Shown piece by piece: positions 1 to 64,000 of a stretch of 64,000 bases of DNA. Position 1 is the first letter of the stretch. Every line of letters starts with the position of its first letter. The translations under genes and the position numbers were made by a program. The notes under the pieces are model-generated. The model was not told the DNA's origin, ran no database searches, and worked only from the letters and a program-made list of their open reading frames with translations. The DNA comes from Rubeoparvulum massiliense (GTDB lineage: Bacteria; Bacillota; Bacilli; Rubeoparvulales; Rubeoparvulaceae): NCBI RefSeq assembly GCF_001049895.1, contig NZ_CVPE01000004.1, positions 62,001-126,000 of the forward strand. Reading direction: 5' to 3'.

Positions 1-203
1 TGACGAATGGATGGATTGCCATTGTTCTGAATAGGCACAGTTAGAAGTAATGAGCCTTGCGGAGTTTTGATTCGATTGCGATGTGTCACACTTGAACGAG
101 AAAATTGTGCCTGATCTAAGAGAACAAAATAATCCACCCGATCCATCTTGTCGAAGAAGCCAATCCACGGGAGATAATTAGGTTGATGTATGGCAACGAT
201 CAA
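1..203 (-). CDS. WbqC-family protein, N-terminal part (runs off the left edge)
   Basis: The minus-strand frame is open to the window edge and gives about 67 residues. It begins with the family-typical I-H-Q-P-N-Y-L-P-W segment followed by G-F-F-D-K-M-D-R-V-D. I chose the TTG at 203 because GGGGTGA lies 5 bases upstream and because the paralogue at 749-1426 starts at the equivalent residue. A GTG at 212 is an in-frame alternative. WbqC proteins are linked to surface-sugar (amino-sugar acyl transfer) pathways. The gene starts just after the stop of the acetyltransferase upstream, so the two are probably co-transcribed. Function beyond the family is unknown. Confidence 0.8.
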   Translation of the reverse strand, partial: MIVAIHQPNYLPWIGFFDKMDRVDYFVLLDQAQFSRSSVTHRNRIKTPQGSLLLTVPIQNNGNPSIR

Positions 204-218
204 GCGTCTCACCCCCAG

Positions 219-674
219 TTACTTTCTCCGTTGATCTCCCATCTCCCGTGCCATCCAAAACCATGCCCCTTCTTCACCAATATGTTGAAACTTCATTCTG
301 ATGTAGAAACGAATGGCACCACTATTGATTTGCGCTACTTTTAGGGTGATTTTCGGGATCTGAGCTTCCATGACCTTTTGACAAAATGTCTGCATAAGTT
401 TCTCTCCCAATCTCAGAGAGCGAAACTGGTAATCCACGATCAGCTTGTGGATATGAATGGAGTTTAACACCTCTTTATCGGATGCTAATAGATAACCGAT
501 AACCTGACCTCGATGAAGTAATGCTAAGGAATACTTCCACTTTCCAGGAAGTTCCATAAGAAATTGTGATTCAGCCCAGCATTCATCTGGGGTCTCCGCT
601 GCAATCTGCATTATCCTCTCCATGTGCTTCCGCATAAAAGGTAAATCAATGACCTGAATCTTGTATTCTCCCAT
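219..674 (-). CDS. GNAT-family N-acetyltransferase
   Basis: About 151 residues with the GNAT layout. There is a central beta strand followed by an acetyl-CoA loop near R-S-L-R-L-G-E-K-L, then a C-terminal N-S-G-A-I-R-F-Y segment typical of the family. I chose the ATG at 674 because AGGTG is 6 bases upstream; an overlapping GTG at 683 and an ATG at 680 are possible. The gene lies between two WbqC-family genes in the same direction, which suggests acylation of a surface sugar or amino acid. The substrate cannot be read from the sequence. Confidence 0.75.
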   Translation of the reverse strand: MGEYKIQVIDLPFMRKHMERIMQIAAETPDECWAESQFLMELPGKWKYSLALLHRGQVIGYLLASDKEVLNSIHIHKLIVDYQFRSLRLGEKLMQTFCQKVMEAQIPKITLKVAQINSGAIRFYIRMKFQHIGEEGAWFWMAREMGDQRRK

Positions 675-748
675 ATCCATCACCTACAATTATCTTATGC
701 AGGTGATGCATTACCGCTTGTTGATCCACCTAAGCTGACGAATTGAGC

Positions 749-1426
749 TTACTCTCTACCCTTACGGATTATCTCTAAAGAATCTGGACCACAATTAAAG
801 AGAAGATCCAGCGCAGATAGACGGGGAAGGAAGCTTCCCCCTAGCTGCGGATATTCAGGATGAGAATATTTTTGTTGTATCAGTGTAATGCCTTGCCCCT
901 GAAGGGCTTTAATATCCACGCGCTCACCCTCTTTCGAGAGAAACCTCTTCGCACCGAGATGTCCACAGAGCTTATGAATACGCTCACTACCTTGGCCAAA
1001 GGCTTGATCCATTTCTGAAGCAACAAGAATAGATGTTTGGATGCTAAAAGCTTCTTTCAGGATAAAAATCACATGAATATTGAGATCGGAAAGAAAAGTC
1101 CATTCATGTTGATAAATAGAATGGACGACGCCTTGATACTTCGACCAATATTTTGCTTTGCCATAGGAGGATTCAATACTCTTCCAATGCTGCTCCCGCC
1201 AGCTTTTCCGATTATCAATGTAGGTATTACGTAAGGTTTGATTGCTTGGACTGATGGGAACGTTTAAAGGTAATACACTTGAAGCTCTTTTAATCATCCC
1301 ACGATGATTCCCACCTCTTCTATTTTGGTGAGCATCATCATCTAAAACAATGAGATCCACCTGATCCATACGATCAAAAAAGCTCAACCCAGGGAGATAG
1401 TCTGGCTGTTGAATCGTCACCTTCAT
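749..1426 (-). CDS. WbqC-family protein
   Basis: 225 residues beginning M-K-V-T-I-Q-Q-P-D-Y-L-P-G and continuing F-F-D-R-M-D-Q-V-D, the family signature. It is a paralogue of the partial gene at the left edge. The start lies 4 bases after the stop of the DUF2935 gene upstream, so the two are translationally close. The family is associated with nucleotide-sugar and O-antigen type biosynthesis in other bacteria, where it sits beside acetyltransferases as it does here. The role in this organism is an inference. Confidence 0.8.
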   Translation of the reverse strand: MKVTIQQPDYLPGLSFFDRMDQVDLIVLDDDAHQNRRGGNHRGMIKRASSVLPLNVPISPSNQTLRNTYIDNRKSWREQHWKSIESSYGKAKYWSKYQGVVHSIYQHEWTFLSDLNIHVIFILKEAFSIQTSILVASEMDQAFGQGSERIHKLCGHLGAKRFLSKEGERVDIKALQGQGITLIQQKYSHPEYPQLGGSFLPRLSALDLLFNCGPDSLEIIRKGRE

Positions 1427-1430
1427 TGTG

Positions 1431-2330
1431 TTACATTTCTCCCTTCATCTTCTGTTCTAGCCTTTCCTCTAACACATGAATCATATAGAGAAAATGCTCT
1501 GCCTCCCGTACCACATGGTCAGCTAGCAAGGGATCGATCACATTGCGAATCTGACAGGTCTTAATCAGTTCAAGCCCTGTTTTCTTAAAATCTCGTAACT
1601 CCTCCGTAGCGCTCTCGCTATCCTTATTCATCTTTCCAATGATGGGGTAGGTGGGTTTTTTATGCAGTAGCATCGATTCTACATCCCGCGCTTGATTCAA
1701 TAGCACTTCAAAATCATCGCCAAATTTGCGAGCGGTAATCACCAAATTACGCTCTGATTGATCCAGTAAAGCTGAAATAAAGCGTGAATGCTCCATCATG
1801 ATTCGGAGCCAGAATACATTCTCTTGAATGATCGCATCTTGAATCGGATCAAGGATACCCTGATTTAATTTTTGTAAGGTACCCATAAAGTACTCCGCTT
1901 CACGAGCAATATGATCCACCAACAAAGGGAAATTGAAGCCTAAAATTTTGCAATTAACAATCAGGATTAGCAGATTTCGCTTAAAATTACGGAAACCATA
2001 TACCAATTGGATGCTATCTTCATTTAATTTCCGTACAAGTTGAACATTGGCAGGAGTTTGATGGGCTCGTCGCTCCTGCTGTTCGAAGTAATGAAAAAAT
2101 CGCTCTGTCTCTTGAATCAATGTTTTGTCCTTTCGATTAAAGCCTTCGCCAAGAAAATACGCGTGTTCCTTCATGATTCGTAACCAGAATTGATTTTCGG
2201 ATAGAGAACGCTGGATAAACATCGCTTCACTAACTGCTTCAGGAGAAGCAGCTTGTAGCTCAGGTGGTGCCAAAAGCGGATTCTGAACTTCCATGGCAAA
2301 ATGCCCTGGTAATTGGCATTGATTCCACAT
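1431..2330 (-). CDS. DUF2935 protein with two ferritin-like modules
   Basis: 299 residues made of two repeats of the same unit. Each starts with F-W-L-R-I-M-K/M-E-H and ends with D-H-x-x-R-E-A-E-Y/H-F, near residues 50-170 and 180-290. The conserved E-H and H-x-x-x-E residues are the likely metal ligands of this helical, ferritin-like family. The cellular role is not established. It lies immediately upstream of the WbqC gene in the same direction. ATG at 2330 has a GGGG-type ribosome site about 9 bases upstream. Confidence 0.8.
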   Translation of the reverse strand: MWNQCQLPGHFAMEVQNPLLAPPELQAASPEAVSEAMFIQRSLSENQFWLRIMKEHAYFLGEGFNRKDKTLIQETERFFHYFEQQERRAHQTPANVQLVRKLNEDSIQLVYGFRNFKRNLLILIVNCKILGFNFPLLVDHIAREAEYFMGTLQKLNQGILDPIQDAIIQENVFWLRIMMEHSRFISALLDQSERNLVITARKFGDDFEVLLNQARDVESMLLHKKPTYPIIGKMNKDSESATEELRDFKKTGLELIKTCQIRNVIDPLLADHVVREAEHFLYMIHVLEERLEQKMKGEM

Positions 2331-2544
2331 GCAAAATCGCCCCTTTTTCTCGTTTTAATCCATCCTATTGGGGCAATCGCCTTAGGGTGCATGATGGACA
2401 AAAAATAGGCAAAGGATCTTCTTGAATTGTTTGCATTATTTATATACGATTGAAACAATAAATGGTTTATAATTACAGATATGGTTGAACCGCAGATCCA
2501 TAGGATACATCATGGAATAATGAGATGGAAGGGAGCGAAGCAAG

Positions 2545-3111
2545 TTGAAGGTGGAAGAGATACCTTTTAATATGACCTATTACTTTGATGCCTCTCTCCG
2601 AGAGAGGCCTGTATCTTATGATGAAATGAGTAGTGGTGTTCAATTCTTGAAGGAACAACTCTCCATGTGTACCAAACATGAACAGTATATTCGCTTATGC
2701 GGTCTAATCGGTGTCTATTCCCGCATTTTAAACAACCCTAGTGAGAGTGAAGCCTTCCTCACCAAGGCGATCCAATCCTGTGAGCAGAGTAATGAACTTA
2801 AGACGATGTTTGCGAATCAACTACGCCTTGCCCATACCTATCATTGGAAAGAAGATTATCATAAGGCCAATCAACTCTTTCAGGAGTTAATCGATACATT
2901 AGATAATAATCCATCGTTGGAGCTCTATCGTGATTTTCTTTATCAACACTATGGTAAGTGTCGCCTTGATCAAGGTGATGTGGTTACAGCACGTTTTTAC
3001 TTTCAACTAGCCCTTTCCATACGTAAACAGAAGGGTGATCTCGATCTCATCTCCTCCACAAAAAAGGCGATTCAATATTGTCAGGAAATGAAAAAACGGG
3101 TGAGCCAATAG
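2545..3111 (+). CDS. Tetratricopeptide-repeat protein
   Basis: 188 residues, helical. TPR-like units sit around residues 45-75 (an I-L-N-N-P-S-E-S-E-A-F-L segment), 80-115 (H-W-K-E-D-Y-H-K-A-N-Q-L-F) and 120-165 (Q-G-D-V-V-T-A-R-F-Y-F-Q-L-A). The start is TTG at 2545 with GGGAG 9 bases upstream. It is transcribed divergently from the DUF2935 operon and convergently with the next gene. It is likely a protein-protein interaction scaffold or sensor, with no catalytic motif. Confidence 0.7.
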   Translation: MKVEEIPFNMTYYFDASLRERPVSYDEMSSGVQFLKEQLSMCTKHEQYIRLCGLIGVYSRILNNPSESEAFLTKAIQSCEQSNELKTMFANQLRLAHTYHWKEDYHKANQLFQELIDTLDNNPSLELYRDFLYQHYGKCRLDQGDVVTARFYFQLALSIRKQKGDLDLISSTKKAIQYCQEMKKRVSQ

Positions 3112-3140
3112 CTGTTTCATTTGGCCTGTACCCGTTTTTT
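3091..3140. terminator. Bidirectional Rho-independent terminator
   Basis: AAAAAACGGGT at 3091-3101 pairs with ACCCGTTTTTT at 3130-3140. It overlaps the end of the TPR gene and lies just before the stop of the convergent gene at 3142. The A run and T run allow it to work in both directions. Confidence 0.75.
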
Positions 3141-3141
3141 C

Positions 3142-3684
3142 CTATTTAAATTGTCGATAGACCCGTATATCATTCCCCTTCACTTCGATAAAACCTTGGG
3201 GGAGCTCCGCTCTCGCATCTGTGGTAGACTGAAGTAGCTTCGTCACGCCATCCTGAAGCTCTGGAGATGAATCAAGGGTTTTGATGATCGTAAAGAAGGT
3301 CTTCAAGCTCTCTGGATCACTTTTATCTGCTGTGATATCCAGATAAAGGCCTTGCTCAGAGCCCACCTTCCCTGAGATATTTTTCCCCGTAAAGCGGAAA
3401 CCATCCTTTTCAATTTTAATTTTGTCTGCGTGCTCCTTCACCACATGATAGGCATTCTTTGTGGCATTCACGATACTCTCATTCATATGTAATTCCGATT
3501 GATAGTAAGCAAACACATCCTCAGCTGTAGGCTTGATATACTCGTCATAGGCATAAAAGGTAATGGCGAAGCCAACCACAATGATAATAATCGCCATCAC
3601 GAGCTTGGTTACCATTTTTAACACGAGCAAAGCCAGAACGGCAAAAATGATAAACACGTAATACTGTTCAAGAAACTCAACCAT
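3142..3684 (-). CDS. Hypothetical protein with N-terminal membrane segments
   Basis: 180 residues. Residues 1-45 hold one or two hydrophobic helices, and the remaining 130 residues look like a soluble domain, presumably extracytoplasmic. I do not recognise a family. ATG is preceded by AGGAGG at about 6-8 bases. It stands alone between terminators, so it is probably monocistronic. Confidence 0.65.
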   Translation of the reverse strand: MVEFLEQYYVFIIFAVLALLVLKMVTKLVMAIIIIVVGFAITFYAYDEYIKPTAEDVFAYYQSELHMNESIVNATKNAYHVVKEHADKIKIEKDGFRFTGKNISGKVGSEQGLYLDITADKSDPESLKTFFTIIKTLDSSPELQDGVTKLLQSTTDARAELPQGFIEVKGNDIRVYRQFK

Positions 3685-3762
3685 TCAAGATCCTCCTATA
3701 TGATGAATTGAATAATAGTATGGTATCATATTACATTCGATTCATCATCAATCTTTTCGATT

Positions 3763-3798
3763 AAAAAAAGTAGTCACCCCTATTTCATGGTGACTACT
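3763..3798 (-). terminator. Rho-independent terminator
   Basis: AGTAGTCACC (3769-3778) pairs with GGTGACTACT (3789-3798). Read on the minus strand, the stem is followed by seven T residues. It serves the DUF2871 gene at 3824-4237. Confidence 0.8.
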
Positions 3799-3823
3799 TA
3801 AGTATATGGTTCTTGGTGATGGC

Positions 3824-4237
3824 TTAAGCTACCTGCTGTTTGTTTTTCATCGCTTTACCTAGAATCACCATAAACCAGACCAGCGATGCACTAAGTACTA
3901 CGTGGGCGGAACCAGCCATATGGTTGAGACCAGTCATGGTTGCACCTGTAACCTGATTCATTCCAATCCAGACCATCATCCCAACTGTAAAGAGAACACC
4001 GATATTGTAAATAATGTACCACGCATTGAAGCCACGTACTTCTGTGATCTTAAATTGCGCTGCCAGTAGCGTTGCTAGCATAAAGAAGAAAAAGCCTAAT
4101 AGAAGCAGATGGGTATGAAGCACACCTAACTCAGTAATTCCCTGAAAGCTATTGATCTTGGTAAACTCCCTGTAAAATACACCTGCTACTAAGCCTAAGA
4201 TCAGATAGAAGAATGTGGTCTTATATAATTTGCTCAA
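3824..4237 (-). CDS. DUF2871 family four-helix membrane protein
   Basis: 137 residues with four predicted transmembrane helices. It has the H-T-H motif in the second helix (G-V-L-H-T-H-L-L-L-L-G-F) and an H-M-A-G-S-A-H motif before the fourth, matching DUF2871 as I know it. The histidines could bind metal or heme, but this is not shown. A clear AGGAGG ribosome site precedes ATG at 4237, and a strong terminator follows, so the gene is transcribed on its own. Confidence 0.7.
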   Translation of the reverse strand: MSKLYKTTFFYLILGLVAGVFYREFTKINSFQGITELGVLHTHLLLLGFFFFMLATLLAAQFKITEVRGFNAWYIIYNIGVLFTVGMMVWIGMNQVTGATMTGLNHMAGSAHVVLSASLVWFMVILGKAMKNKQQVA

Positions 4238-4349
4238 TGTTATTACCTCCTCTAAGATGTCGATCTAACATTATGAACATCGTTCATTTATAACTATTCT
4301 AATATAGAAATAATAACATTGCAAGTGTGAAATCATGCAAAATTACATA

Positions 4350-6014
4350 TCATTGCGACAAACGCTTCATGCTATAGTTAATCCTTTTAAATGTATAGTA
4401 AAGAAGGGAATAAACTACGAAAAAGAAACCTAGGCTGAGAAGATAGACCATAGCAATTTCTTTATAAGGTAGAGCTTCCACTAAGCCGTGCTGGATCTCA
4501 ATCAAGGGGCGAATAAAGACATAGTAAATATAGTAGATTAACATGAGCAGTAGTGTTCCTTGCACAATTCTTTGCGCAGTAATGGTTCTACGTACCCGCG
4601 TAAATTTACTTTTTGACACAAGAAGTAAGAGCGTTAAACCAATAAACCAGATTAGAGAGAATGCTTTACCTCCCTCAAGAAGAACGATGGGTATTACCAA
4701 TAGGATGGTATAGAGAACGGCATGGCGTGAACGTTTACTCCCATAAAAGATTCCTTTGGAATTCATCACTAAGATGATGGAGAGTGCTACTAAAAGTGCG
4801 TCTAAGCCAAGTCTGACCCATGATGGAAAATGCGCACAGATGGACATCTCCTCACCTGAATTAGGCATGAGCCCATAAACAAGTGATGTAATACTACAGA
4901 TTACGGTCAATGTCATCATTACAATAAGAGAAAGCTTTCTTCTCATACCTTTTCTTCTATTAATGAAGGAGCGTGATTTTTCTAATCCCTGTTCAAATAG
5001 GGGTTGATCCTTTAATTTTGCATAGAAGCGTACCATCAATTCATAAGTGGCCAAAAGAATCCCAATTATAAAGGGGATTCCATAATAAACAGCCCGGTAA
5101 AGCATGAGACTGCTGAGGACGATTTCTGGTTGAATACCAACGGTTCCTAAACCAATAAGATAGGTAAGATCAAAGGTTCCCAAGCCTCCAGGTACCATAC
5201 TAAGCAAGCCTGCTGCCGCAGACACAAAGAAGACTCCATATACCGTTAATAATGGTGCCTCACCATTGATAAGATAGAGTGCAAAGTAGGCTACCGTCGC
5301 TGCAGAGAACCATTCCATGATAGAGACAATGGTATACTTTACCGTAATGGCGAAGGAGGCCACTTCTTTTCCTTTATAATATGCGATCAGAAGATATGCC
5401 ACTAAAAAGCAGAGTACCCCAATTTCGATCATCAACAACCAAGGCTTCGCCTCAAGTAGTGCCCGAACAGGAAATATATTCAGTAAAACAAAGATGGAAC
5501 TAAAGGAGAGTCCACTTAACATGGCCAATGCCATCCAACCAATACCCTGCACAAGCTTTTTTTGATGCTTTGTCCCATCTCGATAGATGTACATCCGTAG
5601 CCCTGCACCTATAATTCCTCCGAAGCCCATCACACCATTTAAGGTATTGGCCATCCAAGAAACGCGAAATACCTTACCCAAGGGGAAATGTAGCTTTAAT
5701 GAACGAGCGAGTAAATAATCATAATAAAACATGGTGGACACAGCAAACAAGCCTAGAATAATGCTCAAAACTAGGCTGTATGAAGGTAAACTCCACATCA
5801 CATGGAAGGATTCTCGAAAGGAGATGGATGCAAGTTCATGTTTCCCATGATGGAAAATAAAGCCGATCACCAATAATGAAAAAGCGATTTTTAGCGATGA
5901 GCCCACCCATTTGATCTGCAACCAGCGTTTTAGTGTTGTCAAATTTAGGCTCCTTTCCAAGTACATTGAAGTAGTTCCATTATAGATGGTATCCTTCATT
6001 TCCTTCAAGGTCAA
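4350..6014 (-). CDS. MprF-like lysyl-phosphatidylglycerol synthase transmembrane (flippase) protein without synthase domain
   Basis: 554 residues, almost entirely hydrophobic, with about 14 transmembrane helices. The first 330 residues match the LPG_synthase_TM (UPF0104) family, including the G-V-M-G-F-G-G-I-I-G-A-G-L-R segment and the M-V-P-G-G-L-G-T-F-D motif. A second membrane block follows at residues 360-550. The cytosolic DUF2156 aminoacyl-transfer domain of full-length MprF is absent, and there is no neighbouring gene to supply it. It is probably a lipid flippase or a membrane transporter of the family. The start ATG at 6014 is preceded by GGAAATGAAGG-like sequence. Confidence 0.75.
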   Translation of the reverse strand: MTLKEMKDTIYNGTTSMYLERSLNLTTLKRWLQIKWVGSSLKIAFSLLVIGFIFHHGKHELASISFRESFHVMWSLPSYSLVLSIILGLFAVSTMFYYDYLLARSLKLHFPLGKVFRVSWMANTLNGVMGFGGIIGAGLRMYIYRDGTKHQKKLVQGIGWMALAMLSGLSFSSIFVLLNIFPVRALLEAKPWLLMIEIGVLCFLVAYLLIAYYKGKEVASFAITVKYTIVSIMEWFSAATVAYFALYLINGEAPLLTVYGVFFVSAAAGLLSMVPGGLGTFDLTYLIGLGTVGIQPEIVLSSLMLYRAVYYGIPFIIGILLATYELMVRFYAKLKDQPLFEQGLEKSRSFINRRKGMRRKLSLIVMMTLTVICSITSLVYGLMPNSGEEMSICAHFPSWVRLGLDALLVALSIILVMNSKGIFYGSKRSRHAVLYTILLVIPIVLLEGGKAFSLIWFIGLTLLLLVSKSKFTRVRRTITAQRIVQGTLLLMLIYYIYYVFIRPLIEIQHGLVEALPYKEIAMVYLLSLGFFFVVYSLLYYTFKRINYSMKRLSQ

Positions 6015-6067
6015 CTTTTTTTCTCTCTTTCTAAGAACTCAAAAAATCCAGGTATTGAATCAAGAGC

Positions 6068-6226
6068 TTATCGTTTCGTAATTTCAATTAAACGAATTGT
6101 TAGCTCTTGTGCTAAGTCCTCACGATTTTGAAAGGATGTGTTCTTTAATGACTTTTTAATTTTGGAGAGAAACGATGCAAGCTGATGTACTCCATACGAG
6201 TCCCTATGACGACCAGTTTCTCTGAT
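6068..6226 (-). pseudogene. Possible short gene remnant with hairpin
   Basis: A 52-codon open stretch on the minus strand ends in a protein-like, charged helical tail (E-D-L-A-Q-E-L-T-I-R-L-I-E-I-T-K-R, stop). It has no usable start codon, and in-frame stops lie just upstream. A perfect 9-bp dyad, GACGACCAG (6208-6216) with CTGGTCGTC (6238-6246), lies across its 5-prime part but lacks a T run. No family is recognised. The rest of 6015-6269 shows nothing else. Confidence 0.25.
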
Positions 6227-6269
6227 TCATTGGTAAGCTGGTCGTCAACTTATATTATTGATCGATATG

Positions 6270-6677
6270 CTATGCAAGTATCCCATTTTCACGTAACTCG
6301 ATCTCTGTTCCCTCTGGCGCCTTCACCTTGCAAAGATATCCATCCTCAACCAGATAGATTGCCTCGCCATTTTTTTGCTTGAATGAGTAGCCTAATGCTT
6401 TGAGCCGTCTATACTCCCCCTGCAAATCATCCACGACAAAGCAGAGATGAACCATTCCCTGCTGCTTAGAGCTCCACGCTTCCAGAGCCTCTCCTGCCTT
6501 CGCCGTCTGCAGCTCAATGTAGATTGAATCGAGTTGGAGCCATGTATTATATGCACGCCCATGAAAGTTAGGTGTCTCCTTCACAATTTTGAACCCTAAG
6601 CCCTCGGTGTAAAAAGCTAAGGATTCCTCATACTGACTGGTCTGAATGCAAACATGATGGATAGAACGAATGGTCAT
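6270..6677 (-). CDS. VOC (glyoxalase I-like) metalloenzyme in the metal-transport operon
   Basis: 135 residues, one full VOC domain of two beta-alpha-beta-beta-beta modules. The four positions that carry the metal in glyoxalase I are kept: His8 (I-H-H-V), Glu55 (I-Y-I-E-L), His77 (M-V-H-L) and Glu127 (T-E-I-E-L). It therefore probably binds a divalent metal. The start ATG overlaps the stop of the upstream ATPase gene (ATGA), so it is translationally coupled to a nickel/cobalt importer. That suggests a nickel- or cobalt-dependent lyase or dioxygenase. The substrate is unknown. Confidence 0.8.
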   Translation of the reverse strand: MTIRSIHHVCIQTSQYEESLAFYTEGLGFKIVKETPNFHGRAYNTWLQLDSIYIELQTAKAGEALEAWSSKQQGMVHLCFVVDDLQGEYRRLKALGYSFKQKNGEAIYLVEDGYLCKVKAPEGTEIELRENGILA

Positions 6678-7441
6678 GTGAGGTGCTCCTCCTTTCTGTT
6701 ACAGATGGGGCAGCCCTGCATCCGTAGGGGTTTCTCAAGACCACAGGCCTCCAGTAATTCCTCATTAGACAAGATTTCTAAGGATGGACCATCAGCAACG
6801 ATCCTACCATCCTTAACGATAATGGTTCTTTCACACAGATCGAGGACCATGTCTAGATCATGAGTGGTAATGATTTTGGTGTGAGAAAACCCTTGAAGTA
6901 ACCTGATTAAGCGACGACGCGCCTGGGGATCCAACGCAGCAGAAGGTTCATCCATTACCAATATATCTGGTTCCATGGTGAGCACCGCTGCGATAGCCAC
7001 CGCTCGTTTCTCTCCACCAGATAGCTTATATGGCGCCCGATCTTTTAAGTGAACAGCTCCTACTATTTCTAGGGCTCTTAAGACACGCTGCTCCACCTCT
7101 GGCTCGTCCACGCCATAATTACGTGGGCCAAAAGCCACATCATCATAGACTGTATTCATAAAAAGCTGATCATCGGGGTCTTGAAAGGTAAAGCCAATAT
7201 GCTGGCGAATATAGGGCAGGGTTTTCTTCGTAACGCTGGTTCCTCCCACACTGATTTCGCCTTGGCTAGGTATTAAAATACCTACCAGTAGCTTCAATAA
7301 TGTAGATTTCCCTGCACCATTGGCACCGACGATCGCCACTGCTTCCCCATGATGAATCATCAGGTTGATGCCATGAATCGCTTGATTACCATCAGGATAG
7401 GTATAGTATAACTTCTTCAATTCGACGTAATGATGACTCAT
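6674..7441 (-). CDS. cbiO: ECF-type nickel/cobalt transporter ATP-binding protein
   Basis: 255 residues with Walker A G-A-N-G-A-G-K-S-T (about 37-45), signature L-S-G-G-E-K-R (about 137-143) and Walker B I-L-V-M-D-E-P. It powers metal uptake with CbiQ and CbiM, which are encoded directly upstream. The start overlaps the CbiQ stop by 4 bases. The last 25 residues carry a C-G-L-E plus C-P-I-C cysteine cluster, which is unusual for CbiO and could be a metal site. This tail reading is inference. Confidence 0.92.
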   Translation of the reverse strand: MSHHYVELKKLYYTYPDGNQAIHGINLMIHHGEAVAIVGANGAGKSTLLKLLVGILIPSQGEISVGGTSVTKKTLPYIRQHIGFTFQDPDDQLFMNTVYDDVAFGPRNYGVDEPEVEQRVLRALEIVGAVHLKDRAPYKLSGGEKRAVAIAAVLTMEPDILVMDEPSAALDPQARRRLIRLLQGFSHTKIITTHDLDMVLDLCERTIIVKDGRIVADGPSLEILSNEELLEACGLEKPLRMQGCPICNRKEEHLT

Positions 7442-8253
7442 TTAATCACCCCTATAATCACTGCACCGATCAGGGCAGGAAGATCATAAAGTCTAGCTAG
7501 GAAAAAGAATAAGATCCAACTCACCATATAAATCAAATCCTGATGATTCAATCCCTTAGTTCCTCCAGGATGATACTCACCCTGAAATCCTCGTAATACC
7601 ATGGCCTGATAGACACGCATGGCTCGCTCATATGTTCGCAAGAGTAATTGTCCTGCTAATGAACCCCATACTTTAAGTTGAATCCCTTTTTGTCCAGGAG
7701 CTCGTAGCATGTAAGCATGATAAATGCGACCAGCTTCCTCGATTAGAACTGTAATATAGCGGTAGGTTAGCAGAAGCTGGAGGACAAAGATTTTCGGAAC
7801 CTTGACCATCCGCAGCGCCAAGGCGAGACGATCCATCCCGGTGGTAGCGAGGAGTAGTAGTGCTGCCAAGACCGTCAGCCCACATTTGATAATTAATGAA
7901 AGAAAGGAGATCCATCCTCCTGTAATGGGAAGATCCCCCACGAGTAGTACAACATTTCGATCAAAGATGGGATTAAAGATCCCAATCCCAATGACAAAGG
8001 GTACTGCTACCAGCAGACGTTTCAGCATAGGGATGACAGGGATCTCTGCCAAGGCAAAGAGGAGAATTGGATAAAAGAGAAAGGGGAGTAGCTGACTAAT
8101 CTCATACTTACTAAACGAGATCACCACAAAGATATAGGTAAGTGTAACCAGTAGCTTGCTTAACGGATGGATCTGATGAATCTTCGTCCGTTGATCAGCC
8201 ATCTCATCCAAGAAGCGCATTTTATAAATCGATTCATGAATGTTTGCCATCAT
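7438..8253 (-). CDS. cbiQ: ECF-type nickel/cobalt transporter transmembrane protein
   Basis: 271 residues with about five or six membrane helices and the CbiQ coupling motifs A-P-G-Q-K and A-M-V-L-R-G-F-Q-G, the short A-R-G boxes that contact the ATPase. It is the T component of the ECF importer. It lies between CbiM and CbiO in one operon, 50 bases after the CbiM gene and overlapping CbiO. Two adjacent ATG codons are possible starts. Confidence 0.92.
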   Translation of the reverse strand: MMANIHESIYKMRFLDEMADQRTKIHQIHPLSKLLVTLTYIFVVISFSKYEISQLLPFLFYPILLFALAEIPVIPMLKRLLVAVPFVIGIGIFNPIFDRNVVLLVGDLPITGGWISFLSLIIKCGLTVLAALLLLATTGMDRLALALRMVKVPKIFVLQLLLTYRYITVLIEEAGRIYHAYMLRAPGQKGIQLKVWGSLAGQLLLRTYERAMRVYQAMVLRGFQGEYHPGGTKGLNHQDLIYMVSWILFFFLARLYDLPALIGAVIIGVIK

Positions 8254-8303
8254 TCATCATACCTTATAATAGAATTTTGGCGGGGTCAGCTGCCCCGCCT
8301 CAG

Positions 8304-9362
8304 TTACATTGATATCGAATGAGTTGCTTTCTTTCTCCGCTTTACAAGGCGAAGGACGAGCCCCATTGCTACTGCTAAAAGTAGCGTTAACACTCCACCA
8401 ACTACGCCAGATAAACTGGTTCCACTGCTCACAGCAGCGATGCTCTCCCCATCTTCGTTACTCTCTTCTACGATACCTTCTGATGATTTAAAACCATAGT
8501 CAGGTAGAATTGCTGTTTTTTCTTGAATCTTAGATAATGACTGATGTAGCTCACTGGTTGCTTCTAATTCATCGGTACCTGCTGTCTTAAGCATGGACCA
8601 TTCTAAGCCATCAGGATTGCTAGAGGCAAACCAAGAGAGAACCCCGCCAGTAAACAATGTAACCACCGCTAATGTCACAAATACCCTTTTAATGGAAATG
8701 CCATGAAGCACTTTTCCTGTAGCTGCGTGCTCAATAATCTCTGGACGTGCTTGCCAGACAAAGGTAAGCACCGTAGCTGTAACAAGACCCTCTACTACAC
8801 CAATGGCTAAGTGAATTGGTTGCATCAGCATCAGAAAGGTTCCAAATGGAAGCTCTGTTTTACCAGAGAAAAAAGTTTCTAGTACAACACTGAAGGCACC
8901 TAATTGAAGCGCAATCACCGCGGAGATCAATGAGCCCCAAAATAAACGTCCCTTTGTATAGCCCTTCCGAACAAGAGGCTTAAAGATCAGGGGATAGACA
9001 AGAAAACATGTATAAAACCCAAGATTAAAGATGTTACTCCCCAATGCCAAGAGTCCACCGTCAGCAAAGAAGAGTGCTTGGATGGTAAGGATGGCGGCCA
9101 TGGTTAGAAAACCAGCATAGGGTCCTAAGAGAGCAGCGAGTAACATTCCTCCACCAAGGTGTCCACTGGAGCCTGTACCTGGAATGGCAAAATTAATCAT
9201 CTGGGCAGCAAAAATAAATGCACCCATCACACCCATTAAAGGGATCTTTTTTTCATCCATCTCATGCTCAATCTTCTTAATTGAATAGGCTGCAATCCCT
9301 GCAGTAGCAACCCACATGGCTCCACCAACAGCTGGTGAAAGTAAGGCATCTGCCATATGCAT
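8304..9362 (-). CDS. cbiM: Nickel/cobalt transporter substrate-binding membrane protein CbiM fused to a PDGLE (CbiN-like) tail
   Basis: 352 residues. I start at ATG 9362 because the protein then begins M-H-M-A-D, and the free N-terminal Met-His is the metal-binding element of CbiM/NikM. An upstream in-frame ATG lies at 9377, but GGGGTGG sits correctly for 9362. Residues 1-220 are the CbiM membrane domain. The rest contains the P-D-G-L-E-W motif and a C-terminal helix, the PDGLE domain that replaces separate CbiN. It is the S component determining nickel or cobalt specificity, and the first gene of the operon. No cobalamin riboswitch was found upstream. Confidence 0.9.
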   Translation of the reverse strand: MHMADALLSPAVGGAMWVATAGIAAYSIKKIEHEMDEKKIPLMGVMGAFIFAAQMINFAIPGTGSSGHLGGGMLLAALLGPYAGFLTMAAILTIQALFFADGGLLALGSNIFNLGFYTCFLVYPLIFKPLVRKGYTKGRLFWGSLISAVIALQLGAFSVVLETFFSGKTELPFGTFLMLMQPIHLAIGVVEGLVTATVLTFVWQARPEIIEHAATGKVLHGISIKRVFVTLAVVTLFTGGVLSWFASSNPDGLEWSMLKTAGTDELEATSELHQSLSKIQEKTAILPDYGFKSSEGIVEESNEDGESIAAVSSGTSLSGVVGGVLTLLLAVAMGLVLRLVKRRKKATHSISM

Positions 9363-9421
9363 CCAGATCCACCCCATCTTCTATATTCCATTTCATTACA
9401 CATCTTATTCAAATTTTATGA

Positions 9422-9472
9422 TAACACACTTCTATTTATTCGTGTTACCATAATTATTACTAATTTGTGTTA
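9422..9472. promoter_or_regulatory. Candidate metal-regulator operator upstream of cbiM (TAACAC/GTGTTA dyads)
   Basis: TAACAC at 9422-9427 faces GTGTTA at 9442-9447 across 14 bases, and a third GTGTTA lies at 9467-9472. They lie 60-110 bases upstream of cbiM. The half-site resembles the GTGTTAC/GTAACAC half-sites reported for some NikR proteins, although here the arms point the other way. NikR-type control is an inference. Confidence 0.4.
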
Positions 9473-9847
9473 TAAAGTGATAGGGTACCCCTACTTTGCT
9501 TATCTTAGGGATAAAGTCTCATTATTTAGTGGAAAACTTCCTCTTTTCCCCTTTTATCGATGATTTTTCGATATTTTATCAAATTCGCATTTTACATCCT
9601 GTAATCAAGATCCTTTAGGCAATTGAAGGGGGCAATCCTTAGGAATTTCAAGCGATTATGCCACATAGAAATAGATTGAATGTTCCATATTTTGGACATT
9701 TGTGCTGATTTATTCCCTTTTTCTAGTATTGCTATACGCGCGTTTTGACCCGTATACTAATGATAATAGTGAACATGGTTTCATTCCCGTGGAATCAGCA
9801 AACTTTACAGGCATCAAGATTTTTATGATTCTTAGCCTAAGCAACTT

Positions 9848-9861
9848 TGTAAGCGTTTACC
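9848..9861 (+). promoter_or_regulatory. CcpA catabolite-responsive element (cre)
   Basis: TGTAAGCGTTTACC matches the cre consensus TGWAARCGYTWNCW at 13 of 14 positions. It ends about 20 bases before the start of the symporter gene, downstream of any promoter, which is the position of a roadblock or repression site. It suggests carbon catabolite control of dicarboxylate or amino acid uptake. The remaining 9473-9847 shows no gene or clear element. Confidence 0.7.
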
Positions 9862-9884
9862 AACTAAGAAATAGGAGGGATATG

Positions 9885-11087
9885 ATGAAAATAAGGGGTA
9901 ACTTACTAACCCAAATCTTAATTGCATTTATTCTAGCAATTATCCTTGGTGTCATTTTTGGTAATTCAGTCGCAGTGCTAAAGCCTCTAGGCGACCTCTT
10001 TTTACGCCTCATCAAATTTATTATTGCACCACTGGTTTTTACTACACTAGTTGTAGGTGTAGGAAGCATTGGTGACCCGAAGCAGCTTGGGAGAATCGGC
10101 ATTAAAACTATTTCATATTATTTATTAACCACTGGTGTCGCCATTATCATAGGACTTGCTGTTGCTTTCTTAATTTCACCTGGTAAGGGTGTCGATCTTA
10201 CCATGGAGCATCAAGACCTAACGGTCACTGAACCAACAAGTATTCTTGATACATTCCTTAACATTGTTCCTACCAATCCTTTCGCAGCACTCGCAGAAGG
10301 GAATATCCTACAGATTATTTTCTTCGCCCTCTTTGTTGGCCTCGCCATCACATTTGTTGGCAAAAAAGCAGAGCCTGTCTACAATTTCTTCGAAGGATTT
10401 GCTGAAGTAATGTACAAAATCACCGGTATTGTTATGAAAGTAGCCCCTCTCGGTATTTTAGGTTTAGTTGCACCAATCATTGGTGGGTATGGCCTCTCCG
10501 TACTAATGCCACTGCTAAAGGTCATTATTGCTGTTGCATTAGGATGTATTCTTCATGCAGTGCTTGTCTATTCAACCGCTGTAAAAACTTTTGCAAAAAT
10601 GAGTCCTTTCCGCTTTTTCAAAGGAATCTCGCCAGCAGCGCTCGTTGCATTTAGTACAGCAAGCAGTGCTGGAACATTACCAGTTACGATTAAAAATACG
10701 CAGGAAAACCTGGGTGTCTCTAATAAAATCAGTAGCTTTGTTCTACCCCTTGGCGCAACCATTAATATGGATGGAACAGCCATCTATCAAGGTGTCGCCG
10801 TCATTTTTATCGCTCAATTCTTTGGCTTAGATTTAACCTTTATGCAGTTAGTCACTGTCGTTTTAACCACGATTTTAGCATCCATTGGTACAGCTGGTGT
10901 ACCAGGTGCAGGGTTGATCATGCTAACCATGGTCTTATCCTCCGTTAATATTCCACTTGAAGGCATTGCCTTAATTGCAGGGATCGATCGGATTCTCGAT
11001 ATGTTCCGTACAACCGTTAATATTGTAGGCGATGCATCTGCTGCAGTAGTCGTAGCAGGTACAGAAGGTGAACTAGATAAGGAATAG
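9885..11087 (+). CDS. Dicarboxylate/amino acid:cation (DAACS, GltP/GltT-type) symporter
   Basis: 400 residues with about eight membrane helices plus re-entrant loops. It has the serine-rich F-S-T-A-S-S-A-G-T-L-P motif, the N-M-D-G-T motif and the C-terminal A-G-I-D-R-I-L-D-M-F-R-T-T-V-N-I motif that bind substrate and sodium or protons. The frame is open upstream to 9702, but AGGAGGG at 9873-9879 places the start at ATG 9885 (or 9882). It transports glutamate, aspartate or C4-dicarboxylates across the membrane. A cre site precedes it and a strong terminator follows. Confidence 0.92.
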   Translation: MKIRGNLLTQILIAFILAIILGVIFGNSVAVLKPLGDLFLRLIKFIIAPLVFTTLVVGVGSIGDPKQLGRIGIKTISYYLLTTGVAIIIGLAVAFLISPGKGVDLTMEHQDLTVTEPTSILDTFLNIVPTNPFAALAEGNILQIIFFALFVGLAITFVGKKAEPVYNFFEGFAEVMYKITGIVMKVAPLGILGLVAPIIGGYGLSVLMPLLKVIIAVALGCILHAVLVYSTAVKTFAKMSPFRFFKGISPAALVAFSTASSAGTLPVTIKNTQENLGVSNKISSFVLPLGATINMDGTAIYQGVAVIFIAQFFGLDLTFMQLVTVVLTTILASIGTAGVPGAGLIMLTMVLSSVNIPLEGIALIAGIDRILDMFRTTVNIVGDASAAVVVAGTEGELDKE

Positions 11088-11121
11088 AATTGGATAAGAA
11101 ATAAAAAATAGACAGATTAAA

Positions 11122-11166
11122 AATGGCCCATCGCTCATGCTGTTTTAGCACTCGCGATGGGCCATT
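11122..11166. terminator. Bidirectional terminator hairpin
   Basis: AATGGCCCATCGC pairs with GCGATGGGCCATT across a 19-base loop. It lies between the convergent symporter gene and the ABC permease gene. Confidence 0.75.
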
Positions 11167-11197
11167 CCTACGATCTATTCCTATGATCTACAAAGAC

Positions 11198-11998
11198 TTA
11201 GAGATGCAGATCCCTTCGCTGATATCCCCAAAATGTTGCACCGATAAATATCGTGGAGAGTACCAATGAAATCGTTACAAAGATGGGATCACCGTCTCCA
11301 CCATTTAGCAAATCCTGTGCCTCGAAGTATTTAAAGGGAGTGAAATATTGTAATGGCTCGAGCTTTGCATTGAGGTCAATAAAAATTGCGAGTAGAAAAG
11401 TGATTAGCAATACAACTGTTGCCATCGCTTGTGCTGTTTTAGGATTTTTAGAGATAGCTGCAAGCACTGCTCCTAAAGATAGAAAAAGCACCTGCAGAAT
11501 GAAGAGTCCACCCATTAAAATCAGAATATCCCCCGTTAAATCTTCATCTCCTGCCACTTGATTACAGATCAGGATGGAAGAAAGCAGCGTTACCCCATTC
11601 AAAATCACCAGATTCAGAAATGCTGCCACAAGCTTGAAGCGAAGCACTCTTGCTCGTGAAACTGGTTTAGTAAAGAGAAACTCGGCGGTTTTATCCAGCT
11701 CTTCCTTCGCAATCATGCTAGCACCCAGCATCACACTATGGATGGTGGCGATTAAGAGCAGGTACTGGTATAGAACACCATAAAAGCCACTGGCTTTGGA
11801 TAAATCAAAAACACCAACGCCCATCACGACCTGAAGTGCTTTTGGAATTTGCGAGACGAATTCATTGATCGCTTGCCCTGAGATGGGCATGGCTGCATAC
11901 TTCCCCATACTGATCAGTACCATAAGAACCATCCCTACGGACCAGAAGATTAATGATCTTAGGTTGGCCTTCATTTCTCTCATCACAATATTCATCAT
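11198..11998 (-). CDS. ABC-2 type transporter permease
   Basis: 266 residues with about six membrane helices. A conserved cytoplasmic segment, L-F-T-K-P-V-S-R-A-R-V-L-R-F-K, couples to the ATPase. It is the last gene of a three-gene ABC operon (ATPase, permease, permease). It is similar in layout to its upstream neighbour, which shares a T-K-P-I-S-R-S box, so the two likely form a heterodimeric channel. The substrate (antibiotic, lipid or protein) cannot be told. Confidence 0.85.
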   Translation of the reverse strand: MMNIVMREMKANLRSLIFWSVGMVLMVLISMGKYAAMPISGQAINEFVSQIPKALQVVMGVGVFDLSKASGFYGVLYQYLLLIATIHSVMLGASMIAKEELDKTAEFLFTKPVSRARVLRFKLVAAFLNLVILNGVTLLSSILICNQVAGDEDLTGDILILMGGLFILQVLFLSLGAVLAAISKNPKTAQAMATVVLLITFLLAIFIDLNAKLEPLQYFTPFKYFEAQDLLNGGDGDPIFVTISLVLSTIFIGATFWGYQRRDLHL

Positions 11999-12008
11999 TC
12001 CACCTCCC

Positions 12009-12806
12009 TTAGGCTGAATGAATATCTTTCTTACTGAAGAGTAGGTAACTTCCTGTAATCATAAGTGTAATAAGGATGATTTCCAGTAGTAGAAAGGTAC
12101 TTTCATAGGTTGAATATTGGATTATGGACTGCACATTAAAATAGTCAAAAGGAGAAAAATAACGAAGCTTTTCATCTCTTAAAACAGAAACAAGCATACT
12201 CAACATAAAAAATCCAGAAACCGTTCCCATGGAGACCATTAGTACAGACTTAATTCTTGGAGCAAGGATAGCAATCAAGATCCCCAAGGCACTAAAGAGC
12301 AGCTGCACAAAGAGCAGTGTCAAGGATACCAATAAAAATGTAGTGTATTGAAATGCGGATGTACTAATAATTAGAGCGGATATACTTGCCACCAGAATAT
12401 AGATAATGTTCGTGAGAAGGAGTAGCATGAGAACCGCAGCGATTTTAGCACTTAACACGCTGCTACGACTGATGGGTTTCGTAAGAAGAAAGTCAGCTGT
12501 GTGATGACTTGTTTCTTTGGAAATAACAGAGATACCCAGATTCATCGCTTGAATCGCTCCACAGAGCATAATATAGCTAAAAATATATCCATAGAATCCT
12601 AAGAAAGAGAAGATGGTTTGGAGATCCACCCCAAATGCAGCCAAGAACCCTTGGGGAAATCCTTGTAACAATGTTTTTACGACCTCCGCATTTTCAGCAT
12701 AGATAGGGAAGAAGGATAAGAAGAGAATAATGAGTAATGATAAGGAGAGCACCCAAATCCCTGTGGATTTCCCATAGGTCTTCAATTCATGGAGAAAGAG
12801 GTTCAT
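12009..12806 (-). CDS. ABC-2 type transporter permease
   Basis: 265 residues and about six membrane helices with the coupling box L-L-T-K-P-I-S-R-S-S-V-L-S-A-K near residue 105. It lies 6 bases after the ATPase gene and 10 bases before the second permease, a tight operon. It probably pairs with the next permease as an efflux complex of the bacitracin/lantibiotic-exporter kind. The specificity is not visible. Confidence 0.85.
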   Translation of the reverse strand: MNLFLHELKTYGKSTGIWVLSLSLLIILFLSFFPIYAENAEVVKTLLQGFPQGFLAAFGVDLQTIFSFLGFYGYIFSYIMLCGAIQAMNLGISVISKETSHHTADFLLTKPISRSSVLSAKIAAVLMLLLLTNIIYILVASISALIISTSAFQYTTFLLVSLTLLFVQLLFSALGILIAILAPRIKSVLMVSMGTVSGFFMLSMLVSVLRDEKLRYFSPFDYFNVQSIIQYSTYESTFLLLEIILITLMITGSYLLFSKKDIHSA

Positions 12807-12812
12807 CTCTGC

Positions 12813-13697
12813 TCAATCCTCCTTCTCGTAATAATGCATAAAGATTTCCTCAAGGTCCGGCTCCTCGATGATCAGATTGGTAAGCTCTATGTTAGCAAGC
12901 TTATTGATCATCACGTTAATATTTCCTTTAAAAATAAAGCTAGTAGCATACCCCTTAACTTCAAGCTGGTTTACCCCATCCATAGTAAAATAGGCTGGAT
13001 CTACAGGAGCATGTGATTCAACGGAAATCCTCTTATAGGCATCCACCCGTAGTTTGCTGATCTGCTCGACCTTCAGGATTCTCCCTTCTTTAATAATGGC
13101 TACCCGATCACAGAGCTTTTGCACCTCACGCAAGATATGTGATGAGAAGAAGATGGTAACACCCTTTTCATTTTCCGCCTTTAAGAGCTCGAAAAATTTC
13201 TGTTGTATCAACGGATCCAATCCGCTTGTAGGCTCATCAAGAATAATTAGCTTCGGTTCATGTAATAAGCCCTGGATAATACCCACCTTCTTTTTATTGC
13301 CAAAGGAAAGGTCAGCGATTTTTTGCTTCAAATCTAGCTGCAATAGATCCGCCAATTCATAGATCCGTGCAGAGCAATTCTTTTTGTAGAATGAAGCAGA
13401 ATATTTTAATAGTTCTAGTACCTTCATATTGTCATAATAGAAGACTTCGGACGGGAGGTAGCCTACTTCCTTAAGAATTTCTGGGCCCTTCGTCGCTACA
13501 TCCATGCCAAAGATTGTTGCACTACCACTGGTTGGATGGAGCAAGGAGAGTAAGGTACGGATCGTTGTGGACTTTCCTGCACCATTGGGTCCGATAAATC
13601 CAAAGATCTCTCCCTCTTCCACCTGAAAGCTTACATCCTCAATTCCCCTCGATTTTCCAAATGTTTTGGTAAGATGATGCACCTCGATCACATTCAT
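12813..13697 (-). CDS. ABC transporter ATP-binding protein (BcrA/DrrA type)
   Basis: 294 residues. Walker A G-P-N-G-A-G-K-S-T at about 35-43, signature L-S-F-G-N-K-K-K-V-G at about 133, Walker B L-I-I-L-D-E-P-T-S-G-L-D, and an H-loop F-F-S-S-H-I-L. The signature has F-G-N instead of the usual G-G-Q, as in some exporter ATPases. The C-terminal 80 residues are the regulatory extension of this subfamily. It is first in an operon with two ABC-2 permeases. ATG at 13697 follows GGGGGTGTAAGC. Confidence 0.88.
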   Translation of the reverse strand: MNVIEVHHLTKTFGKSRGIEDVSFQVEEGEIFGFIGPNGAGKSTTIRTLLSLLHPTSGSATIFGMDVATKGPEILKEVGYLPSEVFYYDNMKVLELLKYSASFYKKNCSARIYELADLLQLDLKQKIADLSFGNKKKVGIIQGLLHEPKLIILDEPTSGLDPLIQQKFFELLKAENEKGVTIFFSSHILREVQKLCDRVAIIKEGRILKVEQISKLRVDAYKRISVESHAPVDPAYFTMDGVNQLEVKGYATSFIFKGNINVMINKLANIELTNLIIEEPDLEEIFMHYYEKED

Positions 13698-13919
13698 GCT
13701 TACACCCCCAATATAAAGAATTTCTTATCCTCTAAATACGCGTTTAGATTCATCATTTCCTCTTTATAATCACATAAACCGCTAGTTTCTTTCTCTTCAT
13801 GAATTAATACCAATTCTAAGATAAATCACAGCATTCCATTTAGGGAATTATTTCACATTATGGTACATTGTCCCCATTCGTGCTAAGATGAAACTAATAC
13901 CAAATATGGAGGTGACCAT

Positions 13920-15641
13920 GTGAAGACTAGAACTTTTAGACCACAAATTACTTCGCAAGAGCTGTTACGCAAAGGAACCGACTTTCAATTTGAAGGCCGT
14001 TTTCAAGAGACGCTAGCGTATAACCATTTTAGACAAGAAGACTTTAAACGCTTAGGTGAAGTGGCAGCCTATCTAGAAGAGTCCTTTCATGAAGCGATCC
14101 AGCTACTTCACAGCCAATTCGTTGAATTAAGAACAGGAAATAATGAACCACCTTCTTTGGAGACCGTCGAAGCCTATATCCGTACATTCTTCTTCGAGGA
14201 AAGAACACAAGCCTATGTGGATAAGACGATGGTCTTCTTCAATCAGCTTCGAAAAAATAATTACCATATTGGGAAATTACTTGTCGCATTTAATCAGCTT
14301 AATTTCTTCTTCACCATTAAGCTTTTATCCAAGAAGGCTTTGAGCCCCCATACCTGCCTTCGTCTGATGGAAAGCCTCCAACGGGCCATGAACATCGAAC
14401 AGGAGGTTCTGATCGAAGTATACACCGAGAAGCTGATGGAGGATACCGCCGTAGGAATCACTTCTATTATGGAGAAAAACGCAGAGATCATGTTCATTCG
14501 AGACTTGCTCAAAAAAATGGAGGAGCAAAGTGAAGAAGCGCAGACCATCTCTGCTTCTACAGAAGAGATGACCGCTTCCATCGCTGAGGTGGCGAGTAAT
14601 GCTGTGTCTGTAGCTGAACGGACCGAGGATGCTGTTAAGAAAGCAGAACAAGGAAGAATGGTGATTACTGCCGCTCTCGATGAGATTGTATTGACGGATA
14701 AAACCTTTCAACAGATTGTTGAACACTTTGATCGCCTAAAACAAGATATTTCACGAATCCAAGATGTAGTTCAGTTAATCCATGGAATCGCTGATCAGAC
14801 CAATCTCCTTGCTCTCAATGCATCTATTGAGGCAGCAAGAGCAGGAGAACATGGGAGAGGCTTCGCTGTAGTGGCTAGTGAGGTTCGAAAATTGGCAGAG
14901 AATACGGTAGAATCTCTCAAGGAAGTGAATAAGAATGTCAATAACCTTGAGACATTTTCCCAGGAAATGTCGGAGTCCATTAACCTCACCACCAACATTA
15001 TTCAGCAAGGGGTCCATAAGGCTAGTGAAGCAGTACCCATTCTTGAAGAGATCGTTACAGATGTAGAAAGAATCAGTGTAGCGACTACAAGTACAGCTGC
15101 TTCTGCACAAGAACAGGCTGCAGCCGTAGATGATGTTGCCCAACGTATGGTGCAAATCACTGATCTATCTGAACAAGTGAAGGCGTTAGGCAATAATACT
15201 GGAGTAGCCGTACATGATCTCGGAAAATTAACCGAAGCACTACGAAACATGCTATTTTCCAAGAATATTCACCTATCCACCCGCTCCATGCTTTTATTAT
15301 CGAAGACCGATCATATCCTGTGGAAGTGGCGTATTTATAATATGCTTCTTGGCTTTGAACAAGTACGTCCAGAAGATGTACTCTCCCATAAAGAGTGTCG
15401 CTTAGGAAAATGGTACTTCGATGCAAGTACCAGCAAACGGCTAAGTACCTACGAGGATTATCAATTACTTGATGAACCTCATCATCAGGTTCATCAATAT
15501 GCGAAGCAAGCTGCTGAAGCCTACGCACGCAGGGACATGCAGGATGCAGAAAAGCAACTAGCCTTATTAGATCAGGCATCTAAGCAAGTATTGAACCATA
15601 TTGACCGCTTACTTCACCTCCTTGAACAAAGCAGAGCTTAG
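13920..15641 (+). CDS. Soluble methyl-accepting chemotaxis protein: globin-sensor-like domain, MCP signalling domain, CZB zinc-binding domain
   Basis: 573 residues with no membrane segment. The start is GTG at 13920; the overlapping ATG at 13918 would meet a stop at once, and GGAGGTGACC is well placed. Residues 30-165 resemble the protoglobin/HemAT sensor fold. The segment that should carry the proximal heme histidine reads [11 protein letters not shown], so leucine falls at that position by my alignment. Residues 200-440 are the MCP coiled coil with the hairpin tip [19 protein letters not shown]. Residues 460-560 are a CZB domain with the C-R-L-G-K-W-Y motif and spaced histidines. It probably signals redox or zinc/hypochlorite state to CheA. 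Confidence 0.88.
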
Positions 15642-15703
15642 AATAGACCCTAAGTGTGTCTAATTATGTAATATTTTTTGTCGAAATTGATAACTTTTGC
15701 TTG

Positions 15704-15717
15704 TACCCCGCGGGGTA
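15704..15717. promoter_or_regulatory. CsoR/CstR-like operator dyad
   Basis: TACCCCGCGGGGTA is a perfect 14-bp palindrome, 17 bases before the -35 box of the sulfide:quinone oxidoreductase gene. The TA-flanked C4/G4 arms resemble operators of the CsoR family, whose member CstR senses persulfide and controls sqr genes in staphylococci. The link to CstR is an inference, and no csoR-like gene is in the window. Confidence 0.55.
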
Positions 15718-15727
15718 AACGTTTACA
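15714..15727 (+). promoter_or_regulatory. cre-like palindrome overlapping the CstR-like site
   Basis: GGTAAACGTTTACA contains the perfect palindrome GTAAACGTTTAC and matches the cre consensus except at the first base. It shares four bases with the TACCCC dyad, so the two factors would compete or cooperate. Confidence 0.4.
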
Positions 15728-15733
15728 ATAGAA

Positions 15734-15762
15734 TTGACAACATTGTTACAAAGATTTAAAGA
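15734..15762 (+). promoter_or_regulatory. Probable sigma-A promoter of the sulfide:quinone oxidoreductase gene
   Basis: A consensus TTGACA lies at 15734-15739, followed after 17 bases by TAAAGA at 15757-15762, a weak -10. The coding start is about 28 bases downstream. Confidence 0.45.
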
Positions 15763-15790
15763 ATGAGAGATTACTTGGGGGAGTGATAGC

Positions 15791-16984
15791 ATGTCTGAAC
15801 AAACATTCAAGGTGGTCATTGTAGGTGGAGGAACTGCAGGGATTACCGTAGCTGCTCAGTTGGCACGAAAAATGTCACCACAGCAAATCGCGGTGATCGA
15901 TCCAGCAGAGAATCACTACTATCAACCATTATGGACGCTGGTTGGCGCTGGAGTCATGCCGAAAGAAAAGACAGTCCATACCGAAAAATCCGTCATTCCA
16001 AAGGGTGTTCATTGGATTCAAGAGGCGGTTACCTCATTTGCACCAGAAGAGAACTATGTGATGACCGATCGTCAAACCAAGGTAAACTACGAGTACTTAG
16101 TCGTAGCTCCTGGAATCAAGTTGAATTGGGATGGTATCAAAGGACTTAAAGAATCCATAGGGAAAAATGGCGTTGTCTCTAACTATTCCTACGATACGGT
16201 AGATAGCACATGGCAAGCCCTTCAAAATATTAAAGGCGGTAATGTGATCTTTACCCAACCGACTACTCCCATTAAATGTGGTGGAGCACCACAGAAGATT
16301 ATGTATCTGACAGAAGATTATCTTCGCAAGCATAACCTTCGGGATAAGGTCAATATTAGCTTCTACACACCTGCAGGCAAAATTTTTCCAGTCAAAAAAT
16401 ATGAAGATGCTATCAACGAGATGATTGAACGGAGAGGCATCCAGCGAAAATTCCAGTATAATCTAATCGAAATCATTGGCAATGAAAAGAAAGCTATCTT
16501 TGAAAATCTCACAACGGGTGAAACGGAAACGGTTTCCTATGAGATGATTCACGTTACACCACCCATGAGCGCTCCCGACTTTATTAAGGAGAGTCCACTG
16601 GTTGATGCTTCTGGATTGGTGGAAGTGGATAAGCACACACTTCAACATACACGTTATGCCAACATCTTCAGCCTTGGTGACGTAATTAATACAGGTACAC
16701 CTACGAAGAATGGTGCTGCAGTAAGAAAGCAAGCGCCTGTTGTCGTCGCTAATCTGCTTAACGCCATGAAGGGACAACCTATTACCACTCAATATGAAGG
16801 CTATGGCTCTTGCCCACTTGTAACTGGCTATGGTCGACTTATGCTCATCGAATTTGATTATAGCATGCAACCAAAGGAATCCTTCCCCTTCAATCAAGCG
16901 AAAGAACGGCTCAGCATGTATTTACTCAAGCGTTATCTCTTGCCAGCCATGTACTGGAAGGGTATGTTAAAGGGACGGGCCTAG
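15791..16984 (+). CDS. Sulfide:quinone oxidoreductase-like FAD-dependent enzyme
   Basis: 397 residues. The N-terminal dinucleotide-binding motif G-G-G-T-A-G lies at about 12-17, and a second Rossmann part is in the middle. Two cysteines sit where SQR has its redox pair: C163 in P-I-K-C-G-G-A-P and C340 in Y-G-S-C-P-L. The motif I-F-S-L-G-D-V-I-N binds FAD. It oxidises sulfide to polysulfide and passes electrons to the quinone pool at the membrane. GGGGGAGTG precedes ATG. It is monocistronic, with its own promoter, a CstR-like operator and a strong terminator, which fits sulfide detoxification. Confidence 0.88.
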   Translation: MSEQTFKVVIVGGGTAGITVAAQLARKMSPQQIAVIDPAENHYYQPLWTLVGAGVMPKEKTVHTEKSVIPKGVHWIQEAVTSFAPEENYVMTDRQTKVNYEYLVVAPGIKLNWDGIKGLKESIGKNGVVSNYSYDTVDSTWQALQNIKGGNVIFTQPTTPIKCGGAPQKIMYLTEDYLRKHNLRDKVNISFYTPAGKIFPVKKYEDAINEMIERRGIQRKFQYNLIEIIGNEKKAIFENLTTGETETVSYEMIHVTPPMSAPDFIKESPLVDASGLVEVDKHTLQHTRYANIFSLGDVINTGTPTKNGAAVRKQAPVVVANLLNAMKGQPITTQYEGYGSCPLVTGYGRLMLIEFDYSMQPKESFPFNQAKERLSMYLLKRYLLPAMYWKGMLKGRA

Positions 16985-17012
16985 TTACATATTATTATCC
17001 AATTATAATAGA

Positions 17013-17055
17013 ACACAGACTCCGCTCTACTTTAAGAGCAAGTCTGTGTTTTTTA
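17013..17055 (+). terminator. Rho-independent terminator
   Basis: ACACAGACT (17013-17021) pairs with AGTCTGTGT (17041-17049), followed by a T run to 17054. It ends the oxidoreductase transcript and overlaps the stop of the convergent radical SAM gene. Confidence 0.85.
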
Positions 17056-17928
17056 TTGACCAAAACGCTTGCGATACCCACATCTCTTACATAATTCCTC
17101 CATCGCTTCGCGGCGGGAGAAGCCATCATATAGTCGATTGGCTCGTTCACTCTCGATAATTTGGGAGAATGAAGTCTCATGGATATTTCCTAAATTGATA
17201 ATCCCCTCCCCATCGAGACAGCAGGGAACCACCGAACCATCCACAAGAATCCCTGCTTGATTGCGTAGTCCATGACAAAAGCCTTTGCCATCATCAGCTG
17301 GCGCGAATAAGCTGGGCCATTCAAAACGATGATCCTGATTTAAAAAGATGCCCTCTGCTACCTTCACACCGCTACCGGGGACCACCGTCTCTTCGATTTT
17401 ATAATCCAAGCCAAACTCCTGCTCTAGAATGGCCAAGGTCTCCCGATTCCTTTGCTTTTGCTGGTTCGTGGCATTGTCTTGATCGAGATTCCATAGTCTT
17501 AATGAGATTATTACCCCCTGCGCAGCCGCCTCACGGACAAAGGTAAAAATATTGGCTAGATATTGCTCACGATCAGTGGACCCCTCATTCCCATCAAAGC
17601 TATGCAAGGAGAAGTTCATTTGTCGCAGAGCAGGCTTCCCCAGCAGCTTATGCTTCGTCTTCTGAATCAAGGTTCCGTTAGTCGTAATATTCACCTTAAA
17701 ACCTTGCTCATGGCTAGCATCCAAGAATTGATCCAGCTTCGGATGGAGGAGGGGCTCACCCTTCACATGAAGATAGATATATTTCGTGTGGGGTTTAATT
17801 TGCACTAAGATCTGCTGAAATGTATCCAGCTTCATAAATTCTGCTTGCCTCTCAGTCTGTGGACAGAAATGGCAGGCAAGATTACAAACACTGGTGATTT
17901 CGATATAGATCTTTTTGAATGTCTTCAT
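17053..17928 (-). CDS. Radical SAM/SPASM domain protein
   Basis: 291 residues. The iron-sulfur cluster motif C-N-L-A-C-H-F-C (C-x3-C-x2-C) is near residue 14. A SPASM-like C terminus has V-V-P-C-C-L-D, plus C-K-R-C-G-Y near the end, likely binding auxiliary clusters. I chose ATG 17928 because CAGGAGG ends 8 bases upstream; an ATG at 17946 lies before that site. The substrate is unknown; such proteins modify peptides or other substrates. It follows the decayed homocysteine methyltransferase gene by 18 bases. Confidence 0.82.
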   Translation of the reverse strand: MKTFKKIYIEITSVCNLACHFCPQTERQAEFMKLDTFQQILVQIKPHTKYIYLHVKGEPLLHPKLDQFLDASHEQGFKVNITTNGTLIQKTKHKLLGKPALRQMNFSLHSFDGNEGSTDREQYLANIFTFVREAAAQGVIISLRLWNLDQDNATNQQKQRNRETLAILEQEFGLDYKIEETVVPGSGVKVAEGIFLNQDHRFEWPSLFAPADDGKGFCHGLRNQAGILVDGSVVPCCLDGEGIINLGNIHETSFSQIIESERANRLYDGFSRREAMEELCKRCGYRKRFGQ

Positions 17929-17946
17929 AGGCGATGCCTCCTGCAA

Positions 17947-18740
17947 TCACTTTTTCCCAAGTCCAATTGCCAACTTATCAATATATGCTGGCGTGGTTCC
18001 ACAGCAGCCTCCTACAATGGATAAGTGGTAATGGCGGTGTAATTCCAGCACCCGCGCCACGAGCTGATTCATCTCCATCTGGTAGCAACCATGTTCATCT
18101 GGTAAGCCCGCATTAGGAATGAGTGCAATTCGTTCTTGTGGCAACTGATCAAATACTCTCTCCATTGTATCCAAGGAATGTCCACATGAAAAGCCGATCA
18201 CCTCAGGAGCAAGAGCAGCCTTCACCTCGTTTAAAAAATGGGTAATAGGGATGCCATTGATATACGCTGGATCAGGATAGATAGGTACCGTAAGGATGAT
18301 GGGGAGCCGCTTCGGTGCTTGCTGTTGAATTCGTCCAAGCGCCGCCACCGTCGGTAGATGAAAGGCACTCTCGATGATGAATAGATCAGGCTCTGCTCTC
18401 AGTAAAGCGGAATACTGTGCCTCATAGAATTGAGCGATCTCTTCAATACTCTTGTGCTGTAGATACTTTTCTGGAAATGGGAGCGGTCCAAGATTGGCAG
18501 CAACATACGCCCTTTTCCCCGTCTGTTTCAAATGTTCGTCTACAGCAGAACGCGCAATCTCCACGCCACGGGTGTTCTGCTCCACCAATTCTTCTTCCCT
18601 TCCATACAACTGGAGCATGAGGCGATTGGCAGTAAAGGTATTGGTAGTTAGAATCTCTGCACCTGGAGGCGCTTCATTAACTCAGAACCCATGGCACCAT
18701 CTAAGAGCAACGGGGTTTTTGCTTCTAATGCTTCGAGCAT
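17947..18740 (-). pseudogene. Homocysteine S-methyltransferase with internal deletion and frameshift
   Basis: From ATG 18740 the frame reads a proper N terminus with L-L-L-D-G-A-M-G-S-E-L, then stops after 30 codons. The remainder resumes in another frame at P-G-A-E-I-L-T-T-N-T-F-T-A-N-R and continues to the zinc-binding G-G-C-C-G-T-T motif and the F-S-C-G-H-S cysteine. By comparison with the family, roughly 30-40 residues between these parts are missing. All three zinc-ligand cysteines remain in the 223-codon 3-prime part, but it lacks the start of the barrel. An assembly error is possible. Confidence 0.8.
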
Positions 18741-18774
18741 AATAGGAATTCTCCTTTTTCAAGGGGCCAGACTC

Positions 18775-20076
18775 TTAGTTCAACACCTTCCCCTTGGTTT
18801 CTGGAATACATAGTAACATAATAAGTAGCCCAATGGGATAGATGAGGAAGATTAAGGACATGGCACCAAAAAGGCCACCTTGTGTTGCAAGCAATCCAAT
18901 AATGACAGGTCCAAAGCCAGCTAATCCACGACCTGTTCCGAAAATAAAATTTTCTGCAGTCGAACGTGCTTCTGCAGGATAGTTTTCAGCTAAGATGGCG
19001 CCAAAGCCGCCCATCATTCCATTGGCGAAGAAACCAAGCATAGCGCTTCCCCATAATAAGAAGGTCTCATCCTTGAGCAGGAAGAAGTAGATTAAGCAAG
19101 CTATAGTACCACCAATATAGTAGAGCGTAAATGTTTTCCGACGTCCAATTCGATCAGCGAGGATGCCAAAGGATGCAATACCAAGGAGCATTCCAATAGT
19201 TGAGATAAACATCCAACCGCTCGCCTTCGCCAATGTATAGCCGTATTTCTCAGCAAGAATGGTGGGCATCCATGTGAAGATCCCGTAGTATCCAAAGTTT
19301 TGAATAAACGACATCGAGATAAGACCAATGGTGGTGACTGTAATTCTTCGATTTTCAAATAGCTTCTTCAAAGGGAACTTCTTCATGCTGGCTAATTGTC
19401 TTGCTTCTTCGGCAGTTAAGCTTCCTTGCTCTGCTTTCTGCTGTAACGCCTTTTTCATCTGATTCTTCTGTTCCCATAGCTTAGGCTCTGTTAAACTTTT
19501 ACGAACATAGACGGCTAACAACGCGGGGATTAATCCGAATAAGAAGACCGCTCTCCAGCCATAATGGGGGACTACCAAGGCCGGTAGAACCGCCGCAGCC
19601 AGCACGCCCAATTGCCAACCCAGCGCAACCACTGAGGTTGCTTTGGCGCGCATCTCCTTTGACCAGGTTTCCGTGACGATGGCCATCCCAATCCCAAATT
19701 CCCCACCAACGCCCATCCCTACTAGAAAGCGAAGAACCAGGAGCTGCCAATAATTTGTTGTAAAGTAAATCAAGGCGGTTGCTATAGCGAATAATAGAAT
19801 AGTAATGGCCATGACACGAATTCGTCCAAATACATCTGCGAGAAAGCCAAAGAGATAAGATCCAACTAGCATCCCAATGGTTGTGGCTAGGACCAGGTTG
19901 CCACCTTCCACTGGCGATAAGCTAAAATCACTCAAGATATAGACCATGACAAAGGAGAGTAAAAGCATATCAAATCCCTCAGCGGCATAGCCGAGTACAG
20001 ATCCCAATAAGGTTTTATACCTTTTTGATTTTGACTCCACGATAACTTCTGGTGCATCCATTGACATATCCAACAT
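18775..20076 (-). CDS. MFS transporter under PyrR-type control (predicted pyrimidine or precursor transporter)
   Basis: 433 residues and 12 membrane helices. It has the E-G-F-D motif in helix 1, G-x-L-A-D-x-x-G-R-x-R between helices 2 and 3, and a large central loop at about 190-245, like the aromatic acid:H+ and sugar/organic-cation groups. ATG 20076 follows GGGGAGGAATT. The 200-base leader carries a PyrR-binding RNA motif and a terminator, so expression should fall when UMP is high. That points to uptake of a pyrimidine, orotate or a related acid. The substrate is inference. Confidence 0.85.
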   Translation of the reverse strand: MLDMSMDAPEVIVESKSKRYKTLLGSVLGYAAEGFDMLLLSFVMVYILSDFSLSPVEGGNLVLATTIGMLVGSYLFGFLADVFGRIRVMAITILLFAIATALIYFTTNYWQLLVLRFLVGMGVGGEFGIGMAIVTETWSKEMRAKATSVVALGWQLGVLAAAVLPALVVPHYGWRAVFLFGLIPALLAVYVRKSLTEPKLWEQKNQMKKALQQKAEQGSLTAEEARQLASMKKFPLKKLFENRRITVTTIGLISMSFIQNFGYYGIFTWMPTILAEKYGYTLAKASGWMFISTIGMLLGIASFGILADRIGRRKTFTLYYIGGTIACLIYFFLLKDETFLLWGSAMLGFFANGMMGGFGAILAENYPAEARSTAENFIFGTGRGLAGFGPVIIGLLATQGGLFGAMSLIFLIYPIGLLIMLLCIPETKGKVLN

Positions 20077-20130
20077 AATTCCTCCCCTGATTACACACAG
20101 TCGCACTTGCGATGGAAGGCGATAGAAAAA

Positions 20131-20265
20131 TCGCAAAAAAGCCTTCTTACCTCAAAGGCAAGAAGGCTATCTAAGCATACTGATCCGCAGTAAATATACG
20201 ACGAGCTACACAAGCTGCTTATCTACGCTTCCTTCTCAACCTCACAGGATTGATTTAAAGGACTG
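20131..20265 (-). promoter_or_regulatory. PyrR-dependent attenuator leader
   Basis: On the minus strand AATCCTGTGAGGTT (20251 to 20238) matches the PyrR RNA consensus ARUCCNGNGAGGYU at every position. It sits in a stem closed by TCCTT and AAGGA. About 70 bases downstream AGCCTTCTT (20168-20160) pairs with AAGAAGGCT (20148-20140), followed by TTTTTTG, as an intrinsic terminator. GAGAAGG in the PyrR hairpin can pair with CCTTCTT of the terminator, giving an antiterminator. The leader reads into the MFS gene at 20076. Confidence 0.85.
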
Positions 20266-20350
20266 TTGTGATGTTTTTTGTGCCATTATCCGTTCTACCA
20301 CGATTAAATATGAATGTCAATGATGATTATTGAGCGTAGAGCTTCATATT

Positions 20351-20992
20351 TTACTTATTCTTTTTTTCTATCAGTTTGATAAGTTTATTTGCTTTTCCAG
20401 CAACTGCTTTCTTTTCAGCCATGAGAGATGGCTCGATTAACCTAATAATATCTGCATCAAATGAATCGGTTATTGAAGCGATATGAATCAATCCATCGAT
20501 GGCATGTCCTGCATGACGACGATTGTGAGCCACCAAGGCCTGAGTAAGATATGGATATACTGCTTTTGCTTCTGCTTCACCGATCTTAGCCAGATTTGTA
20601 AGAATATCAGTGATATAATCACGTACCACAATACTATCATCATTCTCAATAATCCTTAGAAAATCATCCAATTTACCAAGAAGAAGATCGCCAATGGTAT
20701 GCGCAGTTAGTGCTAGAGCATGAGCACATTCCCAACGAACATTACTTTTCTTATGCTTTAGGTGGTCCAGCAGTGTTGGAGCATAGGATGATATGAGCTC
20801 TGGTTGTTCCTCAGCAATCATCGTCATCACCTCAGCGCAGTCTGCTCCAATTTTATGATTCTGATTACCAATGTGATCGGCAATCTCTGCGATGTGGGAT
20901 GGATTGGCAATACACTGCATAGCAACCGCCTTATTTGCAGCCTTAGGTTTTTCTCCACAGACAGAGGCTAACCCGTCTAAGATACTCATCAT
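20351..20992 (-). CDS. HEAT-repeat protein
   Basis: 213 residues, all helical, with repeating units such as D-H-L-K-H-K-K-S-N-V-R-W-E-C-A-H-A-L and the V-V-R-D-Y-I-T-D-I-L-T-N-L-A segment. These are HEAT/armadillo-like repeats. It probably binds another protein; no catalytic site is visible. GGGAGTGCT precedes two adjacent ATG codons. It is flanked by unrelated genes in the same direction. Confidence 0.65.
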   Translation of the reverse strand: MMSILDGLASVCGEKPKAANKAVAMQCIANPSHIAEIADHIGNQNHKIGADCAEVMTMIAEEQPELISSYAPTLLDHLKHKKSNVRWECAHALALTAHTIGDLLLGKLDDFLRIIENDDSIVVRDYITDILTNLAKIGEAEAKAVYPYLTQALVAHNRRHAGHAIDGLIHIASITDSFDADIIRLIEPSLMAEKKAVAGKANKLIKLIEKKNK

Positions 20993-21052
20993 AGCACTCC
21001 CAATTCACTATATTTTTGAAATGTGCACATGAAGCGAAGATCTCCTACACAT

Positions 21053-21559
21053 TTACTCGTGAAATTTCTGAGCTAGCATATCCAATGTCTTGTCGCATAC
21101 ACGATATACCGTCCACTCATCCATGGCAGTCGCACCAAGCTTCTTGTAGAACTGAATGGAGGGCTCATTCCAATCCAAGCAGGACCATTCCAGCCTTCCA
21201 CATTTACGATCTATAGCTAGTTTTGCTAGAAAAGAGAGCATGACCTTGCCGATTCCCATTCCTCTCATATCCGGTTTAACATATAGATCCTCCAAGTAAA
21301 TACCTGGTCTTCCAAGAAAGGTAGAAAAGTTATGAAAGAACAAGGCAAAGGCTACAGGTTGATTGTTGTATTCGCCAATAATCACCTCCGCCATCTTTCG
21401 CTTAAACAGGGATTCCATTAAGCCTTCTTCCGTTGCGATCACCGCATCTGACATTTTCTCATACTCCGCTAGCTCTCTGATAAATTTTAAAATGAGAGGG
21501 ACATCTTTTTTTTCTGCAAATCTTAATTGGAAACCATCTAGTATCGTATTTATTCCCAT
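21053..21559 (-). CDS. GNAT-family N-acetyltransferase (SAT/diamine type)
   Basis: 168 residues. The layout matches the spermidine/thialysine acetyltransferase subgroup: R-F-A-E-K-K-D-V at the start, then Y-L-E-D-L-Y-V-K-P-D-M-R-G-M-G-I-G-K with the acetyl-CoA loop R-G-M-G-I-G, and C-L-D-W-N-E-P-S-I-Q-F-Y-K-K-L-G-A. It is predicted to acetylate a polyamine or amino group in the cytosol. It lies about 30 bases after the RdgB-like gene, possibly in one operon. Confidence 0.82.
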   Translation of the reverse strand: MGINTILDGFQLRFAEKKDVPLILKFIRELAEYEKMSDAVIATEEGLMESLFKRKMAEVIIGEYNNQPVAFALFFHNFSTFLGRPGIYLEDLYVKPDMRGMGIGKVMLSFLAKLAIDRKCGRLEWSCLDWNEPSIQFYKKLGATAMDEWTVYRVCDKTLDMLAQKFHE

Positions 21560-21588
21560 AGGACAACATTCCTCCTACTCTTTTTCTG

Positions 21589-22197
21589 TCATAGACCTAA
21601 ACTTTTCTGAAAAAAATTTTTGAATCCCATAAAGATATGATCTTCATTGGCAATATCATAGGTGAGATCCATATAGTATTTTCCTGTTTGGAGATGCTTC
21701 GAGAGTGAATCTAATGGGAAGCCTTGATTGCGCTTCTGATGGGGCTTAGAGGTCAAGATAAATTCCTCGGATGCAATCTCATCTCCATCATAGTCAAACA
21801 TGGTCCCATCATCCATGACGAGACAGATCGCATTCCGATAGCGAGCCCTTACTTCACCACCTGCATGGCGTGCCAACCCTGAATAATACTGAATCATCTC
21901 TTCATCGGTCAGCTCTTTCCCATGGACCCTCCGAACATGAACACCCGGTTGGTCGCTAGGAGCAAGACCATCGATATATAGACCAGAATCGCAAGAAAAA
22001 ATCGGCTTCTTCCATGCTGCATAGTAGGCTAGCGCCTTCACCCTAGCATTTTCTAGCGGATTATTACCACTCTCTATCACTGGACTCATCTGTAGATTCG
22101 TATCATTGAGAGAAAGCATCTCAATACCCAAGCTACTTAATACCGCATTCATGGCATGAAGCTTTGCTTGATTCCTTGTTCCGTACATTAGCTGCAA
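21589..22197 (-). CDS. HAM1/RdgB-like non-canonical purine NTP pyrophosphatase
   Basis: 202 residues. The N-terminal Y-G-T-R-N-Q-A-K substrate loop, E-S-G-N-N-P-L-E-N-A-R-V-K-A, and the catalytic C-D-S-G-L-Y-I-D-G-L match the HAM1 family. It hydrolyses ITP, dITP or XTP to the monophosphate and keeps them out of DNA. It is slightly divergent from canonical RdgB, which usually has S-H-R near the C terminus, so its exact substrate may differ. It lies directly upstream of the GNAT gene. Confidence 0.75.
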   Translation of the reverse strand: MQLMYGTRNQAKLHAMNAVLSSLGIEMLSLNDTNLQMSPVIESGNNPLENARVKALAYYAAWKKPIFSCDSGLYIDGLAPSDQPGVHVRRVHGKELTDEEMIQYYSGLARHAGGEVRARYRNAICLVMDDGTMFDYDGDEIASEEFILTSKPHQKRNQGFPLDSLSKHLQTGKYYMDLTYDIANEDHIFMGFKNFFQKSLGL

Positions 22198-22257
22198 ATT
22201 TTTTCACTCCTTCAACTCCGTCAAACTGGCAAGACTCGCTCATTATTTCGTTCCGTA

Positions 22258-22803
22258 TTAATCTTCATTCCAAATCCGCTGAATGCTGGGACGATGATGA
22301 TGAAAGGAGAGCTGATATACATCGGGATTGGACATGGCCTGCCATTCAGCAAAGCCAAAACGCTCATCAAAATGCATTAGCAGAAGGGAGATGAGGTTGC
22401 CATGGGAGACGATCACCGTATTTTTAAGTGGCTGTTCTAATACTTCCATGATAACATCTACTCCACGGCGCATGGCTTCTTTGCTAGATTCGCCACCCTC
22501 ATAGAAAAGATCTACATCATCATAGGTTCTACGCAGCATTTCCAGCCAATTCGGTTGATTCTTATCAGATAGAACACGCTCAACGAGTCGATCATCGAAA
22601 GCAACTTCGAGAAGAAGCTGATCAGCCAATGGTTTGATCGATTGATAGGCACGAGTATATGGGCTCGAAATAATTGAATCAATCTGCTTACTCGCGAGAA
22701 ACTGGGCTAGCTGATTCGCTTGTTGCACGCCGAGCTCGGTCAATGGGACATCAGCCGCTTGTCCATCTGCCTTGCAATGGCGAACAAGGTATATATTGTT
22801 CAT
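22258..22803 (-). CDS. Histidine phosphatase family protein
   Basis: 181 residues. The catalytic motif L-V-R-H-C-K (about 5-10) replaces the common R-H-G with R-H-C. The second histidine lies in V-I-V-S-H-G-N, and acid/base residues are in D-D-R-L-V-E-R. It resembles phosphoglycerate-mutase-like phosphatases acting on small phosphorylated metabolites. GGGAGCATGATCG precedes ATG. The substrate is unknown. Confidence 0.8.
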   Translation of the reverse strand: MNNIYLVRHCKADGQAADVPLTELGVQQANQLAQFLASKQIDSIISSPYTRAYQSIKPLADQLLLEVAFDDRLVERVLSDKNQPNWLEMLRRTYDDVDLFYEGGESSKEAMRRGVDVIMEVLEQPLKNTVIVSHGNLISLLLMHFDERFGFAEWQAMSNPDVYQLSFHHHRPSIQRIWNED

Positions 22804-22931
22804 CGATCATGCTCCCTTCTTAATTGGTTGTTGTGAGTGTAACAACGGAACCTTTCATTTATTATTTTTTAGCATTTGCCGATATCTATAATAGATAGTC
22901 AAAAACATCTTACAGGAGATGAAAAAATCTA

Positions 22932-23723
22932 ATGCGTATCTCAAACTTCTCACCAATGATTGGAACGAGAATCCGCCCAACAGGTAATCATCCACACTTG
23001 AGTGGGCTAAAGCTAAGTTCTACCAATCAACATGATACTGTATCCATAAGCCAATCTTCAAAGAATGCTTTTCAAAGCCAAACCAAAATCAGCAGTCTTC
23101 TTGATTCCCTACTGAAGCAGAAGCAAAATGTTATCGAAAGTAAAAACCGATTAATCGAAAGAACTACTGAAGAAGGACAGAGCTTATCTTCGATTAAGGA
23201 ACAACTAGATATTTTTGATGAACAGATCGATACGATTGAAAAGCAAATTGCAGAACATATCTTTAAAGAACAGCAGAAAAAAATGGGTACAAACCAAAAT
23301 AAGCAGCCAGCTACCGAACATCAACCTAAAACCAAGGAAGATAGCCAGAATGAACAGCTAAATAATCTGGTCGCTTTAAGCAGTGACATGACACAGCTAA
23401 AAACGGTATCGTCTGTAAAAAGCAAGATGCAAGGACAAGCAAGGATTTTAGCGAAGGAAATCGAGCAAGATGAAGCTCGTTCCCTTTCTGGTCAAAAAGC
23501 AGTAGCGAAGCGTGAACAGTTAGGAAAAATAAAAGATAAAATTTCTGAGATGAATAATAAAGTAGGAGAAGCCTTGAAGGATGCTGGAGAAAAGATAAAG
23601 ATCATGGTTGAACATGAAAGTGTTGCAAGCTCTGAGAAATCTGAAGAGACAGTAAATGAGCAAACTTCTACAATGTCTACATCTAAAGATAATGAAGTAA
23701 TGTCCCCATTAACAAAGAGTTAG
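22932..23723 (+). CDS. FlxA-like coiled-coil protein
   Basis: 263 residues with very high Gln, Ser, Lys and Glu content. A long coiled coil (about residues 55-120) has heptads such as I-K-E-Q-L-D-I-F-D-E-Q-I-D-T-I-E-K-Q-I. A second helical region is at 150-225. There is no membrane segment or signal peptide. It resembles FlxA-type proteins seen near flagellar or cell-surface loci, but no flagellar genes are here. ATG 22932 has GGAGATG upstream. Confidence 0.55.
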   Translation: MRISNFSPMIGTRIRPTGNHPHLSGLKLSSTNQHDTVSISQSSKNAFQSQTKISSLLDSLLKQKQNVIESKNRLIERTTEEGQSLSSIKEQLDIFDEQIDTIEKQIAEHIFKEQQKKMGTNQNKQPATEHQPKTKEDSQNEQLNNLVALSSDMTQLKTVSSVKSKMQGQARILAKEIEQDEARSLSGQKAVAKREQLGKIKDKISEMNNKVGEALKDAGEKIKIMVEHESVASSEKSEETVNEQTSTMSTSKDNEVMSPLTKS

Positions 23724-23756
23724 CAAGCTCAAGAAGATAAATCTGAACCATGTCTT

Positions 23757-24353
23757 CTAAAAGCCATCAAGAAAAGGAGTGTATCTCCCTGCATACTCCA
23801 ATTTTGCTTTTTCAGTATATTGCATGATGAACGCTGTCTTAGCTTCTGTATATCCATCTCGATTGTGCTCGTATTCTTGCCACAAACTCAATTTAAAGTT
23901 TCCATATTTGAGCGCAACATCAGGATGATCTAAGAGATAATCCCGAAAATATAACTCATTCCAATCGTCCAAATACCTAACATGAAGATGATAAACCTTT
24001 TCTGCAAAACCATCCGGTGTATATCCCTTATTAAACACCAGCTGTAAATTCGGCTCATCCTCACTCGACATAAGAATCCACCCATTTGTCTTGAGGATTT
24101 CAATGAGCTTTGGAATGTGGCAATCATTAGCAGCTTCTAACAAAATATCTACCGTAGGCTTTGCAATCAATCCTTCTACCGCAGTACTTCCGATATGATT
24201 GATGCGTTGTATTTTATCATGCTCGATACAACTGAACAGCTGTTTTGCTTCAATTTCATACCACTCTTTATACTTAGGATTGTGCTCTTTAAGGATAATC
24301 GGGAATAGCTCCCACAATTCTTTCAATGACATCTCTGACAACGCTTTTTTCAT
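23757..24353 (-). CDS. GrpB family protein (nucleotidyltransferase fold)
   Basis: 198 residues. The GrpB signature I-N-H-I-G-S-T-A-V-E-G-L-I-A-K-P-T-V-D-I lies near residue 60, and the H-L-H-V-R-Y segment is in the middle. I start at ATG 24353 because GAGGTG is 7 bases upstream; a longer frame begins at 24401. The family has a nucleotidyltransferase-like fold and includes a dephospho-CoA-kinase-linked domain. The substrate is not known. Confidence 0.8.
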   Translation of the reverse strand: MKKALSEMSLKELWELFPIILKEHNPKYKEWYEIEAKQLFSCIEHDKIQRINHIGSTAVEGLIAKPTVDILLEAANDCHIPKLIEILKTNGWILMSSEDEPNLQLVFNKGYTPDGFAEKVYHLHVRYLDDWNELYFRDYLLDHPDVALKYGNFKLSLWQEYEHNRDGYTEAKTAFIMQYTEKAKLEYAGRYTPFLDGF

Positions 24354-24438
24354 ATTTGGCACCTCAGCAAATAGGTTGGAAAAGTTCACTTCGCTAAGCA
24401 ATGTACGATATTGCTATCAGCTTCCAAGCATCATGAGC

Positions 24439-24655
24439 TTAGTGAACAACTTCATATCTTTCGTCAATTAGTGCCTCGATAGCACGCTCAATATCCTTCT
24501 CTTTCACTAAAATATAGTCTGTATCATAGGTAGAAATGGCAAAAATGCTTATTCCTCTTTGTGCTAAGATGGTACTAATCGAAGCAAGAATTCCGATTAG
24601 AGCAAAGTCTAATGGCCCCTTTGCTTCATCTCCTCTAATAGCTTGATTTCCCTAG
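24439..24655 (-). pseudogene. C-terminal fragment of an ACT-domain protein
   Basis: The minus strand reads G-P-L-D-F-A-L-I-G-I-L-A-S-I-S-T-I-L-A-Q, then G-I-S-I-F-A-I-S-T-Y-D-T-D-Y-I-L-V-K, a hallmark of the ACT_7-type small proteins. It ends in a stop at 24439. An in-frame stop lies about ten codons before the match and the N-terminal half is missing, so the gene is truncated. It is not covered by any intact frame. Confidence 0.7.
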
Positions 24656-24674
24656 CAACAAATATTGCATTTTC

Positions 24675-25712
24675 CTACAGCGCATGAACCATTTTGATCA
24701 TGGCTTGAAAGGCGATGTTTGGTCGTGCTCCTTGATTGGTTGTACCCGTAATATATAGATCCATATCGGGAATATAAAATGCTACTACACCAGTTGAGCC
24801 ACAATGCCCAAGCATATCCGGTACTGCTTTAAAGGGTGAGAGGTAACGGGGCATATAAAACTTTTGGATGCCTATTCCATAATGAAATGGGAAAAAGATA
24901 GGTTTCCACTTTTCAAGGGTTTTTAACTTTTCTTTCGGGTAGAAATAACCGCTGAAAAAAGCCTTGATAAAGCGCATCAGGTCTGGAGCTGTGGAGATAA
25001 TGTCATTTTTTGTCGAGGTTAAATACTTGCTGATATTCACTTGTCTGTCTTGAAAATATGCAAGCACATAACCCACATCATTCAAGTCCTCGCATACATA
25101 GGTGTTTGACATACCAAGGTTAGCAAATAACTGGTTAAGCACGGACTGAACAGGCATTTCCATTACATTTTCGATTACGAGGTTTAATAATTGGTGATTG
25201 GTATCGATATATTTGGCTTGGTTACCCTCACCAGGTGGAAAATGTGGTTCCAGCGTTTTGATGCGCTCAATGACCCTTTCAGCTGGCCATGCTTGATCCA
25301 TACCAGCCTCAAGCTCTTGCATACCAGAGATACCATTTTGCGGCTTATCTAACAAATAGCAAGGTAAGCCAGATGTTTGCGATAGCATATGTAAAATCGT
25401 AATCTCATTGGAATAATCATGACCTTTGTATACATGTAGCCCAGTCATTAAATCCTCCGGTAGGTACTTGGACAACGAATCATCAAACGATAGCCTGCCT
25501 TCATCAATAAGCCTTAAAATAATCGAAGAGATAAACAATTTATTGATACTTGCAATATAATAGCGGCTATCAATCTTGAGGTTACCAGCAGCACCACACC
25601 AGGTTTGACTCCCATCACCTGTTGAAAGATGAAAAACAGCACCATAAATATGCTTTTTTCCCGTAACAGCTTCGATAATCTGGTTTAGCTTATCTTGATT
25701 GAAAGTTTTCAA
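24675..25712 (-). CDS. Serine hydrolase, beta-lactamase/penicillin-binding-protein fold
   Basis: 345 residues. The S-x-x-K motif is S-I-N-K in Y-I-A-S-I-N-K-L-F-I at about 55. The second motif may be Y-V-L (D-V-G-Y-V-L-A-Y-F), and the C-terminal H-C-G-S-T-G matches the H/K-x-G element. It is likely an esterase or D-amino-peptidase of the class C beta-lactamase superfamily. No signal peptide is seen, so it acts in the cytosol or its N terminus is incomplete. AGGGAGTGAG precedes ATG. Confidence 0.8.
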   Translation of the reverse strand: MKTFNQDKLNQIIEAVTGKKHIYGAVFHLSTGDGSQTWCGAAGNLKIDSRYYIASINKLFISSIILRLIDEGRLSFDDSLSKYLPEDLMTGLHVYKGHDYSNEITILHMLSQTSGLPCYLLDKPQNGISGMQELEAGMDQAWPAERVIERIKTLEPHFPPGEGNQAKYIDTNHQLLNLVIENVMEMPVQSVLNQLFANLGMSNTYVCEDLNDVGYVLAYFQDRQVNISKYLTSTKNDIISTAPDLMRFIKAFFSGYFYPKEKLKTLEKWKPIFFPFHYGIGIQKFYMPRYLSPFKAVPDMLGHCGSTGVVAFYIPDMDLYITGTTNQGARPNIAFQAMIKMVHAL

Positions 25713-25930
25713 CTCACTCCCTCCTTGTTAGTAGGATATTTTTTATTGATTCGTTGATGATTGGTTCTACATCAATATATTGGACATTAAGGGGTTCACT
25801 CCTGCTCTAGATTCATTGTTATACACCGAATGGCGTACTTCTTCTTCCTTTTTAATCACATATATGATAATTTTTGCAACTATCTCTGCTTGGGATAAGA
25901 TTTTTGAAACAGTAGTATCGAAAATCTGAA

Positions 25931-25978
25931 TGATGACGTACAATACTTGTGTAAAGTATTTGAAGACAAAAAGAAGGG
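25931..25978 (+). repeat. Solo IS256-like left end
   Basis: TGATGACGTACAATA followed by TTGTGTAAAGTA and a purine-rich stretch is nearly identical to the left end of the IS256-like element at 52,660-52,700. No matching right end was found nearby. It lies directly upstream of the diguanylate cyclase start, and the cyclase reading frame runs through it. Confidence 0.6.
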
Positions 25979-25985
25979 CTATATT

Positions 25986-26930
25986 TTGAATAATACAAAA
26001 ACTATAAAAGTCAACTATATTATTGAAGCAAAAAAATATAAGGAACGCCTATATATCGCACTAAAAGCTGCAAAAATATGTGTGTTTGAAGTTGATTTAG
26101 CCCATCAATTATATACCTTTTTTGAAAATGCTGAAGATATATTCGGAGTATCCGGTGATGTAATCCTTAAAGATGTTCAACCTTATAGCAAATTAAGCCC
26201 AAGTGAATATCAAAAGGCTGTAACCGAATATTTTTCACATCCAGATGATGCTCAAGTTATAGATGAAGCTTTTCAATGTATATTTAATGGGAAATCAACT
26301 ACTTATGAAGCACGCATGAGAGCTGGAGGTTCTGATTTTATATGGTGCAAAATTGATGTTACACCTATTAATGAAAACAACATACCTGTGAAAATGATCG
26401 GTGTCATTACAGACATTACAAGTATGAAAACAAAGACAGACACGTTAGAGAAAGCTGTTAAACTTGACAACTTTACTGGCCTTTATAACAAAAATCATAC
26501 GATAGATTTGATCGTTAAATCATTATACAGAAATTCTACCCAGAGACATGCTCTCATATTGATTGATATTGATAACTTTAAAAAATTCAATGATACGTAT
26601 GGTCATGCATTAGGAGATAATATTATCAAGTTAGTCGCTGACACATTAAATAGAAGTTTTAGAAAAACAGATATTATTGGCAGATTTGGTGGAGATGAGT
26701 TCATCCTTTTAATACTGGATATTCCTAATATTGAATGGCTTAGCCAAAAGCTTCAGCAGTTAATTAAATGCGAAGGCGATAGTTATAGTTGCACAAATAG
26801 CATTGGCGTATCCATTTTTCCAGAAGATGCAACAGAATTTGACTTGCTATTCAAAAAAGCAGATAAGGCATTATATCAGTCAAAGTTCGTCAAGGGAACA
26901 TATACATTCTTTTCTGATTTCAACACATAA
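25986..26930 (+). CDS. PAS-GGDEF diguanylate cyclase
   Basis: 314 residues. Residues 15-140 form a PAS/PAC sensor domain ending in the I-G-V-I-T-D-I-T motif. Residues 150-310 are a GGDEF domain with intact G-G-D-E-F in G-R-F-G-G-D-E-F and the D-I-D-N-F-K-K-F-N-D metal and substrate segment. It makes cyclic di-GMP from two GTP in response to a cytosolic signal. No membrane helix is present. The TTG at 25986 with AGAAGGG 7 bases upstream is the likely start. The frame is open to 25947, but that part is IS-like sequence. Confidence 0.85.
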   Translation: MNNTKTIKVNYIIEAKKYKERLYIALKAAKICVFEVDLAHQLYTFFENAEDIFGVSGDVILKDVQPYSKLSPSEYQKAVTEYFSHPDDAQVIDEAFQCIFNGKSTTYEARMRAGGSDFIWCKIDVTPINENNIPVKMIGVITDITSMKTKTDTLEKAVKLDNFTGLYNKNHTIDLIVKSLYRNSTQRHALILIDIDNFKKFNDTYGHALGDNIIKLVADTLNRSFRKTDIIGRFGGDEFILLILDIPNIEWLSQKLQQLIKCEGDSYSCTNSIGVSIFPEDATEFDLLFKKADKALYQSKFVKGTYTFFSDFNT

Positions 26931-26980
26931 TAGACATTCGCTTGGTCGATTGAGGTACTTTTGCTATGATGACTGAATAA

Positions 26981-27118
26981 AAACTGTATGAAAAAGCGCT
27001 GAAAGTCCATGACGCGCTAGCAGCGGCCAGTTCATGCCATATGAGTCATTCTACCTACTATCGTCATCTGCGTGAAGCTTTATCCAGTTTCACAGCATTG
27101 ATGCGGATCAAGAATTAA
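26981..27118 (+). pseudogene. C-terminal gene remnant, unrecognised
   Basis: 46 codons read K-L-Y-E-K-A-L-K-V-H-D-A-L, then a region ending T-Y-Y-R-H-L-R-E-A-L-S-S-F, with a stop at 27116. It lacks a start and is preceded by a stop. It looks like the helical C terminus of a small DNA-binding or sigma-like protein, but no family can be assigned. Confidence 0.3.
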
Positions 27119-27139
27119 AAATTACACTTCAAAAATAAA

Positions 27140-27173
27140 TTACCACCTGAACAGTTCCCTGTGCAGGTGGTAA
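27140..27173. terminator. Hairpin, possible terminator
   Basis: TTACCACCTG pairs with CAGGTGGTAA across 14 bases, between the cyclase region and the Nudix gene. It has no long T run, so termination is uncertain. Nothing else is visible in 26931-27277. Confidence 0.35.
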
Positions 27174-27277
27174 TATTACAAAAGCCTTGTATTTTAGCCC
27201 TTCCGAGCCTTCATTCAGACGATACAGGTGATATCAATACAACAACACAACATGGATGTAATAAACACAACTTTGAA

Positions 27278-27694
27278 TCACTTTGAATAGTTCTTTTTCA
27301 AATATTCATCAGCCTTTATCAGAATATCCTTATCCGATTCAAAGGTAAGTAGTTGAAGTGCTTCATCCAGTGGAAGCCATAATGAAGATAAAATTTCATT
27401 AGATTGAAGGACCACTATTGATTTTGTAGCTTCTGCAGCAAAATAAATGACTTCTTTCAGTACATTTGTGTAAGGTGTGTACGTATTTGACATTCGAAAG
27501 CGAAAATCAATTGCTACATGTAGTCCTGTTTCTTCAAGTACTTCCCTTTGAGCTGTTTCTATTTCAGTTTCATCGTTCTCAACGTGACCTTTTGGAAAAG
27601 ACCAGTGACCTGCAGTATGTTGAAGAATCAGATAGACTATTTCTTCGCTATCTTTGCGAAAAACAATGGCACCACAAGATTTTTCAATTTTCAT
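27278..27694 (-). CDS. Nudix hydrolase
   Basis: 138 residues. The Nudix box fits G-x5-E-x7-R-E-x-x-E-E-x-G: it starts at G-H-V-E-N-D-E and ends R-E-V-L-E-E-T-G-L (about 38-60). The N-terminal S-C-G-A-I-V-F-R and W-S-F-P-K-G-H resemble diadenosine tetraphosphate hydrolases. It cleaves nucleoside diphosphates linked to another group. I start at ATG 27694 because GGAGG is 6 bases upstream; the longer frame to 27757 lacks one. Confidence 0.85.
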   Translation of the reverse strand: MKIEKSCGAIVFRKDSEEIVYLILQHTAGHWSFPKGHVENDETEIETAQREVLEETGLHVAIDFRFRMSNTYTPYTNVLKEVIYFAAEATKSIVVLQSNEILSSLWLPLDEALQLLTFESDKDILIKADEYLKKNYSK

Positions 27695-27767
27695 AAATGC
27701 CTCCAAAATAATCTTTATACGGTTTCTACCAGGGGAGAATATTGTACCTTTTCTCATCGGATTACTC

Positions 27768-28015
27768 GATGGTAAATCCCGAAGAAGTTATAAGTTCCCT
27801 TATGTCATCGCCATAGAAGTACCTTAGTCTAATACTGTCATGATATTCTTCAATTAACTCGTCACCCTCAATGGTGGATTCAAAATCTAGGTGTTCATTT
27901 TGAACAATCCAAGCCCCATATATTGTTTCTTCCTCAGCAAGGGGGACTGTAATTCTGCCTGTACCACACGCCAATTCAAGTGTATTACCCCCAAATTTTC
28001 TCGCCCTATCTACTC
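27768..28015 (-). pseudogene. Deleted copy of the methyltransferase at 31.5-32.3 kb
   Basis: Both ends match the methyltransferase gene. The A-C-G-T-G-R-I-T-V-P-L-A-E-E SAM-binding segment joins directly to N-E-H-L-D-F-E-S-T and then to L-I-E-E-Y-H-D-S-I-R-L-R-Y-F-Y-G-D-D. About 110 codons are missing between these parts. Homology stops at about 27,768 on one side and about 28,015 on the other, so it is a duplicated and deleted fragment with no complete domain. Confidence 0.75.
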
Positions 28016-28040
28016 AAAATGTCCTGGACTTCGGTCATGA

Positions 28041-28428
28041 TCAGCATTTCCAGTTGATTTTCGCTGGACTGGTTTCATTCTCCACGGCAACAGCACGCAG
28101 CGCGTCAAGCATACGCCCGCATGGCACTCGAGGATTGCTGTTTTTGCTTCCGGGAGCTTTATTTCTCCCGACAACCACTGCCAGGCAGCAATCAGTGCAT
28201 TTTGCGGACGTAGATCATCCGGATAGTACTTGCTCCAAAGCGGCAATAAGACTCGTTCGGCATAATCTACCGCCCAATGTGCAAGCGTTGATTTACTCTG
28301 CGTTTCAATTAACTTTACAAGTGGCTGAATATACGGTGCATCCCAGTTACTTAACATTTTTCGTGCTTTCGGCATACTCATCCCCCAATTCGTGATGATT
28401 CCCGTGCCTTTGCTTGTCTTGTACACCG
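28041..28428 (-). pseudogene. Imm5-like putative immunity protein, deleted and frameshifted
   Basis: The frame reads M-P-K-A-R-K-M-L-S-N-W-D-A-P-Y-I-Q-P-L and S-T-L-A-H-W-A-V-D-Y-A-E-R-V-L-P-L-type sequence, typical of the Imm5-like proteins. After A-I-L-E-C-H-A the frame is lost. The normal C terminus L-R-A-V-A-V-E-N-E-T-S-P-A-K is found in another frame, ending at 28041, so a segment in between has been deleted. It is not expected to work. Confidence 0.55.
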
Positions 28429-28533
28429 TCAAACGAATGACTGAACATTCTCACGCTGTACCGCAATATATGCGTCGTCTATGTCAGGGACTTTCTTGAT
28501 GATGGTTTCAAATTCATATGTCTTTTGATTCAT
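28429..28533 (-). pseudogene. N-terminal fragment of a DUF1905-type protein
   Basis: 34 codons from ATG 28533 begin M-N-Q-K-T-Y-E-F-E-T-I-I-K-K-V-P-D-I-D, the usual N terminus of DUF1905 domain proteins. They then diverge and stop at 28429, abutting the Imm5-like remnant. It is a truncated gene. The following 28534-28699 shows nothing clear. Confidence 0.5.
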
Positions 28534-28699
28534 ATTTAACTTTGTATGATATACACATAGTAAAATTCTATGTAATCATATACTCCTTTCTACGATAATC
28601 AACTTGCAAATTCGAACTTGTCACTGCGAAAACAACTAATTTATATAACATCCAATCGCCTAACCGTGTTTTCCCTCCAGATCGCTCTCATTAAAAATA

Positions 28700-29686
28700 C
28701 TATAATAAGCTTTTCCGAAGCTCTGCTGCAGTTTTGGGAGATAAGTATGCTGGAGCAATATCAAATACCGTTTTACAACCGCTCTGTCCTTCAGAATGAA
28801 GCCGGTATGCCGCTCTTGCATATGCGACTGCAACAGAAGCTGTAAACTCCGGATTTGAATCTAACTTTAGATTATATTCAATTATATGTGTGTGTTCCTC
28901 ATTCCACCCGGTCTTACCCGATCTGATCACAAAACCACCATGAGGGATTCCGCTGTGATTTTTCTTCAATTCATCCTCACTAATGAAATGTACGGTTGTA
29001 TCGTAATCTGCAAAGTAATTGGGCATATTCTTAATTTCACTCTCGATTCTTGCTTTGTCCGCTCCTTCCTCAGCTACCACAAAGCATTCACGCGTATGCT
29101 TCTCACGTGTGGAAAGCACGGGATTTTTACCGCTACGAACATCTGAGAGCGCATTTTCAACGGGAACGGTATATTGTTTAGCATCCTTTACACCAGCGAT
29201 TCTGCGAATTGCATCCGAATGCCCTTGACTGACACCCTTACCCCAAAACGTATAGTCTTGTCCATTGGGCAGGATCGCATCAGCATATAGTCTGTTAAGG
29301 GAGAACATACCGGGATCCCAGCCAGCCGAAATAATGCCAATTTTACCGCTTTTCTTAGCGGCAGCATCTACAGCTTCAAAATGCTGAGGAATTCCAGCAT
29401 GGGTATCAAAGCTATCGACGATATTAAACATCTCCGCATATTTTGGCGATTGTGCAGGCAGGTCTGTTGCACTTCCCCCGCAAAGAATCATGACATCAAT
29501 TGCCTCTTTCATGTTCTCAGCTTCATCGACATGACAGACCTTTGCAGTTTCGGTTAGTACTTTTAAATTTTTTGGATCGCGCCGTGTAAAGATTGCTACA
29601 AGCTCCATATCCGGATTTTGTTTAATTGCACATTCTACGCCGCGCCCCAAATTACCATAGCCCATTATTCCTACTCGAATACTCAT
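28700..29686 (-). CDS. ddh: meso-Diaminopimelate dehydrogenase
   Basis: 328 residues, the usual length. It starts M-S-I-R-V-G-I-M-G-Y-G-N-L-G-R-G with the NADP-binding G-x-G-x-x-G, followed by the active-site region S-A-G-W-D-P-G-M-F-S-L-N-R. The C-terminal half carries the G-K-G-V-S-Q-G-H-S-D-A-I-R-R and H-G-G-F-V-I-R segments. It makes meso-diaminopimelate from tetrahydrodipicolinate, ammonia and NADPH for lysine and peptidoglycan in one step. AAGGGG upstream of ATG 29686 supports this start; the longer frame to 29764 overlaps the neighbour. It follows the membrane gene by 16 bases. Confidence 0.93.
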   Translation of the reverse strand: MSIRVGIMGYGNLGRGVECAIKQNPDMELVAIFTRRDPKNLKVLTETAKVCHVDEAENMKEAIDVMILCGGSATDLPAQSPKYAEMFNIVDSFDTHAGIPQHFEAVDAAAKKSGKIGIISAGWDPGMFSLNRLYADAILPNGQDYTFWGKGVSQGHSDAIRRIAGVKDAKQYTVPVENALSDVRSGKNPVLSTREKHTRECFVVAEEGADKARIESEIKNMPNYFADYDTTVHFISEDELKKNHSGIPHGGFVIRSGKTGWNEEHTHIIEYNLKLDSNPEFTASVAVAYARAAYRLHSEGQSGCKTVFDIAPAYLSPKTAAELRKSLL

Positions 29687-29702
29687 TTTCCATAACCCCT
29701 TT

Positions 29703-30932
29703 CTATTTAGTAGCCATCCCATTCCAGACAGGAACCCCCACCAGTTGGGAAATCTGCTCAGCATCTGCCAGAGCTTGTTCTAGATTGATATAGGTCATGA
29801 TATACTTTCTCGCGCCATTATGTAATACCAGATTCAACTCATAGGCATAAAAATAACGATCTTCATGGAAGTTTTCTGAACTACTACTAACCCTACCGAT
29901 TTTTTTCAAAAGTTGAATTGCATGAATCTGGTTGAAGGACACACAATACTTCTGGTTACTCATTTTTGTGCATCCCTTTTGTCTCCATCCTCTGTAGAAC
30001 AATCCTTTTCGACTGTCAAAACCGATTGGAATAATACTTTGAACAAAAATCACAGTCCCTGATATCACAAAAATCAGCCCAAACACTGGCATTGTCCAAT
30101 GTTTGATGATTACAGCAAAATAAGCGACCAGCATAGCTGTACCTACTATGATGAAAAAGATGCCAATAATTTTTGACAATATAGTTGATCGGTAGACGAG
30201 GTCATGATCTGCTGTTCGAAATAGCCTGTGAGTTGTAAAATTGGCACTACCCGATTTAAGACATCGCCAGCTACAATTCATCGCTACAGGATCATTATAT
30301 CTTTCAGGATGCACTGTTGGGTACTTCTTGGTTTTCATATTATATAGACCTATGCTTAAGCCGATACCAATACCAAGTGAAATGGTGATCGCTAGAAAAT
30401 TTATATCTATTTTACCAAAAACCTCTGACAAATTCTCCAACCAGGCTTTTATGTAATGCCCCGAGTTCATGGCTCCAACTAATAATCCAAAAGGAATAGA
30501 AATAGTCCCACAGACAGCAGAAAATAACCAAATGGATATTCTACCATAGATCATTAACCCAACAACTGCGCCAAAAATGATTCCCATCAAGACGATGGCA
30601 CTAATATCGGGAATTGCAGAATTCTCAAAATTCATGCCAATTGAAGGAAATAGCAAGCCAAAACCCTCTACTAGAAGGAAGCTTATGATAAGACTGATCG
30701 GCATCCCAATGATACCCGCAATTGCCATCCTTCCAGTCTTTTGTCGCATCTGGAGTAATAGACCGAGAAAAAGTCCTCCAATGCCTCCAGCTATTATTGT
30801 TGCCACAATATAATTATCAAGGAGCAAGATCACGAGACAGGCTATAACTCCACTAATCATAAATGAAGCCATCCCTAGTAGCATTGAACCGAGTATATAA
30901 GCTATCCTGGATGTGTTCATTTTGGACATCAT
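29703..30932 (-). CDS. Multi-pass membrane protein with C-terminal PH-like domain, unrecognised
   Basis: 409 residues. Residues 1-200 have about six membrane helices rich in Gly and Ile, residues 250-300 have two more, and residues 305-400 form a soluble beta-rich domain with A-Y-E-L-N-L-V-L-H-N-G. No family is assigned. AAAGGAGGAGATC precedes two adjacent ATG codons. The gene lies in one direction with ddh, 16 bases upstream, so the two may be co-transcribed. Confidence 0.6.
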   Translation of the reverse strand: MMSKMNTSRIAYILGSMLLGMASFMISGVIACLVILLLDNYIVATIIAGGIGGLFLGLLLQMRQKTGRMAIAGIIGMPISLIISFLLVEGFGLLFPSIGMNFENSAIPDISAIVLMGIIFGAVVGLMIYGRISIWLFSAVCGTISIPFGLLVGAMNSGHYIKAWLENLSEVFGKIDINFLAITISLGIGIGLSIGLYNMKTKKYPTVHPERYNDPVAMNCSWRCLKSGSANFTTHRLFRTADHDLVYRSTILSKIIGIFFIIVGTAMLVAYFAVIIKHWTMPVFGLIFVISGTVIFVQSIIPIGFDSRKGLFYRGWRQKGCTKMSNQKYCVSFNQIHAIQLLKKIGRVSSSSENFHEDRYFYAYELNLVLHNGARKYIMTYINLEQALADAEQISQLVGVPVWNGMATK

Positions 30933-30968
30933 GATCTCCTCCTTTAAAAGATTTCAGAGTAGCGCCTA

Positions 30969-31100
30969 TTAATGTGGAAACGCTATTTCTGCAGCTACCC
31001 AGAAAATAATTAATAGTCCAATCGGAATGGTTAGCATCGTAAGTATTGATCTATCCTTGCTTTTTACATCTGTTCGGATTAGTTTTCGTTTTCCTTTCAT
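30969..31100 (-). CDS. Possible 43-residue membrane protein
   Basis: ATG 31100 opens a 43-codon frame with a basic start (M-K-G-K-R-K-L-I-R-T) and one hydrophobic helix (L-T-I-P-I-G-L-L-I-I-F-W-V-A-A). It ends at a stop at 30969, close to the next gene's promoter region. No clear ribosome site is seen, so expression is uncertain. Confidence 0.35.
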   Translation of the reverse strand: MKGKRKLIRTDVKSKDRSILTMLTIPIGLLIIFWVAAEIAFPH

Positions 31101-31189
31101 CAATTATGTAGAATATACTATACCTATTTCAAACAGAAAACCGCAGTTCAAGAGGGTGCTTTCTTACAAACTCATAAAATGCTTTACCC

Positions 31190-31350
31190 GTGGCTTTGCG
31201 GTAGCACACGTAAAATAACCGCCCCTGCGTTCACAAGTAGGTGATGTCCCGTTAGCTGGACAGGTGTTTAATTTGAAGTTGTAACTTCATCCTCAGATAC
31301 TACAATGATTTGTAGCCCCGTCACGGTCGCCTAAATGCGAGGGATTCATG
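31190..31350 (+). ncRNA. Possible IS200/IS605-type right end / omega-RNA-like structured segment
   Basis: A GC-richer stretch forms several small hairpins (GAAGTTGTAACTTC, ACTACAATGATTTGTAG). It ends in GTCACGGTCGCC, TAAATGCGAGGGATTC, ATGAC, where the outer GTCA and TGAC and the inner CGC and GCG can pair. It resembles the structured 3-prime ends of TnpB-carrying elements as I remember them. No TnpB or IscB frame is adjacent, so it would be a relic. Confidence 0.3.
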
Positions 31351-31505
31351 ACAGAGCATGTTTATCATGCACGTGGTAAAGCCATACCTGAGCATGTTTG
31401 ATGTCATGTAGGAAACCTAAACCCACCTGTGTTTTCATTAAATAAAGAATCTGAAAATTAAGGCAAAAACCCCGAGCGAAGCGGAGCGACCACTGAAACA
31501 AATAA

Positions 31506-31524
31506 CCCACCCCGAAGGGGTGGG
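31506..31524 (-). terminator. Probable terminator of the methyltransferase gene
   Basis: CCCACCCC pairs with GGGGTGGG around a 3-base GAA loop, 9 bases after the methyltransferase stop on the minus strand. It is followed by a T-rich TTATTTGTTT stretch. Confidence 0.6.
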
Positions 31525-31532
31525 GAATACAA

Positions 31533-32313
31533 TCAAGCTTTACGACAAACAAAAATAAATTCATTACCTTCATTAATAGGAGTACCATCATACCAACCAT
31601 ACTCTTTCTCAATGGTAAATCCCGAAGAAGCTATTAGTTCCCTTATGTCATCCCCATAGAAGTACCTTAGTCTAATACTGTCATGATATTCCTCAATTAA
31701 CTCGTTACCCTTGTATAGACGGTATATATATTCCGTAAAAAGTAGCCGTTTATCGAGGTCATACGCCTTATTAATGGAATGTCTTGTAACCTTTTCGCCG
31801 CCCTCCAGGGTGGATTCAAAGTCTAATTTTTCATTAAGATTGATCCACCATTCGCCAATCTCTTTTAGAGGCTTAAATACGTTTATGATGAACTGCCCTT
31901 CGTCCTCCAAATGGCGATCAACGCACGAGAGACATCGTAATGCCTGCTCGTCATTCTCTAAGGATTGGAAGCTACGAAAAGGAATAAAAATAAGCTTGAA
32001 CTGTTCAGGCAATATAAAATCTGTCATATCACCAAATATGGTATGTATTTTTTGTTGCGATTCCTTGGATAGCTTACTTACCTTGGCTTTCAGAACTTCC
32101 AACATACTGCTTGAATAATCCAAGCCCCATATATTAATTCCTTCCTCAGCAAGCGGTATTGTAATTCTGCCTGTACCACACGCCAATTCAAGTGTATTAC
32201 CCCCAAGACTTCTCGCCCTATCCAAGTAAAAATGGGATATCGGCTGAAAATACCGCCCGATTATCTGCATCATACAGTTTAGCCGTTTTTAAATAGAAGT
32301 TCTCTATTTCCAT
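31533..32313 (-). pseudogene. Class I SAM-dependent methyltransferase, frameshifted near its N terminus
   Basis: The main frame has L-E-L-A-C-G-T-G-R-I-T (SAM motif I) near its start, then W-G-L-D-Y-S-S-S-M-L. It runs 246 codons to a stop at 31533. The true start is probably ATG 32313 with AGAGGTG upstream: that frame reads E-I-E-N-F-Y-L-K-T-A-K-L-Y-D-A-D-N-R, typical of the family. It shifts into the main frame at a run of five identical bases at 32,228-32,232, so one base is extra there. It could be a recent mutation, a sequencing error or a shifted start at 32273. Its 5-prime and 3-prime parts also exist as a fragment at 27.8-28.0 kb. Confidence 0.7.
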
Positions 32314-32425
32314 CACCTCTCAACATTTTTTCAAAACAATATCATTACATACTGCAATGACCAATTCATATAATTTTGAAAAAATCCCTCACTTTCTAAT
32401 CAGAGTTCCAATTTAAGATCGCCAT

Positions 32426-34492
32426 TCACGGTACATACTGTTCTGTAATATCTTGCACATAACCATCTTTGGTGGTAACCCAAAACGGTGGTGTAAAATC
32501 TGAAAATTGTTCTAGATGTTTAATGAAATCCTCCATATTCACAGACTTATGAGTTACTTCCTCTCCAAGTACGATAATGTTGTACTTGGTATCTTCGGTT
32601 ACTTGAAAAAACATAGGATAGTTATGAGGATTATGGATATAAAAACCATTGGGCATATCTTCATTAGGGTCGATATTGAGTTCCTCCAGTCTCTCATTAT
32701 CCTCTAATGTCAACCATTCAATTTGATCCAGATGAAAATAGGGCTTGGAATATTTTGCGGTTTCAAAGTCTGATATAAATCCAATAAAATGGCTTACTGG
32801 AGTCACCATGAAGTCTTTTACAGTGGCTGAATACTTAAGTTCAAGTTCATCCAGAGAGACATTTTGACCTAAATCATTGTTGATCCATTCGATAGCAACC
32901 TGTAAAGGATCCATAAGCCATGGTTTATGCCCCTGATCCACTTCATCTTGTAATTTCTGAAAATACTCTGTTAACCTGATATCCGTTTTTGGCGTAACAT
33001 AATACACTGAACCATTTCCATCCATCCAACGTTCTACACACCAGATGCCATGGTCTCCCTGAATAACCGGTTGGGATAAAAGAAGTTGGCAGGTTTCCCC
33101 GGTTGATAGCGGAAATTGTATAACAATATGATTCCCACTGTATGTTTCCCTAGATACCATTCCACTCTTTTCCAGAAAAATGCGAAGTGCAGTTTCTTGT
33201 CCTGCCAGTGTGGAAAGTTCTGCCTCACCACTCCAAATGGGACCTAAAAATTGTGGCGTAGAATGTTCATAAGAAAAGACCAACAGCGGTTTTCCCATAC
33301 TCGTCTCTTCGGTAATCCAACCGTTCACTTCATTCATACCACCGGCTAATATAATCTTACTCATATCTTCGGGCTTAAGGCGATATTCGAGACTCCAAAT
33401 CTCTAATGTACCTGTGGGTAAAAGTTCATCGATGGAGGCTATTTTTTCGAGTTTTGTAATTTTTCTATCGATAATCTTAAAATAATAATCATCGGTGTCA
33501 TTCGCTGCAATTGTTTCATCAATAAATTGATTAGCATAATCCTCTATCGACAGTTGCTTATCTTGGGGATCATTGATAAGCCCGATACTAATTACCACCA
33601 CAGCAATAACTGCCACAATAGCGACCCAGAACTTCGGCTCTTTGTATCTTAAGATATTCTTTATCCGTCCTTTTGTATCTCCTTCACCAAAAGCAAGAGG
33701 TGTCATTCGAAGATTTCTTTTTCCTGTTGCAAGGTTTAGCAGGGACTGGGAATATTCCTTTTTCACACCATGACCCAATTGACTTATCACAGACTCATCA
33801 CAAGACATCTCCATGTCTTTACCACTCAACCAAAAAGCAATCCATACAAACGGATTAAACCAATGAATGCATAAAACTAAATAGCTAATAAATCGAATGA
33901 CATGATCAAATCTCTTGATATGGGTTTGTTCATGAAGTAATATATATTTCCTCTCAGACTCTGATAAGGAAGCAGGTAGATAAATTTTTGGCTGAATCAA
34001 GCCTAAAACAAAAGGTGTCTCCACATTGACTGAATGATAAATATTTTCCTTTTCGTAGGTTGCATGATTTAGTTTTCTTGTCATTCTCATGAGTGATACC
34101 ATTCCATAGATTAGAAGTACCACCGTTCCAATGATCCAAAGCAATGATCCGATAAAAATCCAAACCTGCATTGGATTCACACTTGCCGTTGCATCAGCCA
34201 CAGGAAGGGAACTACTGATTGAATGATCAATATTGGAAACTCCCGTATTAATCTGGGGCGATGGATTGTACATAATATCATTGGGAATAGGTGCTGGATT
34301 CACAGGAATCAAGCTTACAATACTTTCAAAAGAAACTGGCACAATCAGTCTAAAAAGAGCCACGGCCCATAATAGATATGAGAACTTTTTTGGCGCTTTT
34401 TTTAGAAGTATTCTTGCTGCTAATATAAATAAAACGACGATACTGCCAATATAGCTCATATTAAGAATTTGTAGAAATACTTTCTCCAACAC
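32426..34492 (-). CDS. BlaR1/MecR1-like M56 metalloprotease sensor
   Basis: 688 residues. Four membrane helices flank an M56 peptidase domain with zinc motif H-E-Q-T-H at 187-191 and the downstream E-M-S-C-D-E. Another helix at about 290-310 precedes a 375-residue extracellular part that is not the usual penicillin-binding domain, so the signal may not be a beta-lactam. It presumably cleaves or inactivates the adjacent BlaI-type repressor. GTG at 34492 follows GGAGGG, 2 bases after the repressor stop. Confidence 0.85.
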   Translation of the reverse strand: MLEKVFLQILNMSYIGSIVVLFILAARILLKKAPKKFSYLLWAVALFRLIVPVSFESIVSLIPVNPAPIPNDIMYNPSPQINTGVSNIDHSISSSLPVADATASVNPMQVWIFIGSLLWIIGTVVLLIYGMVSLMRMTRKLNHATYEKENIYHSVNVETPFVLGLIQPKIYLPASLSESERKYILLHEQTHIKRFDHVIRFISYLVLCIHWFNPFVWIAFWLSGKDMEMSCDESVISQLGHGVKKEYSQSLLNLATGKRNLRMTPLAFGEGDTKGRIKNILRYKEPKFWVAIVAVIAVVVISIGLINDPQDKQLSIEDYANQFIDETIAANDTDDYYFKIIDRKITKLEKIASIDELLPTGTLEIWSLEYRLKPEDMSKIILAGGMNEVNGWITEETSMGKPLLVFSYEHSTPQFLGPIWSGEAELSTLAGQETALRIFLEKSGMVSRETYSGNHIVIQFPLSTGETCQLLLSQPVIQGDHGIWCVERWMDGNGSVYYVTPKTDIRLTEYFQKLQDEVDQGHKPWLMDPLQVAIEWINNDLGQNVSLDELELKYSATVKDFMVTPVSHFIGFISDFETAKYSKPYFHLDQIEWLTLEDNERLEELNIDPNEDMPNGFYIHNPHNYPMFFQVTEDTKYNIIVLGEEVTHKSVNMEDFIKHLEQFSDFTPPFWVTTKDGYVQDITEQYVP

Positions 34493-34494
34493 GT

Positions 34495-34857
34495 CTATCC
34501 CTCCTTGTGTTTATCAATCAGTTTTTGTATTTCTTCAATTTCCTGTTCACTCAATTTCTTCCGACGGGTAAAAGCTGTTAGAAATCTAGGCAGTGATCCT
34601 TCAAAGGATTCCACTAAAAACGCTTCACCTTTTTCCGCTAAAAAATCTTCTTTTCCCATTAAAACAATAACGGTTCCGTTGTCATTCCGAAAGATTTCCC
34701 GGTCACATAGCCGCTTTAGCATTGTATAAGTTGTCGTTCTTTTCCAGCTAAATTCCTGTACACATAATGTGATCAGATCATGGGTTTTTATCGGTGCATG
34801 TTCCCATATTAAATCAGCAAATCGCTGTTCCATTTCACCAAGCTTATATTTTTCCAT
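34495..34857 (-). CDS. BlaI/MecI/CopY-family repressor
   Basis: 120 residues with the N-terminal winged helix (L-G-E-M-E-Q-R-F-A-D-L-I-W) and W-K-R-T-T-T-Y-T-M-L-K-R-L, the BlaI recognition region. A helical dimer domain follows. I start at ATG 34857 because GGAGG is 6-7 bases upstream; the longer frame to 34908 runs through the operator. It is expected to repress its own operon with the BlaR1-like protease that follows. Confidence 0.88.
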   Translation of the reverse strand: MEKYKLGEMEQRFADLIWEHAPIKTHDLITLCVQEFSWKRTTTYTMLKRLCDREIFRNDNGTVIVLMGKEDFLAEKGEAFLVESFEGSLPRFLTAFTRRKKLSEQEIEEIQKLIDKHKEG

Positions 34858-34871
34858 AAGAAAACCTCCAT

Positions 34872-34914
34872 TGTCTAATACCTTTAGACAATTATAGTCT
34901 AACACCATTAGACA
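34872..34914. promoter_or_regulatory. Tandem operator dyads of the BlaI-type repressor
   Basis: TGTCTAA-N5-TTAGACA occupies 34872-34890. A second dyad, GTCTAA-N5-TTAGAC, lies at 34897-34913. Both have 5-base spacers and lie 15-55 bases upstream of the repressor start. Their spacing (25 bases, centre to centre) and placement fit autoregulation. The core differs from the usual TACA/TGTA BlaI core. Confidence 0.65.
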
Positions 34915-34927
34915 CCGATGTCGACAT

Positions 34928-34961
34928 GCAAAAAAGTTGCAGACTCGTAGGCCTGCAACTT
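34928..34961 (-). terminator. Rho-independent terminator
   Basis: AAGTTGCAG (34934-34942) pairs with CTGCAACTT (34953-34961). On the minus strand this is followed by a T run. It ends the TIM-barrel gene transcript, separating it from the repressor operon. Confidence 0.75.
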
Positions 34962-34962
34962 A

Positions 34963-35859
34963 TTAAGCAAATAATTGATTGACCCAGTTATAGCACTCCC
35001 ACAGTTCTTCATCAGAGACTAAATCTGACCTATGCTCGAACATGATCTTTATGTTCTTGTTCTCTTGAATGATAATGCTTAAGTATTCCTCAATGGGTGC
35101 CCAACCATCAATTGGGTTTTGGTTAGGCAAGACGGGGTATCGACTTTTTTGAATCCTATTATCGTCAGTGATTTGGACATTGGACAAGTGAATCGTGTCT
35201 GCAAATCTTGCATATTTCTTTATGACTAATTTGGAATCAAAGAAGGGGTCTAATTGATCTTGTAAAAATAACCTTGCTGTATCTAGACAAAGCCTTATAT
35301 CACTATATTTTTCCAATAAATGTTTAAAGAAATGATCGTTGTATATGTATTTATTCAAGCCATCCAATTCTAGAATCGGGGTAAAGTTATACTCTCGACC
35401 TTTTTGAGAAAGCCACGCAAATAGTATCTCGCTCGTTTCTTTGAAGTCCGTGAAGGAATAAGATGTTTCATATTCATATTCACTCGGATCTTCAAAACGC
35501 CATTTACTCCAATCAACCCTCTCATCTAAGATAACAGGCTTTGGATAATGAAACAGTACATAAAAAGGATTTATAGTAGCTAAAAAGTCCAACTCCCGTT
35601 GAATAAGATCATATGCTTGTAACCTAACAGTACGATCACTGGACAGAAATTGTGCATCCCTATGCTTTGAAATTCCTGCTCGTAAAGGAAAATGCACTCC
35701 GATTTGAAATCCCACTTGCTTTGCTTCTTTGACTAAATTCGCGATATCATGCTCATGACTAAACAAACACGCCTCAATCCCAAAAAATCCTTCCTTGAAG
35801 TCTCTCTTGTACTTCTTATCGTCAAAGCTTCCGTATTGGCCGATGATAAATCTGTTCAT
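34963..35859 (-). CDS. Xylose isomerase-like TIM-barrel protein (sugar phosphate isomerase/epimerase type)
   Basis: 298 residues. It has barrel strands such as F-Q-I-G-V-H-F-P-L, I-L-E-L-D-G-L (a putative Glu ligand), I-R-L-C-L-D-T-A-R (Asp ligand), D-T-I-H-L-S-N (His ligand) and I-M-F-E-H-R (Glu ligand). The metal-site residues are consistent with AP_endonuc_2-type enzymes. The substrate is unknown. I start at ATG 35859 because GGGGGAGAA precedes it; ATG 35874 is alternative. It stands alone. Confidence 0.75.
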   Translation of the reverse strand: MNRFIIGQYGSFDDKKYKRDFKEGFFGIEACLFSHEHDIANLVKEAKQVGFQIGVHFPLRAGISKHRDAQFLSSDRTVRLQAYDLIQRELDFLATINPFYVLFHYPKPVILDERVDWSKWRFEDPSEYEYETSYSFTDFKETSEILFAWLSQKGREYNFTPILELDGLNKYIYNDHFFKHLLEKYSDIRLCLDTARLFLQDQLDPFFDSKLVIKKYARFADTIHLSNVQITDDNRIQKSRYPVLPNQNPIDGWAPIEEYLSIIIQENKNIKIMFEHRSDLVSDEELWECYNWVNQLFA

Positions 35860-36219
35860 ATTTCTCCCCCCCATAGCTTAAGCCTATAATCATAATCATT
35901 TTTCCCTTGCATTTATTCACCTGGGACGTATCAGCTTAAGTTTATCACGTTGCCTCCAAGTAGTATGACATTCAATAGCACTCCACAGGGGCAGGGGATG
36001 TACTATTCGCAAGGGTAGCTTTCTGCGCTGTTTACGGAGCAGGAATCAAGAAGAACAATGTCGTCAAGAAACTTGATGAGGAAATGGACAACCGACGATG
36101 GCGATATTGATAAAAAGATGTTCAATGCTTGTTCTGTGGCGATCAAGAACGAACTCTACGGAGCGTTTATTGAATTATTGTCCGTCTGCGATTATTTTAG
36201 ATACATGGAGGTATGTATC

Positions 36220-36804
36220 ATGGATTGCAAAAAAGTTGGAAGGCTGATACTGGGACTACGCAAAGAAAAAGGGCTGACACAGAAGCAGCTTGCTGATGCT
36301 ATGAATATCAGCGACAAAGCCATTTCAAAATGGGAGCGTGGATTGGGTTGTCCCGATGTGTCTCTGCTTCATGAGTTATCAGATGTATTAAACGTAAACA
36401 TTGAGAAAATATTGTTGGGGGATTTAGACCCAAACAATGCAGACGGAGGTAATATGAAAAGAATAAAATTTTATGTTTGTCCAACCTGTGGGAATATTAT
36501 AACCTCTACAAGCGAGGCAGAGCTGTCCTGCTGTGGACGAAAATTAATTGCACTCATCGCAAAACCAAGCGACGAAAACCATAATCTTAAAGTAGAAACC
36601 ATTGAAGATGATTACTACATTACGTTTTTACATGAAATGTCCAAGACGCATTACCTTAGCTTTATTGCTTACGTGGCTTGTGACCGAGTTCTTATCGTCA
36701 GGCTTTATCCGGAACAAAGCGGCGAGGTGCGTATTCCAAAGCGTTATAGTGGCAAGCTGTACTTTGGCTGTAACCAGCATGGATTGTGGGTAAATGGTGA
36801 ATGA
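36220..36804 (+). CDS. HTH (XRE) regulator fused to a desulfoferrodoxin-like domain
   Basis: 194 residues. Residues 5-65 are a helix-turn-helix (K-G-L-T-Q-K-Q-L-A-D-A-M and S-D-K-A-I-S-K-W-E-R-G). Residues 80-194 have the C-P-T-C-G-N and L-S-C-C-G-R-K iron or zinc centre like the desulfoferrodoxin N terminus, and a C-terminal C-N-Q-H-G-L-W. I start at ATG 36220 because GGAGGTATGTATC precedes it. The 54 residues upstream in the frame to 36058 are not family-like. Its stop overlaps the start of the CAT-like pseudogene (ATGA), so the two were once coupled. Confidence 0.82.
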   Translation: MDCKKVGRLILGLRKEKGLTQKQLADAMNISDKAISKWERGLGCPDVSLLHELSDVLNVNIEKILLGDLDPNNADGGNMKRIKFYVCPTCGNIITSTSEAELSCCGRKLIALIAKPSDENHNLKVETIEDDYYITFLHEMSKTHYLSFIAYVACDRVLIVRLYPEQSGEVRIPKRYSGKLYFGCNQHGLWVNGE

Positions 36805-37196
36805 ATGACAAGCTGATTTTCACACCCATCGATATGAATTCATGACCGATGGCACAGGCTTTTCATTATTATACACAGATGGCTCCAACCAGTTACATGA
36901 TAAACGTAACAATAGATGACACTGTGCTACACCGTACATTAAAGGCAAAAGAATATAGATTCATCCCTGTATATCTTGATCTCGTCACACGTGCAATTTA
37001 CAAGCAGGAGGAACTGCGTATTGCAGTGAAGAATGGCGTGGTTGGACACTACAAAACGCTTACCCCTGCTTATCCGCAGTTTCATGAGGATGACAAAACT
37101 ACCTCGCTCTTATGGACAGAGTATGACGAGTACTTGAAAACCTTTGAGGTAGCGGCTCTCATGTTATCATCCGAGTATCGTCCAAAGTTTCCTTGA
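36801..37196 (+). pseudogene. Chloramphenicol acetyltransferase-like protein, nonsense codon and C-terminal truncation
   Basis: From ATG 36801 the frame reads M-N-D-K-L-I-F-T-P-I-D-M-N-S, then TGA where related proteins have tryptophan (S-W-P), then P-M-A-Q-A-F-H-Y-Y-T-Q-M-A-P. The next 100 residues follow the CatA N-terminal half (Y-R-F-I-P-V-Y-L-D-L-V-T-R). It ends before the catalytic H-H-x-x-x-D-G motif, so it cannot be an active enzyme. A 115-codon frame from 36849 remains open. Confidence 0.7.
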
Positions 37197-37247
37197 GTTA
37201 GGATGGTAAACAAATTATCTTCATATTGAGTTGTTACTTTCCAATAA

Positions 37248-37283
37248 CACAATGCATCACAATTAATTATGATGCATTGTGTT
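37248..37283 (+). terminator. Hairpin terminator
   Basis: ACACAATGCATCA and TGATGCATTGTGT form a perfect 13-bp stem around a 10-base loop, followed by TTCTATATTTTGATAT. It follows the CAT-like remnant by about 50 bases. Confidence 0.6.
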
Positions 37284-37440
37284 TCTATATTTTGATATGA
37301 TTTGTGCGGACACCTTAATCACATAATCCTCATTATTAATTACTGCCTAATCCCCAATTACCATTCCCTTATAAAACCATTCACCTAAGATTAGACTGTT
37401 ATTACTGAACATCATTGATTCAACTACCATCACGTTGAAC

Positions 37441-37620
37441 TTAGAGAAGTATGCTTAGGCGGATTTTCGGAAGACGAAGGCAGGAATCAAAGTCCATCTA
37501 CGCTTAGTAATGATGGAACAACACATGACCTATCCTGACCCACTCACGATTACACCCGCTAAAGAACACGATCGCGGTCAATTTGTCTTGATGAATGCCT
37601 TACTTCCTTTGGAGAACTAG
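37441..37620 (+). pseudogene. IS4-type transposase C-terminal remnant
   Basis: 60 codons read A-D-F-R-K-T-K-A-G-I-K-V-H-L-R-L, then T-Y-P-D-P-L-T-I-T-P-A-K-E-H-D, the strand and active-site surroundings of IS4-family DDE transposases. An in-frame TAG replaces a residue, probably Trp, near the beginning, and the element has no visible ends. It is dead. Confidence 0.6.
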
Positions 37621-37847
37621 CACGCCTCCAAATAGCCCTCTTTGCTCCCCTTTCTTATATCTCGCTTGTTTAAAACGTAACAATTTTTTCTGTTTTTAAC
37701 AGAACGATGTAACGAAATGTATATGCTGATTCCATAATAAATTTTGAAATTTACTACATTAAGATATACTTTTCATGACATCACTTAGTTTCAAAGGGGT
37801 ATTCTATGGTATGATATAGTTAGAGAAATTTTTAATAGAGAGTTGAA

Positions 37848-37923
37848 ATGAGGAGCATATGGTGGGTGGGTATTTTTTGGTGTTATAGTTGTTGTTATTG
37901 GATTATTTAAAAAGTGGAATTAA
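37848..37923 (+). pseudogene. Small membrane peptide with frameshift
   Basis: From ATG 37848 the frame starts M-R-S-I-W-W-V-G-I-F; with one base removed from a run of six T it continues G-V-I-V-V-V-I-G-L-F-K-K-W-N and stops at 37921. It looks like a short single-helix membrane peptide, broken by one base. The function is unknown. Confidence 0.25.
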
Positions 37924-38003
37924 AAGAATGCTTGTCATAAGTAGAGTTTACACCAAATGTTAGACCAAAACTAATACTTGAAAACTATTTGTGAGGAGAA
38001 AAA

Positions 38004-38171
38004 ATGAAAAAAGAATTGAAACGAGGAATTATTACGTTGATTGTATTTATTGCACTCTATCTCTTGTTACCTATGCTTATTCAATATAAGAGCTATGATG
38101 TTTATGTGCAATCCATATGCTTGATGACATCGGTAATTGGAGCAGGCTGTTACTGGGTAGGAAGCAAATAA
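38004..38171 (+). CDS. Small two-helix membrane protein
   Basis: 55 residues. The N terminus is basic (M-K-K-E-L-K-R-G), followed by two hydrophobic helices (L-I-V-F-I-A-L-Y-L-L-L-P and a C-terminal M-T-S-V-I-G-A-G). GAGGAG lies 6-7 bases before ATG, so translation is plausible. I recognise no family. The intervening 37,284-37,440 and 37,621-37,847 hold nothing clear. Confidence 0.5.
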   Translation: MKKELKRGIITLIVFIALYLLLPMLIQYKSYDVYVQSICLMTSVIGAGCYWVGSK

Positions 38172-38239
38172 TATTCCAACTCGGGAAATTTCCCTCCAAG
38201 ACCATGCCGAAAATATTATAGAACGGGCAACTAAGGATA

Positions 38240-38557
38240 ATGGTGGTATATTTGTCAGAGGATGACTCACTAACCCTGCAAGTTCCCAGTTCTTGAGAAA
38301 GAGCATTTCCGATAGTGGGATCAACTGGCTCGAATGTCCATACTCGTTTGTCATTTGCAGAGAAAGAGTTTGTTACGTCCATCGCTTCGTAGCTATAAGA
38401 CCAGCTTGCACCGACACCAACACCGTCCGCAGAGGTATCAAGACCTAATTCATAAGTGGTCTGGGAGCCGGAAGAAGAGATGTAGGTTCCATCTATCATT
38501 TCATGGTCTGCTTTGCTTGTACTGGTGTGCCCAAGAGTGACTAATACTTTTCTTACT
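38240..38557 (-). pseudogene. Fragment of an unrecognised, probably secreted protein
   Basis: The frame reads V-L-V-T-L-G-H-T-S-T-S, then G-V-G-V-G-A-S-W-S-Y-S-Y-E-A-M-D-V-T-N and V-W-T-F-E-P-V-D, a beta-rich, Gly/Ser-rich pattern of extracellular proteins. It has no start codon in the frame and runs into unrelated sequence past 38,240. The family was not identified. Confidence 0.4.
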
Positions 38558-39012
38558 TCATATCACAGCATTATGTGCAAATACATTAATAAAATGGCTA
38601 AAGTGCTTACCACCTATTTCAACAATTGATATATGTTCATCTTCATACGAATACCTAAGCTTCTCCATGAATTTAGGCAAAAGTAATATTTCAGCAATCC
38701 TTCTACAAGTATCACCTTATCAGCAAAAAACATATCTGATCTAGTTTCATCTAAAAATTTCATCATATGTTTTTTTGAGTTTTCATTATCTCTAAATTGT
38801 ATTTGTATGCTTTGCTGTACACAGTCTACATTATCTTCATGCCTTTTATAGTTCATCATAAACATATTATCAAGACCTGCTACAACAGTAATATTAGAAG
38901 AGTGTGTTGTAACAAAAATCTGTTGATTTAGATTATTTGTCTCATCAAGATTCTTAAGAAATTTGAATAATTTATACTGCATAGCCTTGAAGCTCCCTTT
39001 TTTAACAATCAA
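38558..39012 (-). pseudogene. OLD-family ATP-dependent nuclease, truncated and frameshifted
   Basis: The frame holds Q-I-F-V-T-T-H-S-S-N-I-T (the ATPase H-loop) and then D-M-F-F-A-D-K-V-I-L-V-E-G, the TOPRIM start. Right after V-E-G the frame slips; the continuation P-K-F-M-E-K-L-R-Y-S-Y-E-D and I-V-E-I-G-G-K-H-F lies in another frame and stops at 38558. Walker A and most of the ATPase are missing. It is a phage-defence-type nuclease relic. Confidence 0.7.
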
Positions 39013-39056
39013 CTGTATGTTTAATCGTTTCTTTGTATTGGTTATACAATCTTGTT

Positions 39057-39623
39057 CTATTCCTTAGTAGGATGATAGCAGAGCTGAACAACGCCTGAAG
39101 AGAATCTCCTAATGTCAACTAATTTAAGTTCTTGTCTTTGTTTTATGTCAACAAATAAAGGTTTGCCTGATCCTAAAATGACAGGATGAACTGAAAGTCT
39201 ATACTCATCAACAAGTCCTAATTTCATAAATGTTGTTATTAGACTGGATCCTCCATACAGCCAAATATCCTTGCCGGGTTCTCCCTTTAATTTGTTTACT
39301 TCTGCCACTATATTATCATTAATTATTGTCACGTTATTATCTATCTTGGTTAGCGTTTTTGAAAACACATACTTCTTCTTACTATGAACCAGTTCCCACA
39401 TTTTTCTTTCCATATCGGAACTTTTTTTCCCTGGGGTATATTCTCCCCATAAATCATAGGACTTCCTACCGTATAGGATTGTATCAACACTACGCAAAAA
39501 TTTAGTGAAATCCATATCTTCATCCATTATGCACCAGTCAGTTTCTCCATTTATGTCCTCGATAAATCCGTCTAAAGAAACCGCCAAATCTAAAACGATT
39601 CTTCTTGATTCATTATTAAGCAT
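39057..39623 (-). CDS. Dihydrofolate reductase/RibD C-terminal-like reductase
   Basis: 188 residues, full length. It has V-L-D-L-A-V-S-L-D-G-F-I near the start, I-L-Y-G-R-K-S-Y-D-L-W in the middle, W-L-Y-G-G-S-S-L-I with the NADPH glycine motif, and S-V-H-P-V-I-L-G-S-G-K-P-L-F near the end. It is an NADPH-dependent reductase of the DfrA/RibD superfamily; the substrate is unknown. GAGGTAAATC precedes ATG. Confidence 0.85.
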   Translation of the reverse strand: MLNNESRRIVLDLAVSLDGFIEDINGETDWCIMDEDMDFTKFLRSVDTILYGRKSYDLWGEYTPGKKSSDMERKMWELVHSKKKYVFSKTLTKIDNNVTIINDNIVAEVNKLKGEPGKDIWLYGGSSLITTFMKLGLVDEYRLSVHPVILGSGKPLFVDIKQRQELKLVDIRRFSSGVVQLCYHPTKE

Positions 39624-39666
39624 AATGATTTACCTCCTCAATTGTTGCTGGTCACACAATTCGGGA

Positions 39667-40233
39667 TTATTTCGTTTTAATAACTCTTTGAAAAGCAGCT
39701 TCTACATATTGGTGATCATCCATCTTACTCTGTACATAATTTGACCAATTATCCTGTTCCAGGATATTACTGAAATTTGAATACAGCGATTCAATATCGG
39801 CCCTTTTTACTTGGTAAGACGCTCCGGAGAAATTGTAATCAATAATTTGTAGGTTGTCTATCAGTGCAAAAGCAGCCGTAGAATTATAGATGAGGGCGCT
39901 TTTCATCTTTTCTTCTCCAATATTCCAAGCTGTATCTTTGTAATTTACAACAAGTTCGAAGTTATCTGAAAACAATTCAAAGTTCATTCCAACATTACTC
40001 AGCGGAAGATGGTAAAAGAGATTTCCAACATTCGAAGCGTTCCCCATATACTTATTCTTATACTTGAGAATGCTGTTTAGGTCATGTGTAGCCGGTTCCT
40101 GCTGGTCGGCCAGATATTTATCCTGCTCAGCATTATTATGGGGAATAACAATAAACTCTACTGCTGCAAAAAGAGCAATACCTATCACCAGTAAGCAAAT
40201 AATAATCCTGTTCCTATTTTTCATTACATTCAC
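39667..40233 (-). CDS. DUF4825-like protein with N-terminal membrane anchor
   Basis: 188 residues. A hydrophobic helix at about 10-28 (I-I-I-C-L-L-V-I-G-I-A-L) anchors or exports the rest. The middle segment (D-L-N-S-I-L-K-Y-K-N-K-Y-M-G-N-A-S-N-V-G) resembles DUF4825, a domain also found attached to BlaR-like sensors. The last 60 residues are helical. Function unknown. GAGGTAGGTGA precedes ATG. Confidence 0.65.
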   Translation of the reverse strand: MNVMKNRNRIIICLLVIGIALFAAVEFIVIPHNNAEQDKYLADQQEPATHDLNSILKYKNKYMGNASNVGNLFYHLPLSNVGMNFELFSDNFELVVNYKDTAWNIGEEKMKSALIYNSTAAFALIDNLQIIDYNFSGASYQVKRADIESLYSNFSNILEQDNWSNYVQSKMDDHQYVEAAFQRVIKTK

Positions 40234-40407
40234 CTACCTCATATTTAGAGATTAGTCTTACTGGTATACTTGTGATAATCGGGATAATAATCGTAAAACG
40301 CGGAGGTTGTTGGAAACATATCCACGGTTTTTAGGCGGGGACATATCATTTTTTTGGATAATAAGAATAATTTGGCATGTGAATCAAAAAAGATAATCCT
40401 CATTTTA

Positions 40408-40605
40408 TTAATCAAGAACGCATTTCCCCTTCGTACCATCTGGGTTAATATAAAAACCGTCGACAATCTCGTTGATTCCACCACCAAACGTCCAACCGTT
40501 AGACTCGATAAAGTCAATTAATTTGATCCAAAATTCTTCTTCTGACAATTCAACAGGAACTTCTACACAGCCTTGAATTTCAAATTCTTTTCTCAACACA
40601 ATCAT
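40408..40605 (-). CDS. Hypothetical 65-residue protein
   Basis: An acidic protein with the segment S-E-E-E-F-W-I-K-L-I-D-F-I-E-S-N-G-W and a glycine turn (F-G-G-G-I-N), resembling YggL/DUF469-like small proteins in shape. There is no strong ribosome site. Confidence that it is expressed is moderate. The flanking 40,234-40,407 and 40,606-40,765 show nothing definite. Confidence 0.5.
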   Translation of the reverse strand: MIVLRKEFEIQGCVEVPVELSEEEFWIKLIDFIESNGWTFGGGINEIVDGFYINPDGTKGKCVLD

Positions 40606-40765
40606 CTTCTACACATAATATAAATAATCTGTTTCTTCCTGCCTTAAAGGCTCCATTTATAATACCTCCGCTAGTAGATTGTATTGATACATTCCCTCAC
40701 ATACCATTATTTTACTTGCATGATATAATTAAAACAAGCTGATGGTCAATAAGGGTGGAACGGCG

Positions 40766-40786
40766 CACCTCCGATGAAAGGAGGTG
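40766..40786 (+). promoter_or_regulatory. Hairpin that sequesters the toxin ribosome binding site
   Basis: CACCTCC (40766-40772) pairs perfectly with GGAGGTG (40780-40786) around GATGAAA. The GGAGGTG arm is the ribosome site of the toxin ATG at 40792. This would keep the full-length mRNA untranslated until it is processed, as in known type I toxin systems. Confidence 0.7.
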
Positions 40787-40791
40787 AGGCC

Positions 40792-40896
40792 ATGTCTACT
40801 TTTGAAGCGTTAATGTTATCCATTTCGTTTACAGGATTAGTGATCGCAATCCTGAAACTAACGATAGAATTAACACGCTCCAAAAAAGACGAATAG
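40792..40896 (+). CDS. Type I toxin, putative holin-like (Hol_Tox) peptide
   Basis: 34 residues: M-S-T-F-E-A-L-M-L-S-I, then a hydrophobic helix F-T-G-L-V-I-A-I-L-K-L, ending in R-S-K-K-D-E. It matches the Hol_Tox/TxpA-like family of short membrane toxins. AAAGGAGGTG is 5 bases before ATG and can be masked by the preceding hairpin. The stop falls inside the stem of the antisense terminator. It is predicted to insert in the membrane when antitoxin RNA is lost. Confidence 0.75.
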   Translation: MSTFEALMLSISFTGLVIAILKLTIELTRSKKDE

Positions 40897-41049
40897 CCAC
40901 CCTCGACCGGGTGACTATTCTTAAAAATTATGATGAGAATGTCGCCGTTCCCCCTTAAAGGGAATCAGCTATTGACCGTGGGTGTATCCAGCACCTGCGG
41001 TCATTTTTAGGATACGCATAATCCATCCAACTTATAACTTGCTATCTTC
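40881..41049 (-). ncRNA. Type I antitoxin antisense RNA
   Basis: On the minus strand TTGTAA (41084-41079) and TATAGT (41061-41056) are separated by 17 bases, so transcription should start near 41049. The RNA would run antisense to the toxin mRNA 3-prime end. It stops at AATAGTCACC plus GGTGGCTATT followed by TTTTTT, near 40,881. The predicted RNA is about 170 bases. The promoter and terminator are also conserved in a second copy at 54.3 kb, which supports a real gene. Confidence 0.65.
40974..41008 (+). terminator. Terminator of the toxin mRNA
   Basis: GACCGTGGGTG pairs with CACCTGCGGTC (two G-T pairs) around TATCCA, then a T run. It closes the toxin transcript of about 230 bases and is opposite the antisense RNA. 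Confidence 0.7.
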
Positions 41050-41194
41050 ATCTTCACTATATAATATTTGAAAATATTTTACAACATTTCACTCAGCTAT
41101 TCCATAAAAGAACCTGTATTCTTTAGTAACCTTTCTGTAGAGTAAAAAATTCGTTCATAACTTGCTCTCCCTAATTTTTCTGACCACTTTCTAA

Positions 41195-41400
41195 CGGAAG
41201 TTAGCAAATCCTCCTACGCCACCACATCCGCTGGTGGTGTTTGACCACTTGCTTCCAATAAGTAGGGTGATTCCTTGTCGCGATCCTCGATCACACGTAT
41301 AAGCTGAATTTCATGTTCCCAGTTATCCCCCATATCATAGGTATAGAGCATATGCTTGTACTATGGCAAAAGCTCTGATAAGGTATGCCCTTTCATAAAA
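41195..41400 (-). pseudogene. pRiA4b ORF-3-like protein fragment
   Basis: The minus strand reads Y-K-H-M-L-Y-T-Y-D-M-G-D-N-W-E-H-E-I-Q-L, the hallmark Y-D-F/M-G-D-x-W-x-H segment of plasmid pRiA4b ORF-3-like proteins, then A-S-G-Q-T-P-P-A-D-V. The frame has an upstream stop where related proteins read through and slips before G-V-G-G-F. Start and end are missing. Confidence 0.6.
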
Positions 41401-41492
41401 TCGCAATGTATACATTCTTTTTTGCAATATATATTTTACATTTAGGAATATATAATGTATATTATAATCGTCGATAAGGAAGGAGGCCTCCC

Positions 41493-41690
41493 ATGAAAAA
41501 CAAAAAAATCAAAATTGCCAGGATTGAGTGTGATATGAGCCAGGAAGATTTGGCTAATATTGTCGGTGTCACACGGCAAACTATTGGATTGATAGAATCT
41601 GGAAATTATAATCCCTCATTGAAACTTTGCATCGCAATATGTAAAGCCCTTAACAAAAATTTAAACGACTTATTTTGGGAGGAACCATAA
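41493..41690 (+). CDS. Small XRE-family HTH regulator
   Basis: 65 residues, one helix-turn-helix domain: M-S-Q-E-D-L-A-N-I-V-G-V-T-R-Q-T-I-G-L plus E-S-G-N-Y-N-P-S-L. It resembles the short regulators of the YvaO/ImmA kind often paired with membrane proteins. AAGGAGG lies about 9 bases upstream. It overlaps the next gene by one base (TAATG), so the two are co-translated. Confidence 0.9.
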   Translation: MKNKKIKIARIECDMSQEDLANIVGVTRQTIGLIESGNYNPSLKLCIAICKALNKNLNDLFWEEP

Positions 41691-42172
41691 TGAAAATCAA
41701 AGATGAACGTGTTTCACAATTGACTAACAAAATTCAAAGCGAAGCCTATTATGTGGCTCTATTCCTTTTAACTACTTCTGTTTTTATTAAATCCTATGTG
41801 ATGGATATGTCTTTCTCGCAGTATGCAGTAGAACTTGGCATTATTCTTCTATCATCCGTTTATATTGCAATAAGGGGCATGTTCCTTGGATATGAATTTG
41901 TGAATAACTCTAAAAATGGAAAGATATTGGTAGTAGCAGGTATTGTAACGTCAAGCCTTGTTTTAAGCATTGTAAGCGGAATAAAAAACTACTCCTTATA
42001 CGGCGATAAGTACACCGGAATATTCGACGGACATTTTATTGCAGCGTTAGTGGTTACTTTTTTTTCTACAATGATTTTCATCTCGGTTGTAGTTGTGCTG
42101 CTATATTGGATGAATAAGATAGGGCAACAAAGGATTGAAAAAAAACTTAATGAAGAAGATGAACTCGATTGA
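41690..42172 (+). CDS. DUF6773-like four-helix membrane protein
   Basis: 160 residues with four membrane helices (around 20-40, 48-65, 80-100 and 125-145). The start ATG 41690 shares its A with the stop codon of the HTH gene, and GGGAGGAACC precedes it. HTH-plus-membrane-protein pairs like this are common in Bacillota and may form a membrane-tethered switch. The function is unknown. Confidence 0.75.
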   Translation: MKIKDERVSQLTNKIQSEAYYVALFLLTTSVFIKSYVMDMSFSQYAVELGIILLSSVYIAIRGMFLGYEFVNNSKNGKILVVAGIVTSSLVLSIVSGIKNYSLYGDKYTGIFDGHFIAALVVTFFSTMIFISVVVVLLYWMNKIGQQRIEKKLNEEDELD

Positions 42173-42296
42173 GTTTGTAATCAAGTTTTGACCGTGATTG
42201 TCTGACATAATTCACCTCAAAATCTTGATAATTTGGAGATTTTAAGTCCATAGGTTGTAATATTATGACAAATTAACTTCTCAGCAAACTGGAATT

Positions 42297-42938
42297 TCAT
42301 CTTGTTTCTTTTCTGGAAATGACAATAATATAGAAATTTATTGCTACACATAAAATGAAATAAATTAACCAGCATAAACCATATGATATATAAGAATTCC
42401 CAAGCTGAGGCAACGGGGTGAAAGTCCACGAAAATCCCCCTACTGTTCCATCTACGAAATTGAATATCCATGATATCGGCATTAATAATAAAATCCATGT
42501 ATTTATCAATGAAAAATACTTTAAAGAAGATTTTTTAGAATCTTTTTCTCCAATTATCTGTCCTATCACAAAAATCATGCAGCCTATCGCCATTAAAATA
42601 AACCCTACTGCAACAGCGGTTGGTGTCTGTTTATCTTCCCATATCATAATTGCAACAACTAAACCAATGAAATTAAAAGCCGTACCTACAGCTGAAAAAA
42701 TGGCAGCGCTAGCTTTCTTTTGCATTGCATCTGTTTGAGGTTCAATTCCTTTTAATAAATAATCCGTCGTAACCTCGAAATAATTGCTCATCATAATAAT
42801 TTTTTCAATATCCGGCATGCTCTGTTCGCTCTCCCATTTAGATACTGCCTGACGGGATACCCCCAATTCATCTGCAAGTTGTTCTTGTGAAATTCCTCTT
42901 GTTTTTCTTAAACTTTGTATTCTATCTGCTATGTTCAT
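42297..42938 (-). CDS. XRE-family HTH regulator with C-terminal membrane domain
   Basis: 213 residues. Residues 5-65 are a helix-turn-helix (R-G-I-S-Q-E-Q-L-A-D-E-L-G-V-S-R-Q-A-V-S-K-W). Residues 85-210 have four membrane helices, including one rich in Trp (W-I-F-N-F-V-D-G-T-V-G). I start at ATG 42938 because GGAG is about 9 bases upstream; the frame is open to 42956. It is likely a membrane-anchored transcription factor. The target is unknown. Confidence 0.85.
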   Translation of the reverse strand: MNIADRIQSLRKTRGISQEQLADELGVSRQAVSKWESEQSMPDIEKIIMMSNYFEVTTDYLLKGIEPQTDAMQKKASAAIFSAVGTAFNFIGLVVAIMIWEDKQTPTAVAVGFILMAIGCMIFVIGQIIGEKDSKKSSLKYFSLINTWILLLMPISWIFNFVDGTVGGFSWTFTPLPQLGNSYISYGLCWLIYFILCVAINFYIIVISRKETR

Positions 42939-43210
42939 CTGCGATACTCCTTTCAAATTTTGATAGTGTCATCGTACATATAATACTGGTTGCAATTCCA
43001 TCAACTGTCTAAGGCATTTTGTCAACCAATAGTTGCATCCCTGTAAATTCAAGGCTTTTACAACTAAAAATTTGTCTTTGGTCTGTTTTATTCTGATTAG
43101 TCGACCATTCTTACTCCAAATAGATTAAACATCATCTATACGATTATGTTTAATGATATTTAGTCATTATCATGTGTTTTCACATTTCTTTCAACCCAAC
43201 CTACCGTTTA

Positions 43211-43310
43211 ACAATCCTGTCTACACAACCTACCCTATAACAATATTGTCCACTCAACTATACATCATTGATATGTTCTCTCTTGCCTGAAACATACAAA
43301 AATCCGAGAG
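43211..43310 (+). repeat. 100-bp direct repeat, copy A (partner at 55521-55620)
   Basis: Positions 43211-43310 match 55521-55620 with about four mismatches. The repeat begins in ACAATCCT and ends in AATCCGAGAG. A 28-base unit (AACCTACC, then ACAAT, then TGTC) is repeated imperfectly in tandem across 43.19-43.25 kb. In copy B the end forms one arm of a terminator; here the IS3 element interrupts it after two bases. It may be the end of an older mobile element. Confidence 0.6.
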
Positions 43311-43332
43311 AATGTGAGAGGAAGTGTCCTAA

Positions 43333-43605
43333 ATGAAACAAGGGAAATCCAAGCAATACAACAACGATTTTAAAAGAACAGTGGTCGAACTGTATCACAC
43401 GGGTAGCTCCGTGAGTTCATTAAGTAGCGAATATGGTGTTTCTGAAGTAACGGTTTATAAATGGATTAAAGCTTTAACACCAATAAGCCAGGAGGCTGGT
43501 GGGCTGACGCCCCAGGACATCGCCGAAATCCAAAAAGAGAATCTTCGTCTGAAGCAAGAGGTAGAAATCTTAAAAAAGGCGATGACCATATTCGCCAAAA
43601 AGTAA
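43333..43605 (+). CDS. IS3-family transposase OrfA
   Basis: 90 residues. The N-terminal helix-turn-helix contains T-V-V-E-L-Y-H-T-G-S-S-V-S-S-L-S-S-E-Y-G-V-S, and a C-terminal leucine zipper (E-N-L-R-L-K-Q-E-V-E-I-L-K-K-A). It ends in A-K-K, stop, over a GCCAAAAAG slippery run that would allow a -1 shift into orfB. Intact, but its partner is broken. Confidence 0.85.
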   Translation: MKQGKSKQYNNDFKRTVVELYHTGSSVSSLSSEYGVSEVTVYKWIKALTPISQEAGGLTPQDIAEIQKENLRLKQEVEILKKAMTIFAKK

Positions 43606-44385
43606 CCGATGCAGAGCTAACCAAATTGATCACAGAACAGAAGCACCAATTTCCCATCCAGCTTTTGTGTGAGGTGCTGGATATCCCTCGGAGTACGTGC
43701 TATCAAACATTAACCAAATCTGTTTCCCACCGTGATAAGGAAAATCAGGGATTGACTGAAAAAATCCGTGAAATATACTCAGAAAGCAAAGCTCGATATG
43801 GGGCACCAAAAATTCATCAAGCCCTATTAAAGGCTGACTTTTCAGTCAGTTTGAAGCGTGTACAACGTTTAATGAAAAGAGCTGGCATTCGCTCCATTAC
43901 GATTAAGAGATTCGAATCGTGGTGAAGTTATATCCTGTGATAATCACTTAAATCAAGATTTCACAACGACTACGTTAAACGAAAAAATCGTTGGATATTC
44001 TTTCTCTCGTTCCATGATAACTGAACTCGTACTTCAAGCCTTAAATGATGCGATTACGACACAAAAACCGAATTCAGGGCTTATATTACATACGGATTTA
44101 GGCACTCAGTACACCAGTGAAGCCTTTACAAATGCCGTACACGAACGTGGAATAATACAATCCTTCAGCCGAAAAGACTGCCCATATGACAATGTGTGTA
44201 TCGAATCATTCCATGAGATTTTAAAGAAAGAGGAGGTTCATCAGGTAAAATATTTGGATTTTGAAGCTACCAAATTGGCACTGTTTTAATATATTGAGGG
44301 TTGGTATAACCGAAAGCGAATTCATAGCCAGCTTGGCTACCAAACACCTCAAGAAGTGGAAGATAAAATCAGACATTCAGCTTGA
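43602..44385 (+). pseudogene. IS3-family transposase OrfB, deleted and frameshifted
   Basis: The reading frame continues from orfA as D-A-E-L-T-K-L-I-T-E-Q-K-H-Q and is normal until I-T-I-K-R-F-E-S-W, where it stops. The segment around the first catalytic Asp (W-V-T-D-I-T) is missing: L-N-E-K joins directly to K-I-V-G-Y-S-F at an A run, a deletion of about 80 bases. Later parts with H-T-D-L-G-T-Q-Y and C-I-E-S-F-H (second Asp and Glu) are still present. The enzyme is inactive. Confidence 0.8.
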
Positions 44386-44489
44386 AAGTTAACTTCTTTG
44401 TGTCCAAGATATTGTCTCAGATCCATAATTTTCTCATGATAATTAATATATCTAAAACATTCCTTGATAATCTACTTAGAGATTTTGTT

Positions 44490-44760
44490 AGAAATTAATC
44501 AATATCGCCAGCACAAGCCTTATTTATCATTTCCTCTAAATTGGATCGTCCTTTTTTCCTAAGTCCACTACTATAATCAAAATAAACTCCGGCATATTGC
44601 CACTGTGGATTACTTGTATGGCGGTTTCATAATTAGAAATTTATAAATCAATACAACTTTGCTGGCTTTCGAATTTTGTGCTAACTCTACAGTACGCAGC
44701 AACCTTCAACTTTTTCTTTTCTTCTATGTAGGTTCTATTCTTCTCAGCTTTTTCATATCA
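44490..44760 (-). pseudogene. Serine recombinase N-terminal remnant
   Basis: The minus strand reads K-V-A-A-Y-C-R-V-S-T (the catalytic serine motif of resolvases), then Q-W-Q-Y-A-G-V-Y-F-D-Y-S-S-G-L-R-K-K-G-R-S and M-I-N-K-A-C-A-G-D-I-D, but in several frames with stops. It is a decayed relative of the intact recombinase at 55.7-57.4 kb, on the same strand. Confidence 0.65.
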
Positions 44761-44786
44761 ACCTCTTTTCTCAATTAAGGATACAA

Positions 44787-44820
44787 GAAAGCCGTGAGCT
44801 TATTTCAACTCACGGCTTTC
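44787..44820. terminator. Hairpin terminator
   Basis: GAAAGCCGTGAG pairs with CTCACGGCTTTC across about 10 bases. It lies about 165 bases downstream of the glycosyltransferase stop and next to the recombinase remnant. Nothing else clear is present at 44,821-44,984. Confidence 0.55.
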
Positions 44821-44984
44821 GCTAATTTTTATTCTATTTTATCCTTCAGCTCGTTGCAACAGTTATACAACCTCACAATGCCTTGAGAGGTCAATAAAGA
44901 TGTCGTGGTGTGATATTACTCCCTTGGTGGCGCTTGCTCTTTTAGATAAGAGTTTTATTATCCTTCTCCTGTATCAGATACTAT

Positions 44985-46172
44985 TTATTGTTCCTTATTA
45001 ATGAGATTTTCAATTTTATCAGCTGCCAATCTATACCCTCCGCACCTATGAAAACCATTTGATATTTCTTCTGCAGATTGCTTATAGGAATGGTTTTTCA
45101 ACACTTCCTGTATTGCTTCTTTAATTTTTTCTGGCGAATCCTCTTGCAAATAGATCCCTGCACCCAATTCATTTACTCGATAGGCAACACCACCCTGTTC
45201 CGGTGTTTGAGGAAACAAAACCAATGGGACCTTATAATAAAGTGCTTCACTGACACTGTTCATTCCACAATGAGTTAAAAATGCATCTACCTGCTGTAGC
45301 ACTTCAATTTGGTTCACACTTCTCGCTATCGTGAAATTCTGCGGCAGATCTCCAAACCCTTCCAAATCAATTAATTCACCTACAGACATGATAACATCAA
45401 AATCAGAGTCTTTTAGTGCAACTATGCAGTTCCTATAAAAATTTTTCATTAAATTATTTACTGTTCCCATAGAGATATAAATCGTTCTCCTTTGCGGTTT
45501 TATAACATCGTGATCTAATGTTCTTATCGATGGACCAACAAAGGTATATTTATCTGAAAAAGTATCAGAGCATGGCTGGAACTCAGGCGATGTATATACA
45601 ATAGTATTGGTATCATTATCATTTTGCACAACAGATAGAATATTTTTCACTGGATATCCCTTTGCCCGTAATTTTTTAATCAACTTATTTGCTTTTGGTA
45701 TGGAAAACAGCATCTTTAATAATTGAGTGATATCTTGTTTCATTATTTTGGCAGAATGCTGGTTAAACGCAAATGTTGTGGTGGAAGATATAAATGGTAC
45801 AGAGAGCTTATAGGCGGCCAATTTACCCCACAATGCCATGGAATCTGCAACAATACAATCCGATTTCCACTGGGACATTTCATCTATAATCGTATCATCC
45901 ATTGCTAGTGTTGTTTTCACTAAAATCTCTGTTGAAAATGCAATATCTTTACCAATCCGCTCCCCATCTTGTGGCATTAGCTTCATCTGAATATCGTAAG
46001 AATCACAGGAGATATATTCCGCACCTGTTGCTTCTATTTTCTCTTTTAAACAATCATATGAATAATATCGAACCTCATGCCCGCGCCTGACCAATTCTTT
46101 TACTACCGCCAAGGTAGGATTGGTATGTCCATGTGCTGGAATACCAAAAAAGGCGATTTTACTCATCATCAA
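44985..46172 (-). CDS. MGT-family glycosyltransferase (macrolide/UDP-sugar type)
   Basis: 395 residues, GT1 fold. The N-terminal acceptor domain starts I-A-F-F-G-I-P-A-H-G-H-T-N-P. The donor site near the C terminus is T-H-C-G-M-N-S-V-S-E-A-L, followed by P-Q-T-P-E-Q-G-G-V-A-Y-R. It transfers a sugar from a nucleotide donor to a lipid, antibiotic or other small acceptor; the acceptor is unknown. It overlaps the upstream AbrB-like gene by 14 bases, so the two are co-translated. Confidence 0.88.
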   Translation of the reverse strand: MMMSKIAFFGIPAHGHTNPTLAVVKELVRRGHEVRYYSYDCLKEKIEATGAEYISCDSYDIQMKLMPQDGERIGKDIAFSTEILVKTTLAMDDTIIDEMSQWKSDCIVADSMALWGKLAAYKLSVPFISSTTTFAFNQHSAKIMKQDITQLLKMLFSIPKANKLIKKLRAKGYPVKNILSVVQNDNDTNTIVYTSPEFQPCSDTFSDKYTFVGPSIRTLDHDVIKPQRRTIYISMGTVNNLMKNFYRNCIVALKDSDFDVIMSVGELIDLEGFGDLPQNFTIARSVNQIEVLQQVDAFLTHCGMNSVSEALYYKVPLVLFPQTPEQGGVAYRVNELGAGIYLQEDSPEKIKEAIQEVLKNHSYKQSAEEISNGFHRCGGYRLAADKIENLINKEQ

Positions 46173-46458
46173 TTCCCTCTCTTATTGCCTTTATTGACTT
46201 TGCAAATGATATGGAATCTTCTTCTGTGTGGTCAGGATATAATTGTTTTGCTTTTCCCGAAAAAATAGCATCGGCGATTTGGTTGAAAGTATCAAACCTT
46301 TCAATTGCAATTCCTCTCTCCGCATCTGCTAGTACGATAAGTGTATCCCCTGGAGAAATACCAAACATATCCCTTACTTCTTTAGGAATTACAATCTGAC
46401 CTTTAGGACCAACCTTAGCCGAACCCATGAACTTACCATCCTTTATTTCTTCTTTCAA
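46159..46458 (-). CDS. AbrB/SpoVT-family DNA-binding protein
   Basis: 99 residues. The swapped-hairpin domain is at about 12-55: V-G-P-K-G-Q-I-V-I-P-K-E-V-R-D-M-F-G-I-S-P-G-D, the typical AbrB/SpoVT pattern. The last 40 residues are helical, with a D-H-T-E-E-D-S-I-S-F-A-K segment. It is upstream of and overlaps the glycosyltransferase, which it probably regulates. GGGGGCGAGGAT precedes ATG. Confidence 0.88.
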   Translation of the reverse strand: MKEEIKDGKFMGSAKVGPKGQIVIPKEVRDMFGISPGDTLIVLADAERGIAIERFDTFNQIADAIFSGKAKQLYPDHTEEDSISFAKSIKAIREGIDDE

Positions 46459-46690
46459 ATCCTCGCCCCCAAGGTTACTTGTATAACTTATATAACTTAT
46501 TATATCTCCTTATCTTAGCCCAGTCAACACATAACTACCCATAAATATGATTGTAATTTTGAATCTTCAGCTTTTTAGGTTCCTCTGGTTTAGAAGATAT
46601 AAATATAGTTTTTTTCATAATGTAGCTCTCCAATAGTAAGCGTCAAATAACTTGATGGGTGGAAAAGTTGTAAAACTATTGTAAACTAGG

Positions 46691-46879
46691 TTAGGATCTA
46701 TTGACAGGAGGCCTTTGCATCTGCACTCCACGGAAGATAGTCTTCAAGGAATTCAGGGTTCTACCCAAATTGTACGCAATGTTATGTTCTTTAACGGTTT
46801 GCCCGCTACTGGTGCATTCCTGTATGATTTGGGACCATTTACTCAATCTATATTTTCGCGTGGCTTCCCTAGTATTCAA
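46691..46879 (-). pseudogene. IS66-type accessory protein (TnpA) N-terminal fragment
   Basis: ATG 46879 starts M-N-T-R-E-A-T-R-K-Y-R-L-S-K-W and continues I-I-Q-E-C-T-S-S-G-Q-T-V-K, the N terminus of IS66 TnpA-like proteins. The rest diverges and stops at 46691, so the gene is truncated. The adjacent 46,459-46,690 holds no gene. Confidence 0.55.
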
Positions 46880-47296
46880 CTTTAGACCTCCTTAAAGTTT
46901 CTCAACTGGAGTTAGTATAGTTTCATGGACACTACTTCGTTAACTCTCTACAATACAATGTGAGAAGAAGTGTCCTAAATGAAACAGTGGTCGAACTGTA
47001 TCACACGGGTAGCTCTGTGAGTTCATTAAGTAGCGAATATGGTGTTTCTGAAGTAACGATTTATAAATGAATTAAAGCTTGAACACCAATAAGCCAGGAG
47101 GCTGGTGGGCTGACGCCCCCAGGACATCGCCGAAATCCAAAAAGAGAATCTTCGTCTGAAGCAAGAGGTAGAAATCTTAAAAAAGGCGATGACCATATTC
47201 GCCAAAAATAACCGAGGCAGAGCTAACCAAATCTGTTACCCACCGTGATAAGGAAAATCAGGCATTGACTGAAAAAATCCGTGAAATATACCCAGA

Positions 47297-49003
47297 TGTG
47301 TTTTGCAAGTAGAAAATGCTTAGATGGGGGTGCGGACGTTTTCTTGGACCTTAAACAGCCAACCCCAGACTTCTTCTGTAATCTAAAGGACTCATTCCAC
47401 CTTGCGATAACTTAATCCGTTTTGATGGATACCACTTTATGTATTCATCAAGTTGCTTTATGAATTGATTTATTGTAATACCGGTCCAGTGGCGATTGTA
47501 AAACATCTCATTTTTGAGTCTGCCAAAGAAGCCTTCACAGGCGGAGTTATCAGGTGAACAACCTTTCTTTGACATTGAGCGTGTAAGTTGAGCCTTTTCC
47601 ACTCGTTCTATCCAACCTGGCCAACGATAATGGCTGCCACGGTCTGAATGAATTACGGGGTGCTCACCCTCTTTAAGTACAGAGATTGCCTCATCAAGCA
47701 TTCTATTAACTAATTCAGCATCCGGTGATGTTCCAATGGTCCAACTTACTGGCAGCCCATCAAAGCAGTCAATTATGGGAGACAGATATATTTTCCCGGC
47801 TGGGATATGAAATTCCGTTATATCTCTAAGCCATTTTACATTTGGCTTGTCCGCATGGAAATCCCGATGAATAACATTCGCTACCTCCGGGCTAATTTCA
47901 CCTTTGTATGAGTTGTATTTCCTGCGCCTTATTCTGGGTACGATGAATTGCTCTTCCTTCATAATCCGGCGAATTACCTTTTCTGATATGACTGTGCCGG
48001 CTGATTTAATGGCAGAATGGATTCTACGATAACCGTAACGACTGGAAGATCCATTAAATGCTTTCTTTACTTCTTTACGCAAGTCAGCATATTTATCACT
48101 TTTGTTCAGGATAAAGGCTTGGTAACAATAGCTGCTTTTGGCCATATGGAGAATTCGAAGAAGATCCTTCAGAAAATATTTTTCTCTTAGGGCATTAATC
48201 ACTATAGCCTTCTCATGATTAGTGAATGTTGCAAGATTAATGTCCTTTTCTTTTTTTATGATTTCTGCGGCTTTTTCTAATATGTCCCGCTCCAGCTGCA
48301 TGTGGTAAATTTCTTTTTGAAGTTCATCTACTTGTTTTGTCAGGTGCTTTTTTTCAGCCAGTATATCGGTTATTTGCCCTTCATGTTTGACATCAGTTGA
48401 TGTATTTGAAACTTTGTCTTTCTTTGTCATTTTTGGTTCGCGTCCTTCTTTTAAAAGCTGCCTTTTCCAGTTATAAAGGACTTCACAGGATACCCCAATT
48501 TCATCAGCAACCTCTTTAGCGGTTTTGCTTCTTGAGCACAAGGAAATGACTGCTTTTTCTTTTTGTTCACGCGTATACTTTATCAGTGATCCTCCTGACC
48601 GACAATATTTCTTTTCTTCAGGGGCCAGCTCTTTGATCCAAGCGTCAAGTTCAGGTCTGCTAGGATATCCCAGGATCCTAGCTGTACGGGAAACGCATTT
48701 GCCGTGATCCAAGTAGTAAGCAACAGCCTTTTGGCGTTCTTCTTCGTTGTATTTTGACTTTCTTATGAAATCCTTATGAAGATCACCATTTTCGATGTAT
48801 TCTTTGTACCAGTTGATAAGCGCCCCCTTTGAAGGGTATCCTAGTTCACGTATTACTGTTGCATAACTCATATCGTACTGTGTTAATAACTGGACTGCCT
48901 TAATTCTTTCCTGATAGGTAAACATGCGGAACCCCCTGGTTTTATATTAGGTCCAGGTTTTTGTCCGCACCTCCTATTAGGCATTTCTATTATGCAATAA
49001 ACA
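47297..49003 (-). mobile_element. Intact IS3-family element nested in copy 2
   Basis: The ends are imperfect inverted repeats about 50 bases long beginning TGTGTTTTGCAAG and, from the other side, TGTTTATTGCATAA, both leading to GGTGCGGAC and TGGACC. CCCAGA flanks it on both sides (47291-47296 and 49004-49009) as a target duplication. The uninterrupted site in copy 1 reads TCAGAAAGC at this point. The element is about 1.7 kb with one transposase gene. Confidence 0.88.
47351..48925 (-). CDS. IS3-family transposase, single fused frame
   Basis: 524 residues. Three helix-turn-helix-like units lie in the first 170 residues (Y-A-T-V-I-R-E-L-G-Y-P-S, S-R-T-A-R-I-L-G-Y-P-S, T-A-K-E-V-A-D-E-I-G-V-S), followed by a coiled coil (about 190-230). 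The rve/DDE domain has all three acids: W-L-R-D-I-T-E-F, I-H-S-D-R-G-S-H-Y, and N-S-A-C-E-G-F-F-G-R. Unlike most IS3 elements, OrfA and OrfB are in one frame. It appears active. Confidence 0.92.
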   Translation of the reverse strand: MFTYQERIKAVQLLTQYDMSYATVIRELGYPSKGALINWYKEYIENGDLHKDFIRKSKYNEEERQKAVAYYLDHGKCVSRTARILGYPSRPELDAWIKELAPEEKKYCRSGGSLIKYTREQKEKAVISLCSRSKTAKEVADEIGVSCEVLYNWKRQLLKEGREPKMTKKDKVSNTSTDVKHEGQITDILAEKKHLTKQVDELQKEIYHMQLERDILEKAAEIIKKEKDINLATFTNHEKAIVINALREKYFLKDLLRILHMAKSSYCYQAFILNKSDKYADLRKEVKKAFNGSSSRYGYRRIHSAIKSAGTVISEKVIRRIMKEEQFIVPRIRRRKYNSYKGEISPEVANVIHRDFHADKPNVKWLRDITEFHIPAGKIYLSPIIDCFDGLPVSWTIGTSPDAELVNRMLDEAISVLKEGEHPVIHSDRGSHYRWPGWIERVEKAQLTRSMSKKGCSPDNSACEGFFGRLKNEMFYNRHWTGITINQFIKQLDEYIKWYPSKRIKLSQGGMSPLDYRRSLGLAV

Positions 49004-49819
49004 CCCAGAAAGCAAAGCTCGATATGGGGCACCAAAAATTCATCAAGCCCTATTAAAAGCTGGTTTTTCAGTCAGTTTGAAGCGTGTTCAACGGTTAATG
49101 AAAAGAGCTGGCATTCCCTCCATTACGATTAAAAAATTCCGCCCACAATCGAATCGTGGTGAAGTTATATCCCGTGATAATCACTTAAATCAAGATTTCA
49201 CAACAACCACGTTAAACGAAAAATGGGTGACGGATATCACATATATTCACACCGTTAAGGATGGCTGGTGTTACTTGGCATCTGTTTTAGACCTGCATTC
49301 AAAAAAGATCGTTGGATATTCTTTCTCTCGTTCCATGACAATGCGTGTATCGAATCATTCCATGCGATTTTAAAGAAAGAGGAAGTTCATCAGGTAAGAT
49401 ATTTGGATTTGAAGCTGCCAAATTGGTACCGTTTCAATATATTGAGGGTTGGTATAACCGAAAGCGAATTCATAGCCAGCTTAGCTACCAAAGACCTCAA
49501 GAAGTGGAAGATAACATCAGACATTCAGCGTGAAAGTTAACTTCTTTGTGTCCAAGATATTGTCTCAGATCCAGTTTACAAATATAATAAAGATCTTAAG
49601 GTTTTAAGAAATAAATAATATATAGATCCATTCCAGCGAAAAAATTAAAAAGGGATATAAAAAACGTAATAGAAAAAAGTCCATCAATGGACCTTCGATT
49701 TCGCTAAAGTGCAGAAAAAGGGATATAAATAGTACAGTAGAATAGCTAAAGCCATATATAATCTGGCATCACTAGAGATAGTAGAAGAGTAAAAAAATAA
49801 TAGTAGAATCAATTTCCTT

Positions 49820-49838
49820 AAGCGCGGCGCGCTTTTTT
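49820..49838 (+). terminator. Short terminator-like hairpin
   Basis: AAGCGC and GCGCTT around GGC, followed by TTTTTT. It follows no gene I can identify. Confidence 0.5.
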
Positions 49839-49886
49839 AGTGTTCGGTAGAACACTATTCATCCTGCACCTACGGGACAAAGAGAA

Positions 49887-49919
49887 AAACAGCCCCTAAA
49901 AAAGTACTTAGGGCTGTTT
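49887..49919. terminator. Terminator-like hairpin
   Basis: AAACAGCCC pairs with GGGCTGTTT across 15 bases containing an A run. The region 49,568-50,010 has no supported gene. Confidence 0.5.
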
Positions 49920-50015
49920 ATTTCTTTGTCGTTCCATTGTAGTAAATATAGTTGTTAAACTAGTTTAAAATATGGATTTAAAATAGTTTCTATGTACAAC
50001 ATACTTTCCGTGGAG

Positions 50016-50183
50016 ACTCTCTGTCGACTATTCCCTTGCAATGCAATAATAACGGGCGTTCTGGCCTTCCGCCCCCTCCCTTGGTCGCGGCTCTCCACTG
50101 TGCTACAACCCGCGACCAAGGGAGGGGGCTAACGAAAAAAGGCAACGAACGCATGTTAAAGATTAAGAATATCGACAGAGAGT
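50016..50183. repeat. Large nested inverted repeat with a perfect 20-bp GC-rich stem
   Basis: GCCCCCTCCC plus TTGGTCGCGG (50071-50090) pairs perfectly with 50110-50129 around a 19-base loop. Outside it, CGTTC and GAACG, and then ACTCTCTGTCGA (50016-50027) and TCGACAGAGAGT (50172-50183), also pair. Together they can fold into one long imperfect hairpin about 168 bases long. No terminator T run follows. I do not recognise it; an origin, transfer origin or RNA gene is possible. Confidence 0.7.
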
Positions 50184-50395
50184 AGAGAGTTAGTAAGAGT
50201 AAATAGGTAAGTAATAGAGAGTATGTATGTAGAGTAAATGTAGTGTGTAAGTAGAGAGTTAGACTAAGTAAGTGTAAGTAGGAGTAAGTATCCAAATACG
50301 TAAGTAAATAAAATAAAAAAGAGATAAAGATAAAAAATGAAGTAAGAAAAAAACGAGATGTAGCAGTAGTAAGTGAGGTAAAAATTACAGATCAA
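50184..50395 (+). repeat. Cytosine-poor tract with degenerate GTAAGTA-type repeats
   Basis: The top strand from the end of the large hairpin is almost free of C (about four in the first 160 bases). It repeats motifs such as GTAAGTA, AGAGTAA and TAGAGAGT many times. All top-strand frames hold many stops. Such strand-asymmetric, repetitive DNA resembles replication or transfer regions, but no partner protein is next to it. Confidence 0.5.
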
Positions 50396-50473
50396 GTCCC
50401 GCCAGACGGATGGCCAGCTGCTCCCATGGAGATAAAGTGTGCTGGCTGCCAGCGCCCCACGAAAAATGCCTAG
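50312..50473 (+). pseudogene. Possible C-terminal protein remnant with C-x-x-C motif
   Basis: A 53-codon open stretch without a start reads V-V-S-E-V-K-I-T-D-Q-V-P-P-D-G-W-P, followed by M-E-I-K-C-A-G-C-Q-R-P-T and a stop at 50471. The composition and the C-x-x-C look like the end of a small zinc-binding protein. It begins in the C-poor tract. Nothing supported lies at 50,474-50,848. Confidence 0.3.
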
Positions 50474-50848
50474 AGTAGCCCTGGTTGTTTCTACGTGTTT
50501 AGTAACGACCGTCATCCTGGTTATGTAGGGGCGCTCACATAATGATTACAGGGTAGACCACGTAGTTCTATTATTAAATTGGATTGTATGACTTTGTTAT
50601 ACATTGTTATACAAAATGACCATTTCCCTAGGGTATAGCTATATCTCAAGGGTTTTCAAAACGCTTCATATGGCAATCTAGGGGCTATTTTTTCTACAGA
50701 GTTGATAAGGAAAACAAGATTGGGTATTTTTACACATCCCCCGAAAAAGGGGAATAAGGGGTAATTAGCTAAAATCGGGATGCATTTCATTTTTATCAAG
50801 TTTTGCTATAAATTAAAAAGAGAGTATTCAAAAACGAATAAAATTGTT

Positions 50849-50893
50849 AAATGGGATAGCAATTAGTCTAGAACTAATCTTCTATCCCGTTTA
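50849..50893. terminator. Hairpin terminator
   Basis: AAATGGGATAG pairs with CTATCCCGTTT, with an inner ATTAGT/ACTAAT stem. It follows the minus-strand gene's promoter side less well than a plus-strand transcript, so the source transcript is unclear. It may also serve the gene at 50928 on the minus strand. Confidence 0.5.
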
Positions 50894-50927
50894 TTCAACT
50901 ATTACAAGGGATACTTAAAAACTATTT

Positions 50928-51182
50928 TTATTTCTTATTGTTTTTTCTGTTACTCTTGAGAAACCAAAACAATATTGCCAGGGAAAATAAAATAACTGGC
51001 ACGAAACCAATAAGTTTAAAATAGTTAACTGCTCCTAAAAAATAATATGCTATAGGTAAAAAGGTTATAGCACTAATCAACATTAACAACCAGGATCTTT
51101 TAAATGCTCCTAAAAATAAGCATATAATTGATATCAGGAATGATAACCTCCAAAGAAATAAAATGATATCTATTTCTCCCAT
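50928..51182 (-). CDS. Small membrane protein, unrecognised
   Basis: 84 residues with three membrane helices (about 8-25, 29-47, 56-75) and a basic tail (K-S-N-R-K-N-N-K-K). A GGGGGGATTTCT sequence precedes ATG. It is one of the few intact frames in this decayed area. No family is known to me. Confidence 0.6.
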   Translation of the reverse strand: MGEIDIILFLWRLSFLISIICLFLGAFKRSWLLMLISAITFLPIAYYFLGAVNYFKLIGFVPVILFSLAILFWFLKSNRKNNKK

Positions 51183-51250
51183 AGAAATCCCCCCAAAAAA
51201 CTAGTATTCAAAACTAGTATTCTTAATAGGAAATACAATTGCATTAAACA

Positions 51251-51469
51251 TTAATAAGTTTGTAACTTAAAACTAAGTAAACTACTACCTTCCCCAGATT
51301 TTCCTTTTTCAGTGGTAATATAAGCATAGCCATCATTATATCCACGTATATTTACCCTATGCCATACATCAGTTCGTTTACTATCCCAACCAAAATCCGT
51401 ATTGTAATAAGAATGATAGGAACTTGAGTTTATATATTTACCTTCATCAACATGGCCCTTCTCTAATTT
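51251..51469 (-). pseudogene. C-terminal fragment of an unrecognised protein
   Basis: The frame reads K-L-E-K-G-H-V-D-E-G-K-Y-I-N-S-S-S-Y-H-S, then W-H-R-V-N-I-R-G-Y-N-D-G-Y-A-Y-I and ends L-S-F-K-L-Q-T-Y, stop at 51251. It is rich in Ser, Tyr and Gly like an extracellular beta protein. It has no start and abuts the DUF499-like fragment. Confidence 0.4.
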
Positions 51470-51559
51470 TCAATTTATGTAATTTTAATAATATTATACT
51501 GGATATTTGAATAGATGGAATATAAAAATTCTGATTTAAAGTAACAAAAACGACCATCC

Positions 51560-51922
51560 CCTGACCTCGCCCAGTGAGCAAGGTCAGATAAATTTTCTTG
51601 GCGTAAGCAACCAGCTCGTCCATAAGGATAAGGCAGGGAGCAGCGGCGTCGAAAAGGTTCTTCAACGCTTCAGAACCGGGTGATACCCCTTTTTTGTCCG
51701 CTTCTTTAACATAATCATAGAGTTTCGCTGACTCTGCAAGCTGCGCCGCCATCTCACCCCATATGGTGCTGATGGTGATGCCTGGCATATTGTTCGGCCG
51801 TTTACTCTTGGTGGGGTCAAGCGCCGTACCCACCAGAACCGCTACGTTCGCTTTCGGCAGAGCTGTCAAACCAGCCCGCTGTAATACAGGCTTTACATTT
51901 GGTATTTTATCAAGGGAAACCC
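51560..51922 (-). pseudogene. DUF499-type ATPase fragment
   Basis: The minus strand reads A-N-V-A-V-L-V-G-T-A-L-D-P-T, then I-W-G-E-M-A-A-Q-L-A and C-L-I-L-M-D-E-L-V-A-Y-A-K-K-I-Y (a Walker B-like stretch), matching the middle of DUF499 proteins, large ATPases found near DNA-modification genes. It lacks both ends, although a frame of 179 codons stays open. It is a relic of a possible defence gene. Confidence 0.55.
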
Positions 51923-51924
51923 TA

Positions 51925-52317
51925 CCACTATTCATTCCTCCAGAGATTATTAATAAGCCTGGAAAATTAACAACCGATGAATTCAATATGATGAAATCTC
52001 ATTCTGAGAGCGGGTATAGATATTTGGAAGAGCATGGCTACCAAGATCAAGAAGTATAACAAATCGTCCAATACCATCATGAACGACAGGATGGAGCAGG
52101 CTACCCATATAGACTAAAACTTGATTTGGGTCATGTTCAAATTGTCGCTCTAGCGGATGTCTATGATGCACTAGTATCGCATCGTCCCTACCGCTCTCAT
52201 TCTCTCTCCAGTGAAGATACACTAACAATCATTAAGAATGGAAAAGCAGGTTCTTTTCCAGACAAGTATATCTCCATTTTGGAAGGCATATTAAAATCCC
52301 CGCTATCTCAAATGTAG
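51925..52317 (+). pseudogene. HD-GYP-type phosphodiesterase C-terminal fragment
   Basis: The plus strand reads I-P-P-E-I-I-N-K-P-G-K-L-T, then after a TAA stop Y-H-H-E-R-Q-D-G-A-G-Y-P-Y and L-A-D-V-Y-D-A-L, matching the second half of HD-GYP domains (H-H-E-R-x-D-G-x-G-Y-P; D-V-Y-D-A-L). The first metal ligands are missing. It is a dead relic, in the opposite direction to the DUF499 fragment. Confidence 0.65.
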
Positions 52318-52333
52318 TAGACGGGGATTCTTC

Positions 52334-52645
52334 TTATTTCACATACATCGCATTCACTTGTTCGTAATTCATATTGAGATCGTCCCAAACTTGTTCTCTT
52401 ACAAAAGCGTGGATGCCTCGAGTAATTTCTTGATGATAGTTGATTGCTTCATTTTTTGCAAGCTTTCTCAATCGAACATTATCCATAACACTTGATTGAA
52501 GCAGGATACTCATTTCTGCTAACTTTATGGCAGCTTCTGAACGTGAAAGGTTAGAAATCCACATAATGCGATCTGCTCGGTCCGTAAGATTAACACTTTG
52601 AATATTTTCGTAGATGGATGGATATTTGCTAAAGTCATAGCCCAT
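52334..52645 (-). CDS. Hypothetical 103-residue protein
   Basis: Start at ATG 52645 because GAGGTAATCACT precedes it; the longer frame runs into the IS256 end. It reads M-G-Y-D-F-S-K-Y-P-S-I-Y-E-N-I-Q, with helical segments (L-A-E-M-S-I-L-L-Q-S-S-V-M-D-N). No family is assigned. A short T-rich stretch follows. It is intact among IS relics. Confidence 0.55.
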   Translation of the reverse strand: MGYDFSKYPSIYENIQSVNLTDRADRIMWISNLSRSEAAIKLAEMSILLQSSVMDNVRLRKLAKNEAINYHQEITRGIHAFVREQVWDDLNMNYEQVNAMYVK

Positions 52646-52665
52646 AGTGATTACCTCCTGATGAC

Positions 52666-53323
52666 GTACAATAGTTTGTGTAAAGTACTTGAAAGCAAAA
52701 AAGAGGTAAGGTACCCTCAAGTTAACCGCAAAATCAACGAAGAGGAGATACTCTACCATGTCTACAAGTATAGAGCAAAACCCCTTTGAAAAGTAATTGG
52801 AAATGATGGTTCAAAACTTCGTAAAAGAGAAATTAGAAACGATCACGAGAGAAGAAATGAGTAGCTTCTTCACTTATGAACATCCCGAATTAAAAAATTA
52901 TAAAAATGGTTTCTACACACGCCAGCTGGATACCAAATATGGGCGTATCGTGGACTTACAAGTACCTCGTGACCGCGACAACACCTTTCAGACCAGGCTA
53001 TTTAGTCCCTATCAACGTCGTGAACAATGGCTCGGAGAAACGATCATCACCATGTATCAGAAAGGTATGAGTACACGAGAAATTGGTCATTTTATTGAGC
53101 GAATCTTAGGACAATCTTATTCAGCCACCACGATCAGTCACATTACGGATGTGGTTGTTGAAGATATGGAGATGTGGCTTCAGCGTCCTTTGAAGCAACG
53201 TTATGGCGAAAAAGTGCAAACTGAGAATTCTATTGACCCTAATAATATGAACAAATAGAATCATTGATCAAGATAAAATGGAACGTGACAGGTACCCTGC
53301 AAATTACACAAACTTATTGACAC
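52666..53323 (+). mobile_element. Deleted IS256-family element
   Basis: CAATAGTTTGTGTAA at 52669-52683 and its inverted match at 53304-53319 (TTACACAAACTTATTG) are the ends. The transposase between them has lost its C-terminal part. An extra copy of the left end is at 25.93 kb. Confidence 0.7.
52797..53258 (+). pseudogene. IS256 (Mutator)-type transposase, N-terminal part
   Basis: 153 codons that read L-V-K/V-Q-N-F-V-K-E-K-L, then F-Y-T-R-Q-L-D-T-K-Y-G-R-I, V-P-R-D-R-D-N-T-F-Q-T-R-L-F and M-S-T-R-E-I-G-H-F-I-E, typical of the family N terminus. The DDE domain is missing, so about 60% of the protein has been deleted. Non-functional. Confidence 0.85.
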
Positions 53324-53398
53324 TACCACGCGAACGAATGGGTGGATTTTGAAGAGAGAAGGGATAATTATTATTAAGAAAAAAATCATTATGTTTTT

Positions 53399-53902
53399 TT
53401 GATCGGAATATGTTTACTTCTAATTTATTCTTATTTTGAAATGTATCAGACAAATTTACGGATTAATAATTATCTTGAAGAAGCAATCTGGTTAGATATT
53501 GTGAAAGTAATCTCTTTAATAGATACAAATAATGAGTTGCTAGAAGAAGGTATTACTCAACAAAAGCTAAGCTATGAACAACTTGGTGAATTAATTTATA
53601 ATCATGAAGAAATTAACAGAATAGTAAATGATGTGTTTAAGAAGATAAGTGTTCTAAAGGCGATTGATATTAATCATAAGCAACTGCTTGGTTGGAAGGA
53701 CACGAAAGATACTTATCTAGAAATTAGAAAACGGTTCAAAATAAGGGAGGAAACATTGATATTGAATAATAACACCAGTAAGGCACTATCCATAGCACAA
53801 GGTTATTATAATCAGTTCGAGGATATTTTAAACAATGTAATTAGTAAGTTTAATAATGGTATTGATGTATGGGCAAATGAATTAGGCAAACTATATCATT
53901 AA
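53399..53902 (+). CDS. Hypothetical membrane-anchored helical protein
   Basis: 167 residues. It starts with one hydrophobic helix (I-G-I-C-L-L-L-I-Y-S-Y-F), followed by a long helical soluble domain rich in Asn, Ile and Leu (S-Y-E-Q-L-G-E-L-I-Y-N-H-E-E). No family was found. The TTG at 53399 lacks a ribosome site. A frame with one more T in the upstream T run would extend the N terminus with I-I-M-F-F-L, so a frameshift is possible. It is AT-rich. Confidence 0.45.
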   Translation: MIGICLLLIYSYFEMYQTNLRINNYLEEAIWLDIVKVISLIDTNNELLEEGITQQKLSYEQLGELIYNHEEINRIVNDVFKKISVLKAIDINHKQLLGWKDTKDTYLEIRKRFKIREETLILNNNTSKALSIAQGYYNQFEDILNNVISKFNNGIDVWANELGKLYH

Positions 53903-54063
53903 TATTGTATGGGAAGATGTTTGATCATTTGTATGTGTTAATCAAACCAGACTATTTCATCATTTGCATCTGAGCACTGGGTAAATCCGTTGATGATTAT
54001 CTCCAATATCATAGAACATGAGTATCTCACGATATAGGTTATACCAATGACGTCAACTATTCA

Positions 54064-54306
54064 TTGCCAACCTCTTCTCTAGTAGGGGCGTCCAGAAGTC
54101 AGCTCTTTAGGGATGGAAACAAACGAACAGCAATACTTTCAGCAAATAAGATACTGATTGCAGATGGAAAAGTTATTTTGACAGTGCAAGAAAAAGATCT
54201 TCCAGAGTTCAATCGGCAACTATCCCATTTTTACGAAACGAACGATGATAGCAAGATCGTTCCATTTGTTTTTGACCATTGTATCTTTGGAATTGACTTC
54301 GATTAA
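54064..54306 (+). pseudogene. Fic/Doc-family C-terminal fragment
   Basis: The frame contains L-F-R-D-G-N-K-R-T-A-I-L, the core of the Fic motif (H-x-F-x-D/E-G-N). The catalytic His is read as Ser and the upstream half is absent. The remaining 65 residues follow the Doc subgroup. It is not active by sequence. Confidence 0.6.
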
Positions 54307-54358
54307 TGTTTCAACGTGATATGTTGTAAAATATTCTCATATATTATATAGTGAAGGT

Positions 54359-54529
54359 GAAGATAGCAAGTTATAAGTTGGATGGATTATTCGTATCCTA
54401 AAAATAACCGCAGGTGCTGGATACACCCACGGTCAATAGCTGATTCCCTTTAAGGGGGAACGGCGACATTCTAATTATTGTAAAGCTTTAAGAATAGTCA
54501 CCTGGCGGGGTGGCTATTCGTCTTTTTTG
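54359..54529 (+). ncRNA. Second copy of the type I antitoxin RNA, without an intact toxin
   Basis: This is a reversed copy of the antisense gene at 40.9 kb. The same promoter (TTGTAA at 54324-54329, 17 bases, TATAGT at 54347-54352) and the same terminator hairpin with TTTTTT at about 54,523-54,528 are kept. Opposite strand, the toxin frame is cut: only its last codons (A-K-K-D-E type tail) and 3-prime UTR remain. It could still make an RNA able to pair with the intact toxin mRNA. Confidence 0.6.
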
Positions 54530-54580
54530 GAGCGTATGGATAATAGCAGCATATAAACGATTTAAAAGGGGGGAATAACG

Positions 54581-55381
54581 ATGCAAAAAAAAATCAATAT
54601 AAATTTATATGGAAATAAGAAAAAATCACCTCTAATATTTCTACATGGATTAAATTGGACACATCTTATTTGGAACTCTGTAATTAAACAACTAAAAGAT
54701 GACTATTTTATAGTAGCTATAGATCTACCTGGACACGGAAATAGTATGAGGTTACAAAATTATTCATTTAACAATATCGCTAATGTAATACACGAAACCA
54801 TTTCTGATTTAAATTTAAAACAAAAATTAACTATTATAGGTAGTTCTATAGGTGCATCTATAGCACTAACTTTCGCTAGTATGTATGATATGGTAAAAAC
54901 TACAATATTAGTTGATGGTGGCTTTTTTGCATTAAAAGAAGTCGAAGGACTAACATGGGAAGATATAAAAAATGACAGTTTCCCAAATGAAGTTTTAAAA
55001 AGCAAAGAATCTTTTGTAAATTATATGAAAAGTGATAATCCAACTTTATGGAACGAAAACATAGAACAAGCTGTACTTGATCAAGTTAAATGGTCTACTG
55101 AACATCAAACATATCAATTCAAAATATCAGATGATGACCAGATTCAATATATGAAAAATGAATGGAATCTTGATATAATAACATTACTAAAGAGTGTAAA
55201 ATCTAAAGTTGTCTTATTAATTGCTGATAATAATTCAGATGATGTTTTTTTAAATTCCAAGATTGAAATTTTCCAAAAAAATTGTAAAAATTCTATAGTT
55301 TATCGTTTGCATAATACAGATCACTTAATTATGTTAGATTCTGAAAAAGAATTCATAAGAATAGTTAAAGAACAAATTTAA
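54581..55381 (+). CDS. Alpha/beta hydrolase
   Basis: 266 residues. The nucleophile elbow G-S-S-I-G (about 90), the oxyanion H-G-L-N (about 22) and a C-terminal H-N-T-D-H-L histidine complete the alpha/beta-hydrolase fold; the acid is likely D-N in I-A-D-N-N. It resembles lactonase/esterase members. The gene is much more AT-rich than its neighbours and the backbone, suggesting separate acquisition. AAAAGGGGGGAATAACG precedes ATG. Confidence 0.85.
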   Translation: MQKKININLYGNKKKSPLIFLHGLNWTHLIWNSVIKQLKDDYFIVAIDLPGHGNSMRLQNYSFNNIANVIHETISDLNLKQKLTIIGSSIGASIALTFASMYDMVKTTILVDGGFFALKEVEGLTWEDIKNDSFPNEVLKSKESFVNYMKSDNPTLWNENIEQAVLDQVKWSTEHQTYQFKISDDDQIQYMKNEWNLDIITLLKSVKSKVVLLIADNNSDDVFLNSKIEIFQKNCKNSIVYRLHNTDHLIMLDSEKEFIRIVKEQI

Positions 55382-55520
55382 AAAATACAAAAGAGCATCA
55401 TAAAAGAAATGAACTGCCCTCCGTCAAATAGACAGTGGAAAAAGCAAAAACCGATGAAACCAATCATTTTATGGGTGGTGATTAGAATCATTGATGATTT
55501 ACTCATTGATCTAAGAATCA

Positions 55521-55620
55521 ACAATCCTCTCTACACAACCTACCCTATAACAATATTGTCCACTCAACTATACGTCATTGATATGTTCTCTCTTGCCTGA
55601 AACACACATAAATCCGAGAG
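55521..55620 (+). repeat. 100-bp direct repeat, copy B (partner at 43211-43310)
   Basis: See the first copy: about 96 of 100 bases are identical. Here the repeat runs straight into the terminator hairpin at 55613-55669, which is probably the native end. Confidence 0.6.
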
Positions 55621-55669
55621 CTGGAATCATCGTCTGAGCAACTCCAACTCTCGGAAATCCTTTTTTTCT
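55613..55669 (+). terminator. Rho-independent terminator
   Basis: TCCGAGAG (55613-55620) pairs with CTCTCGGA (55648-55655), extended by TGGA/TCCA, and is followed by seven T residues. It terminates transcription coming from the hydrolase side. Confidence 0.75.
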
Positions 55670-55718
55670 ACACTTTTAAGCTACCTATTTTTCCACCTTT
55701 GACATCATTACCACACAC

Positions 55719-57380
55719 TCAACATGTGTCGGGTGATAAGTGGGAATATAATTCTTTACCCATAGTAATTGTTGATTTTGGACCGGTTTTAAATACGAAA
55801 GTCAGTTGATAAGGATCTTTTTTTCCTTTATCATCAATACCACCGAGTATAATCTTCTCGACTATAGATTCAAAGACATCTGCATCGAACTTCTTAAGGG
55901 GCTTGTTGGCATCGAAGTACTTTCTAAAACTTTTAAGCCTTGTTTTCATTTCCTTTTCTTCACTAGCTGTTAAAGACAGTTCATTGGTTTCTTTGATCAG
56001 TCGTTCTTTGTCTTTATTGAGTTCTATAGATTTGTTATCATAATTTTCTCGGTCTATGGCGCCATCAATATGAAGATCAATTAGCTTTTTGATTTTATCT
56101 TCTACTAGGCTAAGCTCTTTGTTTAGAGCTGAAAGCTCTTTCTTACTAGTGCTTTCACTTAATGTACTTTCGATGGTTGATATAAACTCTTCTATGATCT
56201 CTCTGTTATGCTGGCACATTTCGTTAAAGACTTTAACAAAAGCTTCTTCAATAACAGCTTCATGAATGCCTTTACTATCTGGGCAGAACTTCTTACCATG
56301 TTTACTTGATTTTATACAGTGCCACACCACTTTTTTATTCTTGGTGCCTGAGTTCCATGCCCTTCTGCCAACAGTGGTTTCACAGAAGCCACACTCAATC
56401 TTACTGCTAAAGGTATACTGTCTGCTATAGCGTTTCAATCGTCCTTTTTCCATGTTGCAATTACGCTTGTTTCTAATAGATTGGGCTTTTTCAAAGGTTT
56501 CTTTACTAACGATAGGCTCATGATGGTCTTTGATATAATATTTTTCTTCTTCTCCCATATTATCCAGGCGCTGCTTGGTGATTGGATCAACTGTAAATGT
56601 CTTGCCTAGGAGTAAATCGCCCATGTATTTTTCATTCTTTAATATGCCTCTGATGGTGCTGTCAGGCCAATTAGTGCTACCTCTTTTAGTCTTATAACCT
56701 TTTTCTTTTAATTCATTTCCAATAAGACGGGCACCTTTGCCTTGATTATAAGAATCAAAGATAAATCGGACGACCCCAGCTTCTTCTTCATTGATGACCA
56801 GTTCTTGGGTTTCTTTATCATAGTCATAACCTAAACAACCTTGAAAACCAACTAGTTCTCCACGCTTCATTTTCATCTTTAGACCCATTTTTACATTGGT
56901 TGAAATACTTTCACTTTCCTGTTGGGCTATTGACGTTAAAACAGTCATAGCTACTTCACCTTGCATGGAGAAGGTATTAATATTTTCTTTTTCAAATAAA
57001 ACTGCTACATTGTGCTTCTTTAACAGTCTGGTGTATTCCAGCACATCCTTTGTATTTCTACCGAACCTAGAGATGCTTTTGGTAATGACTAGGTCAAACT
57101 CTCCTGCCATGGCATCACGAATCATCTCTTGAAAGCCAAGGCGTTTATCAATATTGGTGCCACTTATACCGGCATCAGAATATATCTTTGCCAATTCCCA
57201 TTTAGGGTTTTCTGCAATCTTTTGTTCATAATAAGCCACTTGAGAATCGTAACTTGCCATCTGTTCAGCCGAATCGGTGCTGACTCTGCAGTAAGGCGCA
57301 ACTCTTATTTTGGAGAGTTCTTTCCCTGATGCACGGTCAAACTTATTCTTTTTAGGTTTTATAACTTCTACTTCTTTCAT
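55719..57380 (-). CDS. Large serine recombinase (integrase of the mobilizable element)
   Basis: 553 residues. The resolvase domain has the catalytic serine in P-Y-C-R-V-S-T near residue 35, with I-T-K-S-I-S-R-F-G-R-N-T. The recombinase domain follows (Y-N-Q-G-K-G-A-R-L-I-G-N-E-L), then a zinc-ribbon C-G-F-C paired with H-C-I and a coiled coil (about 400-470). It cuts and joins att sites to integrate and excise the element. ATG 57380 has GGAAGTG upstream. It sits at the element's end, as expected. Confidence 0.92.
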   Translation of the reverse strand: MKEVEVIKPKKNKFDRASGKELSKIRVAPYCRVSTDSAEQMASYDSQVAYYEQKIAENPKWELAKIYSDAGISGTNIDKRLGFQEMIRDAMAGEFDLVITKSISRFGRNTKDVLEYTRLLKKHNVAVLFEKENINTFSMQGEVAMTVLTSIAQQESESISTNVKMGLKMKMKRGELVGFQGCLGYDYDKETQELVINEEEAGVVRFIFDSYNQGKGARLIGNELKEKGYKTKRGSTNWPDSTIRGILKNEKYMGDLLLGKTFTVDPITKQRLDNMGEEEKYYIKDHHEPIVSKETFEKAQSIRNKRNCNMEKGRLKRYSRQYTFSSKIECGFCETTVGRRAWNSGTKNKKVVWHCIKSSKHGKKFCPDSKGIHEAVIEEAFVKVFNEMCQHNREIIEEFISTIESTLSESTSKKELSALNKELSLVEDKIKKLIDLHIDGAIDRENYDNKSIELNKDKERLIKETNELSLTASEEKEMKTRLKSFRKYFDANKPLKKFDADVFESIVEKIILGGIDDKGKKDPYQLTFVFKTGPKSTITMGKELYSHLSPDTC

Positions 57381-57411
57381 AACATCACTTCCTTTGAGCA
57401 ACTAAAAAAGG

Positions 57412-58413
57412 TTACTTCTTATGTGTCCATTCATGTTCTTCTAAATACACATCAAAATCATCCTTTTCAGGTGTACTTAAACGTTTTTGATTAAACTTCT
57501 CATATTCTTTTTCAGCAAGTTCCTTAGCTACTTCATGGGAAATAGAACCTGCTCCAGTAAGTATGTCTCGCTCATTAAATTTTAGGAAGGCATTCAATTT
57601 TTCTTCCCAATCCTTCATATACATTGGATTACGCCTTTCTGCTTGATCTTCTGCATAATCTAGATACATGGTTACAATACGGTTGAGGGTTTTTATTTCT
57701 TTTTCCGTCAAATAATTCTTAGCTACTGTCACATCACCCTTACGCACTTTTTCACCCTTCCAAGTTGTAAGTCCCATATTGTCTTTTGAAGCATCGGCTC
57801 TTTGCTCAATGAGTTCTGCTGCTGTATGTCCATGAATAGCAAAATGAAGCTTGTTTTGCACCGTTGCAAAGAACTTTTTAGCTTCTTCTGATTTTCCATC
57901 ATAATCTATAGATAAAGCATAGATATCCGTGATTTTCTTATAAAACCTTTTTTCTGAAGCTCTAATATCACGAATTCGTTCTAAAAGCTCATCAAAATAA
58001 TCATCACCAATGTTACGCATACCCTTAAGACGTTCATCATCCATGGTAAAACCTTTGACTAAGTACTCATTTAATCTTTCTGTTGCCCAGCGTCTAAATT
58101 GTGTACCTCTGCTAGAGCGTACTCGGTAACCAACAGCAATGATTAACTCTAGGTTATAAAAACGTACTGTTCTCTCAACCTCTCTATTTCCCTCAGTTTG
58201 AACTATTCGGTTTTCCCGAATAGTTCGATTTTCTTCAAGTTCACCTTCAGCATAAATATTTTTTATATGCTCATTAATGGTATTAACACCTTTTTGATAA
58301 AGCTCAGCAATCGCCTTCTGTGTCATCCATACGGTTTCATTTTCAAGTCTTACATCTATTTTTGTTTTACCGTCTTCTGTCTGATATATAAGTAAATCAT
58401 TATTGTGTTCCAA
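57412..58413 (-). CDS. RhuM family protein
   Basis: 333 residues. The N terminus reads D-L-L-I-Y-Q-T-E-D-G-K-T-K-I-D-V-R, then E-T-V-W-M-T-Q-K-A-I-A-E-L-Y, the family signature. A central H-F-A-I-H-G-H-T-A-A-E-L-I-E segment resembles the Fic-related motif of RhuM. The gene stands beside restriction genes and a recombinase, as RhuM often does. The function is unproven. GGAGAAGGAGG precedes ATG. A perfect dyad lies within its first 70 codons and a related one just upstream. Confidence 0.85.
   Translation of the reverse strand: MEHNNDLLIYQTEDGKTKIDVRLENETVWMTQKAIAELYQKGVNTINEHIKNIYAEGELEENRTIRENRIVQTEGNREVERTVRFYNLELIIAVGYRVRSSRGTQFRRWATERLNEYLVKGFTMDDERLKGMRNIGDDYFDELLERIRDIRASEKRFYKKITDIYALSIDYDGKSEEAKKFFATVQNKLHFAIHGHTAAELIEQRADASKDNMGLTTWKGEKVRKGDVTVAKNYLTEKEIKTLNRIVTMYLDYAEDQAERRNPMYMKDWEEKLNAFLKFNERDILTGAGSISHEVAKELAEKEYEKFNQKRLSTPEKDDFDVYLEEHEWTHKK
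58200..58226. repeat. Dyad inside the RhuM gene (arms GAACTATTCGG)
   Basis: GAACTATTCGG and CCGAATAGTTC form a perfect 11-bp dyad with a 5-base centre. It matches the upstream dyad at 58476-58502 except for one base pair, changed on both arms. Confidence 0.7.
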
Positions 58414-58475
58414 TGTAACCCTCCTTCTCCATATGTAGCTTCAAATTCATCAGACACTGTCTGACGTTTTTAAGT

Positions 58476-58502
58476 GAACTATCCGGTAATTCCGGATAGT
58501 TC
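58476..58502. promoter_or_regulatory. Dyad upstream of RhuM (arms GAACTATCCGG)
   Basis: GAACTATCCGG and CCGGATAGTTC form a perfect 11-bp dyad with a 5-base centre, 63 bases before the RhuM start. Relative to the dyad inside the gene, both arms differ at the mirror position, keeping pairing. It looks like an operator pair for the RhuM protein or a paired RNA element. A further CAGACACTGTCTG palindrome lies at about 58,452-58,464. Confidence 0.5.
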
Positions 58503-58523
58503 AACAATGTATGTTCCCAATTA

Positions 58524-58697
58524 TCATTTTAATTTTATCATAGTTGATAATCGCGTGCCACATAAACCTCGTTTTATTTTGTATTTTCTTTCCAACTCAG
58601 CTTTGATCTTGATGAATTCTTTTTCTGAAATCATCTTTTCATCAAGCAGGCTGGAAAGCATGGCTAACTGTATTGTAAACTTCATTAAGTTCTCCAT
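58524..58697 (-). CDS. SHOCT-like small protein
   Basis: 57 residues. After ATG 58697 with GCAGGAGGG upstream it reads M-E-N-L-M-K-F-T-I-Q-L-A-M-L-S-S, then L-L-D-E-K-M-I-S-E-K-E-F-I-K-I-K-A-E-L-E, the SHOCT pattern of a short helical hairpin. The same kind of gene stands next to serine recombinases in other Bacillota elements. Its role is not known; it may be an accessory for recombination or transfer. Confidence 0.7.
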   Translation of the reverse strand: MENLMKFTIQLAMLSSLLDEKMISEKEFIKIKAELERKYKIKRGLCGTRLSTMIKLK

Positions 58698-58724
58698 CTT
58701 ACCCTCCTGCTTGAACTTTTAAAT

Positions 58725-59036
58725 TTATTTGTATTTTTTAAGTACTGCCATTACTGCATCATAACTATCATCTAGTGACTTTCTAGTTTCCTTAAGATTG
58801 GGACTTGTAATCTTTCCTTGGTGACAGAGTACAGTCAGCTGATTCAAGTTATTACCAATCTTAGTTAATTGGGTATGGAAATTTCTAAAATCCTCAATAA
58901 CAGTGATTCTTTTGTCACAAGCAGATTTAATAATATAGGTACTCATGTTTAATTTCACTCGATCTGCTTTTTTCTTAATCTGATTATATTCTTTTTCTGT
59001 CATTCGAATATTCACTTGCTTATCTCTTGTTCTCAT
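58725..59036 (-). CDS. mobC: MobC-family relaxosome accessory protein
   Basis: 103 residues. A ribbon-helix-helix start (Q-V-N-I-R-M-T-E-K-E-Y-N-Q-I) is followed by M-S-T-Y-I-I-K-S-A and the I-G-N-N-L-N-Q-L-T signature of MobC. It helps a relaxase open DNA at oriT. I start at ATG 59036 because AAGGAG lies 7 bases upstream; ATG 59042 is alternative. No relaxase gene is in the window downstream, so the transfer module is reduced or uses a helper relaxase. Confidence 0.85.
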   Translation of the reverse strand: MRTRDKQVNIRMTEKEYNQIKKKADRVKLNMSTYIIKSACDKRITVIEDFRNFHTQLTKIGNNLNQLTVLCHQGKITSPNLKETRKSLDDSYDAVMAVLKKYK

Positions 59037-59062
59037 TAGCATCTCCTTCCTTAGAAATGGGT

Positions 59063-59128
59063 GTGGGCATGCCCACGTTTATACACTTTGGCTATACAAA
59101 GTGGAAGCTTGCCCCTGTTAAAACAGGG
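59063..59128. other. Candidate origin of transfer (oriT)
   Basis: Three dyads follow each other next to mobC: GTGGGCATGCCCAC (59063-59076), CACTTTG-GCTATA-CAAAGTG (59084-59103) and CCCTGTT/AACAGGG (59113-59128). Inverted repeats beside mobC are typical of oriT. The nick site cannot be told. Confidence 0.5.
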
Positions 59129-59211
59129 TAAATAAATCCTCTGGCTTTTCCTACTATCCAGTAACTAACTAGACGCTTTTAGATTTATTTGGGATATTGA
59201 AGATGAAATCA

Positions 59212-59616
59212 TTATAACTTGGTCAGCAAATAATGAACTGTGCTTTTGGACCATTTTTCACCGGTATATGCAGTCATTTTATCCGCAATTTCCTGATAGG
59301 ATAATTGATTGCACTGATACATTTTAAGAAGTCTCATATGTTCACCAGATGCTCTTGATGTTCGTCCAAAATGATCTGGACGTGCCTTTAATTGGTCATT
59401 TTCATCAATCAATGATTCAATATTCTCTTCCAATATCCTCACTGCATCTTCAAGTTGTTTTATGGACTTTTCCTTGACTTGAAGCTTATGTTCAAGTACT
59501 TGAATCTCTTCCTTAGCTTCTTGCAATTCTGCTTTTACTTCTTCTGCACCAAATAATTTGCCTAACATTTCTTCATTTTCCTTCCAAGGGTGCAAGGGTG
59601 TAAAGCTTATAAGCAT
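59212..59616 (-). CDS. Coiled-coil protein with C-terminal helix-turn-helix
   Basis: 134 residues. Residues 25-75 form a coiled coil (E-E-I-Q-V-L-E-H-K-L-Q-V-K-E-K-S). Residues 90-134 look like a small helix-turn-helix (L-K-M-Y-Q-C-N-Q-L-S-Y-Q-E-I-A-D-K-M and S-K-S-T-V-H-Y-L-L). The start may be ATG 59616 or the later ATG 59568. It follows the RepA-like gene; similar proteins accompany element replication genes. The function is a guess. Confidence 0.6.
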   Translation of the reverse strand: MLISFTPLHPWKENEEMLGKLFGAEEVKAELQEAKEEIQVLEHKLQVKEKSIKQLEDAVRILEENIESLIDENDQLKARPDHFGRTSRASGEHMRLLKMYQCNQLSYQEIADKMTAYTGEKWSKSTVHYLLTKL

Positions 59617-59637
59617 TTCCCCCTTGCACTCTTGATT

Positions 59638-60585
59638 TTATAACTGCCATTTCCAACCTTCTTTTGTTTTGATGGATTTCACTTCAAGATTCTTATTAGC
59701 TGTTTTCAGCGTTCTTTGAGAAATCTGCTTCTCTTTTGCCCTTTCTACAACATAATCACTGGCTTTTGCTCCATCATCAAGAACTTCTTTAATCAGCTTT
59801 TCTGCTCGCTTTAGAACACTTTCAGTTGAACTACCACCAAGCAATTCATCCAGATCAATGTCATATTCTCCTATCCACGCAAAACCATTTTCTTCATCCA
59901 ACTTAAAGGCAACTTTCTTACCTTCAGGTGCTAAGCTTGATTTGATCTGAGCCATTACTCGAATAGATGGGTCTGCTCTTACACGCCCTACTAAGAGAAC
60001 ACTTCTAGCAGCAGCTGTAATATCCGAGTCCTCGATAAAGCCCTTTGGTACCACCAGCTTTATTCATATGACCAATAATGACGATGGCACAACCTGTCCT
60101 CTCTGCAACACAAGAAAGATTTTTGAAAATGGGTCTGATTTCATTTGCCCTATGCATATCTACACCAGAACCTAAATAAGCCTGTAAGGGATCAATTATG
60201 AGCAGCTGGGCATTCGTCTCAATAATGGCTTCTTCAATCCTCTTATCTGATAAAGTCAACTCCTTACGACTTTCATCAATAACAATTACTTTGGTACAAT
60301 CAGCACCTGCTGCCAATAATCTTGGTTTAATGGTGTCACTTAACCCATCTTCTGCTGTCTGATAAATAACATTTCTACATTCTAACGCCTCCTCACTTAA
60401 AGGCAATACATCACTAGTCGTCATTGCTGATGCAATTGCAAAATCATGGTAGTCTTACCCTCTCCTGGATCACCTTGAATAATGGTGATTTTCCCAATGG
60501 GGATATAGGGCTTCCATAACCATTTCACTTCTGTTACTTCAACATCACTCATGTTGATAAGTTTTAGTTCATTTTCATGTTCCAA
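59638..60585 (-). pseudogene. RepA-like AAA ATPase (replication helicase), two frameshifts
   Basis: The parts read in order on the minus strand. First, P-Y-I-P-I-G-K-I-T-I-I-Q-G-D-P-G-E-G-K-T-T (Walker A). After a one-base loss, I-A-S-A-M-T-T-S-D-V-L-P and L-L-I-I-D-P-L-Q-A-Y-L (Walker B). After a second slip, D-I-T-A-A-A-R-S-V-L-L-V-G-R-V to a stop at 59638. These match RepA/DnaB-like AAA_25 helicases of mobile elements. I take TTG 60585 as start because GGAGG is 8 bases upstream. The gene is probably inactive unless these are sequencing errors. Confidence 0.75.
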
Positions 60586-60723
60586 TTTGTTTACCTCCTT
60601 TTTTGTCCCTATAGTTATAAGCCGATTTTTCGAGGGGTCTGGTCTATTCATTTTTGCATTTTAAGTTTCCCCCTCATTTATTAGCCGAAAAAACGGTAGG
60701 GGTGGGCGAAAAAAGTATAAAAA

Positions 60724-60761
60724 GCCCCCCTATCTATAAGCCGAAAATAGATAGGGGGGGG
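60724..60761 (-). terminator. Rho-independent terminator
   Basis: CCCCCCTATCTA (60725-60736) pairs perfectly with TAGATAGGGGGG (60748-60759). On the minus strand CTTTTTATAC follows, so it ends the restriction gene operon. The adjacent 60,600-60,723 holds repeated AAGCCGA-type segments but no gene. Confidence 0.7.
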
Positions 60762-60778
60762 CCGATATTTATTTGTTT

Positions 60779-61699
60779 TTATTCTCCGTTAAAATAATCG
60801 GTGTCAATTTTTTTAATCAAATAGGTGTTTTCTACTGAAACACCAAGATCGTGTTCAACCATAAGGGCTGCCAAAGATTTACCGTCAATTAAAACAATTT
60901 TACAGGCATGTTGTTTACTAACATATTCTTTGGCTTCCTTGGTAAAACTTGCTGTTGTTATGAAAGCGCCTTTTGATGCACCTTGTCCGGTTAGTGCACC
61001 AACAAACTTTTGAAGTTCAGGTCTTCCAACTGTTTTTTCAGTATCCCAGCGCTTCGCTTGTATATAAATCTTGTCAAAACCTAATTTATCTTCTTTAATG
61101 ACGCCGTCAATACCTTCATCGCCAGATTTTCCAAGAACTTGGCTGTTTTCAATCTTACTGCCACCATAACCCATAGAAACCAACAAATCCACCACTAACT
61201 TTTCAAAAAAGTCCGGTGATTGGTTCATAACTTCAGTAAGCAAATCATCTGCCAGGGTGTTTGATATAGTCTTATAGGCTCTGTCTAGCAAGTCTTGTGG
61301 CGACTCGTCACTACCGATATCAGAAATATCATCGTCAAGAAGTGTATTATCTGAAGTACTGTTTATAAATTCTTGAAAACCTTCAAACTTCTTGAGATAA
61401 TTTTGATCTACAACCTCTGGATTCTCAGTCAAGACTTTATGTCCAAGTTCAGTAATTCTAAAACTGGCTCTAGCAGGTGATTCAATCACTTTAGCTTTTT
61501 TTAGATAAGTCAGCGCCCAGCCAATTCTGTTTTTATAAACCAATTGTTTACCACTTGGCAGCCACTCTTCAAGTTCTTGCTCAGTTAATTGATACTGCAT
61601 TGCTAAAACCTTATACATGTCCACACGCTTATGAACTTGATTATCTTTCAATAATTCCAATACGGGTTTCATAAATTCATGATATTTTGGTATTGCCAC
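60779..61699 (-). CDS. Mrr-like restriction endonuclease
   Basis: 306 residues. The N-terminal winged-helix domain (about 5-95) reads P-K-Y-H-E-F-M-K-P-V-L-E-L-L, as in Mrr. The C-terminal PD-(D/E)XK domain has D-E-G-I-D-G-V-I and I-Y-I-Q-A-K-R-W, the metal-binding Asp and Q-x-K. It cuts DNA carrying methylated bases. I start at GTG 61699 because AGAGGAGGTGATTCG precedes it; the frame is open to 61720. It follows the HsdR gene with overlap or 13 bases. Confidence 0.9.
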   Translation of the reverse strand: MAIPKYHEFMKPVLELLKDNQVHKRVDMYKVLAMQYQLTEQELEEWLPSGKQLVYKNRIGWALTYLKKAKVIESPARASFRITELGHKVLTENPEVVDQNYLKKFEGFQEFINSTSDNTLLDDDISDIGSDESPQDLLDRAYKTISNTLADDLLTEVMNQSPDFFEKLVVDLLVSMGYGGSKIENSQVLGKSGDEGIDGVIKEDKLGFDKIYIQAKRWDTEKTVGRPELQKFVGALTGQGASKGAFITTASFTKEAKEYVSKQHACKIVLIDGKSLAALMVEHDLGVSVENTYLIKKIDTDYFNGE

Positions 61700-61712
61700 C
61701 GAATCACCTCCT

Positions 61713-64000
61713 CTAAACACTCAATCTTCCATTAATCTGATCAATTGCCCCAATAATACGCTTTGCCACATCGAGTTTACCGTCGAATAAATGCATAACA
61801 TTGCCACGCTTGTTAAATGGATGTTCATTGAGTACGCTTTTGTCTAAGCTACCGTTCTTAATCATATAATTGACCACTAGCTTCACAAACTCCATCTGAT
61901 TGATATTAAGGCTTTCATCGGATAAAAACTCTGAAAACACTTCATTGGCCGCTTGTGGGTCTAAGCCTACAATTTTACTCACCAGTTTGAGCAATGGCTC
62001 GTCACCAAACTCTTTTTCATAGTCTTCTCTTGTACCGAGTTCCTGCCAAAGTATCTTTTCAAAATACTTAATATCATCTTCTGTTAAAGGTTTATTATTT
62101 CTAAGTTTATAGATCACCATGTCATTCTGGTGGTCCATTAAGTACTTATTGACCTTTTTACGATAGCTCTGCATGTCATTGACTGAATATTCACCAGGGC
62201 TTTCTTTTGTTTCCATAATTTCATCAGTAAAATTAGTATAGTAAATTTCGCCCGACTTGCTATCTAGGTATTTGATTAAGTCCCTCAACGCTTCACGGAC
62301 TTCTTCATGGTCAAAAATATCTGCTGCTTCCCAATATTCATTGGTCTGAACTTTATAGATCAGTTCTTCTTGCTGTTTGACCTTCTCAATGGTGCCTTTG
62401 AATGTGAGTTTTTCTGCTGTACTTACAACACGATTCTTAGGCTTTGAAGCTGGTACGCGCTTAATATCAGCATACTCGATGGTATACATTAAATAATCAA
62501 ATCGCTTGGCTAATTCGTCATCATCGATGGCTGGTACAAGTGGCGCAATGTGTTCTTCAATATCTCTTACATCAGCATCAGATAGACTTTCAAATCCGCT
62601 TTCTTGATTGAACTTATGAATGATTTGAAGTTTCATTCTTGCATTGAACTTACTCTCATCAATGCTCTTTATTTCCTTCAAAACACCTTCAATCAGAGCA
62701 TTTCTATGCTCAATGTATTCTTCAGTCTGATAATCCATGATTTGCAGCTCTTTTATGATGCCAATACGGATATTGAAAAGATTTTCTGTGAGTGACTTCA
62801 TCATCTTGGCTTCTTTACCGTTTTTATTGGTTCTAAAGAACTCAAAGTTACCACAGTAGTCAAAGATTCTAAAGCCTTCTTTATCCAATCCCACACCATA
62901 TAAATCTTCACATAATCTAGTGCCACGGCCAATCATCTGCCAAAACTTAGTTTTTGAACGCACCTTTTTGAAGAAAACAAGATTTAGTATCTCAGGAATA
63001 TCAATACCAGTATCCAACATATCCACAGATACAGCTATTTGCGGCAGCTTTGTTTTTACTTCAAAGTCATCCATAGTACTTTCTACATAATTGATACCCG
63101 TATAAACAAGTTTAGCAAAGTTACCATGGTATTCAGGGTAAAGGCTATTAAAGCGTTTTACGATAAAGTCTGCATGTTTTTTATTCTTGGCAAAGATAAT
63201 GGTTTTGCCCAGCTTGTCGCCACCTTCAACTTTTAATCCTTTTTTCATCAGTTCTTGAAGGACTGTATCAATGGTGTTGTCATTAAACAGGAATGAATTC
63301 AATGCTTCCCCACTGATGTCTTTTACATCATCATCAAAGGTTTCTTCAAACTGTTCTTTTTCTTCATCTGTCAGGTCATCATAATGAATGCCTTCTTCAA
63401 GGAATTTCATCTTAGTTTCTATGGTATGATAAGGCACCAAATAGCCATCTTCAATAGCTTCACCTAACTCATATGCATAAGTAGGTACATTATTTTCAAG
63501 TTCAAAAATGGTATAGGTGTTCTTATCAAGGTCATTTTTAGGTGTTGCTGTAAGTCCTAATAAAATGGCATCAAAGTAATTGAAAATATCCTGATATTTT
63601 TTATAAATACTTCGGTGACTTTCATCAATAATAATCAGGTCGAAGTGTCCACTAGTAAAAAGCTTTTCACTTCGTTTGTTTTTTACATCATCAATGGCAT
63701 TCATCATTGTTGGATAAGTTGAAAACACCATCCTACTTTCTGGGTTGTCCTTACTGTCTAATAGGTTACAAAGAGACAGTTCCGGTAACAGTGCCTTAAA
63801 ATTCTTCTTTGCCTGTTTTACTAATGCTGTACGGTCAGCAAGGAAAAGAATATTTTTAACCCAACCTCTTTTAATCAATACATCTACTGTTGATATGGCG
63901 GTCCTTGTCTTTCCTGAACCTGTTGCCATAACAAGTAGAGCCTTACGATTGCCTTTTTCAAGGGTATCACACACCGCTGTAATAGCCATCTTTTGATAGT
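61713..64000 (-). CDS. hsdR: Type I restriction enzyme R subunit (HsdR), C-terminal part
   Basis: 762 residues are visible and the frame continues to the window edge, so the N-terminal nuclease domain is missing. The helicase core has Walker A M-A-T-G-S-G-K-T near the start, Walker B I-I-D-E-S-H, and a motif VI Q-M-I-G-R-G-T-R. The last 300 residues match the EcoEI R C-terminal domain. It translocates and cuts unmodified DNA in complex with HsdM and HsdS, which are not in the window. It is followed by the Mrr-like gene. Confidence 0.92.
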   Translation of the reverse strand, partial: YQKMAITAVCDTLEKGNRKALLVMATGSGKTRTAISTVDVLIKRGWVKNILFLADRTALVKQAKKNFKALLPELSLCNLLDSKDNPESRMVFSTYPTMMNAIDDVKNKRSEKLFTSGHFDLIIIDESHRSIYKKYQDIFNYFDAILLGLTATPKNDLDKNTYTIFELENNVPTYAYELGEAIEDGYLVPYHTIETKMKFLEEGIHYDDLTDEEKEQFEETFDDDVKDISGEALNSFLFNDNTIDTVLQELMKKGLKVEGGDKLGKTIIFAKNKKHADFIVKRFNSLYPEYHGNFAKLVYTGINYVESTMDDFEVKTKLPQIAVSVDMLDTGIDIPEILNLVFFKKVRSKTKFWQMIGRGTRLCEDLYGVGLDKEGFRIFDYCGNFEFFRTNKNGKEAKMMKSLTENLFNIRIGIIKELQIMDYQTEEYIEHRNALIEGVLKEIKSIDESKFNARMKLQIIHKFNQESGFESLSDADVRDIEEHIAPLVPAIDDDELAKRFDYLMYTIEYADIKRVPASKPKNRVVSTAEKLTFKGTIEKVKQQEELIYKVQTNEYWEAADIFDHEEVREALRDLIKYLDSKSGEIYYTNFTDEIMETKESPGEYSVNDMQSYRKKVNKYLMDHQNDMVIYKLRNNKPLTEDDIKYFEKILWQELGTREDYEKEFGDEPLLKLVSKIVGLDPQAANEVFSEFLSDESLNINQMEFVKLVVNYMIKNGSLDKSVLNEHPFNKRGNVMHLFDGKLDVAKRIIGAIDQINGRLSV

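Follow-up and report, generated by a model that had tools for sequence, protein, structure and literature searches.

The 64,000-nucleotide stretch of the Rubeoparvulum massiliense genome analyzed here (the window) contains two overlapping palindromes upstream of a gene for a sulfide:quinone oxidoreductase (sqr). The question raised by this locus is whether the two palindromes are operators, one for a CstR-type persulfide sensor and one for CcpA, as the initial annotation had suggested, so that a shared site would tie sulfide oxidation both to persulfide and to carbon state. We evaluated the two halves of this reading separately, using the sequence of the locus, the regulators encoded in the genome, and the recurrence of the predicted sites in this and in other genomes.

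Two overlapping palindromes in the sqr promoter region

Read in the window, TACCCCGCGGGGTA and the 12-bp GTAAACGTTTAC are both perfect palindromes located before sqr, in agreement with the initial annotation, and the pair lies 65–87 bp upstream of the sqr ATG (Table 1). The overlap comprises three bases (GTA, 15715–15717) and not four as originally counted. The annotation of the downstream gene as a sulfide:quinone oxidoreductase holds and can be narrowed to type II: the product matches human SQOR structures with a phmmer E-value of about 5e-135, and both catalytic-cysteine motifs, TPIKCGGAPQK and SCPLVTGY, are aligned. A strong terminator hairpin lies 3′ of sqr, and the gene is thus probably monocistronic. 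Both palindromes are contained in the 149-bp gap that separates sqr (from 15791) from the gene directly upstream (13920–15641), which encodes a chemoreceptor with protoglobin, signalling and C-terminal CZB zinc-binding domains.

Table 1. Features of the sqr locus, in window coordinates
Feature	Position	Strand	Basis
Predicted CstR-type operator TACCCCGCGGGGTA, TACC-N6-GGTA core	15704..15717	.	Perfect palindrome; match to ScCsoR site (PMC7533328) and to sqr, cstR and rhodanese sites of other genomes
Cre-like palindrome GTAAACGTTTAC, possible CcpA site	15715..15726	.	Perfect 12-bp palindrome, one mismatch to cre core
Candidate promoter P1: TTGTAC 15701-15706, 17-bp spacer, TACAAT 15724-15729	15701..15729	+	Read directly
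Alternative promoter P2: TTGACA 15734-15739, 17-bp spacer, TAAAGA 15757-15762	15734..15762	+	Perfect -35, poor -10
sqr, type II sulfide:quinone oxidoreductase (human SQOR-like), 397 aa	15791..16984	+	phmmer, Pfam Pyr_redox_2
Intrinsic terminator hairpin after sqr	17010..17052	+	Hairpin with a U-rich run after it; fold z-score -6.6

Two candidate promoters can be drawn in this gap, neither of which is strong. P1 is missing from the promoter scan because only 8 of its 12 bases agree with the consensus. Under P1, both palindromes fill the spacer, with the left one extending into the -35 element and the right one into the -10 element; under P2, both are positioned upstream of the -35. A role of the promoter region at the RNA level was rejected, as its folding is no better than that of shuffled sequences.

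The exact strings TACCCCGCGGGGTA and GTAAACGTTTAC are present in one copy each in the 2.84-Mb genome, where 0.001 and 0.08 copies, respectively, are expected. A palindrome alone is not rare, because the window contains five perfect ones of 14 bp; apart from the two at sqr, no perfect palindromes that overlap were found in the window, and simulated windows contain 0.05 such pairs. Since the operator class is degenerate, uniqueness of the TACCCCGCGGGGTA 14-mer is expected, and the exact 14-mer was rejected as a regulon marker, a single genome copy being uninformative. The core of TACCCCGCGGGGTA, TACC-CCGCGG-GGTA, conforms to the pattern TACC-N6-GGTA, for which about 18 matches are expected per genome. 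What singles out the sqr site is its position, because the chance of such a core is about 0.001 (roughly 0.1%) in a given 150-bp promoter region, yet here it lies upstream of a type II SQR gene.

The outer bases of the sqr site are G and A, in place of the A/T of ATACC-N6-GGTAT, and the full consensus is not reached. In a matrix built from other genomes the site scores 14.5, against a median of 20.9 for the sites of those genomes; it ranks 17th among the 49 scored cores of its own genome, and 15% of random TACC-N6-GGTA cores equal its score. The outer A/T is not strictly defining, as judged by the site of the cst-like operon described below, which also deviates at one outer base.

A CstR-type regulator and its predicted sites

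The operator reading had been made to depend on the presence of a CsoR-family gene, and the genome encodes two. One of these, at C3:146504-146761, belongs to the CsoR/DUF156 family (PF02583, E 4e-25) and can be aligned with Staphylococcus nepalensis CstR. Its product has Cys31 and Cys60, and an Asn at the position of the CsoR copper-ligand His, and is referred to here as CstR-type. The second gene, at C6:824526, encodes a protein with the CsoR histidine and is located close to copA.

We surveyed the genome for predicted sites by pattern searches and in selected stretches. The bare TACC-N6-GGTA core occurs 53 times where about 18 are expected, which with a higher reversed control amounts to only moderate enrichment; many of the 53 matches lie within genes and look like chance occurrences (gene contexts are those of the matches listed, 50 of 53). 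Because the bare core is only moderately enriched, we relied on the AT-flanked form, on position and on gene context. The AT-flanked form, ATACCHNNNNDGGTAT, is found in 10 copies where 1.3 are expected in the genome, and 8 of the copies are intergenic. The genes downstream of these eight are trxA, trxB, a thioredoxin-like gene, dsrE, a phs/psr-type operon, and genes for an HmcB-like iron-sulfur protein, a zinc-ribbon protein and an HD-domain protein, so that most intergenic copies precede thiol or sulfur genes.

Less perfect dyads are located before the CstR-type gene, osmC, a dsrE2-tusA-sqr cluster and a cst-like operon, the last containing tusA-rhodanese, rhodanese-metallohydrolase (PDO-like), tauE and dsrE genes. 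The dyad of the cst-like operon, TACCCCTATGGGTA, is placed just downstream of an ideal promoter (TTGACA-17-TATAAT), and that of the CstR-type gene, AAACCTTAAGGGGTAT, lies in the gene's own -10 region with one mismatch from the consensus. Layouts related to that at sqr are seen elsewhere: the dyads cover the spacer and -10 of dsrE and the -10 of trxA, as of the cstR-like gene, and touch the -35 of trxB. The site class that the initial annotation had proposed to look for near cst or csoR-like genes hence recurs at the CstR-type gene, at the cst-like operon and at many sulfur and thiol genes.

Three arrangements stood out in the survey. In a single cluster (L134 4279-8634; C4:290278-294633), SQR-like genes are duplicated and accompanied by those for DsrE2, TusA and paired helical proteins, and an internal TACC-N6-GGTA site precedes dsrE2. 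At the start of the gene for the HmcB-like iron-sulfur protein, two dyads are spaced 34 bp apart (L135 1981-2028; C6:433480-433527). CstR-type dyads are also present before selB, an HD-domain gene and a chemoreceptor gene (L252 5548, L248 5316 and L253 7538, respectively), either as part of the regulon or by chance.

The same dyad is associated with related genes in other genomes. The motif TACC-N6-GGTA, which was derived before it was compared with the published ATACCn6GGTAT (PMC7533328), is present within 250 bp upstream of 10 of 30 CstR-type genes of Bacilli (0.08 expected by shuffling). Upstream of other sqr genes, where its conservation had been named as a check, it is found within 300 bp in 5 of 27 cases (0.07 expected); these 27 genes are nearly all from Bacillota, and many of those without a site are operon-internal. 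Two dyads are present in the cstR promoter of Staphylococcus nepalensis and one in that of Salinicoccus, and in four other genomes most of the inspected sites are at rhodanese, DsrE, TusA, TauE, CoA-disulfide-reductase-like and cstR genes. In two distant lineages, a small FmdB-type zinc-ribbon gene carries the dyad in its promoter (L172 1580-1777 in this genome, L284 1586-1816 in another), which suggests that the zinc-ribbon protein is an unrecognized part of the persulfide response.

Judging from these sequence comparisons, we propose, with a probability of roughly 77%, that the CstR-type persulfide-sensing repressor of this genome uses TACCCCGCGGGGTA as an operator. The proposal is weakened by the situation in Bacillus licheniformis, where the CstR homologue YrkD acts on sqr through distal promoters and showed no binding to the sqr-proximal one (PMC9918477).

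CcpA and other readings of the palindromes

The CstR half of the shared-site reading is well supported by the regulator gene, the recurrence of the site and the cross-genome dyads, whereas the CcpA half is only plausible and has no support from conservation. Under dual control, the CstR-type repressor and CcpA would compete for, or jointly occupy, one promoter, and sqr would be on only at high persulfide and low preferred sugar. CcpA is encoded in the genome (TIGR01481, 470.7 bits against a cut-off of 442.35), and the cre pattern is matched 20 times (19 sites), where the reversed control gives 5 and about 5 would be expected over both strands. Furthermore, four of the six near-copies of GTAAACGTTTAC are found at gene starts, namely those of sqr, a tctC-like tricarboxylate-transporter component, rbsR and an SDF symporter, and GTAAACGTTTAC itself overlaps a candidate -10. 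On the other hand, GTAAACGTTTAC differs from the cre core TGNAARCGNWWNCA by one mismatch, the first base being G for T; it does not match the cre consensus WTGNAARCGNWWNCAW and falls outside the exact-match set. It may also have arisen incidentally where a promoter adjoins GGGGTA, and RbsR, the sole other LacI-family protein found, could bind such a site as well. GTAAACGTTTAC was not seen in the other sqr upstream regions examined, the nearest relatives compared sharing only the class, and a literature search found no link among CcpA, cre and sulfide quinone oxidoreductase. As far as the sequence goes, CcpA control through GTAAACGTTTAC is plausible, and dual control of one promoter by both regulators is a tentative reading that we hold at somewhat less than even odds.

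A separate observation concerns the SDF-family symporter, whose true start probably lies downstream of the ORF start listed for it (9702): a cre-like palindrome, GTAAGCGTTTAC, is located at window positions 9849-9860, shortly before the likely true start.

It is improbable that the palindromes are chance occurrences without a regulatory role. The number of perfect 14-bp palindromes in the window and the flanks of the sqr site, which deviate from the consensus, would fit this explanation; against it, a core of such low expectation stands before a gene class known to be under CstR control, and further sulfur genes have this core as well. Copper-responsive binding of the dyad by the genome's copper-type CsoR is very improbable: a CsoR-type gene is present, and the sites of Geobacillus CsoR and mycobacterial RicR resemble ATACCn6GGTAT (PMC7533328), but a scan of the copA/copZ/csoR region gave no TACC-N6-GGTA site, while such sites do occur at sulfur and thiol genes and, with one mismatch, at the CstR-type gene.

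A predicted persulfide regulon and its relation to known systems

For TACCCCGCGGGGTA as a CstR-type operator, we infer repressor binding, repression and the effector at sqr as follows. In the resting state, the CstR-type repressor would occupy its dyad at the sqr promoter and block RNA polymerase. Sulfide stress would raise the levels of persulfides or polysulfides, which would lead to cross-linking of Cys31 and Cys60 between neighbouring subunits; the cross-linked repressor would leave the DNA, and sqr would be expressed. The gene would be one of roughly 10–15 transcription units with a site, including the cst-like operon and those of thioredoxin and thioredoxin reductase, and the overlapping GTAAACGTTTAC may add repression by CcpA.

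Several known systems resemble this proposal in part. ScCsoR of Streptomyces coelicolor is a sulfane-sulfur-sensing repressor of the CsoR family with the binding site ATACCn6GGTAT; two cysteines sense sulfane sulfur, and pdo and rhodanese genes are controlled (PMC7533328). The site at sqr has the core of this sequence, but differs in its non-consensus outer bases and in the gene that it precedes, and it would belong to a much wider regulon. With S. aureus CstR, which is thought to control one operon directly (PMC5480029), the system shares a Cys31/Cys60 regulator and, as predicted here, sqr and tusA-rhodanese/PDO genes among the targets, and the likeness to Staphylococcus extends to the dyad, which is the same in the S. 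nepalensis cstR promoter. Unlike in S. aureus, many separate units, trxA and trxB among them, carry a predicted site, and the cst-like operon and the cstR-like gene lie apart. The sqr-pdo genes of B. licheniformis are subject to YrkD and to NreBC, the second input being a sulfide-sensing two-component system (PMC9918477). There, as predicted here, sqr is under a CstR-like repressor and a second regulator; in R. massiliense, by contrast, sqr has a dyad in its own promoter region, and CcpA is the candidate for the second input. The CcpA orthologue and a palindrome close to cre resemble Bacillus-type CcpA/cre control, with the differences that the palindrome has one mismatch to cre and that no precedent was found at sqr. 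The CstR-like TTHA1953 of Thermus was set aside as a model, its site being differently spaced (PMC10318464).

The kind of site described here is already known; what appears to be new is the breadth of the predicted regulon, with thioredoxin, thioredoxin reductase, OsmC and sulfur-respiration genes. The most inclusive proposal, a genome-wide CstR-type thiol-redox regulon (sqr, cst-like, trxA, trxB, osmC, dsrE and phs/psr) combined with a CcpA interlock at sqr through overlapping operators that would join persulfide and carbon state in an isolated lineage of Bacilli, is unlikely to hold in full. If the sites work, a persulfide sensor that is usually thought of as serving a single operon would here control thioredoxin, thioredoxin reductase and sulfur-respiration genes, and in this lineage CstR would act as a general regulator of thiol redox. 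Carbon gating of sulfide oxidation, by which electrons are passed to quinones, could then be tested in a compact setting at the sqr promoter.
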